This document shows, piece after piece, positions 1 through 64,000 of a stretch of 64,000 bases of DNA; positions within the stretch are counted from its first letter, which is position 1; each line of letters begins with the position of its first letter. The translations under genes were made by a program, and so were the position numbers. Source of the stretch: Rhodospirillaceae bacterium (lineage in GTDB: Bacteria; Pseudomonadota; Alphaproteobacteria; UBA8366; Aestuariispiraceae). Under the pieces are notes generated by a model. That model did not search any database, was not told the DNA's origin, and saw only the letters and a program-made list of their open reading frames with translations. The stretch spans positions 294,448-358,447 of the forward strand of contig PAQY01000002.1 in the NCBI GenBank assembly GCA_002709955.1, read 5' to 3'.

Positions 1-116
1 AGGTGAAGCTCAGTGAAAGCGGTATCAACGCAGAACAGTTGCAGTTCACCGCAACCGTGCTGAACCGTATCGAACGTTTCCTGCTGCACACCTACGGATA
101 CGGCCCGGTTCGCTGA
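1..116 (+). CDS. C-terminal end of an unidentified protein (5' truncated by window)
   Basis: An open frame enters from the left edge and stops at TGA 114-116, giving 37 residues that end in LNRIERFLLHTYGYGPVR. The tail is amphipathic and probably helical. I do not recognise the family from so little sequence. It is transcribed toward phaC, so the two genes converge on the hairpin at 149-170. Confidence 0.5.
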   Translation, partial: VKLSESGINAEQLQFTATVLNRIERFLLHTYGYGPVR

Positions 117-148
117 TATCAGCATTGCCAATGTTTTAAAGGGGCAAT

Positions 149-170
149 GGTGCTGGGCAGGCCCAGCACC
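149..170. terminator. Strong hairpin between convergent genes
   Basis: GGTGCTGGG and CCCAGCACC form a perfect 9-bp stem with a 4-nt loop (CAGG). It lies between the stop of the upstream gene (116) and the stop of phaC (205). No clear T-run follows on the plus strand and only a weak one on the minus strand, so terminator function is inferred from position. Confidence 0.5.
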
Positions 171-204
171 ACCCATGGATGACACCGCATCAGCGCCAGT
201 CAAA

Positions 205-2022
205 TTACCCAATCCGTGCCTTCACGTAAGAGCCTGGCGCGGGTTCTATTGTCTTTTTGCCACAGCCGGGCGGGCGGGCGTCGGTCTGGGCACCGTCGAA
301 TTTATCCAGCCAGGTCTTCCATTCCGGCCACCAGGAGCCTTCGTGATGGGTGGCTTTTTCCAGCCAGGCCTCTGGATCCTTCACCTTGCGGTTATACAGC
401 CAATAGCCATATTTCGGCTTGTCGGGATTGGGCGGGTTGATCACGCCTGCAATATGCCCTGATCCGGCCAGACAGAATTTCACCGGCCCGGAATAGGTAT
501 TCACGGCGGCATAGGTGGATTTCCAAGGCGCAATATGGTCTTCGCGCGTTGACAGGACAAAGGTCGGCGTCTTGATGCTCGACAGGTCAATCGGCACGCC
601 ATCCAATTCAATGCCGCCCGGCTCGATCAGCTTATTTTCCAGATACATCTTGCGCAGATAGAAGGAATGCATTGCTGCGGGCATGCGGGTTGAATCGCTG
701 TTCCAGTATAACAGATCGAACGGGAAGGGGTCCTTACCCATCAGATAGTTATTCACCACAAAGGACCAGATCAGATCATTGGCGCGCAGCATGTTGAACG
801 TGGTCGCCATTTCCGACCCTTCCAGATAACCGCGCTCATTCATCTTGGCTTCCATGGATGCCAATTGTTCCTCGTCGATGAAGACTTCCAACTCTCCGGC
901 TTCGGCAAAATCGATCATCGTGGTGAAATAGGTGACGGATTTGACCTTCTTCTCCTGCCCTTTCGCCTTCAGATAGGCCAGTGTCGCAGCGGTCAGCGTG
1001 CCCCCCAGGCAATAGCCGATCATATTCACCGCAGGCTCGCCGGTCAGGTCCATAATCTTGTCAATCGCGGTGACCGGGCCTTCCAGCATATAGTCGGTAA
1101 AGTTTTTCTGGGCCAGGGAGGCGTCCGGGTTCACCCAGGAGACGACAAAAACCGTCAATCCCTGAGAAACCGCCCATTTGATGAAGCTGTTCTTCTCCCG
1201 CAGGTCCAGGATGTAGAATTTGTTGATCCAGGGCGGGACGATCAGCAAGGGCACTTTATGAACTGTTTCCGTGGTCGGGGCATACTGGATCAATTGTATC
1301 AGGTCATTCTGATAGACCACTTCCCCCGGGGATGTGGCCAGATTGCCGCCAACTTCAAACGCGTCAGGGTCGGTCATGGAAATCTTCAGCTTGCCCTTGC
1401 CACGTTCAATATCGTCCAGCATGTTTTCCAGACCGCGAACCAGATTTTCCCCTTTGGTATCCAGGGTTTCCCGCAAAACTTCCGGATTGGTCAGGACAAA
1501 ATTGGTCGGGGCCATCGCATCGGCAAACTGGCGGGTATAGAAGTCGACCTTTTTCATCGCCTTCTCGTCCAGGCCTTCCACATCATGGACCGTTGACTGC
1601 ATATAGCGGGCGGTCAGCAAATAGGACTGTTTGATATAGTCAAATAGTGTGTTTTCAGTCCAGGTGGCATCCTTGAACCGTCGATCATCTTTCTGTGGTG
1701 CAATCGTTTCTTCGGATTCCTGCCCCAGCATTTTGCGGGTCGTTGCCGTCCACAGATTAAGATAGTCCGTCCACAGGGTCAGGTTCGCCTGTAGCACAGA
1801 CGATGGGTTTTTCATCATCGCCTGGGTCATTTCCAGAAAGGTCTGACCGATATGCATCGGGTCGCCATGACCAAAGGGACTTTCCGTGTCTTTTGCCTGG
1901 CGTTGCAGAAAATCCTGAACCAGTCGCTGGCTGCGTTCCGCAATAGCGACCATGTTATGCGACCACTCGACCGGGTCCCCCCAGGTCTGTGGATCGTCGG
2001 GTTCTGGAGTTTGCTGGCTCAT
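205..2022 (-). CDS. phaC: Class I polyhydroxyalkanoate synthase
   Basis: 605 aa, the usual size for class I PhaC. It polymerises (R)-3-hydroxyacyl-CoA into PHA at the granule surface. The N-terminal PHA-synthase domain contains VPPWINKFYILDLREKNS near 262-279. An alpha/beta-hydrolase core follows, with a lipase-like box GYCLGG whose nucleophile is Cys338. The expected Asp495 (REDHIAPW) and His523 (GSGHIAG) complete the triad. The chosen ATG has GGGAG about 10 nt upstream. No phaA, phaB or phasin gene is adjacent, so the substrate must come from elsewhere. The gene is divergent from the OmpA-lipoprotein gene and appears to be a single transcription unit. Confidence 0.96.
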   Translation of the reverse strand: MSQQTPEPDDPQTWGDPVEWSHNMVAIAERSQRLVQDFLQRQAKDTESPFGHGDPMHIGQTFLEMTQAMMKNPSSVLQANLTLWTDYLNLWTATTRKMLGQESEETIAPQKDDRRFKDATWTENTLFDYIKQSYLLTARYMQSTVHDVEGLDEKAMKKVDFYTRQFADAMAPTNFVLTNPEVLRETLDTKGENLVRGLENMLDDIERGKGKLKISMTDPDAFEVGGNLATSPGEVVYQNDLIQLIQYAPTTETVHKVPLLIVPPWINKFYILDLREKNSFIKWAVSQGLTVFVVSWVNPDASLAQKNFTDYMLEGPVTAIDKIMDLTGEPAVNMIGYCLGGTLTAATLAYLKAKGQEKKVKSVTYFTTMIDFAEAGELEVFIDEEQLASMEAKMNERGYLEGSEMATTFNMLRANDLIWSFVVNNYLMGKDPFPFDLLYWNSDSTRMPAAMHSFYLRKMYLENKLIEPGGIELDGVPIDLSSIKTPTFVLSTREDHIAPWKSTYAAVNTYSGPVKFCLAGSGHIAGVINPPNPDKPKYGYWLYNRKVKDPEAWLEKATHHEGSWWPEWKTWLDKFDGAQTDARPPGCGKKTIEPAPGSYVKARIG

Positions 2023-2328
2023 GCTACACGATCTCCCATTATGAACATTTGTTCCAGGGTCGGCACATCAATCAATAACGCCCGGATGCGAAAGGCTGGA
2101 CGGCATGCGTCGACTCTTCGATAAAAGGCTATGCTGGTTATACGCAACCGCAGCGCAAAACCCAAGGCCAGTTACTCCCGATTGCGTCGAATTTAGGCGG
2201 TATGGTTTGTAATCGGTCGGTTGCCGCTGGGGCCTATGGCTTCTATGATGCGCCGCTTGGGAAAAGGGCGGGATTTAAAAAGGGTGACAGGTCTGATGTT
2301 GGTTTTAAAAAAGATGGGTGACACGGTG
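2023..2328. other. Intergenic region between divergent phaC and lipoprotein gene
   Basis: About 300 nt that should hold the promoters of both divergent genes. I see no convincing -35/-10 pair, palindromic operator, RNA gene or small coding frame. Upstream in-frame ATGs of the lipoprotein gene (2221, 2296, 2314) lie here but would bury its signal peptide. Confidence 0.4.
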
Positions 2329-3333
2329 ATGCGGCGGTCCATGCATATTTTGTTGGTAGCAGCCGTGCCGGTCCTGTTGACGGCGTGTGAATCCAGCAAG
2401 GACGTTGTCGATGCGGTCAACCCCGTCAAATGGTTTGAAGGCAGCGATGCTGACAAGGCCGCTGAGAATACTGAACCCAAGCCCGTTCCAGGCGCTGGCG
2501 GACCGTATCCTCAGTTAGGCGCGGTTCCAGAAGCGCCGGAAGAACCATCGATCAAGCGGGAATACATGAAGCTGTCGGATGTTTTGGCCGCTGACCGTGA
2601 AAATGCGCTTTATACAGATGAAGTTATTCGCCGTGAAGCCCCACCGGTGCGGATGTCAGCCGCCGCGCTGCCAACCGCAGTTCCTGAAGAGCCGCCGACC
2701 GCGACGTCCATCACACCGCCACCGGAAAGTTCGGCACCAACACCGGCCCCTAAACCTGCCCCTGCGCCGGCACCATTAGCGGCTGCCCCAACGCCCGCAC
2801 CGACTCCGGCCCCAACACCTGCTCCGGCACCCAGCGCTGCGCCAAAGCCCGCGCCTGCACCGCAACCATTGACAAGCTCTTCTGCCGGGACGGCACCGGT
2901 GCAGCCTTCTACCCCGCCGCCCTCTGCTGCGCCAATTGCCCAGCAGACTGCCAGTGTGGCTGCGGCCCCAACCGCAACACAGATGATCGCGACGATTTAC
3001 TTCCCGTCCGGTGGGGAAACACTGACCGAACGGGATCGCGGAATTCTGCGACAGGTCGCGCAGATTTATCAGCGCGATGGCGGCAAGCGGGTCGTTATCG
3101 TGGGCCATTCCAGCCAGTCTGGCGTGCAGGGATCGCAATCCGAACAAGCACTTGTGAACTATAAGGTATCGCTGGATCGCGCCGCTTCTGTCGGGCAGGC
3201 ATTGGTCGATGCGGGTATCCCCCTGAACGATATCGTTGTCGATGCCAGGGGCTCCAAAGAATTGAAATATTCAGAAGAAACTGAGGCGGGAGAGGCCGGC
3301 AACCGCCGCGCTGAAATCTTCCTGCAATATTAA
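2329..3333 (+). CDS. OmpA-family lipoprotein with Pro/Ala-rich linker
   Basis: 334 aa from ATG 2329. This start places a lipoprotein signal peptide (MRRSMHILLVAAVPVLLTAC) at the N-terminus with lipobox LLTAC; starts further upstream would add a long hydrophilic leader. A Pro/Ala/Thr-rich linker of roughly 100 residues follows. The C-terminal ~115 residues form an OmpA-like peptidoglycan-binding domain: IYFPSGGETLTERDRGIL, VVIVGHSS, then SLDRAASVGQALVDAGI and the end motif NRRAEIFLQY. The likely role is tethering the outer membrane to peptidoglycan, with the linker spanning the periplasm. It heads a same-strand run into alaC. Confidence 0.8.
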   Translation: MRRSMHILLVAAVPVLLTACESSKDVVDAVNPVKWFEGSDADKAAENTEPKPVPGAGGPYPQLGAVPEAPEEPSIKREYMKLSDVLAADRENALYTDEVIRREAPPVRMSAAALPTAVPEEPPTATSITPPPESSAPTPAPKPAPAPAPLAAAPTPAPTPAPTPAPAPSAAPKPAPAPQPLTSSSAGTAPVQPSTPPPSAAPIAQQTASVAAAPTATQMIATIYFPSGGETLTERDRGILRQVAQIYQRDGGKRVVIVGHSSQSGVQGSQSEQALVNYKVSLDRAASVGQALVDAGIPLNDIVVDARGSKELKYSEETEAGEAGNRRAEIFLQY

Positions 3334-3426
3334 CAGCAGAGAATTCCATATATCACCGCCCGGGCCTCATTTCGGGGTTTTGGCATAGCGGATGGTGTTC
3401 AGTCGTAGCATGAGGATGCGGTTGTA

Positions 3427-4635
3427 ATGTCTGATTTTCACAGAATAAAACGCCTTCCACCCTATGTTTTTGCCGAAGTCAATGCGGCAAAGGCCAAGCT
3501 GCGCCAGGCGGGCGTTGATGTGGTTGATTTCGGTATGGGAAACCCTGATTCCGCGACCCCCCAACATATCGTAGACAAGATGGTTGAGGCCGTGAAGGAC
3601 CCGCGCACGCACCGCTATTCCACCAGCCGCGGCATACCCGGATTACGCAAGGCCTTGAGCGGGTATTACGAGCGACGCTTTAACGTGACGCTGGACCCGG
3701 AAAGCGAAGTGATCGTGACGCTGGGCTCTAAAGAAGGGTTGGCGAATCTGGCCCAGGCGATTACCAGCCCCGGCGATGTCGTGCTGGTTCCCAATCCCTG
3801 TTATCCCATCCACAGCTTTGGCTTCATCATGGCGGGGGGCGCGGTGCGCAGCATGCCCGCCGGGGGTGAGATGGATCAGCCCCTGGATGTTTTCCGCCGC
3901 AGCTTCATGGAATCGCTGGCCCGCGCTGTGGCGCATTCCATCCCCAAACCCCTGGCGGTGGTTCTGAACTTCCCACAGAATCCGACTGCGCAATGCGTCG
4001 ATTTGGATTTTTATGCGGAAGTTGTCGATTTCTGTCGTCACCACGAAATCTTCGTTCTATCCGACATAGCCTATTCCGAAATTTATTTTGGGGATGTGCC
4101 GCCACCATCGATTCTGGAAGTTCCAAACGCCAGGGATATCGCGGTGGAGTTTTCATCACTCAGCAAGACCTATTCCATGCCGGGATGGCGTATCGGCTTT
4201 GCGGCGGGCAATAAGCGACTGATCGCGGCCCTGGCGCGGATCAAATCCTATGTCGATTATGGGGCGTTCACCCCGATCCAGGTGGCCGCGACCGCTGCGT
4301 TGAACGGGCCACAGGAGTGTGTGGCGGAGGTTCGCGCCCTGTATAAGGAACGTCGCGATGTGTTGGTAGAGGGGCTGGCCCGCGCCGGATGGGTTGTGCC
4401 ATCACCAGAGGCAACCATGTTCGTATGGGCACCCTTGCCGCCCAGATTTTCGAATATGGGGTCTTTGGAGTTTTCAAAACTGCTGCTGGAAAAGGCGGAA
4501 GTCGCCGTCGCGCCGGGCGTTGGATTTGGAGAATATGGCGAGGGGTACTTGCGTTTTGGGCTCGTGGAGAATACCCAGCGCATACGCCAATCGCTGCGCA
4601 ACATCCGCAGTTTTCTCGGCGGGGCGGATGCATGA
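3427..4635 (+). CDS. alaC: Class I/II aminotransferase, AlaC type
   Basis: 402 aa fold-type I PLP aminotransferase. The PLP lysine is K247 in SSLSKTYSMPGWRIGF, and D213 (LSDIAYSEI) should contact the pyridine nitrogen. The N-terminal blocks RIKRLPPYVF, MGNPDSATPQHIV and YSTSRGIPGLR match Escherichia coli AlaC (glutamate-pyruvate transaminase) closely. Similar genes are often labelled LL-diaminopimelate aminotransferase. Because hom follows 47 nt downstream, a role in alanine or aspartate-family amino-acid metabolism is plausible. The substrate is inferred from family resemblance, not proven. Confidence 0.85.
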   Translation: MSDFHRIKRLPPYVFAEVNAAKAKLRQAGVDVVDFGMGNPDSATPQHIVDKMVEAVKDPRTHRYSTSRGIPGLRKALSGYYERRFNVTLDPESEVIVTLGSKEGLANLAQAITSPGDVVLVPNPCYPIHSFGFIMAGGAVRSMPAGGEMDQPLDVFRRSFMESLARAVAHSIPKPLAVVLNFPQNPTAQCVDLDFYAEVVDFCRHHEIFVLSDIAYSEIYFGDVPPPSILEVPNARDIAVEFSSLSKTYSMPGWRIGFAAGNKRLIAALARIKSYVDYGAFTPIQVAATAALNGPQECVAEVRALYKERRDVLVEGLARAGWVVPSPEATMFVWAPLPPRFSNMGSLEFSKLLLEKAEVAVAPGVGFGEYGEGYLRFGLVENTQRIRQSLRNIRSFLGGADA

Positions 4636-4682
4636 CAGTGCAGGCGCCGATTTGGTCTTCGCATAGGGGGTAATAGACGGCT

Positions 4683-5972
4683 ATGGCCGAAACATTGAAA
4701 GTTGCGGTAGCTGGTCTTGGTACCGTTGGTGCCGGTGTTGTGTCCTTGTTGGCACGACAGGCGGGATTAATCGCGCAACGCAGCGGTCGGCCCATTCTGG
4801 TGACCGCCGTTTCCGCGCGGGATCGTGACCGCAAGCGCGATTGTGATATCGGGTCCATCGCCTGGTTCGATGATGCTGTGACAATGGCATCCCAGGCAGA
4901 TTGCGACGTGGTTGTCGAATTGATTGGTGGCAGCGAAGGGACCGCGAAAGCAGTCTGTGAGGCAGCCCTAAAGGCCGGACGCCATGTCGTGACCGCCAAT
5001 AAGGCCCTGATCGCAATCCATGGCACCGAACTGGCAAAGCTGGCGGAAGAACACGGCTCTGCGCTGAATTTCGAGGCTGCCGTTGCTGGCGGTATTCCGA
5101 TCATCAAAGCCCTGAGAGAGGGTTTGGCAGGCAATCAGATCGAAAGTGTTCAGGGCATTCTGAACGGCACCTGCAATTACATCTTGTCGACCATGCGTGA
5201 TACGGGTCGTGCCTATGAAGAGGTGCTGCAGGAGGCCCAGGAGCTGGGCTATGCCGAATCTGATCCGACATTTGATGTCGAAGGGATCGATGCTGCCCAT
5301 AAGCTTGCCATTCTGGCGACATTGGCCTTCGGGCGGGCGGTTGATTTTGATGGTGTCTATATCGAAGGCATCAGCCGCATCGCCGCCGTTGATATTGATT
5401 TCGCAGAAGAACTGGGCTTTCGCGTCAAACTGTTGGGAATGGCTTCCGCTGACAGTGAGGGTGTGATGCAGCGTGTCCATCCTGTTCTGGTGCCAGCAAA
5501 TGCGCCGATTGCTCGTGTTGAAGGCGTGTTCAACGCCGTGGTGACACAGGCCGACCCGGTGGGCACGACGGTCCTGGAAGGTCGCGGCGCTGGGGCAGGG
5601 CCCACAGCCTCTGCGGTGATCAGCGACATCATGGACATCGCCGCCGGGCGCTTTGGACCAACCTTTGGTGTTCCTGTTGCCAATCTGCTGCCGTCTGCCA
5701 GCCATCCAATTGAGCGGCGGGAAGGGGCCTATTACGTGCGCCTGCGTGTGATCGACAAGCCAGGCGTGATCGCGGGCGTGACAGCCGCGCTGAGGGACGA
5801 GCATGTTTCGATGGAATCGATTATACAACGGGGCCGTGATCCGAATGAACCTGTGGATGTCGTCTTGACGCTGCATGAGACGACGGAAGCGGCAATGAAG
5901 CGGGCGCTGGGCCGGATCGAAGAACTGTCGGCGGTGATTGAACCGCCGCATGTGATCCGGATCGAACGATAA
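4683..5972 (+). CDS. hom: Homoserine dehydrogenase
   Basis: 429 aa. It reduces aspartate semialdehyde to homoserine on the way to threonine and methionine. The N-terminal Rossmann domain has GLGTVGAGV (residues 11-19). The central catalytic domain contains NGTCNYILSTM and EGIDAAHKLAILA, which carry the conserved Asp/Lys active-site region. A C-terminal ACT domain (about 345-425, VRLRVIDKPGVIAGVTAAL) suggests allosteric control, as in monofunctional enzymes inhibited by threonine. No aspartokinase domain is fused. It lies between alaC and glpX on the same strand. Confidence 0.95.
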   Translation: MAETLKVAVAGLGTVGAGVVSLLARQAGLIAQRSGRPILVTAVSARDRDRKRDCDIGSIAWFDDAVTMASQADCDVVVELIGGSEGTAKAVCEAALKAGRHVVTANKALIAIHGTELAKLAEEHGSALNFEAAVAGGIPIIKALREGLAGNQIESVQGILNGTCNYILSTMRDTGRAYEEVLQEAQELGYAESDPTFDVEGIDAAHKLAILATLAFGRAVDFDGVYIEGISRIAAVDIDFAEELGFRVKLLGMASADSEGVMQRVHPVLVPANAPIARVEGVFNAVVTQADPVGTTVLEGRGAGAGPTASAVISDIMDIAAGRFGPTFGVPVANLLPSASHPIERREGAYYVRLRVIDKPGVIAGVTAALRDEHVSMESIIQRGRDPNEPVDVVLTLHETTEAAMKRALGRIEELSAVIEPPHVIRIER

Positions 5973-6041
5973 CCGGGGCCTGATAACTATTCGGTGTCGC
6001 CAAGCGGCCCGGACAAGACATGTGATAAGAGGAAGCGATAG

Positions 6042-7013
6042 ATGGTGAATATGGATCGGAATTTGGTGCTGGATGCAGCCCGCGTGACAGAAGCGGCGGC
6101 AATCGCTTCTTGGAAATGGTGCGGACGCGGCGACAATATGGCAGCCGATCAGGCGGCGGTGGACGCAATGCGGACCGCGCTGAACCGGCTGGACATTCGC
6201 GGTCGTGTCGTGATTGGTGAGGGAGAGCGCGACGAGGCTCCGATGCTGTTCATCGGTGAAGAGGTCGGCACCGGTAATGGTCCGCGCGTGGATATCGCGC
6301 TGGATCCGCTGGAAGGCACGTCGATTACGGCAAAAGGGGAGCCCAATGCCCTGGCGGTCCTTGCCTTTGCAGAAGATGGCAAATTATTGCATGCGCCAGA
6401 TGTTTACATGGATAAAATTGCCGTTGGTGGCGGTCTGCCCCAAGGCATTGTCGATCTGGACGACACCCCGGCGGAAAATCTGCGCCGCGTTGCCGAAGCA
6501 AAGAATTGCAAGGTTTCCGATCTGATGGTCTGCATTCTGGACCGATCCCGCCATGCCGATTTGATTAAGGCCGTGCGGGAGGCGGGGGCCGGTATCAATC
6601 TAATTGGCGATGGCGATGTTTATGGCGTGATGGCAACCAGCCAGGCCAGCAGCGGCATTGACGTCTATATGGGGTCTGGCGGTGCGCCGGAAGGGGTTCT
6701 GGCCTGTGCCGCCCTGCGCTGTATCGGGGGGCAATTCCAGGGTCGCCTGATGTTCCGCAATGATGAGGAAAAGGGCCGCGCCGATCGGATCGGGATCAAG
6801 GACCTGAACCGTAAATATGATATGATGGAACTGGCCGCAGGCGATGTTATCTTTGCCGCGACCGGCGTTACCGATGGGAATCTTTTGCATGGGGTGAAGA
6901 TGACCGATGGTGGGGCCCGCACCCAGTCTCTGGTCATGCGCTCCTCCACTGGGACCGTGCGCAAAATTGAAACCGTGCATGATTTTTCCCGCAAAGACTG
7001 GATCAAAATTTAA
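6042..7013 (+). CDS. glpX: Class II fructose-1,6-bisphosphatase
   Basis: 323 aa GlpX-type phosphatase that hydrolyses fructose 1,6-bisphosphate in gluconeogenesis. Family landmarks are VIGEGERDEAPMLFIGEEVG, DIALDPLEGT (metal-binding Asp/Glu) and the YMGSGGAPEGVLAC loop. AGAGGAAG about 8 nt upstream supports ATG 6042 over the ATG at 6051. It sits 69 nt after hom and 32 nt before recJ, a gene order common in alphaproteobacteria. No other FBPase is visible in the window. Confidence 0.94.
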   Translation: MVNMDRNLVLDAARVTEAAAIASWKWCGRGDNMAADQAAVDAMRTALNRLDIRGRVVIGEGERDEAPMLFIGEEVGTGNGPRVDIALDPLEGTSITAKGEPNALAVLAFAEDGKLLHAPDVYMDKIAVGGGLPQGIVDLDDTPAENLRRVAEAKNCKVSDLMVCILDRSRHADLIKAVREAGAGINLIGDGDVYGVMATSQASSGIDVYMGSGGAPEGVLACAALRCIGGQFQGRLMFRNDEEKGRADRIGIKDLNRKYDMMELAAGDVIFAATGVTDGNLLHGVKMTDGGARTQSLVMRSSTGTVRKIETVHDFSRKDWIKI

Positions 7014-7045
7014 CCGCGTTTCGCTGAAAAGGATAAAGACACCCG

Positions 7046-8845
7046 ATGCAGGCCGATGCACTGCCGACAGATCAACAGTCTGGCTATCTGGGTGTTTCCC
7101 TTTCCGCCTCTGGCAAGCGCTGGGAGGCGCGGGCGGATGAACCCCGGCTGACCGCCGCCCTGGCACAACGGTTTGATCTGCCAGAGCCTGTCGCCCGCGC
7201 CCTGGCGGCCCGTGGCATTGGTCTGGAAGGGGCAGAGGCCTTTCTGGATCCAAAGCTGTCGCGGGACCTGCCAGACCCGATGCATCTGCTGGATATGGAC
7301 AAGGCCGCCCGCCGGATTGCCGACGCGATCAAGGCGGGGGAACTGGTTGCTGTCTTTGGCGATTATGATGTGGATGGCGCGACGTCATCGGCCTTGCTTA
7401 TCCGCTTTGTTCAGGCGGCAGGCGGCAGAATTATCAGCCATATCCCAGACCGTATTGCAGAAGGCTATGGCCCGAACTTGCCCGCCCTGATCTCCCTGAA
7501 GGAGAAAGGGGCTGCGGTCGTGATCACGGTTGATTGCGGCATCACCGCCTTTGACGTGTTGGCGGCGGCGGCACAACAGGGCGTGCAAACCATTGTCATT
7601 GATCATCACGTGGCTGAACCCCGCCTGCCCGACGCTCTGGCCGTGGTCAATCCAAACCGGTTGGATGAAGACAGCCCCCATGGCCATATGGCGGCGGTTG
7701 GGGTGACCTTCCTTCTGATCGTCGCGGTCAATCGCCTGTTGAAAGACGATGGCTGGTTCAAATCCCGACCGGCCCCGGATTTGATGTCCTATCTGGACCT
7801 GGTCGCATTGGGCACTGTGTGTGATGTCGTGCCGCTGGTCGGGGTCAATCGCGCCCTGGTATCGCAAGGCCTGAAGGTCATGGGATTACGCGGCAATATT
7901 GGCCTGAATGCCCTGGCGGATGTCGCGCGGATGAATGAGGCACCCGGCACCTATCATGCTGGCTTCCTGATGGGGCCCCGGGTCAATGCGGGCGGGCGCG
8001 TGGGGGAGGCGGCACTGGGCACAGAATTGCTGTCGACCCATGATGCGACCCGCGCCCAGGTGATCGCCCAGCGTCTGGATGCCTATAACGAAGAACGCCG
8101 TGAAATTGAGAAAATCTGCCTGGATGAAGCCATTGCCCAGGTTGAGGCGTCTGGCGATACCGATGCCCCCTTAATTCTGGTCGCCGCCCAGGGCTGGCAT
8201 CCAGGCGTGATTGGCATTGTCGCGGGCCGTCTGAAGGAACGCTATAACCGCCCCGCCTGTGTCGTTGCGCTGGATGACACCGGCATGGGGAAAGGGTCTG
8301 GACGTTCTGTGCCCGGCATTGATCTGGGATCGGCCATCATCGCCGCACGCCAAAGCGATCTGTTGATCAATGGTGGCGGGCATAAGATGGCTGCCGGTTT
8401 CACTGTTGCTGCCACCAGCCTGGCGGACCTTCAAGCCTTCCTGCAGGACAGGGTGCACAGGGAAGCCGGGCAGGGCGGTCTGGTGCCTGTGCTGCGCCTG
8501 GATGGCACGGTCAGTGTTGGCGGGGCCTCCCTGGCGCTGGTTGAGGCGCTGGAGCGGCTTCAGCCCTTTGGCCAGGGCAATGCGGAGCCGCGATTCGTGA
8601 TCCCCGATGCACGCCTGTATCAGGCCGATATCGTCGGCGAAGATCATGTGAAATTGTTGATCGGGGATGCGATGGGCGGGCGTCTGAAAGGGATTGCCTT
8701 TCGCTGTGCCGATACGCCGATGGGCCAGGCCCTGCTGCGCGCAAGGGGCGACCGCGCCATCCATCTGGTCGGGCGTCTGCGCAAGGACAGCTGGCAGGGC
8801 GTGGACCGTGTCCAGATCATGGTCGATGATGTGGCCGAGGCCTGA
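7046..8845 (+). CDS. recJ: Single-stranded-DNA-specific exonuclease RecJ
   Basis: 599 aa 5'-to-3' ssDNA exonuclease of RecFOR recombination, mismatch repair and base excision repair. DHH-superfamily motifs occur in order: VFGDYDVDGATSSALL (I), VITVDCGITAFDVL (II) and VIDHHVAEPRLPDALAVVNPN (III). A DHHA1 domain with GGGHKMAAGFTV follows, then the C-terminal OB-like domain (about 470-590). AAGGA precedes ATG 7046. It is the last gene of the plus-strand run and converges with the hook-protein gene. Confidence 0.95.
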   Translation: MQADALPTDQQSGYLGVSLSASGKRWEARADEPRLTAALAQRFDLPEPVARALAARGIGLEGAEAFLDPKLSRDLPDPMHLLDMDKAARRIADAIKAGELVAVFGDYDVDGATSSALLIRFVQAAGGRIISHIPDRIAEGYGPNLPALISLKEKGAAVVITVDCGITAFDVLAAAAQQGVQTIVIDHHVAEPRLPDALAVVNPNRLDEDSPHGHMAAVGVTFLLIVAVNRLLKDDGWFKSRPAPDLMSYLDLVALGTVCDVVPLVGVNRALVSQGLKVMGLRGNIGLNALADVARMNEAPGTYHAGFLMGPRVNAGGRVGEAALGTELLSTHDATRAQVIAQRLDAYNEERREIEKICLDEAIAQVEASGDTDAPLILVAAQGWHPGVIGIVAGRLKERYNRPACVVALDDTGMGKGSGRSVPGIDLGSAIIAARQSDLLINGGGHKMAAGFTVAATSLADLQAFLQDRVHREAGQGGLVPVLRLDGTVSVGGASLALVEALERLQPFGQGNAEPRFVIPDARLYQADIVGEDHVKLLIGDAMGGRLKGIAFRCADTPMGQALLRARGDRAIHLVGRLRKDSWQGVDRVQIMVDDVAEA

Positions 8846-8874
8846 TAACCGCACAATCGAGGACGCTTTAGCGT

Positions 8875-10164
8875 TTAGCTCTTAAGCTCGGTTGCCGTGC
8901 GCACCATTTCATCCACCGTCTTCAAGCTTGTCGCGGCGGAGGAATAAGCCCGTTGCGTCATGATCATGGTGCTGAATTCCAGGGCCAGATCGGTTGTCGA
9001 TTGTTCCAATGAATTGGCAGCGAAGGTGACGCGGCTGGTATCGGCCAGATCAACCAGTTGCAGCGTGCCCGAATTCGCGCCCAGTTTGAAATGGGTATCG
9101 CCTGTCCGCACCAATCGGTTCGGCTCGACCACATCCCCTACGGCGATCCGCCCGATGGGGCGCTGAAGGCCATTGGTGAAGTTGCCAATGACATTGCCGT
9201 CCTTGCCCAGGGTGATAGAGCTTAGCTGACCCTGAACGCTGCCATTCGATGACAGGCTTTCCTGGGTCACGCTGCCGCCATATTGCGTGGTGCCTGACAG
9301 GTCCAGCGTCATTGTATTCGTCGCGCCGGAATCGGCCCAGGCAACAGAAATATCCAGCGGCGTATCGGCAACGCCATTCACGGTTGCCAGATTACCAGAG
9401 GCGTCAAAAGTCACGGCGACGGGCTGAACGGCAGGGGTGGCGACCGTTCCGCCGGTCCCACTGATCGTCATATCCCAGGTATTGGCGGCGGCATTTTTAA
9501 CAAATGTCGCGATCAGTTGCTGTTCGTCATTGAAACCATCATCGTCGCCCGTGCCATCATATACCGGCAGGTCAAAGCTAAAGCTCTCCCCTGTTGCCGC
9601 AGTGGCGGGCAGGTTGACCTTCAGGCCGCCTTCCGTCGTTGCCACCGCATCATAAACATTGCCTTCCGGGTCGACCCGGATTGGCTGAAGTCCTGCGGTG
9701 GAATTTGTGTCGACGGAATATGTCTCGGTCGCCACATCATAGGGCCACCCCATCAGGTAATTGCCCTTAAGGTCGGTCAGATAGACTTCCTCAGCCCCGC
9801 CATTGGAAACAACAGATTCGCCGAATATTCCGGCATCGGTCAGTTCCAGCGTGTCATCAGAGGGCGTCAGGCTGGGCGAGGTGATGAAAAACCCTGATCC
9901 GGAGAGCGCCGCATCTAACCGGCGCTGGGTGCCATAGATAACGCCTTCCTTGTCCCGGAAAATCTGCTGGTTGGCCTGTGTGCCCAGAAAATTGCTGAAT
10001 GTGCTGCCTTTGGATTTAGAGGCGACCATCTCCTGAAAGCGGACCTGACCGGCCTTATAACCGGTGGTGGTGCTGTTTGCGATGTTGTCACTGATGTTCT
10101 GAAACGCCAGCGATTGCGCATTCATCGCGCTCACGGCGGGGGAGAACAGGGAATAAGCAACCAT
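8875..10164 (-). CDS. flgE: Flagellar hook protein FlgE family
   Basis: 429 aa from ATG 10164, which has TAAGAGG at good spacing; a longer frame to 10212 lacks this support. The N-terminal rod motif (MNAQSLAFQNISDNIANSTTTGYK, residues 14-37) and C-terminal AYSSAATSLKTVDEMVRTATEL are the paired coiled-coil segments of axial flagellar proteins. The middle has FlgE-type beta domains, and SSNGSVQGQLSSITLGKDGNVIGNFTNG is typical of the conserved hook core. Its length and Thr/Gly/Asp-rich centre favour FlgE over FlgF or FlgG. No other flagellar gene is nearby, so it is an isolated hook gene or a paralogue. Confidence 0.85.
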   Translation of the reverse strand: MVAYSLFSPAVSAMNAQSLAFQNISDNIANSTTTGYKAGQVRFQEMVASKSKGSTFSNFLGTQANQQIFRDKEGVIYGTQRRLDAALSGSGFFITSPSLTPSDDTLELTDAGIFGESVVSNGGAEEVYLTDLKGNYLMGWPYDVATETYSVDTNSTAGLQPIRVDPEGNVYDAVATTEGGLKVNLPATAATGESFSFDLPVYDGTGDDDGFNDEQQLIATFVKNAAANTWDMTISGTGGTVATPAVQPVAVTFDASGNLATVNGVADTPLDISVAWADSGATNTMTLDLSGTTQYGGSVTQESLSSNGSVQGQLSSITLGKDGNVIGNFTNGLQRPIGRIAVGDVVEPNRLVRTGDTHFKLGANSGTLQLVDLADTSRVTFAANSLEQSTTDLALEFSTMIMTQRAYSSAATSLKTVDEMVRTATELKS

Positions 10165-10312
10165 GGCAAGCCTCTTACCGTTATCATGCGGGCCGCGAAC
10201 AGACGGGCCCACAGATTTGTATGCAAGCCCTGTGCCGTTTTCACCGTTTCCCTGAGTGTTGGCGGTGATTTCATCGTTTTTTCAGAAAAGTCGACAGAAT
10301 GAAAACTGGCGC

Positions 10313-10341
10313 TTGACCTAGCCCCCGGGTCTCGGTAAATC
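10313..10341 (+). promoter_or_regulatory. Candidate sigma70-type promoter for tRNA-Glu
   Basis: TTGACC (10313-10318) and TAAATC (10336-10341) are separated by 17 nt and lie about 40 nt upstream of the mature tRNA-Glu 5' end. The -10 match is weak, so the call rests mostly on spacing and position. Confidence 0.4.
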
Positions 10342-10382
10342 CCTGCGCATACGAAGCGGCGTAACCGCCGCGCCTCGATCGC

Positions 10383-10458
10383 GACCCCTTCGTCTAGAGG
10401 CCTAGGACACCGCCCTTTCACGGCGGCAACACGGGTTCGAATCCCGTAGGGGTCGCCA
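10383..10458 (+). tRNA. tRNA-Glu (anticodon TTC)
   Basis: 76 nt with encoded CCA. The acceptor stem pairs GACCCCT with AGGGGTC. The anticodon stem CCGCC/GGCGG encloses CTTTCAC, giving anticodon TTC. The T-arm has GGTTCGAATCC. The sequence matches bacterial tRNA-Glu closely, including CGTCTAGAGGCC in the D-arm. Confidence 0.95.
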
Positions 10459-10509
10459 CTTCCTAAAAACCGCAGAAAACCGGGACTTTTTCCAGACCCA
10501 CTTGGCAAA

Positions 10510-10531
10510 TGTGTGACAGGTTTGTGTGACA
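10510..10531. repeat. Two direct copies of TGTGTGACA next to tRNA-Glu
   Basis: TGTGTGACA occurs at 10510-10518 and 10523-10531, a 13-bp period, about 50 bp beyond the 3' end of tRNA-Glu. Short direct repeats flanking a tRNA resemble integrase arm-type sites, but no integrase gene and no duplicated tRNA 3' end was found. Function unknown. Confidence 0.4.
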
Positions 10532-10575
10532 CAAAATGTGCTGTGGCGTCGAGTATCTAAACCTCGCCCGTCCCG

Positions 10576-11109
10576 CTAAGAAACCGGTTCCAGTTTGGTG
10601 TCTGGCCAGTGGAAGACCGGGGTTCGTTTGCTGGGGGCCTGGGGGTTTGGGATGGAGATGCTGTAAAGGCTGCGCGATACCATGTAGCTGGCATCTTCCG
10701 GGGTCTGGGTCAGGGTGCCGACTTCGATTTGGCCCGTGGCGCAGTTATAGGACACATCATCATTTTGCAGGGGCAGAAAGAAGCATCCATCCTTCAGTAC
10801 AAGCGGCGGGCGGTGGGTGACTGGCAGAAAGGGCAATTGTTCATTGACCTGAATGTCAAAGGTCCAGTCCTTGCCCAGATCGATCACCATTGGAAATTCA
10901 TAGGCCGGCTTGAACAGATACGGGGGATCAATGTCGTCCAGGTCCGTGCTGAGCATCAAGAGATAGGCACCGGGGAACTGGTCCTGATCCCTGTATTCGG
11001 TGCGGATTGCATAGAAACTGGATCCAGAATTGTGCAAGTGCCCGACCAGAAGATTACCACAGGGCGCTTGGTAATAGTGTTTCAGCGTATTCTTAACGAC
11101 TGTGTTCAT
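10576..11109 (-). CDS. Hypothetical protein, 177 aa
   Basis: 177 aa from ATG 11109, which has AAAAGGTG about 5 nt upstream; in-frame ATGs at 11151 and 11322 have no ribosome site. I do not recognise the family. The composition is protein-like, with aromatic and acidic patches (STDLDDIDPPYLF, HRPPLVLKDGCFFLPLQNDD). There is no signal peptide or membrane segment, and the C-terminus is Pro-rich. The complementary frame at 10609-11223 is rich in Gly, Gln and Arg and looks like its shadow. It lies in an AT-richer patch after tRNA-Glu, divergent from two lipoprotein genes. Confidence 0.6.
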   Translation of the reverse strand: MNTVVKNTLKHYYQAPCGNLLVGHLHNSGSSFYAIRTEYRDQDQFPGAYLLMLSTDLDDIDPPYLFKPAYEFPMVIDLGKDWTFDIQVNEQLPFLPVTHRPPLVLKDGCFFLPLQNDDVSYNCATGQIEVGTLTQTPEDASYMVSRSLYSISIPNPQAPSKRTPVFHWPDTKLEPVS

Positions 11110-11320
11110 ACGCGCACCTTTTACGGGTCGTGCCGCCGAATCTGTTTGCATCAGCAAATGGATAGACGAAGATATAAATCCACAAATAAAGTATGGTTTC
11201 AAACCTGTCAAAAGCGAATCTGAGTTAATACACTGAAGAAAAGTCTCCCCTTGATATAGGTAACAACTCTGGGCAGTATATTGGATAAAAGTATTTCGGC
11301 TTATAAGTTCGGGGGGATTC

Positions 11321-11872
11321 ATGAGACAGTTAAAGTTACTTATTCTTGCGCTAACGCTTGTTACGGGGTGTACCCAAATACCTCCGGTAGATTTTATGGT
11401 TCAAGATGTTGGGCCTGTTTCGAATCGTAAGGATGCGGAACTTAAGTCAATAACGGTTGGGTTTGCCCCTCAGGAACAACAAAAGACCGTTCAGGCGGAT
11501 GCTTCTATCCCTCCTGTTTGGAAAGAAGCCCTTACAGATGCCATTAACAGATCGCTAATATTTAAAGATGATCAAGAAACTAAGGTTAACCTTTCTGTTC
11601 GCGTCGTAGAGTTTGATGTCCCTGAAGTGGGAATCACAATGACAACCAAAGTTGGCGCGATATATGAAGTGATTGATAGGTCAAGTGGAGCTTTGTTGTT
11701 TTCTGATTTAATCGAAAGTGAAGGTGTTGTACCGGGTGATTATGCTTTTGTTGGAATGGTGCGAGCAGTTGAATCTTGGAACAGGGGGGTAAGAAATAAT
11801 ATCGCTCAATTCATTTTGCGACTTGAAGATGCCGATTTTTCAAAGCCAGTTTTTTTAGGTCAATCTGAATAG
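11321..11872 (+). CDS. Small lipoprotein of unknown function
   Basis: 183 aa. The N-terminus MRQLKLLILALTLVTGC is a lipoprotein signal with lipobox LVTGC (lipidated Cys17). The mature part has a short polar linker, then a domain of alternating strands (VNLSVRVVEFDVPEVGITMTTKVGAIYEVID) and a C-terminal amphipathic helix. I cannot assign a function. Codon use is visibly AT-richer than the flanking core genes. It is 31 nt upstream of a second lipoprotein gene on the same strand, so the two are probably co-transcribed. Confidence 0.7.
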   Translation: MRQLKLLILALTLVTGCTQIPPVDFMVQDVGPVSNRKDAELKSITVGFAPQEQQKTVQADASIPPVWKEALTDAINRSLIFKDDQETKVNLSVRVVEFDVPEVGITMTTKVGAIYEVIDRSSGALLFSDLIESEGVVPGDYAFVGMVRAVESWNRGVRNNIAQFILRLEDADFSKPVFLGQSE

Positions 11873-11903
11873 CAATTCAAACATTTGCTATGGGAGTTAC
11901 ATA

Positions 11904-12374
11904 TTGAAGGTTGTGTCTAATTGGTGGTTAACCTTACTGGCGGTTATCTTTGTTCTATTTACGTCAACGGGCTGTAACACCGTGGACGGAAGCGAGCGTT
12001 ACAAAGTTGCTACAATTGGAAATGCTAAGCGTTCCGTCGAGGCCATTGTTCTCTCAGCGAGACCTGTGTTTGTTTTGCCTGAAACAACAGGGGCCGGAGC
12101 AAGTCTAGGGGGTGCAATTGGTGGTGGCGTCGCTCTTAATAATAGCAACAATGTAGGTATAATATTTGCGGGTATAATAGCCGGTGCAATCGTTGGTGAT
12201 ACAGTGGAGCGCAGTGCTGGTACCAGGAAGGCCCACGAATATCTCATTCAAACCTTAAATGGAGCGCTATTGACCGTAGTACAAACAGATGAAGGAAATT
12301 CAATTTTTAGCAAAGAATCAAAAGTTATACTAATTCATGGATACCCTAGTGAGTTAATCGCAGACCCGAGATAG
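11904..12374 (+). CDS. Lipoprotein with glycine-zipper segment
   Basis: 156 aa starting at TTG 11904, with GGGAG 7 nt upstream; no in-frame ATG would keep the signal peptide. The signal ends in lipobox TSTGC (Cys24). Residues about 65-100 hold a glycine-zipper pattern (GASLGGAIGGG, then GIIFAGIIAGAIVGD), like the SlyB/Pal-associated glycine-zipper lipoproteins that pack against or insert into the outer membrane. The C-terminal ~55 residues form a small predicted beta/alpha domain. A cell-envelope role is inferred. It is AT-rich like its neighbour. Confidence 0.7.
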   Translation: MKVVSNWWLTLLAVIFVLFTSTGCNTVDGSERYKVATIGNAKRSVEAIVLSARPVFVLPETTGAGASLGGAIGGGVALNNSNNVGIIFAGIIAGAIVGDTVERSAGTRKAHEYLIQTLNGALLTVVQTDEGNSIFSKESKVILIHGYPSELIADPR

Positions 12375-12602
12375 CTTTTTAAATTGCTTATTTCAGAGAA
12401 GTAGAAAACAAAATGTCGAAATTTTTGTTGATGATTGTTTGAAGTAACTAATTGTTAATAGGAAAATATCAGCTTTTTGGATACCAAAACAATTGCCCGG
12501 TTGTGCGAATTGGGGGAAAGTTTTTTATAGGGTTTTTCCTATCTACTTGGCGCACAGGGCAGTTCTGGGGCGCAGCGTGTTGCTGGAAAGGGACGAATAG
12601 CA

Positions 12603-13031
12603 ATGCTGAAGGAATTCAAAGAATTTGCGATGCGGGGCAATGTTATTGACTTGGCTGTTGGCGTGATCCTGGGGGCGGCGTTCGGCAAGATCGTTGCCTC
12701 CCTGGTGCAGGATATTGTTATGCCGCCGCTGGGCATGCTGTTGGGCGGCGTGGATTTCAGCGAAATCTTTATCAATCTGTCCGGCCAGACCTATGCCACC
12801 CTGGCGCTGGCCCAGGAAGCCGGGGCCGCCACGATCAATATTGGGCTGTTCCTGAACAATGTCTTGAACTTCATCATCGTCGCCTTCGCGATCTTCATTG
12901 TGGTCAAGCAGATGAACCGGCTGAAAAAGGCACCGCCACCGGCAGACCCGACGACCAAGGATTGTCCGCTGTGCTTGTCCAGCGTGCCAATCAAGGCAAC
13001 CAAATGCGCGCATTGCACATCTGATCTCTAA
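12603..13031 (+). CDS. mscL: Large-conductance mechanosensitive channel
   Basis: 142 aa homopentameric channel that opens under membrane tension to release solutes during hypo-osmotic shock. The N-terminal helix and TM1 are [33 protein letters not shown]2 is near 80-105 ([16 protein letters not shown]). The periplasmic loop is standard. The C-terminal cytoplasmic tail differs from the canonical helix bundle: after [13 protein letters not shown] it ends in CPLCLSS and CAHCTSDL, a Cys4 zinc-ribbon-like knuckle. It converges with the DUF547 gene. Confidence 0.95.
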
Positions 13032-13050
13032 AGGTGCCTGTGGACAGGGT

Positions 13051-13929
13051 TCAGGCGGCGTTCAGGGACCAGTCATACCGGTCGTCTGAGATGGCGCTGA
13101 ACCCGTCCAGCCGGGCTTTCAGGGCGGGGGCGGCATAGTGCTTCAGATGGGCCAGCAAGGATGCGTCGGTCCCGCCGAAATCTTCGTAGAACCAATCATA
13201 CAGGCTGGACACGATCAGGCGATCGCCGTCGATCTGAATGGCTCTTTCAGAATTCACGAAGGCTTCTGCGGCCCCATTCAGCTGCTGTTCCAGGGTATCG
13301 GCCATATAGGCCTGTGGCTGTAAATCCGGGCAGCCGATGGAGGCACAATTGACGGCATAATGAATGCGGGGATCCTGCCACAGGGGGCGCAGGATGCGGT
13401 GTTCGATATCATTCAGGGACAGAGGTTGATCCTCAACACGCATCAGGTCTGCCCCCCAGGGGTCGGTGGCGAACAGGCCTGGCGAGATATTGATGTCCTG
13501 AATGGACGATACCGGCATGTGATCCAGCACCGTCCGCACGGTCTGGGCGTTGTACAGATTGACCCAGAAGGCGAATTGCTGGTCCCGGTTCAGGCGGCTG
13601 ACAGGCACCGCCTGCAACAGGGCCAGATAGTCATCCAATTGTTGCGTGGCGGCCTGGTCAAAATCACCATAGCGCACTAGGTTCACGCCGGTTTGCACGA
13701 CCACAAACCTGTTCAGAAGGTCGCTCCACGCGCTGTGATCAAGTGCGTGTGTCGATGCGGGGTCATGGGCCTGCCATCGGTCCCAAGGCTTGGCGCTGGG
13801 GGCCAATTCGCGGGCAAGGCCGCCAAATCCGGCCATGAAAGTGACACCGCAGCCCAGCGCCAGTCCGTTGAACAGGCGGCGCGTTACGTCATTCTTGCCA
13901 GACTGAGTACTGCGTGACCGTTGCACCAT
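13051..13929 (-). CDS. DUF547-domain protein, probably exported
   Basis: 292 aa from ATG 13929. The N-terminus carries a twin-arginine-like segment (TRRLFNGLALGCGVTFMAGFGG) that could direct export. The rest is a DUF547 domain with hallmark blocks QQFAFWVNLYNAQTVRTVLDH (about 120-140), DIEHRILRP, DPRIHYAVNCASIGCP with its two close Cys, and the C-terminal YDWFYEDFG. The family has a papain-like fold but its reaction is unknown. An upstream frame to 14001 gives no signal peptide. It lies just downstream of the GntR gene on the same strand (68-nt gap), so co-transcription is possible. Confidence 0.8.
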   Translation of the reverse strand: MVQRSRSTQSGKNDVTRRLFNGLALGCGVTFMAGFGGLARELAPSAKPWDRWQAHDPASTHALDHSAWSDLLNRFVVVQTGVNLVRYGDFDQAATQQLDDYLALLQAVPVSRLNRDQQFAFWVNLYNAQTVRTVLDHMPVSSIQDINISPGLFATDPWGADLMRVEDQPLSLNDIEHRILRPLWQDPRIHYAVNCASIGCPDLQPQAYMADTLEQQLNGAAEAFVNSERAIQIDGDRLIVSSLYDWFYEDFGGTDASLLAHLKHYAAPALKARLDGFSAISDDRYDWSLNAA

Positions 13930-13997
13930 TGAAGTTCCGACCCTGGACCAGATTGCTGTTGGGGTCAGATATTGGGCAGTCTGCCAAGGGGGGCAAA

Positions 13998-14678
13998 TCA
14001 CACTGCGGTGAGGGGGCCGATTAGGTCCGCCAGAATACGCCCGGTGTTGCGATAATGTGTCTGTAACAGCTGTGTTGCCGTATCGGCATCCCGCGCCAGG
14101 ACCGTGGTCATCAGGACCTGGTGTTCATTGCCGATATCCCGGTCCGGCAGTGGGCTGGAATCCCGCAGATTGGGGAATCGATATCGCTCAGTCTCGACAT
14201 ATAACTTATCGGCAAAATCCAGTAGCCATTGCGACTGGCATCCCGCGATCAAGGCGCGATGAAAGGCGTGGTGTCGCTCTTCCAAGGCGCGCAGATCCGC
14301 TTCGCTGACCGGGCGGGGCAGGGTTGAGACGCTTTTCGCCTTCAGCATCAGGGCGTGATAGGCGGCAACAACGTGTGCTTCCCAGGCATCGTCGCCTTTT
14401 TCGATGGACCGGCGCAGCGCGTCGCCTTCAATCAGGCAGCGGGTTTCGATGGCGTCCCACATTTCCGCAATGGATATCGGGGCAACAGTGAAGCCGCGCA
14501 GCGCGACATTGACCACCAATCGGTCGCTTTGCAGGCGGTTCAAGGCCTCCCGGATCGGGGAGAATCCAACGCCATAGCGCTGTTTCAACTGCTCAAGCCG
14601 CAGCGGTTGATTGGGGGGCAAGGCACCGCTGATGATATCCCATCGGACCTGCTGATAGGCTTGTTCCGCCAGTGTCAT
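13998..14678 (-). CDS. GntR-family regulator (FadR/FCD subfamily)
   Basis: 226 aa. An N-terminal winged helix (about 5-72, LKQRYGVGFSPIREALNRLQSDRLV) precedes an all-helical FCD effector domain with metal-ligand candidates in ERHHAFHRALIAG and the C-terminal EHQVLMTTVLARD and QTHYRNTG. FCD regulators usually repress neighbouring catabolic operons and release DNA on binding an organic acid. The gene is divergent from the gentisate-type dioxygenase gene, with an AT-rich palindromic site between them, so it is the probable local repressor. Confidence 0.88.
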   Translation of the reverse strand: MTLAEQAYQQVRWDIISGALPPNQPLRLEQLKQRYGVGFSPIREALNRLQSDRLVVNVALRGFTVAPISIAEMWDAIETRCLIEGDALRRSIEKGDDAWEAHVVAAYHALMLKAKSVSTLPRPVSEADLRALEERHHAFHRALIAGCQSQWLLDFADKLYVETERYRFPNLRDSSPLPDRDIGNEHQVLMTTVLARDADTATQLLQTHYRNTGRILADLIGPLTAV

Positions 14679-14730
14679 GACTTCAATTACAGTTGTTGCT
14701 CATCAAATTCTTCTAGCCTGATTTTATTAT

Positions 14731-14778
14731 CCTGGCAATATTTTCGAAAATCTTTATTTACATCGAAAATATGACAGG
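14731..14778. promoter_or_regulatory. Palindromic candidate operator between gntR and the dioxygenase gene
   Basis: ATTTTCGAAAAT at 14740-14751 is a perfect 12-bp palindrome. The motif recurs as CGAAAATAT at 14764-14772, the inverse complement of ATATTTTCG at 14738-14746. CCTG (14731-14734) and CAGG (14775-14778) extend the dyad. This is the only conspicuous symmetric element in the 153-bp divergent gap and the likely binding site of the adjacent FCD regulator. Confidence 0.55.
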
Positions 14779-14831
14779 CCACACTAAGGGCCAGTGAGTG
14801 CCACCCCGCTTATGCAGGAAGGATGTGTGTG

Positions 14832-15956
14832 ATGCCAGCAACCCGTCAGAACTATCAGGAAGATGTGGCCGGACGGGCCAATGTCGATGATACGCCGGAG
14901 CTATTGGCCTATTACGATGAATTGGACGACCTGAATGCCGGGGCGCTGTGGACGGTCGCCAACAAGATTGAACCTTGGGAGCCGCAATCCTCCTCTGTTC
15001 CCATGCTATGGCGGTATAATGACCTGCGCGACCATGTGATGCGGTCGGTTGATCTGGTAACGCCGGAAAAGGCGGGACGCCGCGTGATCTATCTGAATAA
15101 TCCGGGCCGCACCGATGTTGCTGCGGCGGTGGGGTGGCTGTATTCCGGCCTGCAGGTCATGCATCCGGGCGAGCGGGCGTCGGCGCATCGCCATTCCGCC
15201 TCCGCCCTGCGATTCATTATGGAAGGCAGTGGGGCCTATACCATCGTTGACGGGCACAAGATGACCCTGGGGCGCAATGATTTCGTCCTTACCCCCAATG
15301 GCACCTGGCACGAACATGGTGTGGATGAAGGGGGCAGCCCCTGTATCTGGCAGGATGGATTGGACATTCCTTTCGTGAACGCGATGGAAGCCAATTTCTA
15401 TCAGGTGCATCCGGATCTGGGTCAGGCTGTGGGCTATGTCGTTGATGATATGACCAAGACCTGGGGCAATCCTGGTCTGACCCCGGTGGGCGGCGCATGG
15501 GAAAAGGCCTATTCCCCGATGTTCAAATATGAATGGGAGCCGACCTATGAGGCGTTGAGCAAGTATGCAGTAACGACCGATGGGTCCCCTTTTGACGGGG
15601 TGATGATGAATTATATCAATCCCGTCACGGCTGGTCCGGTCATGCAAACCATTGGGGCCAGTATGCAGATGCTGCGGCCTGGTGAGGCGACCAAGGCGCA
15701 TCGCCATACCGGCAGCTATTTGTATCAAGTGGCCAAGGGCAGCGGGCATTCGATCATAAACGGTCAGCGATTTGATTGGCAGGAGCGCGACATCTTCTGT
15801 GTCCCCTCCTGGGCCTGGCATGAACATGCCAATGCATCGGACAGGGACGATGCCTGTCTGTTCTGTTTCAACGATTTACCCGTGATGAAGGCCCTGGGCC
15901 TGTATCGCGAAGAAGCGTTTGGCGATAATGGCGGCAACCAGCCGCTATGCGCCTGA
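14832..15956 (+). CDS. Gentisate 1,2-dioxygenase family ring-cleavage enzyme
   Basis: 374 aa bicupin. ATG 14832 is preferred because GGAAGG lies 9 nt upstream; the ATG at 14823 abuts it. Cupin 1 carries AHRHSASALRFIMEGSG with Fe-ligand histidines and WHEHG. Cupin 2 carries AHRHTGSYLYQVAKGSG and WHEHA. Gentisate dioxygenases open the ring between carboxyl and hydroxyl carbons to give maleylpyruvate. Salicylate and 1-hydroxy-2-naphthoate dioxygenases are close relatives, so the exact substrate is uncertain. It heads a catabolic run with an FAH-family hydrolase and a TAXI-TRAP importer. Confidence 0.88.
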   Translation: MPATRQNYQEDVAGRANVDDTPELLAYYDELDDLNAGALWTVANKIEPWEPQSSSVPMLWRYNDLRDHVMRSVDLVTPEKAGRRVIYLNNPGRTDVAAAVGWLYSGLQVMHPGERASAHRHSASALRFIMEGSGAYTIVDGHKMTLGRNDFVLTPNGTWHEHGVDEGGSPCIWQDGLDIPFVNAMEANFYQVHPDLGQAVGYVVDDMTKTWGNPGLTPVGGAWEKAYSPMFKYEWEPTYEALSKYAVTTDGSPFDGVMMNYINPVTAGPVMQTIGASMQMLRPGEATKAHRHTGSYLYQVAKGSGHSIINGQRFDWQERDIFCVPSWAWHEHANASDRDDACLFCFNDLPVMKALGLYREEAFGDNGGNQPLCA

Positions 15957-15987
15957 TCCCCAGATAATCTGACGAAAAGGGTGTGTT

Positions 15988-16911
15988 ATGAAACTTGTTA
16001 CCTTCCGTGCTTCGGTTGAAGCATCGGCCCGCTTGGGTGTTGTGCAATCCGATCAGGTGATTGATGTCGGCCTGCTGGGCGCAGCATTTGGGGAGGAATT
16101 TCCGACATCCATGCTGGACCTGATTGATTTGGGTCCGGCTGGTCTGGCAGCGGTTGAAGATGCCCTGGTGGAAGCTGATGGACGCTGGCCGATTGGAAGC
16201 GCATTGCCGATACAGAATGTGACCCTGTTGGCCCCCATTCCCCGCCCGCGAAAGAATATTTTTGGCATTGGGCTGAACTATGTCGAACATGTCGCGGAAT
16301 CCAGTAAATCCCTGGATACGTCCAAGGACCTGCCGACCCAGCCAGTGATCTTTTCCAAACCGCCGACGACTGTGATTGGTCCCGGTGCCGCCATTGAGCA
16401 CAACAAGGCCCTAACCCAGCAATTGGATTGGGAGGTTGAACTGGCCGTCATCATCGGGCGCACCGCCCGCAAGGTCGGCGAAGACACCGCCATGTCCCAT
16501 GTGTTTGGGTACAGCGTCATGATCGATATCAGCGCCCGGGATAACCGTCGCGCGGGTCAGTGGATCTATTCCAAGGGCCAAGACACTTTCGCGCCGTTCG
16601 GGCCCTGCATTGTCACCGCAGATGAAATCGACGATCCGCAAGGGCTGGATCTCTGGCTGACCGTCAATGGCGTGGAAAAGCAACGGTCCAACACCCGCCA
16701 CATGCTGTTTAAAATCCCGACCCTGATTTCTGATATTTCCATGGGCATGACGCTGGAGCCGGGCGATATCATCGCAACGGGGACGCCAGAAGGCGTCGGG
16801 GCTGGGCGGACGCCACAGGAATGGCTGTGGCCGGGCGATGTCGTTGTCGCCTGTGTCGAAGGGATCGGCAAGATCCGCCATCCGGTCGTTGCGATCAGCG
16901 CGGAAGACTAG
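15988..16911 (+). CDS. Fumarylacetoacetate hydrolase family protein (maleyl/fumarylpyruvate hydrolase candidate)
   Basis: 307 aa. An N-terminal capping domain is followed by the FAH fold: NIFGIGLNYVEHV, metal-ligand motif DWEVELAVIIG (two Glu), DISARDNRR, then DTFAPFGPCIV and LEPGDIIATGTPEGVG. The family cleaves C-C bonds of acylpyruvates with Mg or Mn. Placed 31 nt after a gentisate-type dioxygenase, it should hydrolyse the ring-cleavage product to pyruvate plus maleate or fumarate. No maleylpyruvate isomerase lies nearby, which leaves direct maleylpyruvate hydrolysis or a distant isomerase. The assignment is by context. Confidence 0.85.
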   Translation: MKLVTFRASVEASARLGVVQSDQVIDVGLLGAAFGEEFPTSMLDLIDLGPAGLAAVEDALVEADGRWPIGSALPIQNVTLLAPIPRPRKNIFGIGLNYVEHVAESSKSLDTSKDLPTQPVIFSKPPTTVIGPGAAIEHNKALTQQLDWEVELAVIIGRTARKVGEDTAMSHVFGYSVMIDISARDNRRAGQWIYSKGQDTFAPFGPCIVTADEIDDPQGLDLWLTVNGVEKQRSNTRHMLFKIPTLISDISMGMTLEPGDIIATGTPEGVGAGRTPQEWLWPGDVVVACVEGIGKIRHPVVAISAED

Positions 16912-16936
16912 GGTTTAGGCAAGGGGAGAAATCAGC

Positions 16937-17587
16937 ATGGATTTCGATGTCGCACAGATCGATCCGCAGATCGCGTACAAATTAATGACATCGACCATCA
17001 CGCCAAGGCCCATTGCCTGGGTGACTTCTTTGTCGGAGCAGGGGGTGGTGAACGCCGCCCCCTACAGCTTCTTTAATGCCATGGGCAGCAACCCGGCAAC
17101 GGTTGTTGTCGGTCTGCTGCGGGATCCGAAGAAAGGGTTTAAGGACACGGCGGCGAATATCATGAACAGGGGGGAATTTGTGGTCAATCTGGTGCCGGAA
17201 TCCCTGGCACAGCAGATGAACATTACCTCAATGGATGCGCCAAGCGACGTTAGCGAGCTTTCTGCAGCTGGCCTGACAGCACGCCCATCCTTGCATGTGA
17301 CGCCCCCCCAAATTGCTGAATCGCCGGTTTCATTCGAATGCGTAACCCATACAACGGTCGTGACAGGGCCGGGGCAGGTCATTGCCATTGGGCGGGTTCT
17401 GGGCATACGCATCGATGATGTCTATATTCTGGATGCTGATAAAGGGTATATCGACACCCCTGCCTTGGGAATGATCGGGCGGCTGCATGGCAGTGGCTGG
17501 TACACGCGAACGCAGGACAGCTTTCAATTGGATCGTCCCAGTTATGCCGATTGGATCGAAAAATCAGGCTTGGACAAAAAAGAGTAA
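16937..17587 (+). CDS. Flavin-reductase-like (FMN-binding split-barrel) protein
   Basis: 216 aa. The block YKLMTSTITPRPIAWVTSLSEQGVVNAAPYSFFNAMGSNPATVVVGL near the N-terminus is the flavin-reductase-like FMN-binding signature. FVVNLVPESLAQQMN and the later VIAIGRVLGIRI strand follow. Such proteins supply reduced flavin to monooxygenases or act as FMN oxidoreductases. In this cluster it could support a hydroxylase that produces the ring-cleavage substrate, but no monooxygenase gene is adjacent, so its partner is unknown. It lies 25 nt after the FAH gene. Confidence 0.8.
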   Translation: MDFDVAQIDPQIAYKLMTSTITPRPIAWVTSLSEQGVVNAAPYSFFNAMGSNPATVVVGLLRDPKKGFKDTAANIMNRGEFVVNLVPESLAQQMNITSMDAPSDVSELSAAGLTARPSLHVTPPQIAESPVSFECVTHTTVVTGPGQVIAIGRVLGIRIDDVYILDADKGYIDTPALGMIGRLHGSGWYTRTQDSFQLDRPSYADWIEKSGLDKKE

Positions 17588-17708
17588 TTTGATCTGCAAT
17601 GCGCGGAAATGCTTGAAACTCTCTTGTTTTGATTTATGTACGAAGTCGGGTAACCGAAGAGGCCAAGGTTGAATTTGGCCCATGTAAATCAAACAGGGAG
17701 ACTATTTG

Positions 17709-18692
17709 ATGAAAATCTCAAAGATTCTTGGCGCGGCGACTATTGTTGCGCTTTCTTCAACCAGCGCGCTTGCACAGGACCGCACTGGCTGGCCTGAAAG
17801 CTTCACGGTTGGAACGGCCTCTCAGGGTGGCACATACTTTGCCTATGGCTCCGGCTGGGCAAATCTGGTGGCCGATGAACTTGGCATTTCCGGAGGTGGT
17901 GAAGTTACCGGCGGCCCGATGCAGAACATGGCGCTGGTCCATACCGGCGATGCTGCTTTCGGCATGACCACGATGGGCCCGGCGCGGGAATCCCTGGATG
18001 GCACGAATCCAATTGCACCCGGTCTGAAAATGACCAATGCCTGTGCAATGTTCCCCATGTATCAAACACCGTTTTCGATCACGACCCTGAAATCATCCGG
18101 CATCGCTTCTGTTGCTGATATTCCAGATGGTGCGAAAATTGGGTTTGGTCCGGCTGGATCGACCTCTGACACCTATTTCCCGAAGATGCTGGAAACCCTG
18201 GGCGTCAATTTTGAACGCCGCAATGGGGGCTGGTCCGATCTGGGGGGTCAGCTTCAGGACGGCCTGTTGGACGTGATTGCGTTCGCTGCTGGCGTTCCGG
18301 TTCCTGCGGTCAGCCAGTTGGAAGTTCAGACCGAAGTGAACATCATCGAATTCACCGAAGAAGAGCAGGCCAAGATTATGGAGGCCTATCCGGTTTCCAA
18401 CTTTGAAATCAAGGCTGATACCTATACCACGCTGAAGCAGTCGGCGCGTTCGGTTTCCATGTGGAACTTCTCCGTTGCCAATTGTGACCTGCCGGAATCC
18501 TTTGTGTATGAGGCAACCAAGGTTGTCATGTCCGACAATGCCCGCATGGTCAACATCCACAAGGCAGCGCGGTCAACCGTTGTTGAAAACTGGGACAAGA
18601 ACACGTTCCTGCCCTGGCATCCAGGTGCTGCAAAGTGGTTCAATGAGAATGGCGCGTCCATTCCTAAAGACATGATCCACGGCAGCATGTAA
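17709..18692 (+). CDS. TAXI-family TRAP transporter solute-binding protein
   Basis: 327 aa from ATG 17709, with CAGGGAG upstream. A Sec signal peptide ends at ALAQ-DRTG. The mature protein has TAXI hallmarks: TVGTASQGGTYFAYGSGWANLV, GGPMQNMALVHTGDAAFGM, IGFGPAGSTSDTYFPKML and GGQLQDGLLDVIAFAAGVP. TAXI proteins bind small carboxylates in the periplasm and feed a TRAP permease. The partner permease is the next gene. Coming after the ring-cleavage genes, it probably captures an aromatic acid or related carboxylate; the ligand is inferred from context only. Confidence 0.9.
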   Translation: MKISKILGAATIVALSSTSALAQDRTGWPESFTVGTASQGGTYFAYGSGWANLVADELGISGGGEVTGGPMQNMALVHTGDAAFGMTTMGPARESLDGTNPIAPGLKMTNACAMFPMYQTPFSITTLKSSGIASVADIPDGAKIGFGPAGSTSDTYFPKMLETLGVNFERRNGGWSDLGGQLQDGLLDVIAFAAGVPVPAVSQLEVQTEVNIIEFTEEEQAKIMEAYPVSNFEIKADTYTTLKQSARSVSMWNFSVANCDLPESFVYEATKVVMSDNARMVNIHKAARSTVVENWDKNTFLPWHPGAAKWFNENGASIPKDMIHGSM

Positions 18693-18721
18693 GACGACGC
18701 CTGTGACGTGAAATGATGATT

Positions 18722-18758
18722 GGCCGCATCCGATTCTTCGGGTGCGGCCTTCATTTTA
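18722..18758 (+). terminator. Intrinsic terminator or attenuator after the TAXI gene
   Basis: GGCCGCATCCG (18722-18732) pairs with CGGGTGCGGCC (18739-18749) around a 6-nt loop, followed by TTCATTTTA. Lying between the binding-protein and permease genes, it would let the binding protein be made in excess of the membrane subunit. Confidence 0.75.
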
Positions 18759-18841
18759 TGCATTTGTTCTGAGAATATGGCAGTATCATGATAGCAGCGG
18801 TGGTGTCATGAACCGCGCCAGAAGAAGCAAAGGGGCAGGGG

Positions 18842-21091
18842 ATGAGCAACGATAAATCCAACGATACCGATGAGATCATGCCAATTCACGCCGACGGCGT
18901 TGATGAGGAACCGGTTGAGGGCAATCGCCGCCTGTTCGAAGGCCGTGGCTTGCTGGTGATGAGCGGCCTGACGATCCTCTATTCGTTGTTTCATATTCTG
19001 GCGCTGAATGGTTTCTCCGTTTCCGGTATGACATCAGGTCTGATCAATCTGCCATTCTTGCCCACATTCCCGATGGAAACCTGGAATTTCCGCATTGTTC
19101 ACGTCGCCGGTGCATTGGCTCTGGGCTTCCTGTTATTCTCGGGGGCCAAATTTGCCGAAGATCCGTCTGAGGAAACAAAGGCGCTTGGCTATGTAACCTA
19201 TCTGTTGCTGGCGCTTTCCTTGATGGCGACCGGCATGGCAGCCTATTTTGCCTTGCAGATCGCGAATGGCGTCATGTGGAATGGCATGGATGCAACGATC
19301 AAGTTCAATGAAACATGGTTGTTCGGGCTGCCCCTGATCATCGCGACAGTCGGGTCGATTGTGGTTTCCTGGTTCCATCGCCGTGTGCGCAGCGGTTATA
19401 CGCTTCCTGATATTGTATTGACGGTGTGCGGGATAGCCGTCGCTGTCTATCTGATAACGATCTATGACACGCTGATGCGCAATTCGACCGGAACGCCATT
19501 TGCCCCAATCGGGATATCGATTTCGGCTGTTGCCGGTGTGCTGTTAATCATGGAATTGACGCGCCGGGTTGCCGGGTTGGCCCTGGTTGTGATTTCGGTC
19601 ATTTTCCTGATTTATGTCTTTGTTGGTCAGTATTTGCCGGGGTTCCTGAATTCTCCCCCCATCGCGTGGGAGCGGTTTTTCAGCCAGGTCTATACGGATG
19701 CGGGTATCTTGGGCCCGACGACGGCGGTTTCATCGACCTATATCATCCTGTTCATCATCTTTGCGGCGTTTTTGCAGGCCTCTAAAGTAGGGGATTATTT
19801 CGTCAATTTCGCCTTTGCATTGGCTGGGCGTGCGCGTGGTGGACCGGCAAAGGTTGCGATCTTTGCCTCCGGCCTGATGGGTATGATCAACGGCACCTCG
19901 GCCGGGAATGTTGTCGCAACGGGTTCCTTGACAATCCCGCTGATGAAGAAGGTCGGGTATCACAAGAAAACCGCTGGCGCGATTGAAGCCGCCGCCTCCA
20001 CAGGTGGTCAGATCATGCCACCGATCATGGGGGCAGGGGCCTTCATCATGGCGGAAATCACCGGTATTCCGTATACCGAAATCGCGATTGCTGCGATTAT
20101 TCCGTCCATCCTGTATTTCGTATCCATCTATTTCATGGTGGATTTCGAGGCCGCGAAACTGGGCATGCGCGGTATGCGCTCAGAAGAATTGCCAAAAGTG
20201 GCCAAGATGATGCGGCAGATTTTCCTGTTCATACCGATCATCATTCTGATTTATGCTCTGTTCCAGGGGTATTCGGTGATCCGCGCCGGAACCTTGGCGA
20301 TTGCGGCGGCAGCGGTGGTAAGCTGGCTAACACCCTTTAGGATGGGACCAAAATCCATTCTAAAGGCCTTTAATCTGGCGGGGCTGATGTCCATTCAGAT
20401 CATTGCGGTCTGTGCCTGTGCCGGTATCATTGTGGGCGTAATTTCCCTGACGGGCGTTGGGGCGCGGTTCTCAAACCTTCTGCTGGGTCTGGCGGAAACA
20501 TCGCAATTGCTGGCGCTGTTCTTTGCCATGTGTATCGCCATCCTGCTCGGAATGGGCATGCCTACAACGGCAGCCTATGCTGTGGCGGCCTCCGTGGTGG
20601 CACCGGGGCTGGTTAAATTGGGTATCCCGATGCTGACGGCGCATTTCTTTGTATTCTACTTCGCCGTGGTCTCTGCGATTACGCCACCGGTTGCGCTGGC
20701 ATCCTATGCGGCGGCGGGGATATCGGGTGCCAATCCGATGGAAACATCTGTTGCTTCCTTCAAGATCGGGATATCCGCCTTCATCGTGCCGTTCATGTTC
20801 TTCTATAATTCCGCCATTCTGATGGATGGCGAGACATTGGAGATTCTGCGGGCAGCCGTGACTGCAATAGTTGGGGTCTATCTGTTGTCAGCAGGGGTAC
20901 AGGGCTGGTTCTTTGGCAGCCGTGCCGTCTGGTTCCTGCGCATCGCGCTGGTCATTGCCGCATTGTCGATGATCGAAGGGGGGCTGTATACCGATTTGGT
21001 CGGCATCGGCATCGCGGCTGCCGTGGTCTTTGTTCAGCGGGTCTTTCGACCAAAGCCGGGTGCGACGATTGAGGTACGCGGATCGGATTAG
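18842..21091 (+). CDS. TRAP transporter fused permease (4TM/12TM, TAXI type)
   Basis: 749 aa polytopic inner-membrane protein that fuses the small (DctQ-like) and large (DctM-like) TRAP permease subunits, as in TAXI systems. After a polar N-terminus it has many hydrophobic helices. The DctM core shows GMINGTSAGNVVATGSLTIPLMKKVGY, EAAASTGGQIMPPIMGAGAFIMAE and GMGMPTTAAYAVAA, conserved substrate/ion-site regions. The C-terminal ~130 residues match the extra helical region common to fused TAXI permeases. It should use a Na+ or H+ gradient. It follows its binding protein and ends 5 bp from the convergent kinase gene. Confidence 0.93.
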   Translation: MSNDKSNDTDEIMPIHADGVDEEPVEGNRRLFEGRGLLVMSGLTILYSLFHILALNGFSVSGMTSGLINLPFLPTFPMETWNFRIVHVAGALALGFLLFSGAKFAEDPSEETKALGYVTYLLLALSLMATGMAAYFALQIANGVMWNGMDATIKFNETWLFGLPLIIATVGSIVVSWFHRRVRSGYTLPDIVLTVCGIAVAVYLITIYDTLMRNSTGTPFAPIGISISAVAGVLLIMELTRRVAGLALVVISVIFLIYVFVGQYLPGFLNSPPIAWERFFSQVYTDAGILGPTTAVSSTYIILFIIFAAFLQASKVGDYFVNFAFALAGRARGGPAKVAIFASGLMGMINGTSAGNVVATGSLTIPLMKKVGYHKKTAGAIEAAASTGGQIMPPIMGAGAFIMAEITGIPYTEIAIAAIIPSILYFVSIYFMVDFEAAKLGMRGMRSEELPKVAKMMRQIFLFIPIIILIYALFQGYSVIRAGTLAIAAAAVVSWLTPFRMGPKSILKAFNLAGLMSIQIIAVCACAGIIVGVISLTGVGARFSNLLLGLAETSQLLALFFAMCIAILLGMGMPTTAAYAVAASVVAPGLVKLGIPMLTAHFFVFYFAVVSAITPPVALASYAAAGISGANPMETSVASFKIGISAFIVPFMFFYNSAILMDGETLEILRAAVTAIVGVYLLSAGVQGWFFGSRAVWFLRIALVIAALSMIEGGLYTDLVGIGIAAAVVFVQRVFRPKPGATIEVRGSD

Positions 21092-21096
21092 GGCGC

Positions 21097-22659
21097 TTAT
21101 TTCTGTGGCGCAGGATCATCCGGTGGGGGCAGCATGGGCAGGCGGACCGTCACGGTCGTGCCAATATCGACGGTGCTTTCCAGCGTGATTTGACCACCAT
21201 GCTGTTCGACAAGTTCCCGCGCCAGGGGCAGGCCCAGTCCGGTGCCGTCTTTGGCCTTGCCGATGGCATAGCTGGATTGTTCAAAGGGAATAAAGACACG
21301 GGCTAAATCTTCTTTTGGGATACCGACGCCCGTATCAGCAACAATCAGTTCCAGCCAAGGCCTCTCCAGCCTTGCGGTCACGGTGACCGTGCCCCCTGGA
21401 TCTGTGTATTTCACTGAATTGGACAACAGATTCACCAGAACCTGACAGATGCGCCGACTGTCCCCCATAAGCTCTGGTATATCATCAGGAACGTCTCTTA
21501 CCAGTTTCAGGCCCCCAATTCGGGCCTTGGGGGCCAGAATGGTGACGGCATCCTGGATCAAGTCGTCGACATTCAGCACCTCCTGTTGGATTTGCATCTT
21601 ACCTGCATCCAATTTGGCGATGTCCAGAATGTCATCGATCAGTTGCAACAGCATCAGGGCGCTTTTTCGAACATCCCCCAGATATTCCGAATATTTTGGC
21701 GACCCGATCGGACCATGTGGCTGCATCTGGATCAGTTCGCTAAAGCCGATGATGCTGTTCAGCGGCGTGCGCAACTCATGGCTCATATTCGCCAGGAACC
21801 GGGATTTGGCGCGGTTTGCGTCTTCTGCGGCTTCCTTGGCGGCTTTCAGTTGTTTTTCATGCTCTTTGCGGGCGGTTATTTCCTGAACGGTCCCCTCATA
21901 AAACAGGGGGTTTCCAGCCTCGTCGCGCACCACATAGGCATTTTCTGTAATCCAGATACGCTCGCGAGTTTTGTGTCGATAGATCTCTGATTCGAAATTC
22001 TCAACACTGTCATTTTCGTCCAGCAGCCGCTTGAATTCATCCCGACGGTTTGGGTCGACATACCATTCCGACGCGATGTCATGCACCATTTTCAATGTTT
22101 CTTCTTCGCTGTCATACCCGTTCAGGCGTTGCAGCGCAGGATTGGCGCGCAATTGTTTGCCATCAAGGGAAGAGCGATAAATACCTTCTGACACGCGCTC
22201 AAAAATGCGGCGATAATCAGCCTCTGTTTCAATCAGGCGTGCCTGGGTTTGCACCAGTTCGGTGACATCGGATATTGACCCGACATAACCGGTGACGTCA
22301 CCCTTGGCATCCTGCAATGCGGTCGCATTTTCCGTTATCCAGATAATGGAGCCATCAACACGTTTGGCGGCACTCAGAAAGCCCCGCACTTCGCCGTGCT
22401 TTTCAATCTGGCGCTTGAAGCGGTCTCGATCTTTCGGGTCTGCATAATAACTGCCAGACGTCCGGTTTCCCGTCATCATCTGGACAGCAGACGCATAGCC
22501 CAGCATTTTCGCCAGTGACAGGTTTACAAAGCGATAGTGCCCATCAACGGTGGTTTCAAACAGGCCAACCCCCGCAAGATCAATCATCTGACGGAGGGTC
22601 TTAAATATAACCGACTCCCGGCCTTGCGGCTGGAGTTTGCTTTTATCTGACTCCGTCAT
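21097..22659 (-). CDS. Soluble PAS-domain sensor histidine kinase
   Basis: 520 aa with no membrane segment, so cytoplasmic. Domains in order: PAS 1 (about 20-135), PAS 2 (about 145-262), HisKA with phospho-acceptor His294 in FLANMSHELRTPLNS, and HATPase_c (about 395-510) with N-box NLLSNSVKYTD, G1 DTGVGIP and G2 DGTGLGL. There is no receiver or Hpt domain. Both PAS domains repeat the pattern WITENA...D..G....G...DVTE, pointing to recent domain duplication. No response-regulator gene is adjacent, so this is an orphan kinase with unknown signal and partner. Confidence 0.92.
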   Translation of the reverse strand: MTESDKSKLQPQGRESVIFKTLRQMIDLAGVGLFETTVDGHYRFVNLSLAKMLGYASAVQMMTGNRTSGSYYADPKDRDRFKRQIEKHGEVRGFLSAAKRVDGSIIWITENATALQDAKGDVTGYVGSISDVTELVQTQARLIETEADYRRIFERVSEGIYRSSLDGKQLRANPALQRLNGYDSEEETLKMVHDIASEWYVDPNRRDEFKRLLDENDSVENFESEIYRHKTRERIWITENAYVVRDEAGNPLFYEGTVQEITARKEHEKQLKAAKEAAEDANRAKSRFLANMSHELRTPLNSIIGFSELIQMQPHGPIGSPKYSEYLGDVRKSALMLLQLIDDILDIAKLDAGKMQIQQEVLNVDDLIQDAVTILAPKARIGGLKLVRDVPDDIPELMGDSRRICQVLVNLLSNSVKYTDPGGTVTVTARLERPWLELIVADTGVGIPKEDLARVFIPFEQSSYAIGKAKDGTGLGLPLARELVEQHGGQITLESTVDIGTTVTVRLPMLPPPDDPAPQK

Positions 22660-22762
22660 ATTGCTGTGGTTCCAGTAATGATTTGCACTAAACTAGTGGA
22701 CTGAATGATGATCGGCAATCGGCAGTCTTGCCAAGCCAGCACTGATCGCGTTCAGTGCCGCT

Positions 22763-23737
22763 ATGAGCACAGATATCCCCAATATGAATAACGGCCATGC
22801 CCTGCCAGCCCCGGATGTATTGGCAGCGTCCGTGACCCGCCACAGTGCGTCAAATCTGTGGTTTGTCGGGCGCGCCCTGGTTTCTGAAAAGCGAAAATTG
22901 TTTGAGGCTGCATATGCGACCATGCGGGTGATCGATGACTTTGTCGATGATGATTTTCTGGCGCGGCCTGAAACAGAGAGAATCAGGACACGTCCCGCCG
23001 CCAGGGACCGGATTTCAGCTTGGCTGACGGCATCCAAAGCAGCCATTTCCGGCGGCCCGGAAACGGCGGGCATTTCCGCGATTGAGGCACAGTTATGTCT
23101 GGCCCTGCGACAGGCCGCACAAGGCGGTGACTTGCCTGCCGATCCCTGGCAGAATCTGGCCGCAGCGATGCAGTTTGATGTGGACGAAAGGGCCTTGGAC
23201 TCCTGGCAGGATTTTAAAGCCTATTGCGAAGGGGCGACCGTCGCGCCTGCCGCTGTTTTTCTGTATGTCCTGCAAGCGCGGATAGGGGCTGACGGCACCA
23301 TTCAGGCGGGCATCCCGGCCGATGTGCTGGCCGCGCAAGCGCGCGACATGGCGATCTTTTGTTATCTGGTTCATATCCTAAGGGACTTTGCGAAGGATTT
23401 TGCCAGGGGCGGGCAATTGGTCACGATACCCCATGAATGCTTTGTCGCCCATAATCTGACACGCCAGCAGGTATTTGCGGACCCGATGGCAGCCCTACCG
23501 CTGTTGCAGGATTTGACCGCGCGGGCTCAGGAACATCGGGTTGCCGCGCGCAGGATGGCGGACAGCTTGAAGACCAAATTGGGGGGTGTTGAGGCCCGAA
23601 TTCTGGAATCGCTGTTATCCATTTATGAACATCTGCATGACAGCCTGATGAAAGACCCGTCGCCCCTGATCGACAGATCGGATCTGACTGCACGCCTCAG
23701 GGATAAATTGTTACAGAAGTTGGGGATTGTTGGCTGA
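22763..23737 (+). CDS. Squalene/phytoene synthase family protein (with Asp-rich motifs)
   Basis: 324 aa all-alpha trans-isoprenyl diphosphate synthase fold. Both catalytic Asp motifs are present: DDFVDD at about 58-63 and DFAKD at 208-212, in HILRDFAKDF. YCEGATVAPAAVFLYV matches the conserved substrate-pocket helix. It could therefore condense two prenyl diphosphates, as squalene or phytoene synthases do. No carotenoid or hopanoid gene is nearby. Its stop TGA shares one base with the start of the next gene, a related protein without these motifs, implying translational coupling. Product unknown. Confidence 0.8.
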   Translation: MSTDIPNMNNGHALPAPDVLAASVTRHSASNLWFVGRALVSEKRKLFEAAYATMRVIDDFVDDDFLARPETERIRTRPAARDRISAWLTASKAAISGGPETAGISAIEAQLCLALRQAAQGGDLPADPWQNLAAAMQFDVDERALDSWQDFKAYCEGATVAPAAVFLYVLQARIGADGTIQAGIPADVLAAQARDMAIFCYLVHILRDFAKDFARGGQLVTIPHECFVAHNLTRQQVFADPMAALPLLQDLTARAQEHRVAARRMADSLKTKLGGVEARILESLLSIYEHLHDSLMKDPSPLIDRSDLTARLRDKLLQKLGIVG

Positions 23738-24615
23738 TGCAGGATGGTCCACCAGACAGCCTGTCCGATTTAACCTATTGTGCTGATCTGGTGCGCGATG
23801 CGGATGCTGATCGGTTTGCCACGGCGATGCTGTGTCCAACACCGGGGCGGTGGCGGTTGCTCGCCCTCTATGCTTTTAATATCGAAGTTGCCAAAACGCG
23901 GGAGGCCGTGCGGGAATCCATGATTGGTGAAATCCGCCTGCAATGGTGGCGCGACGCCATCGCGGAATGCCGTGCAGGCAATCCAAGGCGGCATCAGGTC
24001 GTCCATCCGCTGGCCACAGCAATTCTGGACAGTAACCTGCCCGAAGCCTGTTTCCTGGAAGTGATCGATGCGCGGTCTCAGGATTTGGACGACTTCCCCC
24101 CGGTAGATGAGGATAAATTGAGGGCGTATATCGAGGGATCGGGTGGCGCGCTTGGGGAATTGGCCTATCGCTGTGCCGTGCCCGAAGCCGACCTGACGCC
24201 TGTTGGTCTTCAAGCGGGGCGGGCGGCTGGTCGGGCCTGGGCCTGGATCGGGCTGGCGCGGGGGCTGCATGTTCATGCCGTGATGGGTCGCCATACCGTT
24301 CCCGCAACATGGCTGGCGCGCCATCCAGACCTGTCGAAAGAAGTGGCATTGGCAAAAGTCGGGGCGGCGTCCAAGGCCTGGACGGAATGGCTGGTCAATC
24401 AGGCCCGCGCAGAATTCCCAACTGTCCGTAAGGGGGCGGCCAAAACTGATAAATCAGGCCAGGCCGCTCTGGCCCCAGCGCGACTGGCCGATGTATATGC
24501 CAAACGGCTGCAGAAAGGTGGCTATGACCCGTATCAGCTGGAAATCAACACGCTTGGCGCGGCGCGGCGCGCATGGTCACTGCTAGGCACCAGCCTGTTC
24601 GGCCGGGTGGTTTAG
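23737..24615 (+). CDS. NDUFAF6-like squalene/phytoene-synthase-fold protein
   Basis: 292 aa. It has the family block RWRLLALYAFNIEVAKTREAVRESMIGEIRLQWWRDAI (about 45-80), the signature of the NDUFAF6/Sicily group of the squalene/phytoene synthase superfamily, in which the first Asp-rich motif is replaced. The second motif is also degenerate (IGLARGLHVH where active enzymes have LRDxxxD). Eukaryotic members help assemble respiratory complex I and are thought not to be prenyl synthases; a similar non-catalytic role is inferred here. It is coupled to the upstream catalytic-looking homologue by a 1-nt overlap. Confidence 0.82.
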   Translation: MQDGPPDSLSDLTYCADLVRDADADRFATAMLCPTPGRWRLLALYAFNIEVAKTREAVRESMIGEIRLQWWRDAIAECRAGNPRRHQVVHPLATAILDSNLPEACFLEVIDARSQDLDDFPPVDEDKLRAYIEGSGGALGELAYRCAVPEADLTPVGLQAGRAAGRAWAWIGLARGLHVHAVMGRHTVPATWLARHPDLSKEVALAKVGAASKAWTEWLVNQARAEFPTVRKGAAKTDKSGQAALAPARLADVYAKRLQKGGYDPYQLEINTLGAARRAWSLLGTSLFGRVV

Positions 24616-24703
24616 GGCATCATACGCCCGCACGGGATGCTCTAAACCATTCTTAATTTCAGTACATAGATCGTCGTAAAGGGTTCCGTTTGCTCGGGAC
24701 CGG

Positions 24704-26047
24704 CTATAGCCAACCCGCCAGATCTTGCAAGGCACGGGCAGAAATAGCGGCCTTGCGGTCCCGCCCGCGTTTGCGGGTTTTGCGGTGATCGTCCCCATCC
24801 AGTCCTGGGAACAGTCCGAAATTGACATTCATCGGCTGAAACGTATCTGCCTGCGCGCCGCCTGTAATATGCGACAGCAAGGCCCCCAAAGCCGTTGTGA
24901 CGGGGGGTGGGGTCACGGTTTGGCCCAATCGTTCCTCTGCGGCGAACCGACCGGCCAGAAGGCCGATACTGGCGGATTCAACATATCCTTCCACCCCGGT
25001 GATTTGGCCGGCAAACCGGATCGTCGGGCGCGCCTTTAGCCGCAACAGCGGGTCCAACAATCTGGGGCTGTTTAAGAAGGTATTGCGATGAATGCCGCCC
25101 AGTCTGGCAAATTCGGCGTTTTCCAGCCCCGGAATGGCCCGGAAGATATCTGCTTGTGCGCCATATTTCAGCTTCGTCTGGAACCCGACCATGTTGTACA
25201 GCGTGCCCAGCTTGTTGTCCTGGCGCAGTTGGACCACGGCATGGGCGCGGGTTCCGGTCTTTGGATTGGTCAGCCCAACGGGTTTCATCGGGCCAAATCT
25301 CAGCGTCTCGCGACCGCGTTCCGCCATCACTTCGATAGGCAGGCAGGCTTCGAAATAGGGCGTATCCTTTTCCCATTCCTTGAACTCGGTCTTGTCGCCC
25401 GCCAACAGCCTGTCGATAAAGTCATTGTATTGATCTTCTGTCATCGGACAGTTGATGTAATCCTGGCCATCGCCTTTGTCATAGCGGGACTGGAACCAGG
25501 CCTTGTCAAAATCGATGCTGTCGCGATGAATAATGGGCGCGATGGCATCAAAGAATGCCAATTGCGCCTCTCCCGTTACCGACAGGATGGATTGCGTCAG
25601 GGCAGAAGAGGTCAGCGGACCCGTGGCGGCAATGACGCTGTCATAGTCACCTGGATCGGGCAGGGCGTTTATCTCCCCCCGCGCGATGGTAACCAGCGGA
25701 TGGTCTTCCAGGGCCTGGGTGACGCGCCTGGAAAAATCATCGCGGTCTACGGCCAGCGCGCCCCCGGCAGGAACCTTTGCCAGATCGCCCATTTGCAGGA
25801 TCAGGGATCCGGCACGGCGCATTTCTTCATGCAGCAGGCCAACCGCATTGCCCTCTGGATCATCAGAGCGGAAGGAGTTTGAACAGACCAGTTCCGCCAG
25901 GCCATCGGTCTGATGCGCGGCTGTTTTGGCGGTCGGGCGCATTTCCTGCAATATGACAGGGACCCCGCGCTGGGCCAGTTGCCAGGCAGCCTCGCTGCCC
26001 GCAAGGCCACCACCAATCACAAGAACCGGGCGAAGTGTTGACGTCAT
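24704..26047 (-). CDS. trmFO: Methylenetetrahydrofolate-tRNA-(uracil-5-)-methyltransferase TrmFO
   Basis: 447 aa FAD/folate enzyme that methylates U54 of the tRNA T-loop using methylenetetrahydrofolate. The N-terminal FAD motif is [19 protein letters not shown]. Family blocks include [70 protein letters not shown] and [25 protein letters not shown]. The C-terminus has [13 protein letters not shown]. The catalytic Cys in CSNSF is retained. It converges with the NDUFAF6-like gene and is divergent from the HDAC-like gene. Confidence 0.96.
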
Positions 26048-26218
26048 AGCGGTAATCCAAATATCAGAGTTTACAGTCTTATAGGCTCAACCAGCCTGAT
26101 CGCCCCTGTAATGTCAGAAAATTACGCCTGGGAAAACCGTCTTTGCGGGAATGGCGTTTTCTGTCCCCTCTGTTCAGAATGATTGACGCCGCCTGTCTGG
26201 TGACTAGCTTGATGATTT

Positions 26219-27331
26219 ATGCTGCACCATCCGCATCTTATTTCTTCTGAAATTTATCGCGCGTCGCGCTATGGGGCGAAGCATCCTTTATCGATCCCAC
26301 GGGTTTCGCTTGCGGTTGACCTGATAACCGCAATGGGGTGGTTTCCAGAAGGGCGCTTTGTCGAAGGTCCCATTGCGACCCCGGACCAATTACATCGATT
26401 CCATGACCCGGACTATGTTGCGGCCTTGCTGCGTGCGGAAGAGGGCACACTGATGGAGGCGGAAAAGGATCGCTGGAATATCGGGCGCAACGGCAATCCG
26501 ATCTATCCAGAGGTCTTTCGCAGGCCCGCAACCGCTGCTGGATCCTCCATTCTGGCGGCACAGATGGTGCGTGACGGGGGGACGGTCCACAGCCCGGCAG
26601 GCGGCACGCATCATGGGCGACGGGATCGCGCCAGCGGCTTTTGCTTCTTGAACGATCCGGTTCTGGGCATTCTGACCTTGTTAGATGCGGGTATTGCGCC
26701 TGTGGTTTATGTCGATCTGGATGCGCATCATGGCGATGGGGTCGAACTTGCCTTCCAGGAGGATCCAAGGGTCACCACCCTATCGATCCATGAGGCGGGG
26801 CGGTGGCCGCGCACTGGCAGGCTGCATCACGATTTTGGGCCTACGGTGATCAATTTTCCAGTAGAACCCGGCTTTCAGGATGACGAATTCTATTACATTC
26901 TGGAAACAGCCATCCTGCCGATTGTCCAGAATATTGAGCCCGCGGCGATTGTCATTCAATGTGGCGTTGATGGGCTGGCGGATGATCCCATGTCCAAACT
27001 GTCATTATCCAATACTGTCTATCCGGTCGCGGTTTCCGCCTTGATGCGACTGGCCCCACGGCACATCGTGCTGGGCGGCGGTGGGTATAATCCCTATGCC
27101 GTTGCGCGGGCCTGGACCCTGATCTGGGCAGCAATCGATGGACGGGATGCGACGGGAACAGGGATTCCCCAGGCTGCGCAGGATGTCCTGAAGGGGGTGC
27201 ATTGGCGACACAGCCTGGCCAAATCACCCCCGGCCAGATGGTTTGATCGTTTGAATGACCCGCCAAATACAGGACCCATTCGTGATAGCATCCGGGAGAC
27301 GGTTCGAGTGGTTCTGAATGCGACAGCCTGA
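26219..27331 (+). CDS. Histone-deacetylase-family amidohydrolase (AcuC/class I type)
   Basis: 370 aa arginase/deacetylase fold. The active site is complete: paired His131/His132 in GGTHHGRRDRASGFCFLND, zinc ligands Asp168, His170 (YVDLDAHHGDGVE) and Asp255 (CGVDGLADDP), and transition-state Tyr290 (GGGGYNPYAVARAW). Bacterial members deacetylate acetyl-CoA synthetase (AcuC) or small acetylated amines. No acs, acuA or polyamine genes are adjacent, so the substrate is open. It begins 171 nt from the divergent trmFO, and a DUF192 gene follows on the same strand. Confidence 0.9.
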   Translation: MLHHPHLISSEIYRASRYGAKHPLSIPRVSLAVDLITAMGWFPEGRFVEGPIATPDQLHRFHDPDYVAALLRAEEGTLMEAEKDRWNIGRNGNPIYPEVFRRPATAAGSSILAAQMVRDGGTVHSPAGGTHHGRRDRASGFCFLNDPVLGILTLLDAGIAPVVYVDLDAHHGDGVELAFQEDPRVTTLSIHEAGRWPRTGRLHHDFGPTVINFPVEPGFQDDEFYYILETAILPIVQNIEPAAIVIQCGVDGLADDPMSKLSLSNTVYPVAVSALMRLAPRHIVLGGGGYNPYAVARAWTLIWAAIDGRDATGTGIPQAAQDVLKGVHWRHSLAKSPPARWFDRLNDPPNTGPIRDSIRETVRVVLNATA

Positions 27332-27389
27332 CACGCCCTTGATCTAGACCCTTTCACGGCAACCCATTTAGCAGTATTTGAGGTATATT

Positions 27390-27863
27390 ATGTATCGCAG
27401 ACTCTTTTTATACGCGGCGTTAAGCCTTGGCCTGTTAGGGGCAGCACCGGCTGTTGCGCTGGCGCAGGATGTCACGTTTCCGGTCAGTTCCCTGACGATT
27501 GTCACATCAGACGGGGCGGAACATGAATTCACGGTCGAAGTGGCTTCGGATGATTATCAACGGGCCAGGGGCCTGATGTTTCGCGACAGTCTGGCCCCAG
27601 ATCACGGGATGCTGTTTGATTATAAGCGCGATATCCAGGCCAGTATGTGGATGAAGAATACGCTGATCCCCCTGGACATGTTGTTTATTGACCGAACAGG
27701 CATTGTGAAGAACTTGAAAGAACGCGCCAGACCGCATTCCCTGGAACCGATATCTGCAAAAGGCTTTGTGCGGGGCGTTTTGGAGTTGCCGGGCGGCACA
27801 GTATCGCGATTGGGCATAAAGCCTGGGGATCGGATTTTACATCCCATTTTTAGCAGCCCATGA
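27390..27863 (+). CDS. Exported DUF192-family protein
   Basis: 157 aa from ATG 27390, with GAGG 6 nt upstream; a TTG at 27378 overlaps the ribosome site. The signal peptide ends around VALAQ-DVTF. The mature ~130 residues form one DUF192 domain, a small beta-barrel with the signature RGLMFRDSLAPDHGMLFDY, SMWMKNTLIPLDMLFID and a C-terminal GIKPGDRI. The family is widespread and its function is not established. It sits between the HDAC-like gene and a lipoprotein gene on the same strand. Confidence 0.88.
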   Translation: MYRRLFLYAALSLGLLGAAPAVALAQDVTFPVSSLTIVTSDGAEHEFTVEVASDDYQRARGLMFRDSLAPDHGMLFDYKRDIQASMWMKNTLIPLDMLFIDRTGIVKNLKERARPHSLEPISAKGFVRGVLELPGGTVSRLGIKPGDRILHPIFSSP

Positions 27864-28013
27864 CCGTCAATACATAGACCGCCTCTTGCTTCCTGTCTGG
27901 CTGCAGTGATCTGACAGTGATTTCGATAGAAACACTAGATGTTGGGCGCGAATACGGGTAATAAGACATAGATAGCGGTTTTGATGGGATGCGTCTGGGC
28001 ACGAGGGCATGAT

Positions 28014-28688
28014 ATGGTGAAATTCAGTAAGGCGATTACTTTCGCGACGATCCTGGTCGGCGCGCTGGGGTTGGCGGGGTGCAAGGTTAATCCCAAAGAG
28101 TCCCGGTATTATCCAAAAATCGCAGGCAATACGTTCGAATTGCAAAACGAGTTGGGGACTGTTCTGCCCGAGGCGGAACGGATTAACATTTCATACGAAT
28201 TTACCCAGGCTGAGGATGGCGACGCCTATATCGATGCGCCGGGCATGTTTACCGGGCCGATCTGGTGGTATGAAGAACGCTCTGCGGAAATGCCGGAACA
28301 GTTCCTGGCTATTCATCTTTTGACGCGCGATGACAGTTTTGAAGATTCCTCGGGCACTTTGGTAAAACTGTCCCGCAGCAGCTATAATGCCCAGGTATTC
28401 TGCCTGGACACGACCAAGGGTGATATCCCACCGGAAGTTCAGGTCTATATAGACAGCTTGCACGACCTTGGCCGCCCTGTTTCGACGGATTTATATGTCC
28501 GTCGCTTTATGAACCGGGTCGAACAGGAAGGAAACCAGCGGACAGATGTGATTTACATCCGCGATGTCGTGCGTTTGGGATATACCTGTGAAAGTCTGGG
28601 GGATGTCGTATCGCCCAGCAATGATCGGGAAGGCATTGTCAACATGCTGCGCACCGATTCCCAGGCCGCGTTCGAGGTCATGAGCTGA
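28014..28688 (+). CDS. Lipoprotein of unknown function
   Basis: 224 aa from ATG 28014, which has GAGGG about 6 nt upstream; the ATGs at 27981 and 27984 would delay the signal. Signal peptide MVKFSKAITFATILVGALGLAGC with lipobox LAGC. The mature part, rich in Asp, Glu, Tyr and Arg, includes PGMFTGPIWWYEERSAEMPEQFLAIHLL and RTDVIYIRDVVRLGYTCESLG, with two Cys about 75 residues apart that could form a disulfide. I do not recognise a named domain. It is probably anchored in the outer or inner membrane facing the periplasm. Confidence 0.75.
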   Translation: MVKFSKAITFATILVGALGLAGCKVNPKESRYYPKIAGNTFELQNELGTVLPEAERINISYEFTQAEDGDAYIDAPGMFTGPIWWYEERSAEMPEQFLAIHLLTRDDSFEDSSGTLVKLSRSSYNAQVFCLDTTKGDIPPEVQVYIDSLHDLGRPVSTDLYVRRFMNRVEQEGNQRTDVIYIRDVVRLGYTCESLGDVVSPSNDREGIVNMLRTDSQAAFEVMS

Positions 28689-28952
28689 TTTTTCTTACAG
28701 TTCTGCGAAATTATTCATTTCTGTCGCCCTGCACTGGACGGATCAGTCTGTGCCCGGTATGGTCAGGGGCGATCTGTTGCTTTGGGGCAACACAGACTTA
28801 ACTCACCGTCTGACATCAATGCGATCTGGGCTTGTTCCAAAGCTCAAGGGAAAATGTACCCATAGGGTCCCTGTCGTATGATCCGGACATAGGGTCGTGG
28901 CGCTGACTATTCGCGCCCCAAGAAGAAAATTAACGAAGATTGAGAGGGTATA

Positions 28953-29321
28953 ATGAACGCGTATGACTCTGTTCCTGTCGGAAATGATACTGATCTGGGA
29001 ATAGGCCGGCGTATTACGGACGCACGGAATTCCCTGGGCTGGTCCCAGGAGGATTTGGCCCACCGCATGGGGGTCACAGTTGAAACCATCACCGGATGGG
29101 AATCCGAAGAACGGGACCCCCGGTCCAACCGTATTATCACATTAGCGGGTGTTTTGGGTGTCAGCGCCCATTGGCTGTTGGATGGCAGTGCGGAATTCGC
29201 CCCGGACGATTCTTCAAATCCGGCCGCAGCGGCGCGGGCGCAACTGCAATCCGTGCGGATGAAAATCAACGAACTGTCTCAATTGGTCTCTGATATCGAG
29301 GCGCAACTGGATCAACTGTAA
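28953..29321 (+). CDS. XRE-family transcriptional regulator
   Basis: 122 aa. A Cro/C1-type HTH occupies about residues 16-75 (RITDARNSLGWSQEDLAHRMGVTVETITGWESEERDPRSNRI, then GVLGVSAHWLLDG). The C-terminal third, after an acidic linker, is a leucine-heptad helix (QLQSVRMKINELSQLVSDIEAQLDQL) likely to dimerise. GAGAGGG precedes the start. There is no toxin gene or phage gene next to it, so it is a stand-alone regulator with unknown targets. Confidence 0.85.
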   Translation: MNAYDSVPVGNDTDLGIGRRITDARNSLGWSQEDLAHRMGVTVETITGWESEERDPRSNRIITLAGVLGVSAHWLLDGSAEFAPDDSSNPAAAARAQLQSVRMKINELSQLVSDIEAQLDQL

Positions 29322-29392
29322 GGCAATTCCGCCATTCGGCGGCACCAAGGTCAGAAGAATGCACTCTGATTGAAAAAAATGGTGAAAAGAAA

Positions 29393-29421
29393 TTGACTTA
29401 TATGATGCGCGGTTTTATCAA
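29393..29421 (+). promoter_or_regulatory. Candidate sigma70-type promoter for tRNA-Asn
   Basis: TTGACT (29393-29398) and TATCAA (29416-29421) are 17 nt apart and end 13 nt before the mature tRNA 5' end, an expected arrangement for a tRNA promoter. Confidence 0.5.
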
Positions 29422-29434
29422 CCGGCATCGCTGA

Positions 29435-29509
29435 TCCCGAGTAGCTCAGTGGTAGAGCAATCGGCTGTTAACCGATCGGTCGTTCGTTCGAATCGAACCT
29501 CGGGAGCCA
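29435..29509 (+). tRNA. tRNA-Asn (anticodon GTT)
   Basis: 75 nt with encoded CCA. The acceptor stem TCCCGAG/CTCGGGA is fully paired. The anticodon stem TCGGC/GCCGA-type helix encloses CTGTTAA, giving anticodon GTT. The D-arm GTAGCTCAGTGGTAGAGC and T-arm with GTTCGAATC are canonical. Confidence 0.93.
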
Positions 29510-29516
29510 ATAAAAA

Positions 29517-29551
29517 GGGCCGCTTCTTCTGAAGCGGCCCTTGCGTTTTTT
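29517..29551 (+). terminator. Intrinsic terminator downstream of tRNA-Asn
   Basis: GGGCCGCTTC (29517-29526) and GAAGCGGCCC (29531-29540) form a perfect 10-bp stem with loop TTCT, followed by TTGCGTTTTTT. On the opposite strand TTTTTA follows the stem, so it may also terminate katA transcripts. Confidence 0.9.
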
Positions 29552-29566
29552 GTGCTTTGCTATGGC

Positions 29567-31048
29567 TTATTCTGCGGCCATGCGGGGGACTGCGACACCG
29601 GCAACCTTGCCGACACCTTCGGCATAGCTGGGATCAATCTTTGCCAGATGCCCCAGGGCCCTTTGCACGATGGCTTCTGGCACGCCTGCCATGGATCCCC
29701 CCATTGCTTGATACAGGCGGTCCTTCTGACCGGCATCAAACAGGTTATACAGGGCACGAACCTGGCTGTAGTCGTCATTGCCTTCGCGGTGATTATATCG
29801 ATCCGCATCGCCAGATATTTTCAGCGGTGGTTCGCTGTACCCTTCATCCTGTTTCGGACCGTTGAAGCTGTTGGGCTCGTAATAGGCATCCGGATTGGGG
29901 GAGGGCGGATTGAAATTCATCGTGCCATCCTTGTGATAGGTATGAACCGGACATTTCGGGCGGTTCACCGGCAGCGATTCATAATGCGTCCCCAGGCGAT
30001 AGCGGTGTGCATCGGCATAAGAGAAAATCCGCGCCTGTAGAACCTTATCAGGAGAAAAACCGATTCCTGGGACGATGTTGGACGGGGAATAGGCCGCGTT
30101 TTCAATCTCCTGGAAGTAATTCTCAGGATTGCGGTTCAATTCCAGAACGCCGACTTCGATCAAGGGGAAGTCACCATGCGGCCAGACTTTGGTCAGGTCG
30201 AACGGATTGAACGGTGTCTTTTCCGCATCCAGTTCCGGCATCACCTGAATATACAGTTTCCACTGAGGGAATTCGCCTTTTTCAATCGTCCCATACAGGG
30301 CCTCCTGATAGGTCTCCCGGCTGCGACCGATTTCAGCAGTGGATTCCGCATCGGTGAAATGCTTATGGCCCTGCTGGGTCTTGAAGTGGAACTTCACCCA
30401 GAACCGTTCCCCCTGAGCATTGATCATGGAATAGGTGTGACTGCCATAACCATTCATGAACATCGGCGCTTTTGGAATGCCCCGATCCGACATCAGGATG
30501 GTGACCTGGTGCAATGCTTCCGGGCTTTGTGACCAATAATCCCACATCGCCGTGGCAGAGCGCAGATTGGTTTTGGGGTGGCGCTTTTGCGTATGGATGA
30601 AATCGGGGAATTTGTAAGGGTCACGGATGAAGAAGACCGGCGTGTTATTACCGACCATGTCCCAGTTGCCTTCTTCCGTGTAGAATTTCAGCGAAAAGCC
30701 GCGCACATCGCGTTCCGCATCGGCGGCACCCGCTTCCCCAGCAACAGTTGAGAAGCGCGAGATAATATCGGTTTGCTTTCCGATCTCAGAAAACAGCTTT
30801 GCGCGGGTATAGCGCGTGATGTCATGGGTCACGGTGAAGGTTCCATGCGCACCCCAGCCCTTGGCGTGGACAGTCCGCTCTGGAATTCGCTCGCGGTTCT
30901 GATGCGCCAGCTTTTCAATCAACTGATAGTCCTGCATCAGCACCGGGCCGCGCGGCCCTGCTGTCTGACTGTTCTGGTTGTCTGCGATCGGATTGCCCGC
31001 AGTCGTTGTCATGACCGGGCATTGCCCTTGGCTCGCCTTGTTCGTCAT
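29567..31048 (-). CDS. katA: Monofunctional heme catalase (small-subunit type)
   Basis: 493 aa, the size of clade 3 small-subunit catalases; it dismutates H2O2. The distal His is His61 in [14 protein letters not shown]. Also present are [25 protein letters not shown] with the conserved Asn, and the proximal heme Tyr in [20 protein letters not shown] precedes ATG 31048. It is divergent from oxyR, and an OxyR-type site in the shared gap implies peroxide induction. No signal peptide, so cytoplasmic. Confidence 0.97.
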
Positions 31049-31134
31049 GGTCGCATTCTCCTTCTTATTGGTTTGGGATAGCCTATGTCTCTATCCAATA
31101 TGGGGATGATACGGGAAATTAAACCATCTGTTAA

Positions 31135-31171
31135 ATTGATTGTTTTGATGATATCAATAGATAATAGCTAT
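31135..31171. promoter_or_regulatory. OxyR binding site in the katA-oxyR gap
   Basis: ATAGATAATAGCTAT at 31157-31171 matches the OxyR half-site ATAGnTnnnAnCTAT at every defined base. A degraded second half-site (ATTG-N7-TGAT, 31135-31149) lies 7 nt upstream in the spacing expected for an OxyR tetramer. It ends 13 bp before the oxyR start, consistent with autorepression plus katA activation. Confidence 0.75.
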
Positions 31172-31184
31172 CAAAAGGCATTCG

Positions 31185-32120
31185 ATGAATCTGCGGGATC
31201 TGAGTTATTTTTGCGCCGTTGCTGAAACCAGCCATTTTGGCAGGGCAGCCGAGCGCTGCCATGTCAGCCAACCAACATTATCCGCCCAGATCAAAAAACT
31301 GGAGGATGAGCTGGGCGTCACATTGTTTGAGCGCAGCAACAAATCTGTGCGACTGACGGCGGTTGGTCAGGAAATCCTGTTGATCGCACATCGCGTTCAG
31401 GAAGGGGCTGCAGATATACGCAGGGCTGCCATGGCGCATAGTGACCCCCTGGCTGGCAAGATCAAACTGGGGATCATTCCCACCATTGCCCCGATGATCA
31501 TCCCCAGCCTGTTGGCGATGACGGGTCGCAAATTTCCGGCCCTGCACCTGTCCTTTGTGGAGGATATGACAGACCCCCTGGAGGATATGCTGAGGTCCGG
31601 CGCGTTGGATGCGGCCATTCTGGCGACCGATCCTATGCATTCCACGCTTGAAGAAATTCCCCTGTATGATGAACCATTCTGGGCGGCTTTCCCAAAGGGG
31701 CATCGCCTGGCGCAAAAATCCCACCTGGTCGCGATGGATATCGACCCGCAGGAATTGCTGTTGTTGAGCGAGGGGCATTGTTTTCGCGATCAGGCGCTGA
31801 GTGTGTGCAGGCATGCCGTGTCGCAGAATGCGGCACAGGCCGATACGCGCGCCACAAGCATGGAAACGATCCTGAATCTTGTTGCGGCGGGGGCAGGGGT
31901 CACCCTGATCCCGGCCCTGGCCACTCAGGGGGGACGTCTTGCGGAAACCGGTGTGATCGCGCGTCCCTTTACAAAATCACCGCGCGGGGAAGGGGCGTCG
32001 CGCCGGGTTCGATTGGTGTTTCGGCGCACAAGCCCCCGCTTGCAGCTTATGCTGGCCTTGTCCGAGGCGATCACAGACGACTTGCCCCCCCTTGTTCATG
32101 CGGTGCCAAAAGAAGAATAG
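31185..32120 (+). CDS. oxyR: Hydrogen-peroxide-sensing LysR regulator OxyR
   Basis: 311 aa. LysR-type HTH at about 3-60 (MNLRDLSYFCAVAETSHFGR, CHVSQPTLSAQIKKLE). The redox cysteines are Cys199 and Cys208 (EGHCFRDQALSVCRH), at the same positions as in E. coli OxyR, so disulfide switching is expected. TSMETILNLVAAGAGVTLIPAL is the typical C-terminal effector-domain block. It is divergent from katA with a matching OxyR site 13 bp upstream of its own start. Confidence 0.95.
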   Translation: MNLRDLSYFCAVAETSHFGRAAERCHVSQPTLSAQIKKLEDELGVTLFERSNKSVRLTAVGQEILLIAHRVQEGAADIRRAAMAHSDPLAGKIKLGIIPTIAPMIIPSLLAMTGRKFPALHLSFVEDMTDPLEDMLRSGALDAAILATDPMHSTLEEIPLYDEPFWAAFPKGHRLAQKSHLVAMDIDPQELLLLSEGHCFRDQALSVCRHAVSQNAAQADTRATSMETILNLVAAGAGVTLIPALATQGGRLAETGVIARPFTKSPRGEGASRRVRLVFRRTSPRLQLMLALSEAITDDLPPLVHAVPKEE

Positions 32121-32193
32121 ACCTTTTCCACACATTCTAAAGCAAGGCGCATTCTAGGCTTTCGCATTGCGGTAAAGTCAGCAATTTTAACGC

Positions 32194-33573
32194 ATGATGC
32201 GAGACCGTGTATCGACCTTTTTATTCTTGGGTATTGCCGTTTTTACGGTGCTGGGGGAACTGACAGAAATTGGCTGGTTCCGGGACACGGCTGTTGTTTC
32301 TGTGTTGTTATTGCTGGTTCTGGAATTTACGCGCATCCCCCTGATACAAAAAAGCGTGGGGATCGTCCTGATCCTGGGCGGAGTGATCACCGCCGCCTTT
32401 ACCGATGATATATTTGGCACGCTGTATACAGGCATTGTTCGGGCTTTGCCTTTCCTGCTGCTTTTTGCCTCCGTCGCATGGCTGCAGGAACCGTCTTCCC
32501 AAAGTCCGTCCTTGTTGGCCGTGCGCGAAATGGTGATGCGCCAGGGACCGGGCAAACGGTTTGCCTGGGTGATGACGGTCGCCCATTTTCTGGGGGTTGC
32601 ATTTAATCTGGCGGGGTTGTCCCTGTTGACGCCAATGGTTGCCAAAGGGGCCGTGGCGCGCCTGCAAAAGCGACTGAGCCGGGCGATGATTCAGGGGTTT
32701 TCCGCAGGCACATGCTGGTCACCGCTCTATGTCGGAACGGCGGTTATCATTGCTTCTGTTCCTGGGGTGAACTGGCTGGATGTGGGCCCCACTGGCTTTG
32801 TTATCGCCATGGCAATGCTGGTCTGGAGCTGGATCGTGGATCGGCTGTTTTCCCGCCGGAAACAGCCGCACGTGATCCCGACCCCCATCGCCCTGGACTC
32901 ACCCGACCATCCAATGACTGGCTTGGTCTGGATCAAACTGGCAATGATTTTGATCACGCTGTTTGGCTGCATCATTGGTATGGTTGAAGGATTGGGATGG
33001 TCCATTCCCATCGCATTGGCGGTCACCGCGCCGCTTTATGCCATGATCTGGGCCTTCTTTATCGGGCGCAGCGGCAGCGGGTCTGGCCTGTTGGGGACGG
33101 CCCGGCATGTGTTTCGGGGATTGCCCGGCTTGCGCGGGGAAACCATCCTGTTTACCGGGGCCAATCTGTTGGGTGTTGGCGTGGCGGCCTTGATACCCGA
33201 TGGATCCGCCGGGTCTGTCATGGCCGATTGGGCCATTCCGTCTGAAATCATCCTGTTGGCGATTATGGTGGGGTATGCGGTTGCCAGCGCGGTTGGCCTG
33301 CATCCGGTGGTCACGGTGGTGCTGGTAACAACAATCCTGACGCCGACAGTGATTGGTGTTCCGCCCGCCTTGCTGGCGCTGTCCCTAATGGTGATGTGGG
33401 GGCAGGGCACGAATGTTTCCCCATTCTCTGCGACCAATCTGTATATGGCGCGGGTGACGGGGCAAAGCGCCTGGGTCACGGCGTGGCGCTGGAACCTGCC
33501 CTTTGTTGTTTCATCGACCCTGTTATTGGCGGGGACGATGATCGTCTTGCTGGATAGCGGCTGGGGACTGTAA
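32194..33573 (+). CDS. Polytopic membrane protein, transporter-like, substrate unknown
   Basis: 459 aa with about 11-12 hydrophobic helices. Repeated helix-hairpin features such as GFSAGTCWSPLYVGTAVIIA and, near the C-terminus, LMVMWGQGTNVSPFSATNLYMARVTG look like the re-entrant substrate loops of ion-transporter-superfamily (DASS/CitM-like) carriers. This likeness is by eye only. No recognisable ribosome site precedes the ATG. The next genes, on the other strand, encode an M24 peptidase and diaminopropionate ammonia-lyase, so an amino-acid-related substrate is conceivable but unproven. Confidence 0.7.
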   Translation: MMRDRVSTFLFLGIAVFTVLGELTEIGWFRDTAVVSVLLLLVLEFTRIPLIQKSVGIVLILGGVITAAFTDDIFGTLYTGIVRALPFLLLFASVAWLQEPSSQSPSLLAVREMVMRQGPGKRFAWVMTVAHFLGVAFNLAGLSLLTPMVAKGAVARLQKRLSRAMIQGFSAGTCWSPLYVGTAVIIASVPGVNWLDVGPTGFVIAMAMLVWSWIVDRLFSRRKQPHVIPTPIALDSPDHPMTGLVWIKLAMILITLFGCIIGMVEGLGWSIPIALAVTAPLYAMIWAFFIGRSGSGSGLLGTARHVFRGLPGLRGETILFTGANLLGVGVAALIPDGSAGSVMADWAIPSEIILLAIMVGYAVASAVGLHPVVTVVLVTTILTPTVIGVPPALLALSLMVMWGQGTNVSPFSATNLYMARVTGQSAWVTAWRWNLPFVVSSTLLLAGTMIVLLDSGWGL

Positions 33574-33588
33574 GGGGGCCGAGGACGG

Positions 33589-34755
33589 CTACAGGATTGG
33601 CAGTGTCGGGCTGGCGCGGCGGGTCAGGAATTCCGGACCGGATTCGCGGATGACGATGTTTTCCTCATGCACCATCACCAGACCCGGCGCAAAGGTCATG
33701 CCGGGTTCCAATGTCATCACCATATTGGGTTTCAGCACCGTCTGATCCTGGGGCGTGTTTGACGGCCATTCGGTCAGTTGCATGCCCAATCCATGGCCCA
33801 GGCGTCCCACATCATTGCCCAGGGCCCCGGCCTTTGTCATCACATCCTGCATGGCGTGAAACAAATCGGCACAGGTTGCCCCGACCTTTGCTGCGGCAAA
33901 ACCGGCTTCTGTTGCGGCATAAACGGTTTCATAGGCCCGCTTTGCCTGATCATTGGCATGACCAAAGGCATAATTCCGGTCAAAGTCACAGAAATAGCCG
34001 TCAAACAGGCATCCGGTATCCAGGATCAGGACATCGCCCTGTGTGATGCGCCGTTCCCGCGGTGGGGAGATGATGTCGCCATAGCCACCCTGGCCGGCAC
34101 CGCCAACCAGATAGGATACGTCATCCACACCCTGTTCCAGGCATTTGATTTTGAAGGTGCGGAAAACCTCAATCTCACTCATCCCCGCATGGATAAAATT
34201 GGGCAGGTCGTCAAACACATCCGACACCAGACCACAGATATGGGCGATCTTGGCAATCTCAGCATCCGATTTCACCATGCGTAGGTCGCGCAGAATCGGG
34301 CTGCAATCGCGTGTGGCGATGCCGGGCAACAGGGTCATCATGCGGCGATAGTCTGATACCGGCATGCGCAGATGGGTCTCTGGCCCTTCGGAAATTCCCA
34401 GAACGCCGCCTGTGCCCAGGACCTCTTGCAATGTTTCCACCAGCAGGCTGATGCCTTCATCATGGGGCTGTGGGGACGACCAGGTGCGGATGTCTTCAAT
34501 CCAGGTGCGCCCCATACAGGCCGCTCCGATGGTCGGGATCACCGCGATGGGTTTCCCGCTGGCGGGAACGACCAGGAACCAGGGGCGGGTGGGGCTCTGC
34601 CAGAATTGCGTCAGATAGCCACTGAAATAGCGCAGTTCAACTTCTGTCGTCAGCAGCAATGCGTCAATGCCAGCATCGGCCATTCGATCCTGTGCGCGTC
34701 TGGTGCGCTGTTCAAATTCCTGGGCCGGGAAACCGCGCGCTGGCACCTCAGCCAT
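33589..34755 (-). CDS. M24 (creatinase/aminopeptidase P-like) metallohydrolase
   Basis: 388 aa. A creatinase-type N-terminal domain (about 10-150) precedes a pita-bread M24 domain. All five metal ligands are visible: Asp in LILDTG, Asp in FCDFDRNYAFG, His in GRLGHGLGMQLTEWPS, Glu in MTLEPGM and Glu in VHEENIV. Relatives include Xaa-Pro peptidases, creatinase and ectoine hydrolase, so the natural substrate may be a small amide and not a peptide. It overlaps the upstream diaminopropionate ammonia-lyase gene by 8 nt, indicating a coupled degradative pair. Confidence 0.87.
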   Translation of the reverse strand: MAEVPARGFPAQEFEQRTRRAQDRMADAGIDALLLTTEVELRYFSGYLTQFWQSPTRPWFLVVPASGKPIAVIPTIGAACMGRTWIEDIRTWSSPQPHDEGISLLVETLQEVLGTGGVLGISEGPETHLRMPVSDYRRMMTLLPGIATRDCSPILRDLRMVKSDAEIAKIAHICGLVSDVFDDLPNFIHAGMSEIEVFRTFKIKCLEQGVDDVSYLVGGAGQGGYGDIISPPRERRITQGDVLILDTGCLFDGYFCDFDRNYAFGHANDQAKRAYETVYAATEAGFAAAKVGATCADLFHAMQDVMTKAGALGNDVGRLGHGLGMQLTEWPSNTPQDQTVLKPNMVMTLEPGMTFAPGLVMVHEENIVIRESGPEFLTRRASPTLPIL

Positions 34756-35977
34756 GCCAGGGCTCCATCAAGGCATCATCCCTGTCAGAAGGCGCATCAA
34801 TAATGGCCTTATAGATCGCAGGGTCCGTTGCACCTTCACACCCAAATACCAGGACAGTGCTGTCTGGCCCTAAATCCAGTCGGTCGCGCAGATCTTTTCT
34901 GCTGGCCATGCCGATTGCGCCCAGCAGGCCGGGGACCGCCGATTCGCCAGCAATGATTTCGCCCCCACCCGCCGTGCCCGATGCCAGCAGGCGCATGGCC
35001 GGGCCAATGCCGTCTTCGCCGATGGTGATAAAATCACTGGCCCCTTGGGACAGGATATCCCAGGCCAACAGCGAAACCTCGCCGCAAGACAAACCGGCCA
35101 TGATCGTTTCTTCCGTGATCTCAACGGTCATGGGTTTGTCCTGTCGCGCACTTTCCAGGACACAGGCGGCGCGGGTCGGCTCTACGATAATGACCCGGGG
35201 CTTGTCGTTCCCCATGCTGTGCCAGAAACGGGCGCAGATTGCTGCGGCCAGGCCACCAACGCCAGCTTGCAGAAAGACATGACTTGGGCGTTTCCCCTCC
35301 AATTGCTGAAGGATTTCAGTTGCCATAACGCTGTAGCCCGCCATGACGTGGCGCGGTAAATTCATATAGCCAGGATAGGATGTGTCAGACACGATGAACC
35401 AATGATTGGTTTTCGCTTCATCGGCGCACACTTTCAACGAGTCATCATAATCGCCCGAAATACGGATAACGGTTGCGCCAAAGGCTTCCATCGCCTGTTT
35501 TCGTCCCTCGCTGACACCCGCATGGATATAGATACGACAGGCGCATCCGGCCATTTGGGCACCCCATGCGACGGAGCGTCCGTGATTGCCATCCGTCGCG
35601 GTGACAACCGTCAATTCTGATAGGGCGGTGCTGTGTTGTCCGGCGCGAATGTCAGAAAGGGGGGCCTTTTTCCCGGTTTTCGCCTCAATCTGTGTCGCAG
35701 CCAACCGCAGAACGGCATAGGCTCCGCCCAATGCCTTAAAGCTGCCCAAGCCCAGCCGGGTGCTTTCGTCCTTGTAATACACCGCACCAACAGACAGAGA
35801 CTTCGCCAATGCGTCCAGATTGCGCAGTGGGGTTGGCTGATAGGCGGGCCAGGATGAAATCTCAGCATATGCCGCCTTTGCCATGGCGGGTGACAGAATC
35901 TCGTTCAGGGCTTCCGGATAGGGGCCGGACAATGTCGCACGCCCGAAATGGTCCACAACAATATCTGAATTTTGCAT
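34748..35977 (-). CDS. dpaL: Diaminopropionate ammonia-lyase
   Basis: 409 aa from ATG 35977; a longer frame to 36040 adds residues without family support. It is a fold-type II PLP enzyme that converts 2,3-diaminopropionate to pyruvate and two ammonia. The Schiff-base Lys lies in LGLGSFKALGGAYAV. The phosphate-binding and substrate loops are ATDGNHGRSVAWGAQ and GVGGLAAAI; GYMNLPRHVMAGYSVMATEI is characteristic of DpaL. Threonine dehydratase-like relatives are the alternative. Its 3' end overlaps the M24 hydrolase gene, which could release its substrate from an amide. Confidence 0.88.
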   Translation of the reverse strand: MQNSDIVVDHFGRATLSGPYPEALNEILSPAMAKAAYAEISSWPAYQPTPLRNLDALAKSLSVGAVYYKDESTRLGLGSFKALGGAYAVLRLAATQIEAKTGKKAPLSDIRAGQHSTALSELTVVTATDGNHGRSVAWGAQMAGCACRIYIHAGVSEGRKQAMEAFGATVIRISGDYDDSLKVCADEAKTNHWFIVSDTSYPGYMNLPRHVMAGYSVMATEILQQLEGKRPSHVFLQAGVGGLAAAICARFWHSMGNDKPRVIIVEPTRAACVLESARQDKPMTVEITEETIMAGLSCGEVSLLAWDILSQGASDFITIGEDGIGPAMRLLASGTAGGGEIIAGESAVPGLLGAIGMASRKDLRDRLDLGPDSTVLVFGCEGATDPAIYKAIIDAPSDRDDALMEPWHG

Positions 35978-36082
35978 ATACCTGGGCCCCCAACTGACTG
36001 TGTGGTGGGTACCGTGATACGCACAGGTCGACCCTGTCAAGGCAAGGGGGCTGATTTACTTGGATTATTTTGTTGGAGAATT

Positions 36083-36156
36083 TGGAGGCGCGGAGCGGAA
36101 TCGAACCGCTGTAAACGGATTTGCAATCCGGTGTATCACCACTCTACCACCGCGCC
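36083..36156 (-). tRNA. tRNA-Cys (anticodon GCA)
   Basis: 74 nt on the minus strand with encoded CCA. The acceptor stem GGCGCGG/CCGCGCC is fully paired, the D-arm is TGGTAGAGTGG, the anticodon loop is TTGCAAA and the T-arm is GGTTCGATTCC. Confidence 0.95.
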
Positions 36157-36198
36157 TCACCGATCCTGCACAGCATCACCATGCAACATCTGAGCGGG

Positions 36199-36227
36199 TC
36201 TATAACCCTACCGGGATAGCCGGTCAA
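36199..36227 (-). promoter_or_regulatory. sigma70-type promoter for tRNA-Cys
   Basis: Read on the minus strand, TTGACC (36227-36222) and TATAGA (36204-36199) are separated by exactly 17 nt. The predicted start leaves a leader of about 35 nt before the tRNA. Confidence 0.6.
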
Positions 36228-36351
36228 TATCGGCGGTGAGCAAAGTGGTCACATCTTCCATTTTCATGCCCCTGGGGCCGTTGCCAATAATGCGTTTGGC
36301 TTTTATAAGGAACGCCTAACCCATCAGCACCATCAGGATCGGGGAATTGCT

Positions 36352-37005
36352 ATGGATTTCGCCCTCGCGCGCCGGAATATGGTTGAGTCCCAATTGCGTA
36401 CCAACAAGGTAACCGGGACCAAACTTTTACAGGCGCTGCATCGAATCCCACGGGAACGCTTTGTTCCCAACGCCAAACGCCACCTTGCCTATTTTGATGA
36501 AAGCATCGAAGTCGCCAAGAATCGCTGGCTGATGCCCCCCATGCCTCTGGCGCGCCTTATTCAGGAATCCTATCCGCAGGATACGGATAATGTCATGGTG
36601 ATCGGTGCGGGTATGGGCTATTCATCTGCCTTGTATGGGGCGCTGGCTCGGTCGGTTTTTGCCGTGGAAAATGATCCTGATCTGGTCGAAGAAATGGGCG
36701 GCGCGCTGACGGATCTGGCCTTGGATAATGTCGTCGCTGTTGAGGCCTCTTTGGCGGATGGTTATCCCAAGGAAGGCCCCTATGACATCATTCTGATGAC
36801 GGGCATGATTGAATATGCGCCCCAGGCTTTGCTGGATCAGTTGAGCGAAGGCGGGCGTTTGATGGCGGTTGTCGGTGCGCCGGGTGACATCGGGCGGGCA
36901 ACCTTGTTTGGCAAAAAGAATGGCATGACCTCCACACGGGTGCTGTTTGATGCGACAATTAAGCCTTTACCGGGATTTGCGCGAACTCCCGCTTTTGTTT
37001 TTTGA
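36352..37005 (+). CDS. pcm: Protein-L-isoaspartate O-methyltransferase family protein
   Basis: 217 aa class I SAM methyltransferase. The N-terminus MDFALARRNMVESQLRTNKVTG and PRERFVPNAKRHLAYFDESIEV match the alphaproteobacterial Pcm branch. SAM motif I is VMVIGAGMGYSSAL (about 82-95), and the acidic ribose-binding residue follows in FAVENDPDL. Canonical enzymes repair isoaspartyl residues; this shorter branch next to tolC may differ in substrate. It lies 132 nt upstream of tolC in an order (pcm, tolC, popZ, valS) conserved in alphaproteobacteria. Confidence 0.85.
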   Translation: MDFALARRNMVESQLRTNKVTGTKLLQALHRIPRERFVPNAKRHLAYFDESIEVAKNRWLMPPMPLARLIQESYPQDTDNVMVIGAGMGYSSALYGALARSVFAVENDPDLVEEMGGALTDLALDNVVAVEASLADGYPKEGPYDIILMTGMIEYAPQALLDQLSEGGRLMAVVGAPGDIGRATLFGKKNGMTSTRVLFDATIKPLPGFARTPAFVF

Positions 37006-37137
37006 ACGACTCCGGTAGGACTTTTGGGTGGTGGTGTTTTTTCCTGATTTTATAGGGTGTTTTTTCTTGAAGTGACCCTAAATAAAGCCAACGGATAGAA
37101 TCCCCAGTCAATGAGTGATTTAGAGAGGCCCCTGGGC

Positions 37138-38565
37138 ATGACAATGATTTCCCTGAAGCGTGTTTTGATGTCTGCTGTTGCCGCGTCGGTCCTCACACTT
37201 GGAACTATGGCGGGTTCACAGATCGCAACGGCGCAATCGTTGGAAGATGCTCTGGAAGAGGCCTACCGCTCGAACCCCACACTTCAGGCGCGGCGCGCGC
37301 AATTGCGGGCGACGGATGAAACGGTCCCACAGGCAAAGGCTGGATGGCGGCCCACAGTGGAATTGATTGGGGATATCAATGCGCTGCGGACCAAAAGCAC
37401 GTCGCGCGTAACGTCATCGGATTCGTCACGTTTTACGTCCGGCATTGAATTGCAGGTCACCCAGAATGTCTATAATGGCGGCGGGACCAAGGCTGCGGTT
37501 GAAGGCGCTAAAGCAGATGTGCTGGCCCAGCGGGCGGATCTTTTTGCAGTCGAACAATCTGTTCTGTTGCAAGGTGTTACCGCCTATATGAATGTCCTGC
37601 GGGATGAGGCCGTCGTTGAGTTGAACAATCAGAACGTGGCGCGGCTGGAGCGACAGTTGGAAGCGACACAGGATCGATATGATGCCGGTGTTGCGACGCT
37701 GACGGATTCAGCGCAGGCGGAATCGCGTCTGGCGCGGTCCCGGTCCGATCTGTCCGCCGCCCGGGGCGATCTGGAAGTCAGCCGGTCCATTTTTGAAGAA
37801 ATTATTGGCATTGCCCCGACAAATCTGTTTCGCCCAGAGCTGATGCCGGATCTGCCCGAAGGCCGTGATGCCGCCAAGGAAATGGCAGTGTCAAACAATC
37901 CGGCCGTATTGACGGCGTTGTACAATCGACGCGCGGCCTTGCACAGCATCGATCAGGAATATGCCGACCTGTTGCCGTCCGTTGATATTATTGGTGCGGC
38001 CGGCAAGGATTGGGACAAGGCGTCTGACGGGTCACGCGCGACAACGGCGCAATTGACGGCCCGCTTGACGGTACCAATTTATCAGCAGGGTTTCGCGACC
38101 AGCCAGGTGCGTCAGTCCAAGATGACGGCAGGGCAGACCCTCATGCAGATTGAAGAAGCCCGCCGCGACGTGTCGGAACAAGCGATCAGTGCCTGGGAAA
38201 CCTATCAGTCTGTCGTCTCTACGATTGTTGCAATTCGCGAAGAAGTACGCGCGGCTGAAATTGCCCTGGATGGTGTGCAGCAGGAAGAACTGGTCGGGCA
38301 ACGCACTTTGTTGGATGTTCTGGATGCGGAACAGGAAGTACTGGATGCAAAGGTCAGTCTGGAACGGGCACAGCGGGATGAAACCGTCGCGCGTTTTGAA
38401 TTGGTTGCCGCGATCGGTGCTTTGACAGCCCAGGATCTTGGCCTGGATGTTCCCCTGTATGACCCCAGCCGTCACTATAATGACGTGAAGGATGTGTTCT
38501 GGGGTGTCGGTGAAGACGTGGAACGCATTCCCAGCGATGCCGAAGCCATGCAGGTGGAACCATAA
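37138..38565 (+). CDS. tolC: TolC-family outer-membrane efflux protein
   Basis: 475 aa from ATG 37138, with GAGAGG about 9 nt upstream. The signal peptide ends near IATAQS. Two OEP repeats follow: the first with LEDALEEAYRSNPTLQARRAQLRA, TQNVYNGGGTKAAVEGAKADV and RYDAGVATLTDSAQAESRLARS; the second with RLTVPIYQQGFATSQVRQSK and QEELVGQRTLLDVLDAEQEVLDAK. It should form the trimeric exit duct for type I secretion and RND pumps. No inner-membrane partner is encoded nearby, as is usual for a shared TolC. Confidence 0.93.
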   Translation: MTMISLKRVLMSAVAASVLTLGTMAGSQIATAQSLEDALEEAYRSNPTLQARRAQLRATDETVPQAKAGWRPTVELIGDINALRTKSTSRVTSSDSSRFTSGIELQVTQNVYNGGGTKAAVEGAKADVLAQRADLFAVEQSVLLQGVTAYMNVLRDEAVVELNNQNVARLERQLEATQDRYDAGVATLTDSAQAESRLARSRSDLSAARGDLEVSRSIFEEIIGIAPTNLFRPELMPDLPEGRDAAKEMAVSNNPAVLTALYNRRAALHSIDQEYADLLPSVDIIGAAGKDWDKASDGSRATTAQLTARLTVPIYQQGFATSQVRQSKMTAGQTLMQIEEARRDVSEQAISAWETYQSVVSTIVAIREEVRAAEIALDGVQQEELVGQRTLLDVLDAEQEVLDAKVSLERAQRDETVARFELVAAIGALTAQDLGLDVPLYDPSRHYNDVKDVFWGVGEDVERIPSDAEAMQVEP

Positions 38566-38740
38566 GACGTATTCGTCTGGTTGCGTTTTCCCTATGCCAT
38601 TGAAGACTTGCGGAATCTGTCAAGACTCAGGCAGTCTGTGATAAATCGCGTCTTTGTATTTTAAGGTGACGCGGCGGGAATCAGCCTATGCTGCCCCGAA
38701 TGAGGGTTAGGGTAGGACATGTGGATATGGTGACGGAACG

Positions 38741-39424
38741 ATGAGCGATAACCAAGAACCTTCGATGGAAGAGATTCTGGCATCCATTCGGAAGATTATT
38801 TCCGAGGATGGTGAGGATGAGCCCCCAAAGAAGGAAAAACCCGCACCGGAACCACAGCCGGAGCCCGAACCTGAACCCACGCCTGAGCCGGAGCCGGAAC
38901 CCGAGCCGGAACCCGAGCCAGAGCCGGAGCCCGAACCTGAACCAGAACCTATGGAACTGGAAGATGAGGTTGAGGAAGAGCCCTTAGAGCTTGAGGATGA
39001 GGTCGAGGACGAATTGCCTGACCTGGAACTCGTCGATATGGACGACGACGAGGAAGAATATGTGCCACCGCCACCCCCACCGGCACCGCCAGAGCCCGAA
39101 CCTGAGGAGGAAGAGGAGGAGGAATATGTGCCTCCACCCCCGCCACCGCGCAGGCCCGCACCGCCGATGATGAGTGACGATGACCGTATCCTGTCTGACG
39201 ACGTGGAAGGCTATGGCATTTCACAATTTGCGTCCCTTGAGCGGAAAATTCGCATGGGGCAGGCCGGTGAAACGCTGGAAGATGTGGTCAAAGGCCTGTT
39301 GAAACCGATGCTGCGCGGTTGGCTGGATGAAAACCTGCCGGGCCTGGTCGAACGCTTGGTCCAGGAAGAAATTCAACGCATGTCCCACCGCGCCCGCAAA
39401 CGCTGGGATGATGACCAGACATAA
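38741..39424 (+). CDS. popZ: Polar organising protein PopZ family (DUF2497)
   Basis: 227 aa. The N-terminal helix (MEEILASIRKIISEDGED) is the conserved PopZ client-binding segment. The middle, about 30-150, is an acidic low-complexity linker dominated by Glu-Pro repeats, then PPPPPP stretches alternating with acidic runs. The C-terminal ~65 residues (LEDVVKGLLKPMLRGWLDENLPGLVERLVQEEIQRM) are the DUF2497 oligomerisation helices. PopZ forms a polar condensate that anchors the centromere in Caulobacter. It lies between tolC and valS; no parA or parB is near. Confidence 0.9.
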   Translation: MSDNQEPSMEEILASIRKIISEDGEDEPPKKEKPAPEPQPEPEPEPTPEPEPEPEPEPEPEPEPEPEPEPMELEDEVEEEPLELEDEVEDELPDLELVDMDDDEEEYVPPPPPPAPPEPEPEEEEEEEYVPPPPPPRRPAPPMMSDDDRILSDDVEGYGISQFASLERKIRMGQAGETLEDVVKGLLKPMLRGWLDENLPGLVERLVQEEIQRMSHRARKRWDDDQT

Positions 39425-39446
39425 GGGATACTGTATATTCCGCTGG

Positions 39447-39473
39447 AAAGGGCCCCGCTTTGGGGCCTTTTTC
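39447..39473 (+). terminator. Intrinsic terminator after popZ
   Basis: GGCCCC (39451-39456) pairs with GGGGCC (39462-39467), extended by an A-run/T-run across a one-base bulge, and is followed by TTTTTCTT. It separates popZ from valS. Confidence 0.8.
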
Positions 39474-39562
39474 TTGGGGACTGTCAGCGCATCCGGTTTG
39501 ACCTGTGGGATGCAAGTCGTATAACCGACGCGGTTTGAAATCTTTGAGAATGAAGGTGTGTG

Positions 39563-42211
39563 ATGCTGGAGAAGACCTATCAGCCGGAACAGGCAGAAGG
39601 GGCCCATTATCAGAAATGGGAACAGGGCGGATTTTTTGAAGGCGGGCGCAGGCCCGATGCGGATCCGTTCACCATTGTCATTCCGCCGCCCAATGTCACC
39701 GGCAGCCTGCATATGGGCCATGCGCTGAACAACACCATTCAAGATGTGCTGATCCGCTATCACCGCATGGCGGGGCGTGATGCCTTGTGGCAGCCGGGCA
39801 TGGATCATGCCGGCATCGCCACCCAGATGGTCGTAGAGCGCCAATTGGCCGCCAAGGGAGAGCCATCGCGCCGCGATTTGGGCCGCGACGCCTTTGTCCA
39901 ACGGGTTTGGGACTGGAAAGCGGAAAGCGGCGGCACCATCAAGGGGCAGTTGAAGCGCCTGGGCGCATCCTGCGACTGGAGCCGCGAACGCTTCACCATG
40001 GATGAGGGCCTCAGCAAGGCCGTCTTGAAGGTCTTTGTTGATCTGCACAAGGAAGGCCTGATCTATCGCGACAAGCGCTTGGTGAATTGGGACCCGGCGC
40101 TGGAAACCGCGATTTCCGACCTGGAAGTGCAGCAGGTCGAAACCAAGGGCAAAATGTGGTTCTTCCGCTATCCCGTTGAGGGGGAAGAGGGCCTCACCCT
40201 GACGGTCGGCACCACGCGGCCGGAAACCATGCTGGGCGATACCGGCATTGCCGTGCATCCCGACGACGAACGCTATCAGCATCTGATCGGAAAATTCTGT
40301 ATCCTGCCACTGGTCGGTCGCCGCATTCCGATTGTTGCCGACAGCTATGCCGATCCTGAACAGGGATCCGGGGCGGTGAAGATCACACCAGCCCATGATT
40401 TCAATGACTTTGAGGTTGGCCGTCTCACCGGATTGGATGTCATTAACATTATGACACCCCAGGCCAGAATGAATGACAGCGTGCCGGAAAAATATCGTGG
40501 GCTGGATCGGTTTGACTGCCGTAAGCAGGTCATCGCTGATATCGATGCGCTGGGCCTGCTGGAAAAGATTGAAGAGATCGATCACACGGTTCCTTATGGC
40601 GACCGGGGCGGCGTGCCGATTGAGCCCTATCTGACCGATCAGTGGTATGTGGATGCCAAAACCCTGGCCAAGCCCGCCATTGAATCGGTGGAGCAGGGCC
40701 GCACGAAATTTGTGCCGGAAAACTGGACCAAGACCTATTACGAATGGATGCGCAATATCCAACCCTGGTGCGTCTCGCGCCAATTGTGGTGGGGTCACCA
40801 GATTCCCGCCTGGTATGGACCGGATGGTGAAATCTTCGTTGAATTGTCAGAAGAGGAAGCCCAAGCGGCAGCCGATGCCCATTATGGCCAGCCAACCGCG
40901 CTGAAGCGGGACGAGGACGTGTTGGATACCTGGTTCTCCTCGGCACTGTGGACATTCTCTACCCTGGGATGGCCCGACAAGACACCGGAACTGAACCGTT
41001 TTCACCCGACCGACGTGCTGGTGACCGGGTTTGATATCATCTTCTTCTGGGTCGCCCGGATGATGATGATGACGCTGCATTTCATGAAGACTGAACCGTT
41101 CCACACGGTCTATGTCCATGCCCTGGTGCGTGACGAGCATGGACAGAAAATGTCCAAGTCCAAGGGCAATGTCATCGATCCCTTGCAGTTGATTGATGAA
41201 TATGGCGCGGACTCCCTGCGCTTCACGCTGATTGCTCTGGCGGCGGCTGGTCGTGATATCAAACTCAGCCCGGCGCGGGTTGAAGGCTATCGCAATTTCA
41301 TGACCAAGCTATGGAATGCAGCCCGGTTCTGTGAGATGAACCAATGTGTTCTGGATGAAAGCTATGATCCCGCCTTAGCAAAAGAAACAGTCAATCGCTG
41401 GATTCTGGGCGAATTGGGACGCACCCGCGATGCGGTCACGACGGCGATCGAAACCTATCGCTTTAACGAGGCGGCGGGCGCTTTGTATCAATTCGTCTGG
41501 GGCACGTTTTGCGATTGGTACCTGGAATTTGCCAAGCCCTTGTTTGCGGGCGAGGATGCCGCTGCACAGGCGGAAACCCGCGCGACGGCAGCTTTCGTGC
41601 TGGAGCGTATCCTGCGCCTGATGCATCCGATCTCCCCCTTTATCACGGCGGAATTGTGGGATCATGTGAAGGGTGAGGGCGCAGAACCCCTGATCGAGGC
41701 CGCCTGGCCTGCAGCGCCGCCAGTCGATGCGGCGGTTGAGACGGAAATGGGCTGGGTCGTGCGCCTGATCACTGAAATTCGCTCCACCCGGTCGGAAATG
41801 AATGTACCACCGGGGACGAAGGTGCCGCTGGCAATTCAGGGTATGCGGCAGGAAGCGCAGGGCTGGTTGGCAAAACATGGCAGCCTGATCGCCGGACTGG
41901 CGCGTGTCGCCTCTGTCGAGCATGTCACCGACATTCCCGAAGGGGCCATCCAACTGGTCGTCGATGAGGCAACGATTGCCATTCCGCTGGCCGGGGTCAT
42001 CGACCTGGACGCCGAACGCCAGCGACTGGAAAAAGCCATCGCCAAGGCCGACGGCGAAATTGCCAAACTGGCTGGAAAGCTTGGCAACGAAAAATTCGTC
42101 GCCAATGCACCCGAAGCCGTGGTTGCCGAAAACCGCGCCCGTCTGGCTGATGAAGAAGCCCAGCGCGATAAGCTGAAAGAGGCGCTGGAACGGATCGCGG
42201 CGGCTGGATAG
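39563..42211 (+). CDS. valS: Valyl-tRNA synthetase
   Basis: 882 aa class I aminoacyl-tRNA synthetase from ATG 39563 (GAAGG 6 nt upstream; GTG 39560 is adjacent). The HIGH-type motif is [18 protein letters not shown] near the N-terminus. The CP1 editing domain includes [26 protein letters not shown] is in [14 protein letters not shown]. The anticodon-binding helical domain follows, and the C-terminus is the ValRS coiled-coil tRNA arm ([31 protein letters not shown]). A long open frame on the opposite strand (39221-40798) is its shadow. Confidence 0.98.
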
Positions 42212-42283
42212 GGGGGGCAGTATGGTTGGGGCGGCGGTTCTATCACGGCCGCGTTTAACTCTGTACCTTTTGAAAGGTAGGCC

Positions 42284-43288
42284 ATGCCGCAAACGCTTCT
42301 CGTAACCGGTGGGGGTGGCTTTGTTCTCAGCCATCTGGTGCGGCAATGGTTGGAGCGGGCGCCCGATACTCTGGCGATTGTTGTGGACAGTGCGCCTTTG
42401 GATGCTGTGGCACGACGCTGGTTCTGGGGATTGGAAAATCGCCTGACATTCGTGCTGGGGTCGGTCACGGACCCGGCACTATGGGCGAAGCTGTCGCAAG
42501 AGAATATCACCCATATCGTTCATGCCGCTGCCGTCACGTCGATTAATCGACTCTTTGCTGGGTCTCCGGCGGGGGGCCTGTCTGCCCTGGAGACCAATAT
42601 GATGGGGCCCGCCCGGGCACTGGCCTTTGCCGCAGGCTGTCCGAAACTGGCGCGCATGGTTCATGTCTCTACCGGGTCGGTCTATGGCGTGACGGGGCCG
42701 GAACCGGACGAGTCACAGCCGCTGCCCGAAGACGGGTATATTGATCCCGATGGTTTCTATGGCATCACCAAATACACTGGGGAGCAATTGGCCGGGCAAT
42801 GGGCGCGGCAATTTGGTCTGCCAGTGGCGGCAATCCGTCTGTCCAGTGTCTATGGACCGATGGACCGTGAAACAGCGCATCGTGCGGTTAGCCTGCCCCC
42901 GGCAGTCCTGATGCGCCGGGCCCTGGCCGGGGAACGGGCGCGGATTTCCAATAGGGGCGGGGCCGGGGATTATATCCATGCCGGAGATGTCGCACGGGCG
43001 ATCCTGGCCCTGTTCGATGCGCCGCATCTGTCGCACATCGTCTATAATGTTGCCTATGGACAGCGGTTGACCATGGGACAGTTGGTTGATGCCGTGGCGG
43101 ATATTCTGCCGGGGTTTGGTGCGGATGTGGTCCCGGAAGATCAAGCCGATATCATTGTGGATCCTACCAAGACCGGTGGGCGGTGGAATGCTTATGATAT
43201 CGCCCGTTTGACCGGGGATACGGGGTGGAGGCCAATGCCGCTGTCGGAAGCCCTGTCGGACTATCGCGATTGGATGCGGACCCAATGA
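42284..43288 (+). CDS. NAD(P)-dependent epimerase/dehydratase (extended SDR)
   Basis: 334 aa. The Rossmann motif is VTGGGGFVLSHLV, a variant of GxxGxxG. Catalytic Thr/Ser and YxxxK are in STGSVYGVTG and DGFYGITKYTGEQL. C-terminal substrate-domain blocks are RISNRGGAGDYIHAGDVARAILALF and VYNVAYGQRLTMGQLVDAV. Extended SDRs of this kind act on nucleotide sugars or similar carbonyl substrates. Neighbours give no polysaccharide context, so the substrate is unknown. It starts 72 nt after valS. Confidence 0.85.
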   Translation: MPQTLLVTGGGGFVLSHLVRQWLERAPDTLAIVVDSAPLDAVARRWFWGLENRLTFVLGSVTDPALWAKLSQENITHIVHAAAVTSINRLFAGSPAGGLSALETNMMGPARALAFAAGCPKLARMVHVSTGSVYGVTGPEPDESQPLPEDGYIDPDGFYGITKYTGEQLAGQWARQFGLPVAAIRLSSVYGPMDRETAHRAVSLPPAVLMRRALAGERARISNRGGAGDYIHAGDVARAILALFDAPHLSHIVYNVAYGQRLTMGQLVDAVADILPGFGADVVPEDQADIIVDPTKTGGRWNAYDIARLTGDTGWRPMPLSEALSDYRDWMRTQ

Positions 43289-43395
43289 TAGGTCTGACGA
43301 TGTCCTGAATGTGACACAAACTGTCATAATGGCGAGAATGGGTCGCCTTTTGACGTAAACCGGCGATCCTCTTACGGTGTATGCGCTATCCTGAT

Positions 43396-43424
43396 TTGAC
43401 AGAACGCACGGTGCCGTCTGTAAT
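43396..43424 (+). promoter_or_regulatory. sigma70-type promoter for the amino-acid ABC transporter
   Basis: A perfect TTGACA (43396-43401) is followed after 17 nt by TGTAAT (43419-43424), about 75 nt upstream of the binding-protein start. The quality of the match suggests strong expression. Confidence 0.65.
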
Positions 43425-43499
43425 GTGATCACACAGGATAAGGTCTTTATTTATGGCTTTTCCAAGTGATCTTTTCGAGTTTTATGGAGGGAATATCAA

Positions 43500-44312
43500 A
43501 TGATGAACAGGATGATTAAAGGCGTAATCGGCGCGGCCGCGCTGGGCGCCATGGCTTTCACGGCCTCACTGGCGCAGGCCGATGCTTTGGATAATATCAA
43601 GGCGGCAGGCGTCTTGAAGGTTGGCGTGAAGGCGGATTACAAGCCTTACGGCTTCCTGGACTCGTCGGGTGCAATCATTGGGCTTGAGCCTGATCTGGCA
43701 CAAGACGTTGCTGACCGCCTGGGCGTAAAAGTTGAATTCGTGCCGGTGGTTAGCTCCAACCGCATGCAGTTCCTGGAACAGGGTAAGATTGATCTGATGA
43801 TCGCCACCATGACCGATCGTCCGGATCGTCGTGAAGTCGTTCTGATCCCTGATCCGAACTATTATTCTTCCGGCACGAACGTTCTTGCGCGCAAGGAATT
43901 CGGTTTGATGACTTGGGAAGACCTGCGCGGCAAACCAGTCTGCGGGATTCAGGGCGCCTTCTATAATAAGAAGACCGGCCAGGAATTTGGTGCCGATATC
44001 GTGGCCTTTAAGGGCACGGCGGAAGCCTATGCGGCCTTGCAGCAGGGCAATTGTGTAGCATTCGTTTATGACGATTCAGCTCTTGTTGCGAAACTGAACG
44101 AGCCTGAATTCGCAGAGTATGAAATGCCGCTGCCGACGATTGACGATGCCCCTTGGGGATTGGCGGTCCAAAAGGGTGAGACGGCATTTGCGGAATTCAT
44201 GAGCCAGACGGTTACCGATTGGCACAAGACCGGGAAAATCCTGGAGCTTGAAACCAAGTGGGGGGTTGCCAATACGCCCTTCGCGAAGGCCATGCACGAC
44301 AAGTACAAGTAA
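43500..44312 (+). CDS. Amino-acid ABC transporter substrate-binding protein
   Basis: 270 aa. The signal peptide ends near ASLAQA-DALD. The mature protein is a type II periplasmic binding fold (bac family 3): VLKVGVKADYKPYGFLDSSGAIIGLEPDLAQDVADRLGV, DLMIATMTDRPDRREVV and WEDLRGKPVCGIQGAFYNKKTG. TGGAGGGA gives a strong ribosome site at ATG 43500. It is followed by two HisM/GlnP-type permeases and a GlnQ-type ATPase. A polar amino acid is the likely ligand; which one cannot be read from sequence. Confidence 0.92.
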   Translation: MMNRMIKGVIGAAALGAMAFTASLAQADALDNIKAAGVLKVGVKADYKPYGFLDSSGAIIGLEPDLAQDVADRLGVKVEFVPVVSSNRMQFLEQGKIDLMIATMTDRPDRREVVLIPDPNYYSSGTNVLARKEFGLMTWEDLRGKPVCGIQGAFYNKKTGQEFGADIVAFKGTAEAYAALQQGNCVAFVYDDSALVAKLNEPEFAEYEMPLPTIDDAPWGLAVQKGETAFAEFMSQTVTDWHKTGKILELETKWGVANTPFAKAMHDKYK

Positions 44313-44327
44313 GCGATTTGTGTGATT

Positions 44328-44364
44328 AAGGGCGGGATTTGCCAATGGCATTTTCCGCCCTTTT
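44328..44364 (+). terminator. Intra-operon hairpin after the binding-protein gene
   Basis: AAGGGCGG (44328-44335) pairs with CCGCCCTT (44355-44362); inside, TTTGCCA pairs with TGGCATT, giving a long stem, then TTTTC. In this position it would reduce read-through to the permeases and stabilise the upstream mRNA, raising binding-protein levels. Confidence 0.7.
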
Positions 44365-44396
44365 CGCATAAATAGTCAGGCGTTGGAGGGGGATGC

Positions 44397-45143
44397 ATGG
44401 AACTAGTTTATGAGTGGTTTCGTGAGCTTTATCAAACCACGGGAATCAATCTTCCTTTTATTTATGATAGTTATGACCGGGGTCGCCTGATTGACGGCTT
44501 TCTGACGACAGTTGAATTGTCTTTAATTTGTCTATTTTTCTCGGTCGTGATTGGGATTATCGGGGCGTGGCTGCAGGGGTCTTCCTTCACCTGGACCCGT
44601 CGAATTGTGAATGGCTATATTCAACTGTTTCGCAATACGCCCCCCTTGGTTCAGCTTTATTTCTTTTATTTTGCCATTGGCTCGATGTTACCCCGGGTGG
44701 AAACTGAATGGGGCGGACAGGCCCCGATGCTGGGCAGTTTTGCCTGGGCCGTGATTTCCCTATCCTTTTTTGCTGGCGCTTTTAATGTGGAGATCTTTCG
44801 GTCGGGCATTGAAGCCGTGCCGAAATCAACGGTTGAGGCAGCGGAATCATTGGGCTTTTCGCGGTTTCAGATTTATCGCGATGTGACCCTGCCGCTTGCC
44901 ATTCGGGTGGTTCTGCCATCACTGAACAACAATCTGGTCAATCTGGTGAAGACGACGACCCTGGCCTATGCGATTGCCGTCCCGGAAATGCTCTATGAAT
45001 CAGCCCAGATATGGTCGGACAACGTGAATGTACCGGAAATGATGATTTTTCTGCTGATCGCCTATTTTGTGTTGGTTGGAATATTGGTGTGGGGCATGAA
45101 TCGTTGGGAGCGCGCCCTTAAAATTCCAGGATTTGGCTCATGA
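44397..45143 (+). CDS. Polar amino-acid ABC transporter permease 1
   Basis: 248 aa inner-membrane subunit with about five helices. The N-terminal His/Glu/Gln/Arg/opine-family TM block is GRLIDGFLTTVELSLICLFFSVVIGIIGAWL, then YIQLFRNTPPLVQLYFFYFAIG. The cytoplasmic EAA loop is EAAESLGFSRFQIYRDVTLPLAIRVVLP. Its stop overlaps the next permease start by 4 nt, so the two are coupled and form the heterodimeric channel. Confidence 0.92.
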   Translation: MELVYEWFRELYQTTGINLPFIYDSYDRGRLIDGFLTTVELSLICLFFSVVIGIIGAWLQGSSFTWTRRIVNGYIQLFRNTPPLVQLYFFYFAIGSMLPRVETEWGGQAPMLGSFAWAVISLSFFAGAFNVEIFRSGIEAVPKSTVEAAESLGFSRFQIYRDVTLPLAIRVVLPSLNNNLVNLVKTTTLAYAIAVPEMLYESAQIWSDNVNVPEMMIFLLIAYFVLVGILVWGMNRWERALKIPGFGS

Positions 45144-46009
45144 CCCAGCGCTCACGATCCCACGACGCACCGCCCAAGAAAACGGACATGGCGGTCATGT
45201 TGCCGGTAAAACGGAAAGCACATGATCCGTTTCGGCTGAAACTGACACCCTGGCACGGCGTCTTTCTGGCCCTGGTCTGCATTTTCACGACGTCATATGG
45301 CTATGCGACCACGGCACCTGAAGTTGATTCTATTCGCACGGTCATGCTGCGATGGATGCCGCTATTGCTGGAAGGGTTCCTGTTCAACATATTGATTTCC
45401 ATACTGTCCATGGCGGTTGGCACAGCTGTTGGCACGATGCTGGGCCTGGCCCAGATATCGCTGATGCCGCCTATCCGCCACAGTTCTTGGTTTGTGACCC
45501 AGTTTTTCCGGAATGCCCCCTGGCTGGTCTTGCTGTTTTTTGCCATGTACCTGCTGCCGTTTGAATTCACGATAGCGGGGGTCACGATTCCGTTTCCGGA
45601 CTGGATCAAGGCGATTATCGGCCTGTCCCTGCCGGTAATGGCAAATGTTTCTGAAATTGTCCGGGGGGCGGTCCTGTCCTTGCCCAGTGGTCAATGGGAA
45701 GCCGCGGAAAGCCTGGCCTATACCCGTCGCCAGACGCTGTGGCTGATTATTCTGCCACAATGTGTGAAGCGTATGCTGCCGCCCTGGATGAACCTGTATT
45801 CCATTTTGACCATGGCAACAGTGTTGGCCTCAATTGTGGGTGTGTCAGAAGTGATGACCCTGGCGGGTCGTGTGCTCGCGGCGGAAGATGGGCGAACGGA
45901 TCTGCTTGCGCCTTTGTATTCCTTCGTCCTGTTTCTGTTTTTCGTATACTGCTATCCGATTGCGCGATGGACCGTGTATCTGGAAAGCAAATTTGCCGTG
46001 AAAGGCTAA
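45140..46009 (+). CDS. Polar amino-acid ABC transporter permease 2
   Basis: 289 aa. A polar, Lys/Arg-rich N-terminal extension of about 40 residues precedes the membrane domain. The permease core includes [49 protein letters not shown] and EAA loop [32 protein letters not shown]. It overlaps permease 1 by 4 nt and is 11 nt upstream of the ATPase. It completes the HisQ/HisM-type pair. Confidence 0.92.
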
Positions 46010-46020
46010 GAGGTATTGTG

Positions 46021-46767
46021 ATGAGCTGGTCTGATAAAGAGCCGATGATCTCTGTACGTAACGTCCATAAATCCTTTGGTGATTTTGAGGTGCTGAAAGG
46101 CGTATCCTTCGATGTGATGAAGGGGGAGGTGATCTGTATCATCGGGCCGTCCGGGTCGGGGAAGTCAACCTTGATCCGCTGCATCAATGCCCTGAACGAT
46201 ATCAATGAAGGATCCATTCTGGTCGAAGGGCTGGAAGTGAATGATCCCAAGCTGAACAAATTAGAGTTGCGCAAAAAGGTCGGCATGGTCTTTCAGCAAT
46301 ACAATCTGTTCCCCCACAAGACCGCCCTGGAAAATGTCATGATGGCCCCGATCCGGGTTCTTAAAGAAGATAAGAAAGAGGTTGAAACCCGCGCCCGCGC
46401 CTTGATCAAAAAGGTCCGTTTGGAAGGCAAGGAAAACGCCTATCCTGGTGAATTGTCCGGCGGTCAGCAACAGCGTGTCGCCATCGCCCGTTCGCTTGCG
46501 ATGAAGCCGGATGTGATGCTGTTTGACGAGGTTACAGCCGCCCTGGACCCCGAAACAGTGGGCGAAGTGCTGGTCACAATCAAGGAACTGGCCGAAGAGG
46601 GCATGACGTGCATTCTGGTGACCCATGAAATGGGTTTTGCCCGGGAAGTGGCGGATCAGGTGTATTTCACCGATCAGGGTTTGATCGTTGAACATGGCCC
46701 ACCGGCTACCTTCTTTGAGAATGCAAAAGATCCCCGGACGCGGCAATTCCTGAGTCAAATTCTTTAG
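46021..46767 (+). CDS. Polar amino-acid ABC transporter ATPase
   Basis: 248 aa from ATG 46021; the frame is open from 45694 but that extension overlaps permease 2. Walker A is GPSGSGKST, the Q-loop is [17 protein letters not shown], the signature is LSGGQQQR and the Walker B is [14 protein letters not shown], where Val replaces the common Pro after DE. The switch His is in LVTHEMGFA. This is a GlnQ/HisP-type subunit that powers the two preceding permeases. Confidence 0.95.
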
Positions 46768-46836
46768 TCTTTACCCTATAATGAGTATCAGAGGGCGGGA
46801 TTATTGTCGCTGAGACTTACTATCAGGAGATTTGAT

Positions 46837-47361
46837 GTGAAGACAAAGGCTAATGCCCTTGCAATTGCTGTTTTTTTTGGATTGTGCAATTGGGTCGGCA
46901 CTGCGCAGGCGCAGGAAATGACCGTGGTGCTTGAAGATCCCGCCTGGGATGGAAAGACCATTCCAGACGGTCAACAATGCGCGGAATATGGTGGTAATGG
47001 CTCCACGCCCCTTATAACAGTGCAAGGCATTCCAGAAAAAGCCAATGTGATTCTGGTCGAATTTAATGATGAAAGTTACGAGCCCCTGTCGACCGATGGC
47101 GGGCATGGCATTGTCGGCTTTGACATCGTTGTTGGGAAGGGAAGTGCCACCTTGTTGTCCATCCCTGGTGACACGACAACCTTGCCCAATGGCGTTTGGA
47201 TCGAAGAAGAAAACCGGGATGATATCGGTGTAGTTGGATATCTGCCCCCCTGTTCCGGTGGCGAAGGCAATTTGTATTCGGCCAAGGTATTTGCCGTAGA
47301 CTATGGCAGTGAAGGCTATAAAGTTCTGGCTGAAAGCTATCTTCAATTGGGCCGCTATTAA
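46837..47361 (+). CDS. Secreted PEBP-like protein, copy 1
   Basis: 174 aa from GTG 46837, with AGGAG 7 nt upstream. The signal peptide ends near GTAQAQ. The mature domain (VVLEDPAWDGKTIPDGQQC, GNGSTPLITVQGIPEKANVILVEFND, GGHGIVGFDI, YLPPCSGGEGNLYSAKVFAVD) has the layout of phosphatidylethanolamine-binding (YbhB/YbcL) proteins, with a weak version of their Y-PPC-GG-H-Y-VYA end motif. Two conserved Cys may form a disulfide. It is followed after 12 nt by a paralogue. The similarity is by eye and function is unknown. Confidence 0.7.
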   Translation: MKTKANALAIAVFFGLCNWVGTAQAQEMTVVLEDPAWDGKTIPDGQQCAEYGGNGSTPLITVQGIPEKANVILVEFNDESYEPLSTDGGHGIVGFDIVVGKGSATLLSIPGDTTTLPNGVWIEEENRDDIGVVGYLPPCSGGEGNLYSAKVFAVDYGSEGYKVLAESYLQLGRY

Positions 47362-47373
47362 GGGAGAGAGACA

Positions 47374-47895
47374 ATGCAAATTCCAAAAATTGCTGTGGTT
47401 GCAACGGTTTTTATGATGGGGGTCGGGACGGCTTTCGCGGATGATCTGTCCGTCCGTTTCGCGGATTCCACCTGGACGGGGAGTAAGATTCCGGCTGGAC
47501 AACACTGTGCGAAAGATGGCGGCAAGGGCGCCACGCCGGCCCTGATCGTGTCTGGCATCCCAGCGGAAGCGAATGCGATTATTGTCGAATTCAATGATCA
47601 GGATTTCAACAATCTGTCCTATGATGGCGGTCATGGCAAAATTGGCTTTATGATCACTCCCGGTCAGGCGGAAGTGACCCTGCCCAGTGTTCCAGGCGGC
47701 ACAGATGACATGCCCGAGGGAGTCTGGGTCGAAAAGAAGAACCGCGCCACGGGCAATTGGTACACCGAAGGCTATCTGCCGCCCTGTTCTGGCGGGCGGT
47801 CCCATATGTATACCGCTGAGGTCTATGCGGTGGTCAAAACCGGCGATGACTATGAAGAAATTGCCGATACCGACATTCGGCTAGGGCGCTACTAA
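47374..47895 (+). CDS. Secreted PEBP-like protein, copy 2
   Basis: 173 aa with signal peptide ending at GTAFA-DDLS and GGGAGAGAG before the ATG. It is a clear tandem paralogue of the upstream gene: the blocks GQHCAKDGG, IVSGIPAEANAIIVEFNDQDF, YDGGHGKIGF, EGYLPPCSGG and the C-terminus RLGRY align along the whole length. Here the end motif SHMYTAEVYAV fits the PEBP pattern better than in copy 1. Conserved Cys occur at both matching positions. The pair follows the amino-acid ABC operon by 69 nt and is probably a separate unit. Confidence 0.72.
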   Translation: MQIPKIAVVATVFMMGVGTAFADDLSVRFADSTWTGSKIPAGQHCAKDGGKGATPALIVSGIPAEANAIIVEFNDQDFNNLSYDGGHGKIGFMITPGQAEVTLPSVPGGTDDMPEGVWVEKKNRATGNWYTEGYLPPCSGGRSHMYTAEVYAVVKTGDDYEEIADTDIRLGRY

Positions 47896-48002
47896 CATAG
47901 GTTAGCACGCGCATCCCGACGGCACGCTCTAACTTAAAGCAACAGGGGAATGGTGCGGGTGCTCCTGGATACCCGCCTGCGCATTCCACAAATCGTCGAA
48001 TT

Positions 48003-48104
48003 CTCATCCTGAGGAGGCGCGATAGCGCCGTCTCGAAGGAGGGGCTGTAAGTCCGGTGCTTACGGGAAGGTCACCCTTCGAGACGCTGCGCTCCTCAGGG
48101 TGAG
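48003..48104. repeat. 102-bp palindromic repeat, copy 1
   Basis: The left arm starts CTCATCCTGAGGAGGCGC and contains GTCTCGAAGG; the right arm has CCTTCGAGACG and ends CTCAGGGTGAG, so the ends are inverted repeats around a ~40-bp centre. Nearly identical to the element at 48228-48329. Such CTGAGGAG...CCTTCGAGAC elements are dispersed in many alphaproteobacterial genomes. Confidence 0.85.
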
Positions 48105-48127
48105 GGTGCATTTGTTGATACATCGTC

Positions 48128-48148
48128 ACCCCGGACGTGATCCGGGGT
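48128..48148. repeat. Short inverted repeat between the two palindromic copies
   Basis: ACCCCGGA (48128-48135) and TCCGGGGT (48141-48148) form an 8-bp stem with 5-nt loop CGTGA. The surrounding GTCACCCCGGACGTGATCCG is another sequence often dispersed in alphaproteobacterial intergenic regions. A partial form (GTCATCCCGGACGC) recurs at about 48352. Confidence 0.7.
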
Positions 48149-48227
48149 CCAGGGCGGCGGGCGCGATTGGTGCGTGTGGCTCTGGACTTCCGCCTGCACG
48201 GGTTTGACGAGGATATGAGGTCCCATT

Positions 48228-48329
48228 CTCATCCTGATGAGGCGCGATAGCGCCGTCTCGAAGGAGGGGCTGTAAGGGCGGTGTTTACGGGAAGGTCACC
48301 CTTCGAGACGCTGCGCTCCTCAGGGTGAG
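48228..48329. repeat. 102-bp palindromic repeat, copy 2
   Basis: Same length and arm sequences as copy 1, differing at a few bases (for example CCTGATGAGG for CCTGAGGAGG and GGGCGGTGTTTACGG for GTCCGGTGCTTACGG). The right arm is identical to copy 1 through CTCAGGGTGAGGG. Confidence 0.85.
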
Positions 48330-48365
48330 GGCGCGTTTGTCTCGATATACCGTCATCCCGGACGC

Positions 48366-49517
48366 TCAGGACTGGCGTATGGCCAGGAATTCTGCTTTCA
48401 GCGCGTTCGTATGTTGTCCGATCCCTGGCACAGCGCCGAACCGGTCAGTCTGGCCCGGCCAGGCTGCGGGTGGGGCGATCAGGTCCAGGCTGTTTCCATC
48501 GGGCAGGGGGACTGAGCGATGGCGCAATTGTGGGTGGGCGGCCAGACCTGCCATGTCATTCAGCATGCCATAGGCAATGGCGGCCTGGGTCAGGCGTTGC
48601 GCAATGTCAACCGCCGGGGCGGCAGTGAAAACCGCGCCAATTTCAGCATTCAGGGCGACCCGGTTGGCAACCCGGGCATCATTTGCACAAAACCGTTCAT
48701 CCTGGGCCAGTTCAGGCTTTAGCAGGACCTGTGCGCATAGGCGCTGCCATTCGCGCTCATTTTGGATGGAAAATAGGATAGGGATGCCATCGCCGCAGGG
48801 ATAAGCCCCGTAGGGCGCGATGGTCGGGTGGTTCAATCCGACCCGGCCGGGCGTGATCCCGCCATAGACATGCTGCAAATAAGGGACCGTCATCCAGTCG
48901 GCCATGCCGCCGAACAGGGAAACCTCAATCCTGCGTCCCACCCCAGTGCGCCCGCGCAGGATCAGGGCTTCCAGGATTGCCTGATAGGCATACATGCCAC
49001 AGGCAATGTCGCAGACAGAGACCCCAACCCGTCCAGGTGAGTCCGGCATGCCTGTGACGGAACACAGGCCGGTTTCCGCCTGTACCAACAGGTCATAGGC
49101 CTTCATGTCGCGATAGGGGCCGGTTTCTCCATAGCCGGAGATATCGACACATATCAATTCTGGCCGCTGCTGGCACAAGGTCTTGGACCCGATCCCCAAC
49201 CGGTCGGTCGCGCCGGGGGCCAGATTCTGGATCACGATATCCGCCTGTGCAATCATGGCCTTCAAGAGGGCAAGGTCATCGTCATCCTTGAGATTCAGCG
49301 CAACGGATTCTTTGCCCCGGTTCAGCCAGACGAAATAGCTGCTGTGTCCCTTGGCCAGGTGATCATAGTTGCGGGCGAAATCTCCTTCGGGGCGCTCTAC
49401 CTTGATCACCCGCGCGCCGGCATCGGCCAGGCGAGAGGTGCAGTAGGGCGCGGCAACGGCCTGTTCAATGGCGACGACCAGAAGCCCATCCAGGGCATTT
49501 GGGGGAGCTTGGGTCAT
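48366..49517 (-). CDS. CaiB/BaiF family CoA-transferase
   Basis: 383 aa class III CoA-transferase. Family blocks: LDGLLVVAIEQAVAAPYCTSRLADAGARVIKVERPEGDFAR at the N-terminus, LNLKDDDDLALLKAMIAQADIVIQNLAPGATDRLG, and RVGVSVCDIACGMYAYQAILEAL, which contains the catalytic Asp. These enzymes move CoA between carboxylic acids. The donor and acceptor are not evident, since no neighbouring acyl-CoA gene is present. Its ATG overlaps the stop of the ABC-F gene by 4 nt. Its 3' end abuts the palindromic repeats. Confidence 0.88.
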   Translation of the reverse strand: MTQAPPNALDGLLVVAIEQAVAAPYCTSRLADAGARVIKVERPEGDFARNYDHLAKGHSSYFVWLNRGKESVALNLKDDDDLALLKAMIAQADIVIQNLAPGATDRLGIGSKTLCQQRPELICVDISGYGETGPYRDMKAYDLLVQAETGLCSVTGMPDSPGRVGVSVCDIACGMYAYQAILEALILRGRTGVGRRIEVSLFGGMADWMTVPYLQHVYGGITPGRVGLNHPTIAPYGAYPCGDGIPILFSIQNEREWQRLCAQVLLKPELAQDERFCANDARVANRVALNAEIGAVFTAAPAVDIAQRLTQAAIAYGMLNDMAGLAAHPQLRHRSVPLPDGNSLDLIAPPAAWPGQTDRFGAVPGIGQHTNALKAEFLAIRQS

Positions 49518-51547
49518 GCCGCGTCAGACCGTGCTTTCGCTTGTTCCAGGGCGTCTTGTGCCTGCAGCCAGGCATCTTCCGTCTTGGCAATGGCGCGGTC
49601 CAGGTCTGATGCCATGCGCGTCAGATCCCCCAGTTTTGTGGCATTGCCATTATACAAGGCAGGGTCTGCCAATTTGATATCGATATCGGCGCGCGCCCGG
49701 GTCAGCTTTTCCATCTGTGCTTCCAGACCTTCTGCGGCCTTCTTCAGGGGGGCCAGTTTTGCGCGGGCATCGGCCTTGCTGCGGCGATCTGCCTTGCGTT
49801 CCTCCATCATTGCGATGCCCTGTGTTTGCTTCGCTGGCGGGGCTTGCTTTACGCGGGGGACCGGTTTTGGCGCGTTCTGTTCAACCGGCGCTGCATCCGT
49901 GTCCAGATCATTTCCAGGAGGGTCGACAGGAATGGGATCAGGGCTCTTCTTGGCAGCCTTGGCGGGCTTCTTACTGTCTTCGCGCCGCTGGTCCAGCAGG
50001 AACTTACGGTAATCGCTGACATCCCCATCAAAGGGCGTGACGGTGCCCGCATCCACCAGCAATAACCGGTCTGCGGTTGCTTCGATCAGGTGCATATCGT
50101 GGCTGACCACGATCACGGCCCCTTCGTAATCGGCCAAAGCCTGAATCAGGGCCTGTCTGGAATCAATGTCCAAATGGTTGGTCGGTTCGTCCAGCAACAG
50201 CAATTGCGGGCGGCGGCGACAAATCACCGCCAGGGCCACACGGGCTTTTTCGCCACCCGATAATTTGCCGATCTTGGTATCTGCCTTGGTCTTGGTAAAG
50301 CCGAAGCGGCCCAGATGGGTACGCAGCTTTAAATCCGTGACCATGGGTTCCAGGGCCTGCAACTCCTCAACAGGCGTATGATCGGGGTTCAGCTCTTCCA
50401 TCTGGTTCTGGGCGAAATAGCCAACTTCCAGCTTGGAGGATCGCCGTAAACTGCCTGATGCGACTTTCAACCTGTCAGACAACAGGCGCAATAAGGTGGT
50501 TTTCCCGTTGCCATTCGCCCCCAACAGGCCAATGCGGTCATCCATATCAATGCGCAGGTTTAATTTGCGCAGGATCGGCTTTTCCGGTGTATAGCCCGCC
50601 GTGACATCTTCCAGCGTGATCATTGGTGGGGGCAGGATATCAGGCTTGGGCAGCACGAACTGGATGCTGGGATCATCCGTAACGCTGGCAATAGGCTCCA
50701 TCCGCTCCAGCATTTTGAGCCGCGATTGGGCCTGGCGGGCTTTTGAGGCCTTATAGCGAAAGCGATCCACGAAAGACTGGATGTGGCGGCGCTGCTCCTG
50801 CTGTTTGGCAAACAGGGCCGATTGATGCGCTTGTTGTTCTGCGCGGGTGCGCTCGAACCGGTCATAGCCACCGCTATACAGCGTCAGCTTGCCATTGTTC
50901 AGATGCAGGATCGCGGTTGGAATGCGGTTCAGGAAGGCACGGTCATGGCTGACGATCAGCAATGTGCGCGGATAGCGCGACAGATAGCTTTCCAGCCACA
51001 GCGACGCTTCCAGGTCCAGATGGTTGGTCGGTTCATCCAACAGCAGGATATCGGGTTCGCGAAACAGCGCAGATGCCAGCGCGATGCGCATCCGCCAGCC
51101 ACCGGAAAATGTGTCCAGCGTGCGGTTCTGCATGTCCTCGTCAAAGCCCAGACCTGCCAGAATGCGGGCCGCGCGGGCTTCTGCACGGTGGCCATCCAGG
51201 TCAATCAGGCGCGCATGGATTTCGCCAATATCCGGGTGGTCCGGTTCATTTTCCGCCGCATGCATCAATTCCGCCAGTTCGACATGGGACGCGATGACGG
51301 TTTGCAGCGGGGTCTTGCTGCCGTCCGGCTCTTCCTGGGCAACGGTGCCGATACTGTCCCGGTTGCCGGTTTCGATGGACCCGCCATCAACTGGAATATC
51401 GCCGGTGATCAGGCGCAACAGGGTCGTCTTGCCGGTCCCGTTGGCGCCAACAATACCAATACGGTGTCCATCGGGCACCGTGGCAGAGGCCCCGTCCAGC
51501 AAGGTTCGACCGCCAACGCGGTAGGTAAGGTCTTCGATCTTCAACAT
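49514..51547 (-). CDS. ABC-F family ATPase (Uup/EttA-like)
   Basis: 677 aa from ATG 51547 ([13 protein letters not shown]); a frame to 51601 adds no ABC sequence. Two ABC domains without membrane segments: Walker [12 protein letters not shown] with signature FSGGWRMR, and Walker [12 protein letters not shown] with signature [12 protein letters not shown]. The interdomain linker (about 240-320, [44 protein letters not shown]) is the ribosome-E-site-type ABC-F linker. A C-terminal coiled coil (about 590-675) follows a Pro/Lys-rich spacer, as in Uup. Role in ribosome rescue or DNA-associated functions is inferred from the family. Confidence 0.92.
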
Positions 51548-51784
51548 AGCGACAGTCGCATAGCATGGTCCGAACAAATAGGAAATCACAGCATCGCGCA
51601 TTTCCGCCTGCTAGAAGAAAAAACGCGAGGCTTGAAGGGCCATGGCATGCCGTCTATAAGGCGCGCGCAGTGCAACATGAGCCCCACAGTGAAAGGCGGA
51701 CGGTCGCACAGCAGAGATTTATCGAGTTTCAAACACACAGGGAGCCGCCTGACGCGGTTTCCAAGAGAGGGGCAAAGAGACACC

Positions 51785-52207
51785 ATGGCTCTGGAACAAA
51801 CATTTTCGATTATCAAACCGGATGCGACCCGTCGCAATTTGACCGGCAAAATCAATGCGATGCTGGAAGATGCAGGTCTGCGGATCGTGGCACAGAAACG
51901 CATTCACATGACAACCCAACAGGCAGAACAGTTCTATGGCGTTCACAAGGAACGCGCGTTCTTCCCGGATCTGGTCAAATTCATGACCTCTGGCCCGGTT
52001 GTGGTTCAGGTTCTGGAAGGTGAAAATGCCGTCCTGAAGAATCGTGAAGTAATGGGTGCCACCAACCCGGCCAACGCCGACGAAGGCACGATCCGCAAGC
52101 TGTATGGCGAATCTGTCGAAGCGAATTCTGCGCATGGTTCCGATTCACCAGAAAATGCCGCGATTGAAATCGCTTATTTCTTTGCAGGTACAGAACTCGT
52201 CGGCTAA
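51785..52207 (+). CDS. ndk: Nucleoside-diphosphate kinase
   Basis: 140 aa, standard NDK length, from ATG 51785; the frame is open far upstream but that part is antisense to the ABC-F gene. It balances NTP pools by ping-pong phosphotransfer. The N-terminus is [22 protein letters not shown]; the phospho-acceptor His lies in [22 protein letters not shown] precedes the start. It is divergent from the ABC-F gene and followed by a strong bidirectional terminator. Confidence 0.97.
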
Positions 52208-52242
52208 CTGCCGGTTTTTCTGAAAGAACAGCCTGCCGAAAT

Positions 52243-52275
52243 AAAAAAGGGTGCCTTGCGGGGCACCCTTTTTCT
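52243..52275. terminator. Bidirectional intrinsic terminator after ndk
   Basis: GGGTGCC (52249-52255) pairs with GGCACCC (52262-52268). A-run AAAAAA precedes and TTTTTCTTT follows, so it works for ndk on the plus strand and for the small gene at 52295-52429 on the minus strand. Confidence 0.9.
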
Positions 52276-52294
52276 TTGGCTGTTTGGTGCGGAA

Positions 52295-52429
52295 TTAGCT
52301 GGTCAGTGTCAGCGCCATAAGGGCAAGAATGACAACTGCCGCGCCCCCAACAATGACGATCAGCTTTTTCATGCCGTCCCAGGTGCCCAGGTTTTCGCGC
52401 GGTGCTTTCACAAAATCCAAGTCTTCCAT
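52295..52429 (-). CDS. Small aa3-type cytochrome c oxidase subunit IV family protein
   Basis: 44 aa: a polar N-terminus MEDLDFVKAPRENLGTWDG, then KKLI and a single membrane helix (VIVGGAAVVILALMALTL). A short acidic N-terminus with a TW-G motif before one TM helix is the layout of the bacterial aa3 oxidase subunit IV family, found in alphaproteobacteria. GGGAAAGGG lies about 7 nt upstream of the ATG, and a terminator lies 20 nt after the stop. Other oxidase genes are not in the window, so it is an unlinked subunit. Family assignment is by eye. Confidence 0.6.
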   Translation of the reverse strand: MEDLDFVKAPRENLGTWDGMKKLIVIVGGAAVVILALMALTLTS

Positions 52430-52529
52430 TTTAAAGCCCTTTCCCCGAACCGGCATGTCCTGCGGTTCCTAAAGTGTTTCCAACCAGCAGTGTACTCATC
52501 TTAAGACCATTCTCAAGTAGGCAGTGCCG

Positions 52530-53195
52530 TCATTTTTCCAAGGCGTCCCAGGTCAATCGCAGGGGACCAGGTTGGCCATCAATTATCGCCTGCGTGCCTT
52601 CGACCTGAACCCGACCGCTGGTCACCAAAGCCAGAGCCTGCGGATAAATCAGATGTTCGCGCGTTAAAACACGCTGTTGCAACGTATCTTCCGTATCGTC
52701 TGGCAGGACCGGGACTTCCGCTTGCAGAATCAGGGGGCCATCATCCAATTCCGCCCGCACCAGATGCACGGTGCAGCCATGTACGCTGTGACCAGCCTGT
52801 AGGGCACGGTTGTGGGTGTGCAAGCCCTTGAAATCAGGCAACAGGGACGGGTGCACATTCAACATACGGTCGCGCCAGTATTCGACAAAATCTGCGGTCA
52901 GAATGCGCAGAAACCCGGCCAGACAGACATAGTCACAGTCATAATCCCGCAGTACCGCCTGGATGGCGGCCTCAAAAGCGGGGCGGTCTGGATAATCGCG
53001 ATGGTTCACGACAGCGCCAGGAATCCCGGCTTTTGCGGCGCGCTCCAGGCAATAGGCACCCGGATTGTTGCTCAGGACAAGACAGATTTCTGTTGGGAAA
53101 TCAGGGTCCTGGGCTGCATCAATCAACGCTTGCAGATTCGTACCACCACCAGAGGCCAATACGGCCGTGCGCGGTCGGCGTATATTCTGAACCAT
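52530..53195 (-). CDS. purN: Phosphoribosylglycinamide formyltransferase
   Basis: 221 aa. It transfers formyl from 10-formyl-THF to GAR in purine synthesis. Family blocks are AVLASGGGTNLQALIDAA at the N-terminus, GFLRILTADFVEYWRDRMLNVHPSLLPDFKGLHTH with the catalytic Asn and His, and GCTVHLVRAELDDGPLILQ with the catalytic Asp. It begins 3 nt after purM on the same strand, giving the standard purM-purN operon. Confidence 0.97.
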   Translation of the reverse strand: MVQNIRRPRTAVLASGGGTNLQALIDAAQDPDFPTEICLVLSNNPGAYCLERAAKAGIPGAVVNHRDYPDRPAFEAAIQAVLRDYDCDYVCLAGFLRILTADFVEYWRDRMLNVHPSLLPDFKGLHTHNRALQAGHSVHGCTVHLVRAELDDGPLILQAEVPVLPDDTEDTLQQRVLTREHLIYPQALALVTSGRVQVEGTQAIIDGQPGPLRLTWDALEK

Positions 53196-53198
53196 TGC

Positions 53199-54302
53199 CT
53201 AGCGGGTTTCCACTTGCACAGAACGCCCAATTTCAGCCAGCGTTCCAACCGATCCGATGCGATAGGCGGCTTCGCCATTGTCGTGAAGCACTTGCAGGAT
53301 GGTATCGGCCTGTTCCGGTGCCACGGACAGGACCATGCCGATGCCGCAATTGAAGGTCCGGTACATTTCACTGGGGTGAATGCCACCTGCTTCTGCAAGC
53401 CAATCAAAGACTGTTGGTTGAACCCAGCATTTGGGATCGATCCGAACCGCCAGGGATTTGGGTACGATGCGGGGCAGGTTTTCATAGAACCCGCCGCCTG
53501 TAATGTGACAGATACCGTGAACGCCCCCGGCCTTGATCGCGGCCAGCGCGGCTGTTGTGTAAATACGGGTAGGATTTAACAGCGCTTCGCCCACAGTCTG
53601 GTTTACTGACCAGGGGGAGGGGGCATCAAAGCCCAGACCTTCCAAGGTCAGGACCTTGCGTACCAGACTGAAACCATTGGAATGCACACCGCTGGACGCC
53701 AGGCCGATCAACACATCGCCTTCAGCAACATTTTCACCGGTCAGGACATCCGCACGTTCCACCGCGCCAACGGCGAACCCGGCCAGGTCATAGTCGCCTT
53801 CGCCATACATGCCTGGCATTTCCGCTGTTTCGCCGCCAATCAGGGCGCATCCGGCCTGCCTGCATCCCTCTGCTATGCCCTGGATCACCTGTTCCGCCAC
53901 ATCGACCGACAGGCGTCCGCAGGCAAAGTAATCCAGAAAGAAAAGTGGCTCTGCCCCTTGAACAACCAAATCATTTACACACATGGCAACAAGGTCAATG
54001 CCAACTGTGTTATGGATACCGGAATCGATGGCGATCTTCAGTTTGGTGCCAACACCATCCGTGCCAGACACCAGCAACGGATCGGTATATCCGGCGGCTT
54101 TCAGGTCGAACAAGGCACCGAATCCACCGATGCCAGCATCGGATCCAATCCGGGCGGTTGATTTGGCTAAGGGTTTGATACGGTCGACCAGGGAATTCCC
54201 TGCGTCAATGCTGACCCCTGCATCCGCATAGGTCAGACCGTTTTTTTTGCTGTCCTGGGCTATGGCGCCCTCCTGTCTCGGCGGGTATAACGGGCGGGAC
54301 AT
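53199..54302 (-). CDS. purM: Phosphoribosylformylglycinamidine cyclo-ligase
   Basis: 367 aa from ATG 54302. It closes the imidazole ring of AIR in purine synthesis. Family blocks: [63 protein letters not shown] and [14 protein letters not shown]. The start is uncertain. Homologues begin near GLTYADAGV, but no ATG, GTG or TTG lies there; a strong AGGAGGG sits 4 nt before an ATA at 54263, which would give 354 aa. The ATG at 54302 adds a 13-residue extension and has no clear ribosome site. Coupled to purN. Confidence 0.93.
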
Positions 54303-54325
54303 TATCCGAAAGGGAGCCTTTTGCA

Positions 54326-55591
54326 ATGGCCGAACGGCCCACACCCCTCAAATCCTGTCGCGCGCACCGCGTGATTGGACCCTATTTTGCTGTTATCTTA
54401 GCCTTTTTTACCATTTCAGGCCAAGGTTTCGCACAAGAACTCTACGCCATTACCAATGTCAAGGTGGACGAACGCGCTGCCAGTGAGGTCGAGGCCAAGC
54501 GAATCGGTGTCGCCAAGGCAAAGCGCGCAGCGTTCGAAACCCTGATGGATCGGCTAACCCTGGAGGGTGTGGTTGCGCAGGGAACGGCCCCGGATGCGGC
54601 GACAGCTGCACCGGCAGGCGGGGTGCCCGTGTCACCGTCCGGCGTTGCGATTGCGCCTTCCGACCCATCTGGTGCGGCCCGACCATTGACCGTTCCTGAT
54701 GACGAGCGATTGGAATATCTGATCCGCGATATTGCCTATCAGGATGAAAAATTTGGGGGGGGACGCTATCTGGCAAACCTGACCATCCGATTCCATTCCG
54801 ATGCGATTAATCAATTTCTTCAGCGCAGCGGTGTTGCCTATCTTGGGTCCAGCAGTCCGCTTGCCGTGATCCTGCCCGTCTATAAGTCCGCGTCTGGGGA
54901 TCTGTTGTGGAGCGATGCCAATCCCTGGCTGGATGGCTGGTGGCAATTGGATGGGGCTGGCACTGTGGTGCCCTATACTGTCCCACTGGGGGATTTGTCG
55001 GATATCAGCGCCATTGATGTGGACCGCGCAATGACGGTCGATGCGGCGTCGATTAATGCCATCGCCGCCCGCTATAGCGCCGGGGCGGTTCTGATCCCTG
55101 TCGCAACCCAGACGGAGGACGGCACAATCCTGGTGGAGATTTCCAGTTTTGGGGCCGGATGGCCCGGTGAGCCGGAATTGTTGCGTCTAAACCCAGAGGC
55201 ACTGCTTGCGCGGGCCACCGAACGTGCTGGGGATGGCGGGGATCCATCGACCGATCTGGCCCAGTTTGCAGCGGCAGCCTCTTTAACGCTGGACGCCCTG
55301 GAAGACCGTTGGAAATCTGCAAACATCCTGCGATTTGATCAGGAATCCACCAGCCTGACGACCCGCGTATCCGTCAGTGGTTTGCAGGATTGGTTGGATG
55401 TACAGAAAGCCCTGAACCGTGTGGCCCCGATTAAAGCATGGCGACTGGCGGTGCTGGCAACGGATCATGCCATTGTCGATATTGATTATATCGGGGATCA
55501 GGCACGGCTGGATCAGGCCTTGCGGCGCGTATCCCTGGGCCTGTCGGAGGATTCTGAGACTCCCGGTTCCTGGATATTGACGCGACGATGA
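54326..55591 (+). CDS. DUF2066-domain exported protein
   Basis: 421 aa. An N-terminal signal sequence ([19 protein letters not shown]) follows a basic, 16-residue leader. The mature protein begins [39 protein letters not shown], the DUF2066 signature, and continues with [35 protein letters not shown] second alpha/beta region (about 330-415) resembles a repeated strand-helix unit. The function is not known. The gene is divergent from purM and overlaps hdaA by 4 nt, an arrangement widespread in alphaproteobacteria. Confidence 0.85.
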
Positions 55592-56286
55592 GGCAACGGC
55601 CGTCGCAATTACCCTTGGACCTGTCCTTTCGCCCGGCCAGTGGGCGCGATGACTTTGTTGTCGGGCCCTGCAATCAGATCGCCGTGGATTGGCTGGACCG
55701 CTATCCCGCTTGGCCCGGTCCCGTCGCGGTGCTGTGTGGGGCACCGGGCAGCGGTAAGTCTCATCTGCTAGCGGTCTGGGGCCATGCGGCAGGGGCGTTG
55801 ATCGTGCAGGGGCCTGACTTACAGGTCGCAACGCTGAATGATGTCATAGGACACGCCCAGGCCATTGCCGTAGATGCAGCGGATCTGGTCAAGGAACCCG
55901 ATTGCCTGTTTCACCTGGTCAATATGGTGCGCGAACGCGATGGGCATCTGTTGATCGCTGTTCAGGACCCACCCGCCCGATGGACCTTTGGCACGGCGGA
56001 TATGCGATCCCGTCTGGCTGCCGCGCCTTTACTGGAACTGGGGCCACCAGATGATATGGTCCTGCAATTGGTGCTGTTAAAGCAGTTCGATGATCGACAA
56101 CTGTTGCCGGATGCGGATGTTCTGCGTTTCTTGACAGATCGCATGCCAAGGACCTTTGATGCGGTCCGGGCGATTGCTGCGCGCATGGATCAACTGAGCC
56201 TTGCAGAGCGCAAGAAGCCCACCAAGCCATTGGCGCGCAAGGTTTTAATTGATTTGGGATATATAGAGACCACCCCGGAAGAATAG
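55588..56286 (+). CDS. hdaA: DnaA-related replication regulator HdaA
   Basis: 232 aa truncated AAA+ DnaA homologue without the C-terminal oriC-binding domain. The N-terminus [28 protein letters not shown] includes a clamp-binding-type peptide (QLPLDL). Walker A is GAPGSGKSHLLAVWG; a degenerate Walker B follows in AIAVDAADLV. SRLAAAPLLELGPPDD corresponds to sensor 1/box VII. HdaA with the sliding clamp stimulates ATP hydrolysis on DnaA to prevent re-initiation. Its start overlaps the DUF2066 stop by 4 nt. Confidence 0.9.
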   Translation: MRQRPSQLPLDLSFRPASGRDDFVVGPCNQIAVDWLDRYPAWPGPVAVLCGAPGSGKSHLLAVWGHAAGALIVQGPDLQVATLNDVIGHAQAIAVDAADLVKEPDCLFHLVNMVRERDGHLLIAVQDPPARWTFGTADMRSRLAAAPLLELGPPDDMVLQLVLLKQFDDRQLLPDADVLRFLTDRMPRTFDAVRAIAARMDQLSLAERKKPTKPLARKVLIDLGYIETTPEE

Positions 56287-56311
56287 GGGGTAACAAGAGG
56301 GAGACTTCAGA

Positions 56312-57091
56312 ATGGATTTGGGACTTAAAGGCCGGAAAGCGATTGTGTGCGCCTCTTCCAAAGGATTGGGGCGCGCCTGTGCCTTGGCCTTGGCGAAAGA
56401 GGGCGTGGATCTGGTCATCAATGGCCGGAGTGCCGATGCCTTGAATGCGACTGCTGAGCAAATTCGCGCTGCGACCGGCGTCAATGTCACGCCTGTTGCC
56501 GTGGATGTCACCACCGATGAAGGCCGCGCGGCCCTGCTGGCAGCCTGCCCAGAGCCCGATATCCTGATCAATAATGCGGGGGGCCCGCCTCCTGGCGATT
56601 TCCGGGACTGGGATCGGGACGATTGGATCAAGGCCGTTGATGGCAACATGCTGACCGGCATTTTCCTGATCAAAGCCACAGTGGATGGCATGATGGAGCG
56701 GAAATTCGGGCGCATCGTCAATATCACGTCCTCTGCGGTGAAGGCACCGATCGCCATTCTGGGCCTGTCCAATGGCGCGCGGGCCGGATTGACAGGATTT
56801 GTTGCCGGGATTGCGCGTGAAACCGTTCGCCATAACGTGACGATCAACGGATTGCTGCCGGGCCCATTCAATACCGATCGTCTGAAGGGAACCGCCAGCG
56901 CCCGCGCCCAGCGGGAGGCTGTTTCTGTTGAAGAAGCCGTGCGCCGCATCGGGGAATCCAATCCGGCTGGCCGGGTCGGGGAACCCGAGGAATTCGGCCA
57001 GGCCTGTGCCTTTCTATGCAGCGCTGGGGCAGGCTTTATCACCGGCCAGAACCTGCTGTTGGATGGGGGGAATTTCCCTGGCGTCCTGTAG
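56312..57091 (+). CDS. SDR-family protein with altered catalytic residues
   Basis: 259 aa classical SDR fold. The cofactor loop is ASSKGLGRACALAL in place of TGxxxGxG, and the NNAG motif is present (ILINNAGGPPPGD). The active-site Ser is present in NITSSAV, but the YxxxK position reads SNGAR, so Tyr is Ser and Lys is Arg. A known SDR subgroup annotated as putative 3-oxoacyl-ACP reductases shares the GLSNGARAGLTG block. Typical ketoreductase chemistry is therefore doubtful. The C-terminal block ITGQNLLLDGGNFPGVL is normal. It follows hdaA by 25 nt. Confidence 0.85.
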   Translation: MDLGLKGRKAIVCASSKGLGRACALALAKEGVDLVINGRSADALNATAEQIRAATGVNVTPVAVDVTTDEGRAALLAACPEPDILINNAGGPPPGDFRDWDRDDWIKAVDGNMLTGIFLIKATVDGMMERKFGRIVNITSSAVKAPIAILGLSNGARAGLTGFVAGIARETVRHNVTINGLLPGPFNTDRLKGTASARAQREAVSVEEAVRRIGESNPAGRVGEPEEFGQACAFLCSAGAGFITGQNLLLDGGNFPGVL

Positions 57092-57175
57092 CCGGTGACA
57101 GTGCCGTATTGTTAAACTTTTGTTACAAAGCAATATCTGTTTGAAACAAAGGTCGAGTTATATTCAATACGGAGC

Positions 57176-58687
57176 ATGGCTGAAAGCGAGATTGAGCTAA
57201 AATTAAGTCTGGCCGAAACAGAGGTCAGTCGATTCCGACGGGATACCGCCTTGCACCGAATGAAACGGGCACGGGCGGTATCCCGGTCGCTGTTGGCGGT
57301 GTATTTTGACACGCCGGGCCTGTCTTTGCGTGCACACAAGGCAGCGTTGCGCATACGACAGGAAGGCACGGATCGCATTCAGACCCTGAAAGTATCCGGC
57401 AAGGGGGCAGGGCTTCAGCATCGCACCGAATACAATGCCCCAACCTCTGCCCAGGAACCGGATTTATCCCTGATCGATGATCCTGCGATGCGACAGGCGC
57501 TGGTTGAGATGATCGGCGATGAACCGCTGGTTCCCGTCTTCACCACAGATGTCCGGCGGACACTCTGGCTGTTGGATCTGCCGGGGGGGCCTGTGGAACT
57601 GGCGCTGGATCTGGGCCAGATCGAAAGCCAGGGGCGTGTTGAGCCGATCTGTGAGGTCGAACTGGAACTGAAGGGGGGGACCCCACAGGATCTGTTGGAT
57701 GTCGCCGATGATTTGGGCGCACGGTTTGGCATGTCAGTTGCCATCGAAAGCAAGGCCCAGCGCGGCTATGCGCTGTTTAAACGAACTGAACCAACCGTCC
57801 AGAAGGCAAACAAACTGAAGCTGAATCCGCAGCAACCCGCCTGGGATGCCGTGACCGGGATTATTGAAGAAGGCACCGCGCAACTGTTGGGCAATGAAGC
57901 TGCGGTTCTTGCTGGAACGGATATTGAAGGGGTGCATCAGGCGCGCGTTGCCGTGCGTCGGTTGCGGGCCGCCTTATCCGCCTTTCGCGACAGTATCCCG
58001 GATGATTTGCGCAAGCCCCTGAACAAGGCGCTGCGACGGCATCAACTGGCGCTGGGCCCCGCGCGGGACTGGGATGTCTTCCTGACCGAAACGCTGGCAC
58101 CGCTGGAATCTGAGCATCGCAATAAAAAGTCTTTCAAGGCATTTCAGGCGCGGGTCCAGATTGCGCGCAAACGGGCGTATAAGAAGGCCCATAAGGCATT
58201 GCGGTCTGCACGCTATGACCAGTTGAAGATGGCGCTGATCCGGTTTCCCTATCAACCGGAACCACAGCAGGCCCGGCATATCTCGACCGGTGCGGTGGCA
58301 AAGGAGTTGTTGGATCAACGGTTGTCAGCGGTTCTGGCTGCGGCCGGGCCGGATCCAAAACAATTGGATGATGTCGCCCTTCATGCCTTGCGCATTGACG
58401 TTAAGAAACTGCGTTATGCCATTGATTTCTTTGTCAGCCTTTATGATTCTCAGGCGCTCAAGCCCTGGAAGGGTGCAACCAAGGCTTTGCAGGAATGTCT
58501 GGGCGGGCTGAATGATGCGGTGGTCCATGCCGCCTTACTGGATGCGATGGAAGCACCAGACATGCCGGTTCCAAAATCCATTCGTCGCGCGATTGAAAAT
58601 GGCAATACGGCAAAAATTGAGGCCGGTAAGGCAGAGTTCGATGCGCGCTGGGCAGAGTTTCGGGCGCTGACGCCTTTTTGGACCTGA
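57176..58687 (+). CDS. CYTH-CHAD domain protein (putative inorganic triphosphatase)
   Basis: 503 aa. The N-terminal CYTH domain (about 1-205) starts with the ExExK motif ESEIELKLSL and forms a triphosphate tunnel: VYFDTPGLSLRAHKAALRIR and LKVSGKGAGLQHRTEYN. The C-terminal CHAD domain (about 225-500) is an all-helical bundle with conserved basic/His residues: GVHQARVAVRRLRAALSAFRD, GPARDWDVF and ALRIDVKKLRYAIDFF. CHAD domains bind polyphosphate, and CYTH domains hydrolyse triphosphates. It likely acts on inorganic triphosphate or polyphosphate granules. Single-gene unit. Confidence 0.92.
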   Translation: MAESEIELKLSLAETEVSRFRRDTALHRMKRARAVSRSLLAVYFDTPGLSLRAHKAALRIRQEGTDRIQTLKVSGKGAGLQHRTEYNAPTSAQEPDLSLIDDPAMRQALVEMIGDEPLVPVFTTDVRRTLWLLDLPGGPVELALDLGQIESQGRVEPICEVELELKGGTPQDLLDVADDLGARFGMSVAIESKAQRGYALFKRTEPTVQKANKLKLNPQQPAWDAVTGIIEEGTAQLLGNEAAVLAGTDIEGVHQARVAVRRLRAALSAFRDSIPDDLRKPLNKALRRHQLALGPARDWDVFLTETLAPLESEHRNKKSFKAFQARVQIARKRAYKKAHKALRSARYDQLKMALIRFPYQPEPQQARHISTGAVAKELLDQRLSAVLAAAGPDPKQLDDVALHALRIDVKKLRYAIDFFVSLYDSQALKPWKGATKALQECLGGLNDAVVHAALLDAMEAPDMPVPKSIRRAIENGNTAKIEAGKAEFDARWAEFRALTPFWT

Positions 58688-58699
58688 CCCGCGACGGGC

Positions 58700-59617
58700 T
58701 CAGCGGGATGTTGAATCCGGCCTGTCCGCTTCGGCCAGGGCCCAATCCCGAAATGCGATGACTTTTGGGACAGTTTCCGAACTTTTTGGATAGACGATGA
58801 AATGCCCGAATTCGGTTGGCATATTCAGGTCATTTCCAAAGGGGCGCACCAAGCGTCCGGCGGCGATGTCACCTTCCACCAGGGTTGATTGCGTCAGCGC
58901 GACGCCCAACCCGTCAATTGCAGCCTGAACCAGCATGGCTTCGGAACTGAAGCGCAGCCCCCGATTGGGATCAATGGTTTTGATATGCGCGGCCTTCAGC
59001 CAAAGCCGCCAGTTTGCCGCCGCTTCCCGTTCCATCCGCCATTCTGCATGCAGCAGCGTCTGCCCGACCAAACCCGCCGGTGTAGTCAAATGCCTGGCAA
59101 TGGCAGGGCTGCAGACCGGGACGGCGTTTTCGTCCAGAAACGGAATCACCGTCAGGTCCGGATATTGTCCGGTCCCATAGCGAATGGCGATGTCGACCCC
59201 GTCGCGGTGAAAATCTGTGAATGCGTCGGTTGCATCAAACCGCAGGTCAATGTCGGGATGGGCCTTCACAAAGCGTTCCAAGCGCGGGATCAGCCATTTC
59301 TCCGCCATTGTGGGATAGACACTGACCGTCAGCAGGCCGCTTTCCCGTTCTGCCATCAAACGCCGATGAACCTCCCGAAAGGCGGCGAAACCCTCGCGCA
59401 CCGATGGCAGGATCGCCGCGCCGGCACTGGTCAGGGTCAGGCTGCGCGTCGTTCGGATGAATAGCGGCGTTCCATAGTAATCTTCCAGTCCCCGGATTTG
59501 CTGGCTGATAGCCGCCGGGGTCACAAACAGCTCTGCCGCCGCCCGGGAGAAATTCAAATGCCGGGCCGCCGCCTCAAATCCGCGCAGGGACGCGATGGGG
59601 GGTAGGATGTCACTCAT
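58700..59617 (-). CDS. LysR-family regulator (GcvA-like)
   Basis: 305 aa from ATG 59617; an upstream frame to 59644 is less likely. HTH: LPPIASLRGFEAAARHLNFSRAAAELFVTPAAISQQIRGLEDYYGTPLF. The effector domain has VSVYPTMAEKWLIPRLERFVKAHPDIDLRF and GVDIAIRYGTGQYPDL, the GcvA-type signature. It is divergent from the CmcJ-like gene and probably controls it. The 149-bp gap contains the inverted repeat at 59648-59669. Confidence 0.9.
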   Translation of the reverse strand: MSDILPPIASLRGFEAAARHLNFSRAAAELFVTPAAISQQIRGLEDYYGTPLFIRTTRSLTLTSAGAAILPSVREGFAAFREVHRRLMAERESGLLTVSVYPTMAEKWLIPRLERFVKAHPDIDLRFDATDAFTDFHRDGVDIAIRYGTGQYPDLTVIPFLDENAVPVCSPAIARHLTTPAGLVGQTLLHAEWRMEREAAANWRLWLKAAHIKTIDPNRGLRFSSEAMLVQAAIDGLGVALTQSTLVEGDIAAGRLVRPFGNDLNMPTEFGHFIVYPKSSETVPKVIAFRDWALAEADRPDSTSR

Positions 59618-59647
59618 AGGGTATCTTAAACCTGAACTTAACAATCT

Positions 59648-59669
59648 TTCAACAAATCATCGTTTTGAA
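59648..59669. promoter_or_regulatory. Candidate LysR-type site
   Basis: TTCAA (59648-59652) and TTGAA (59665-59669) form an inverted repeat with a 12-nt AT-rich centre in the gap between the LysR gene and its divergent neighbour. The arms are short, so this is a weak call. Confidence 0.3.
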
Positions 59670-59766
59670 CTCTGCACATTTGGTCCGATATTCAGACACA
59701 GAAGGGGATTATTTCATCAGGTCGGAACCAGGAAACAGGCTGGTCCGGCAGAAAAAGGAGTAAGAA

Positions 59767-60573
59767 ATGACCCAGTATCCGTTTACAACAGCGAAAATCA
59801 GTTTCGTTCCCGCCGGTATTCGGGCTCCAGCAGCCACCTATCATAGCGATACGGGGGAGGCGACCCGAAACTATGAACCGGAAATGAGAGAGGTTCAGAT
59901 CGTTAATGGCCGCTTACAGGAAGATCGATACACACTGGATCAGAATGGCTTTGAACTGGTGCATCAGCCAACGCAGCTTGGCCCGGTGACGGAGGATGCG
60001 GACCCGACCATCAAATCCGTCTATTATCCGGAAGTGACCGAAATCCTTAAGCAGAAGACCGGCGCGCGGGATGTTCTGATCTTTGACCATACGATCCGCA
60101 TCACGGGCAATGCCAATGGACGCCATCCGGTGCAAAGCGCCCATAATGACTATACGGAAACATCCGCTCCCAAGCGGGTGAAGGATCTGTTGGGCGCGCA
60201 GGAGGCACAGCGCTGGTTATCGACCCGTGTTGCACAGGTGAATCTGTGGCGGCCCCTGGTGGGCCCGGTGACGGCGCTGCCTCTGGCCTTGCTGGACGCC
60301 CAGACTTTGGAACCGGTCGATCTGCGGCCATCCGCGCTGATCTTTAAGGACCGCACAGGGCAGATTTACCATGTCAGTCACAGCAGCGGTCAGCGGTGGA
60401 CCTATTTCCCGAATATGTCGACACAGGAAGCCATCCTGATTAAAGGATATGACTCTGACACGTCAGGCCGGGCGAGATTTACCCCGCATACGGCCTTTGT
60501 TGATCCATCGACACCGGATGGATTGGATATGCGGCACAGTATCGAAGTCCGCGCATTTCTGCGCTTTGATTGA
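59767..60573 (+). CDS. CmcJ/NvfI-like non-heme oxygenase family protein
   Basis: 268 aa. Family blocks are RDVLIFDHTIR, a metal-binding HNDYTETSAPKRV, VNLWRPLVGPVTALPLALLDA, HSSGQRWTYFPNMSTQEAILIKGYDSD and FTPHTAFVDPSTP. Together these are typical of the CmcJ/NvfI group, which includes cephamycin CmcJ and fungal iron/2-oxoglutarate-type enzymes. Candidate metal ligands are His and Asp of HNDY and the later His of TPHTAF. AAAAAGGAG precedes the ATG. It is divergent from a LysR regulator and followed by a GFA-family gene. Substrate unknown. Confidence 0.8.
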   Translation: MTQYPFTTAKISFVPAGIRAPAATYHSDTGEATRNYEPEMREVQIVNGRLQEDRYTLDQNGFELVHQPTQLGPVTEDADPTIKSVYYPEVTEILKQKTGARDVLIFDHTIRITGNANGRHPVQSAHNDYTETSAPKRVKDLLGAQEAQRWLSTRVAQVNLWRPLVGPVTALPLALLDAQTLEPVDLRPSALIFKDRTGQIYHVSHSSGQRWTYFPNMSTQEAILIKGYDSDTSGRARFTPHTAFVDPSTPDGLDMRHSIEVRAFLRFD

Positions 60574-60598
60574 TCGCTCTTAAACAGGGGGAATGCAT

Positions 60599-60985
60599 AT
60601 GAGTGAGAAACAGGTTCATTTCGGGGGGTGTCTGTGCGGTGCTGTCCGCTACAGGGTGGACGGGTCACTGCGGCCCGTCGTCGCCTGCCATTGTACGCAA
60701 TGCCGCAAGACATCCGGTCATTTCGCCGCCATGACATCGGCTTCCAATGACAGTCTGACAATCCTGTCCGATGAAACCCTGACCTGGTTCGACTCCTCCC
60801 CCAAGGCCAGGCGGGGATTCTGTTCCCGGTGTGGTGGGAATGTATTCTGGGAACCGCAGGGTGAAGAGCGCATGTCGATTACGGCCGGAAGCCTGGACAT
60901 GCCGACTGGATTACGCCTGACGCATCACATCTTTACCGAAGATGCGGGGGATTATTACGATATCAAAACCGATATGAAACGCTGA
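60599..60985 (+). CDS. GFA-family (CENP-V type) zinc protein
   Basis: 128 aa from ATG 60599, which has AGGGGG at proper spacing; the ATG at 60593 is too close. Zinc-binding Cys sets occur in GGCLCGAVRY, CHCTQCRKTSGH and FCSRCGGNVFW, the glutathione-dependent formaldehyde-activating family pattern. Members are small zinc proteins with poorly defined chemistry. Its 3' end overlaps the convergent LpxR-like gene by 23 nt. It lies 25 nt after the CmcJ-like gene and is probably co-transcribed with it. Confidence 0.88.
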   Translation: MSEKQVHFGGCLCGAVRYRVDGSLRPVVACHCTQCRKTSGHFAAMTSASNDSLTILSDETLTWFDSSPKARRGFCSRCGGNVFWEPQGEERMSITAGSLDMPTGLRLTHHIFTEDAGDYYDIKTDMKR

Positions 60986-61985
60986 TCGCGCCAAATTTAT
61001 CGATGCTTTCCTGGGTTTGGTATTCCTTGGACCGGATAATATAGGTATAGGTCAGCCGCCAATCGTCATATTGCATGGCCAATCCGGCCTGCATGTCGCC
61101 GACCAGAATGTTCTTATCGACTCTGGGGCTGTCCTTGAATGTGTTGCCATCAAGGAAGATGTTGCGGGCAACCGCGCGCCCGCCAATGCTGGCAAATGTG
61201 TACCAGTTAAAGCCGTCTGCTTCTCGCACATAGGCACTGCCGGGCAGGCTGGGTCGGATTCTGGGGGGGCCTAGATCGGTTGTCAGGTCCTTACCCAGGC
61301 GGAAGGTGATGCCGCTGGACAGATAGGTTGCGACATTGCCCAGGGCAAAGCCCGCATTGGGCACGACATCCACATTCATACCCAACCCGACGCCGTTTTC
61401 CCACCATTTGCGCTGATGTTCATAGACCAGGCTGAATCCCGGCTCGTCCTTGATTTGGTTATCCCACCCGCGCGGTTCCTGAAAGTCGAACGCGGCATGC
61501 CAGTTTGTCTGGGTATATTCCGCGCCAGAGGATGGGCCAACCACGCCCAGTTCCAATACCATGGCGTCGCTGCGATCCGCATTGGGGGACACCGCGATCA
61601 AGCCGCCGCTGACATACAGCCACCCTGCATAGGGGCGGTCGTTTGGTCTGAGATTCGGGTCTGAGATATCATCGGGCGTGTACATGTTCTGACCCAGGCT
61701 GTAGGTCGCGCGCGCCCGCGCGCCATTGGGCCAAAACGGAATCAGCCGCGCCACAAAGGATACCGGTTCATCTTCCAGCGGGACATATTCCTTGGTCGTA
61801 TAGGTGATTTTGATGCCATTGGTGAAATGCCGATCCGTGCCAGCACCAAACAAATCGTTTTCCAGCATCAGGCTCAGCGTGCCCTTGTCATCGGGCATAT
61901 CCTGCGCCACTGCCGATGGTCCAGCCCACAAGGACACAGCCATAACCGTACCGGCAACAGCCCAGTATTTTAGCGCAGTTCGCAT
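60963..61985 (-). CDS. lpxR: Lipid A deacylase LpxR family outer-membrane protein
   Basis: 340 aa. The signal peptide ends near SAVAQ-DMPD. The mature protein is a predicted outer-membrane beta-barrel with family blocks SLMLENDLFGAGTDRHFTNGIKITYTT, YSLGQNMYTPDDISDPNLRPNDRPYAGWLYVSGG and a terminal aromatic, ISVSYRF. LpxR removes the 3'-acyloxyacyl chain of lipid A. The ENDLFxGTDRxFTNG region contains the conserved Asn/Asp and Thr residues of the calcium-dependent active site. It is divergent from the BisC-like gene, and its 3' end overlaps the GFA gene. Confidence 0.88.
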   Translation of the reverse strand: MRTALKYWAVAGTVMAVSLWAGPSAVAQDMPDDKGTLSLMLENDLFGAGTDRHFTNGIKITYTTKEYVPLEDEPVSFVARLIPFWPNGARARATYSLGQNMYTPDDISDPNLRPNDRPYAGWLYVSGGLIAVSPNADRSDAMVLELGVVGPSSGAEYTQTNWHAAFDFQEPRGWDNQIKDEPGFSLVYEHQRKWWENGVGLGMNVDVVPNAGFALGNVATYLSSGITFRLGKDLTTDLGPPRIRPSLPGSAYVREADGFNWYTFASIGGRAVARNIFLDGNTFKDSPRVDKNILVGDMQAGLAMQYDDWRLTYTYIIRSKEYQTQESIDKFGAISVSYRF

Positions 61986-62056
61986 AAATCTCTTTTCCCA
62001 AACCCTCAGGGGCCCCTACATTGGCAGTCCAACACACCAGAAAGTGCATTGATACG

Positions 62057-64000
62057 ATGAAACTAACAACAGCTAATCATTGGGGCAGCTATGTGGCGGA
62101 GTTGCGGCAGGGTCAAGTCGACTCTCTTTCTCCGTTGGTTTCGGGCGATGATGTGTCCGATATGTCAGCATCCATTCTGGATACATTGGACGGAAAGTCC
62201 CGAATTCGGCGTCCGGCTATTCGGGAAAGCTGGCTGAAGGGCGGGCCGGGCACAGATGGTCATCTGCGTGGCGCAGATCGGTTTATTGAGGTGGAATGGG
62301 ATCAGGCGCTGGACCTGTTGGCCGGGGAAATCACACGGATTCGCGACACCCATGGCAATCAGGCGATCTATGCCGGGTCTTATGGTTGGGCCAGCGCCGG
62401 ACGATTCCATCACGCACAAAGCCAGATCCACCGTTTCTATAACATGGCGGGTGGCTATACCAAATCGGTGAATGCTTATTCTTTCGCGGCGGGGGAGGTC
62501 ATTCTGCCGCATGTTCTGACCGATCTGCGCAGCACCATGTATGAGGCGCCCAGCTGGTATGAAATCGCGGAACATACGGATCTGATGCTGGCCTTTGGGG
62601 GATTGGCCCTGAAAAACACCCAGATTCAGAATGGGGGATTGGGTCAGCATACCGCGCGGGACTGGATGGCGAAACTGGGCGCGGGGAAGGGGCAGTTTAT
62701 TGGCATCAGCCCGATCCGCGATGATATGACGCCGGAATTACAGGCGGAATGGATGCCCATTCGCCCGAATACCGACACCGCCCTGATGATGGCGTTGGCC
62801 TATTGTCTGGATCAGGCCGGAAAGGTCGATACAGCCTTTCTGGCACGCTATACAACAGGATATGACGCCTTTCGCCCCTATCTGCTGGGGGACAGCGATG
62901 GCGTGCCCAAGACCCCGGCATGGGCGGCACAGATTACCGGTATTCCTGACGCAGACATAATCGCACTGGCCGACCGAATGACCCGGGGCCGGGTTCTGAT
63001 ATCGCTGTCCTGGTCCTTACAGCGCGCGGATCATGGGGAGCAATCCTATTGGATGGGCGTCGTCCTGGCGGCGATGCTGGGTCAGATCGGCCTGCCGGGG
63101 GGCGGTATCGCCATTGGTCTGGCGGGTGAACATGGCAATGGTAATCCTGACCCGCAATTGCGTTGGGCGGCGGTGCCTACGGGCCGCAATCCGGTCGAAA
63201 GCTTTATTCCCGTGGCGCGCATTTCCGACATGCTGCTGAATCCAGGGGCGGAATTCGACTATAATGGCAAGCGCCTGACCTATCCTGATATCCGTATGGT
63301 GCATTGGGCGGGGGGCAATCCGTTCCACCATCACCAGGACCTCAATCGCCTGCGCAAGGCCTGGGCCAGGCCCGAAACCGTTGTGGTGCAGGAGATATTC
63401 TGGACACCTGCGGCGCGCCACGCTGATATCGTTCTGCCGGTGACCACCGTGATGGAACGCAACGACATCGCGGTTGCCCAGTTGGATGGTTGGGCCGTTG
63501 CGATGAAGAAGCTGGTGGCGCCTGTTGGTCAGGCCCGCAATGATCATGACATCATGGCCGATGTTGCGGATCGACTGGGCTTTAAGGCGCAATTTACGGA
63601 AGGTCGCAGTGAAATGGACTGGCTGCGCGATATCTGGGATCGCAGCCGCCAGGAGGCCGGTCGGGTCGGGCGCGAATTGCCATCCTTTGATGACTTTTGG
63701 GAGGCCGGGCATCTGCATCTGGAAGGCGGGCCTGAAATGCGCTGTTTCCTGGGGGGGTTCCGCAAGGACCCGATCGCCAATCGATTGAAGACCCCGACGG
63801 GTAAGATTGAGATATTCTCCAAGACAATCGCTGATTTCGGGTATGCGGAGATTGCCGGGCATCCAACCTGGAACGAGCCTTATGAATGGCTGGGGGGCGC
63901 AGCGATAGAGCAAACCCCGCTGCATCTGATATCCAACCAGCCAAAGTCGCGCTTGCACAGCCAGTTGGATCCAGGCAGGGGCAGCGTTAAGACCAAGATT
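62057..64000 (+). CDS. bisC: BisC-type molybdopterin S/N-oxide reductase (3' end outside window)
   Basis: 648 codons are visible from ATG 62057 to the window edge, with no stop. The sequence follows BisC of the DMSO-reductase family throughout: KLTTANHWGSYVAEL at the start, AIYAGSYGWASAGRFHHAQSQIHRF, then GYTKSVNAYSFAAGEVILPHV with the probable Mo-ligand Ser. Further blocks are HWMIV-like SYWMGVVLAAMLGQIGLPGGG, WAGGNPFHHHQDLNRL and LPVTTVMERND. No Tat signal and no N-terminal Fe-S motif are present, consistent with cytoplasmic reduction of biotin or methionine sulfoxide. About 100 C-terminal residues are missing. Confidence 0.92.
   Translation, partial: MKLTTANHWGSYVAELRQGQVDSLSPLVSGDDVSDMSASILDTLDGKSRIRRPAIRESWLKGGPGTDGHLRGADRFIEVEWDQALDLLAGEITRIRDTHGNQAIYAGSYGWASAGRFHHAQSQIHRFYNMAGGYTKSVNAYSFAAGEVILPHVLTDLRSTMYEAPSWYEIAEHTDLMLAFGGLALKNTQIQNGGLGQHTARDWMAKLGAGKGQFIGISPIRDDMTPELQAEWMPIRPNTDTALMMALAYCLDQAGKVDTAFLARYTTGYDAFRPYLLGDSDGVPKTPAWAAQITGIPDADIIALADRMTRGRVLISLSWSLQRADHGEQSYWMGVVLAAMLGQIGLPGGGIAIGLAGEHGNGNPDPQLRWAAVPTGRNPVESFIPVARISDMLLNPGAEFDYNGKRLTYPDIRMVHWAGGNPFHHHQDLNRLRKAWARPETVVVQEIFWTPAARHADIVLPVTTVMERNDIAVAQLDGWAVAMKKLVAPVGQARNDHDIMADVADRLGFKAQFTEGRSEMDWLRDIWDRSRQEAGRVGRELPSFDDFWEAGHLHLEGGPEMRCFLGGFRKDPIANRLKTPTGKIEIFSKTIADFGYAEIAGHPTWNEPYEWLGGAAIEQTPLHLISNQPKSRLHSQLDPGRGSVKTKI

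Follow-up and report, generated by a model that had tools for sequence, protein, structure and literature searches.

The diaminopropionate ammonia-lyase (DAL) gene and the M24 metallohydrolase gene described here form a widespread, little-described and recurrent pair. Their sequences and gene context suggest that the two enzymes probably constitute the hydrolase–lyase core of a catabolic module, which would free 2,3-diaminopropionate (DAP) from an imported, blocked derivative and then destroy it. A neighbouring membrane protein is weakly tied to the pair.

Gene arrangement

In the window, by which we mean the whole 64,000-nucleotide stretch of DNA analysed, the lyase P0001, a fold-type II PLP enzyme of 409 residues matching NF006058, is encoded on the reverse strand at positions 34748–35977 from an ATG start codon. 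A longer form of this protein could start from a TTG codon at 36040. P0002, an Xaa-Pro peptidase-like M24 metallohydrolase of the creatinase fold (388 residues; PF00557, PF01321), is encoded on the same strand at 33589–34755, and the 3′ end of the DAL gene overlaps the start of the M24 gene by 8 bp (34748–34755, reverse strand), making translational coupling possible. The identical overlap is present at two further loci, L029 and L030. Converging on the M24 gene across an intergenic gap of 15 bp (33574–33588) is the forward-strand gene of P0003 (32194–33573), a strongly hydrophobic, polytopic membrane protein of 459 residues from an unclassified family and a putative transporter. The overlap and the close convergence described in the first-pass annotation are thus both borne out by the coordinates. 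The flanks hold an OxyR-like LysR regulator (31185–32120, forward strand; 241 bits against PRK11151 OxyR, below the cut-off of 329) and, just upstream of the DAL gene and outside the module, a tRNA-Cys (36083–36156, reverse strand).

Recurrence of the lyase–hydrolase pair

We searched 39 genomes, the window's own included, and found an orthologous M24 gene in 24. A lyase gene is adjacent to it in 12 of these 24, while eight have no DAL match at 1e-30; across the full set of 39, M24 and DAL are moderately associated (Fisher p 0.022, without correction for kinship). A second sample comprised 80 loci holding the M24 family of P0002, for which the final counts were made by tblastn; these (40/46/27/23 for lyase, EutA-like gene, both, and M20) supersede the called-gene counts of 39/44/26/23. 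A DAL-family lyase is adjacent on the same strand at 40 of the 80 loci, with the motif TDGNHG in 29 and SAGNHG in 11. EutA-like genes adjoin the M24 gene at 46 loci, at 27 of them together with a lyase, and an M20 gene lies within 2.3 kb on the same strand at 23. Neither a lyase nor an EutA-like gene is adjacent at 21 of the 80, a few of which are truncated by a contig end. The breakdown part of the earlier proposal is well supported by this recurrence of the DAL–M24 pair.

The unit recurs in Alpha- and Gammaproteobacteria and in a single Desulfuromonadales MAG; Arthrobacter has a divergent version. Five genomes of the same family as the window's (G003, G005, G006, G009 and G010) carry M20–DAL–M24–EutA-like operons, four of them with an Lrp gene alongside, while Neptunomonas and a Photobacterium plasmid both show the order DAL–Lrp–EutA–M20–TRAP–M24. 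Marine isolates that carry the full operon include Leisingera aquaemixtae and Neptunomonas antarctica. In Vibrio cortegadensis, dpaL (34% identical to P0001; TIGR03528 score 565, above 532) is accompanied by RidA and is divergent from M24–BCCT–M20. The Arthrobacter DAL (33% identical; NF006058 score 300, above 276) stands with an ArgE/DapE deacylase, divergent from the M24 gene, and rhizobial DALs, 41–42% identical to P0001, occur with an ABC importer and a carbamoylase-type hydrolase. The same M24 family is paired with independent DAL lineages, and the presence of such distant DALs near it points to DAP as the common product. On an Aminobacter plasmid, a cystathionine beta-lyase replaces DAL beside the M24 gene, and the three SAGNHG lyases scanned score just below the DAL cut-off (242, 250 and 264 against 276); the product released in some members may accordingly be another beta-substituted alanine.

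Assignment of the lyase

P0001 passes the NCBIfam model for diaminopropionate ammonia-lyase (NF006058) with 471.3 bits against a cut-off of 276, and TIGR01747 with 285 against 274. Its score against the YgeX-type model TIGR03528 is 315.1 bits, below the cut-off of 532.25, and we therefore describe it as a member of the DAL family that is not of the YgeX type. Lys81, Asp129 and Asp198 align with K77, D120 and D189 of Escherichia coli DAL (4d9g), which we take to be the PLP lysine and two active-site aspartates. Family score and residues together suggest that the enzyme may prefer DAP to serine or threonine.

Were P0001 instead a serine/threonine dehydratase-like enzyme wrongly named DAL, its score below the strict TIGR03528 cut-off would be accounted for, but the best non-DAL family reaches 87 bits, against 471 for the DAL family, and P0001 carries the TDGNHGR motif as well as Asp198; we regard such a misassignment as very unlikely. 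The motif aspartate is missing from Vibrio dpaL and so is no strict mark of a DAL.

Nature of the M24 hydrolase

P0002 matches PF00557 with 133.6 bits and PF01321 with 53.8 bits. Its metal ligands are Asp246, Asp257, His321, Glu350 and Glu364/365, the five ligands being invariant in all 61 aligned sequences. The predicted structure (pLDDT 95.2) was compared with known structures using VIA-align, giving Z 41.0 and rmsd 2.3 over 373 aligned residues for the ectoine hydrolase EutD (6yo9), again the creatinase fold, and Z 40.7 and rmsd 2.2 over 368 for an Xaa-Pro dipeptidase (5cde), so that structural likeness to the two is a tie.

The identification of P0002 as the ectoine hydrolase EutD/DoeA can be rejected. 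Its score against TIGR02993 is 55.6 bits, where the cut-off is 613; it is 21–23% identical to four EutDs, and where it keeps D246, D257, H321 and E350, all four show E, P, Y and M. The genome, moreover, holds a separate EutD (680 bits).

An ordinary prolidase-type dipeptidase or aminopeptidase, in a unit that salvages DAP-containing peptides or amides, would have the complete dimetal ligand set, and both the 5cde superposition and the best NCBIfam match, PepQ (NF040821), are in keeping with such an enzyme. The PepQ score of 101 bits nevertheless falls far below the equivalog cut-off of 630, EutD is structurally as close, and the importers inside the module operons examined are of small-solute type; we consider a prolidase role distinctly unlikely. 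The exception among importers lies nearby at one locus, L060, where an oligopeptide-type ABC set is found near the M24 gene on the opposite strand.

Relation to ectoine catabolism

Several module components resemble those of ectoine breakdown. A split with 99/99 support places the EutA-like proteins of some modules on the same side as the two canonical EutAs. Those of L045 and L050 score 202 and 162 bits, below the TIGR02990 cut-off of 318, which is passed in none of the 39 genomes; the EutA of a canonical operon (G009) itself scores 241. Importers of apparent ectoine type are found at L083, L059 and L074, and are so annotated on plasmids L214 (EhuBCDA) and L216; none is present in the window. 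At L074, EhuA passes its model (395.8 against 345.4 bits) and EhuB falls short (169 against 191), and the TRAP solute protein of L083 has as its nearest structures 3gyy, 3fxb and 2vpn, presumably TeaA/UehA. Directly upstream of the module at L079 lie eutB, eutC, an Lrp gene and Ssd-like and Atf-like genes, and at L069 the M24 gene is followed by a EutE relative (373 bits; cut-off 403).

These importers and neighbours lend some weight to a rival explanation, in which the module branches off the breakdown of ectoine/5-hydroxyectoine and the lyase acts not on DAP but on 3-hydroxy-2,4-diaminobutyrate (4-aminothreonine) or a related intermediate. In its favour too, 31 of the 36 module genomes tested (representing 36 of the 80 loci) encode a EutD homologue scoring 480 bits or more, 14 of them above 613, and among the 39 genomes 19 have both M24 and EutD, five M24 only, one EutD only and 14 neither (Fisher 1e-5, without kinship correction). 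Against it, the window's own genome encodes, elsewhere, EutD, EutE (538 bits, above 403), EutB (464, above 413) and a EutC relative (445; cut-off 472); an Arthrobacter genome with M24, EutA-like and DAL genes has no EutD match at 1e-40; and the Vibrio lyase is a DAL by the strict cut-off. For EutD chemistry we follow the excerpts of PMC5924519 and PMC13188858; the latter reports that hydroxyectoine is itself opened by EutD, which also counts against this rival. On balance, we judge an ectoine side branch to be rather unlikely and retain DAP release as the preferred explanation.

The membrane protein P0003

P0003 matches nothing in Pfam or NCBIfam at E 0.001, and searching it together with 20 homologues gave stray weak family matches only. 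No PDB relative was found by profile search at E 10, and the AlphaFold2 model, built from three near-identical sequences, has a mean pLDDT of 34. Its placement as a third member of the unit, as first annotated, is not supported by the genome counts: the DAL–M24 pairing recurs, whereas the trio is found in 3 of the 24 M24-bearing genomes, all of one genus, and a P0003 homologue at two of the 80 M24 loci (contigs matching G002 and G004 in length).

Whether P0003 lies outside the unit altogether, belonging instead with the oxyR-like gene, seems to us evenly balanced, and is compatible with DAP release by the other two proteins. A 73-bp interval separates the oxyR-like gene from the start of the P0003 gene, which follows it on the same strand, so that co-transcription is possible. 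Close homologues (at least 372 bits) occur in 6 of the 39 genomes, with a further contig-edge fragment in G013, compared with 24 for M24, and no DAL or M24 gene lies beside the homologues in G008, G231, G323 and G345. However, in two sister species (G003 and G005) the P0003 orthologue converges, at the same locus, on a DAL-derived gene, a decayed copy that has lost the catalytic lysine; moreover, importers are often carried by other modules.

A proposed module for diaminopropionate release

Gene linkage, conserved active sites and recurrence with distant DALs are the sequence features from which we infer each reaction of the module and their order. An N-acyl, carbamoyl or cyclic DAP derivative would be imported, in relatives by an ectoine-type TRAP or ABC system, a BCCT carrier or an amino-acid ABC system, and in the window possibly by P0003. 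Where the gene is present, the EutA-like isomerase would epimerise the substrate; the dimetal M24 enzyme would then hydrolyse it, and an M20-class deacylase would strip any remaining N-acyl group. DAL would catalyse alpha,beta-elimination of DAP to 2-aminoacrylate and ammonia, and 2-aminoacrylate would give pyruvate and a second ammonia, through RidA or spontaneously. The frequent association of N-deacylases (M20 and carbamoylase-type) and importers with the pair fits the release of DAP from a derivative. Away from the pair, the window's genome has a EutA-like gene at C6:13340–14038 (214 bits against a cut-off of 318) and a DoeB2-like M20 gene at C6:195615–196703 (346 against 550); we infer that they take part, although their lack of linkage counts against the module. 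Of the breakdown unit originally envisaged, then, the paired enzymes stand and a DAP derivative is the likely substrate, while the transport component stays putative.

As to the compound, we tentatively suggest, while thinking it rather improbable, a natural lower ectoine homologue built on DAP, namely a DHMICA-type imidazoline carboxylate with a five-membered ring, or else the open N-acetyl form of that compound; the module would then belong to a set of ectoine-like modules whose terminal PLP lyase (DAL, dehydratase-like lyase or cystathionine beta-lyase) is swapped to suit the beta-heteroatom of the released alanine. DHMICA is termed a synthetic ectoine analogue in the literature excerpts available. 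For BMAA, the portion of PMC9414260 available offers nothing decisive, and oxalyl-DAP (ODAP; excerpt of PMC5372542) as substrate of the rhizobial modules is a guess. For Neorhizobium galegae, the available part of PMC4417242 tabulates, without comment, a DAL in the neighbourhood of a hippurate hydrolase and an L-PSP gene. Within the excerpts available on DAL, ectoine hydrolysis and DAP compounds, we met no account of a DAL–M24 module.

The proposed module implies that blocked DAP compounds form a pool that has so far gone unrecognised. DAL, with a recently described role in anaerobic urate breakdown, would probably gain a second physiological setting, in bacteria that are marine or plant-associated. 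The gene arrangement further suggests reuse of the ectoine-catabolic layout for a different solute, in which case annotation that relies solely on likeness to EutA or to ectoine importers may misread a genome.

Comparison with known systems

A close functional parallel is the ygeY–ygeX segment of the reductive urate pathway. As described in excerpts of PMC12507026, E. coli YgeY (M20) and YgeX (DAL) convert albizziin to pyruvate; there, as proposed here, a DAL consumes the DAP that N-deblocking hydrolases deliver, with pyruvate and ammonia as the products. That pathway is, by contrast, an anaerobic purine route with XdhD, YgfK, SsnA, HyuA and YgeW, the excerpts name no M24 or EutA-like gene in it, and the window lyase falls below the YgeX-type cut-off. 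With prolidase (Xaa-Pro dipeptidase, M24B), P0002 shares its fold and a complete dimetal site, but it lies far below the PepQ and PepP equivalog cut-offs and its family is often partnered with amino-acid lyases, an isomerase and N-deacylases.

The ectoine/5-hydroxyectoine operon (uehABC or ehuABCD, eutABCDE, asnC, ssd and atf; DoeA/DoeB/DoeB2) offers a close likeness in layout. A EutA-type isomerase, an M24 hydrolase and a relative of the N-acyl-diamino-acid deacylase recur together in the modules, along with a PLP eliminating enzyme and a regulator of Lrp/AsnC type; importers of the Tea/Ueh or Ehu type join them in some modules. The modules differ in that DAL replaces EutB/EutC and the DABA transaminase, the deacylase is of M20 type and below the DoeB2 cut-off, and the M24 enzyme, of low identity to the four EutDs, has the metal ligands that they lack; and in those 31 of 36 genomes both systems are present.

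The DAL–M24 pair and the membrane protein

The window gene for the diaminopropionate ammonia-lyase (DAL; 34748-35977, minus strand, 409 aa) overlaps by 8 bp that for the M24 metallohydrolase P0002 (33589-34755, minus strand, 388 aa), and the gene for the membrane protein P0003 (32194-33573, plus strand, 459 aa) converges on them, ending 15 bp from the M24 stop, just as the first-pass annotation described. The lyase passes the NCBIfam cut-offs of NF006058 (471 bits versus 276) and TIGR01747 and falls under that of the YgeX-type model TIGR03528; on alignment, its Lys81, Asp129 and Asp198 match residues of the Escherichia coli DAL. P0002 consists of Creatinase_N and Peptidase_M24 domains.

Co-occurrence was analysed in 39 genomes, the window's own (G000) included, taking at least 380 bits, a threshold of our choosing, to define an M24 orthologue and E ≤ 1e-30 a DAL match. 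M24 is present in 24 and DAL in 20 (both, 16; M24 only, 8; DAL only, 4; neither, 11; Fisher p 0.022, uncorrected for kinship). Half of the 24 M24-bearing genomes (12) have the two genes side by side, and in two of these (G001 and G008) the lyase carries the variant motif SAGNHG. The complete trio is confined to G000, G002 and G004, all of one genus, with the membrane-protein gene of G002 divided between two contigs, and only two of the 80 M24 loci considered below contain a P0003 homologue (L029 and L030, on contigs equal in length to the G004 and G002 ones). Conservation extends to the pair, not to the trio. The uptake and breakdown unit proposed earlier is partly supported: the enzyme pair recurs, and the membrane protein is rarely found with it.

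P0003 matches no family in Pfam or NCBIfam; the 20 homologues scanned, of 34 found, gave only stray weak matches there, and a profile built from them found no solved structure. Close homologues occur in six of the 39 genomes, with a contig-edge fragment in G013. In a class-wide sample, this family (loci L141-L168), for which the searches yielded no Pfam or NCBIfam model, was matched in 27 of 385 genomes at 1e-15, mostly at 24-30% identity; around three of the closest matches (G231, G323, G345), no gene matched the DAL or M24 clusters.

G003 and G005, from the same genus, have a syntenic site, flanked on one side by homologues of the window's PIMT, TolC, PopZ and valine-tRNA ligase genes, at which the membrane protein converges on a DAL-derived gene and M24 is absent. 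The frames of these genes are still open (L114:8011-9237, L115:7450-8556), and the PLP lysine is replaced by Arg in G003 and Gln in G005. Because the two copies are only 41% identical, versus 81-92% for the flanking proteins compared and 75% for the other DAL, this copy appears from its sequence to be decaying or repurposed. The membrane protein is 81% identical between the two genomes despite the failing DAL next to it, and its retention is compatible with a shared role and equally with none. Each of the two genomes also has an M20-DAL-M24-EutA-like operon at a different site, accompanied in G003 by an Lrp gene.

A wider module

With P0002 as query, 80 of 103 confirmed M24 loci, many of them from Leisingera or Ruegeria and hence not independent, were taken in, and their genes were clustered and recounted by tblastn. 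A DAL-family lyase is adjacent to M24 on the same strand in 40 (29 with the DAL motif TDGNHG, 11 with SAGNHG), and an EutA-like isomerase is adjacent in 46, accompanied by an adjacent lyase in 27. In 23, the same strand carries an M20 deacylase within 2.3 kb. The 21 loci with neither a lyase nor an EutA-like gene adjacent include some that have such genes further away (L074 and L083, for example); a few of the 80 loci end near M24. Scores fell under the cut-off for one module EutA-like protein (202 bits with TIGR02990, cut-off 318) and for one M20 protein (313 with DoeB2, cut-off 550), so these are relatives rather than members of the EutA and DoeB2 families. A tree was built from 50 EutA-like proteins (13 of 53 clustered removed as near-duplicates, 10 others added); in it, a 99/99 split grouped the module proteins of G003, G005, G006, G009 and Neptunomonas with both canonical EutAs, leaving 38, the window genome's included, on the other side.

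Several loci carry additional genes. A Rieske-type oxygenase gene, with weak family scores in L040, lies directly upstream of DAL-M24 in L040:4213-5508, L047:2-1426 and L102:1530-3008. In L088:9938-16230 (also L094, L101 and L104), the module is followed by a four-gene ABC importer, polyamine-transporter-like by eye, and by a second, different M24 gene. In L032, L033, L036 and L038, which lack DAL, M24 and the EutA-like gene adjoin LolC/LolD-like genes (by eye) and a divergent permease-like gene without NCBIfam match.

Ectoine-type surroundings

The Neptunomonas locus L083 reads DAL, Lrp, EutA-like, M20, TRAP, M24, and the best matches of its TRAP binding protein are the TeaA/UehA structures 3gyy, 3fxb and 2vpn (E about 1e-60). 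A binding protein 73% identical to it lies beside a SAGNHG lyase and Lrp-M20-M24-EutA-like in Ruegeria L059. L074 combines EutA-like, DAL and M20 with an Ehu-type ABC importer (EhuA 396, cut-off 345 bits; EhuB 169, under 191). Directly upstream of the L079 module are eutB, eutC (EutC 454, cut-off 472), Lrp, Ssd-like and Atf-like genes; an EutE relative (373, cut-off 403) follows M24 in L069, and an EutD, or ectoine hydrolase, homologue (601, cut-off 613) is close by in L094.

EutD homologues of at least 480 bits occur in 31 of 36 module genomes chosen from the 80 loci, 14 over the cut-off, versus one of 14 control genomes, none over it. At 500 bits or more, among the 39 genomes analysed above, they occur in 19 of 24 with M24 versus one of 15 without; this co-occurrence in part follows kinship. 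Five module-bearing genomes (L201-L205) have an EutD gene and no EutE match in the fetched stretch; there the module M20 could replace the missing deacetylase.

Distant lyases beside the same M24 family

The same M24 family is found with distantly related DALs, which points to 2,3-diaminopropionate as the product they share. In Vibrio cortegadensis, plasmid-borne dpaL (565, over the YgeX-type cut-off of 532; 34% identical to the window DAL) and RidA diverge from M24, a gene annotated as a BCCT transporter (TIGR00842 398, cut-off 408) and M20. An Arthrobacter DAL (300, cut-off 276; 33% identical), together with an ArgE/DapE deacylase, diverges from M24-EutA-like-Na:Ala symporter in a genome with no EutD match at 1e-40. 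Rhizobial plasmids have a third DAL type (41-42%) in an arrangement of Lrp/DAL-M24-ABC importer-Zn hydrolase; the hydrolase scanned, that of L213, belongs to the hydantoinase/carbamoylase family.

We viewed 14 of 29 M24-bearing plasmid records, one unannotated. Among the other 13, DAL is annotated directly beside M24 in seven (as two CDS in one, L219), one gene away in one and within the cluster in two; the remainder have a SAGNHG lyase, a cystathionine beta-lyase or no lyase (one each). The Vibrio dpaL lacks the motif Asp, and SAGNHG lyases may therefore also be DALs. An Aminobacter plasmid (L211:8156-12658) has EutA-like, M24, M20 and an ABC importer as in the module, together with the cystathionine beta-lyase; no DAL is annotated in this stretch, and the choice of lyase may vary between modules with the leaving group. 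On L212, L213 and L219, from nodule or legume isolates, nitrile hydratase genes lie within about 8 kb of the module; these rhizobial modules could conceivably be connected with beta-cyanoalanine or ODAP from plants.

Proposed pathway and comparison with ectoine breakdown

On the reading we favour, the substrate would be imported, isomerised, deblocked in two hydrolytic steps by M24 and M20, and cleaved by DAL to 2-aminoacrylate and ammonia, the 2-aminoacrylate then yielding pyruvate. The M24 target could be a ring (as for EutD), an amide or a peptide. In the window, linkage is confined to DAL and M24; relatives of the EutA-like and M20 proteins are encoded elsewhere in the genome (G000:C6:13340 and C6:195615) and may take part. 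The action of YgeY and YgeX on albizziin is a demonstrated parallel (PMC12507026). Individual module genes are already annotated in public records, and no description of the module was found in the paper listings searched on DAL, 2,3-diaminopropionate and ectoine breakdown.

P0002 itself was rejected as an EutD: it scores 56 against a cut-off of 613, and the genome has a separate EutD (680) on G000:C6 with EutE (538, cut-off 403) and Ssd- and Atf-like genes. EutB (464, cut-off 413) and an EutC relative (445, cut-off 472) are on another contig. The predicted structure of P0002 (pLDDT 95.2) resembles EutD (Z 41.0, rmsd 2.3, 373 aligned) and prolidase (Z 40.7, rmsd 2.2, 368 aligned) to the same degree. 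The ligands D246, D257, H321 and E350 are invariant in all 61 aligned P0002-type sequences (selected by us from 81 to hand, mostly by omitting near-duplicates), whereas these positions are occupied by E, P, Y and M in the four EutDs aligned. Overall, the module is probably a catabolic operon that follows the plan of ectoine breakdown, with DAL as the lyase. Since P0002 keeps metal ligands that these EutDs lack, and the genome has an EutD of its own, the layout appears to be that of the ectoine pathway remodelled around a metal-dependent M24 enzyme.
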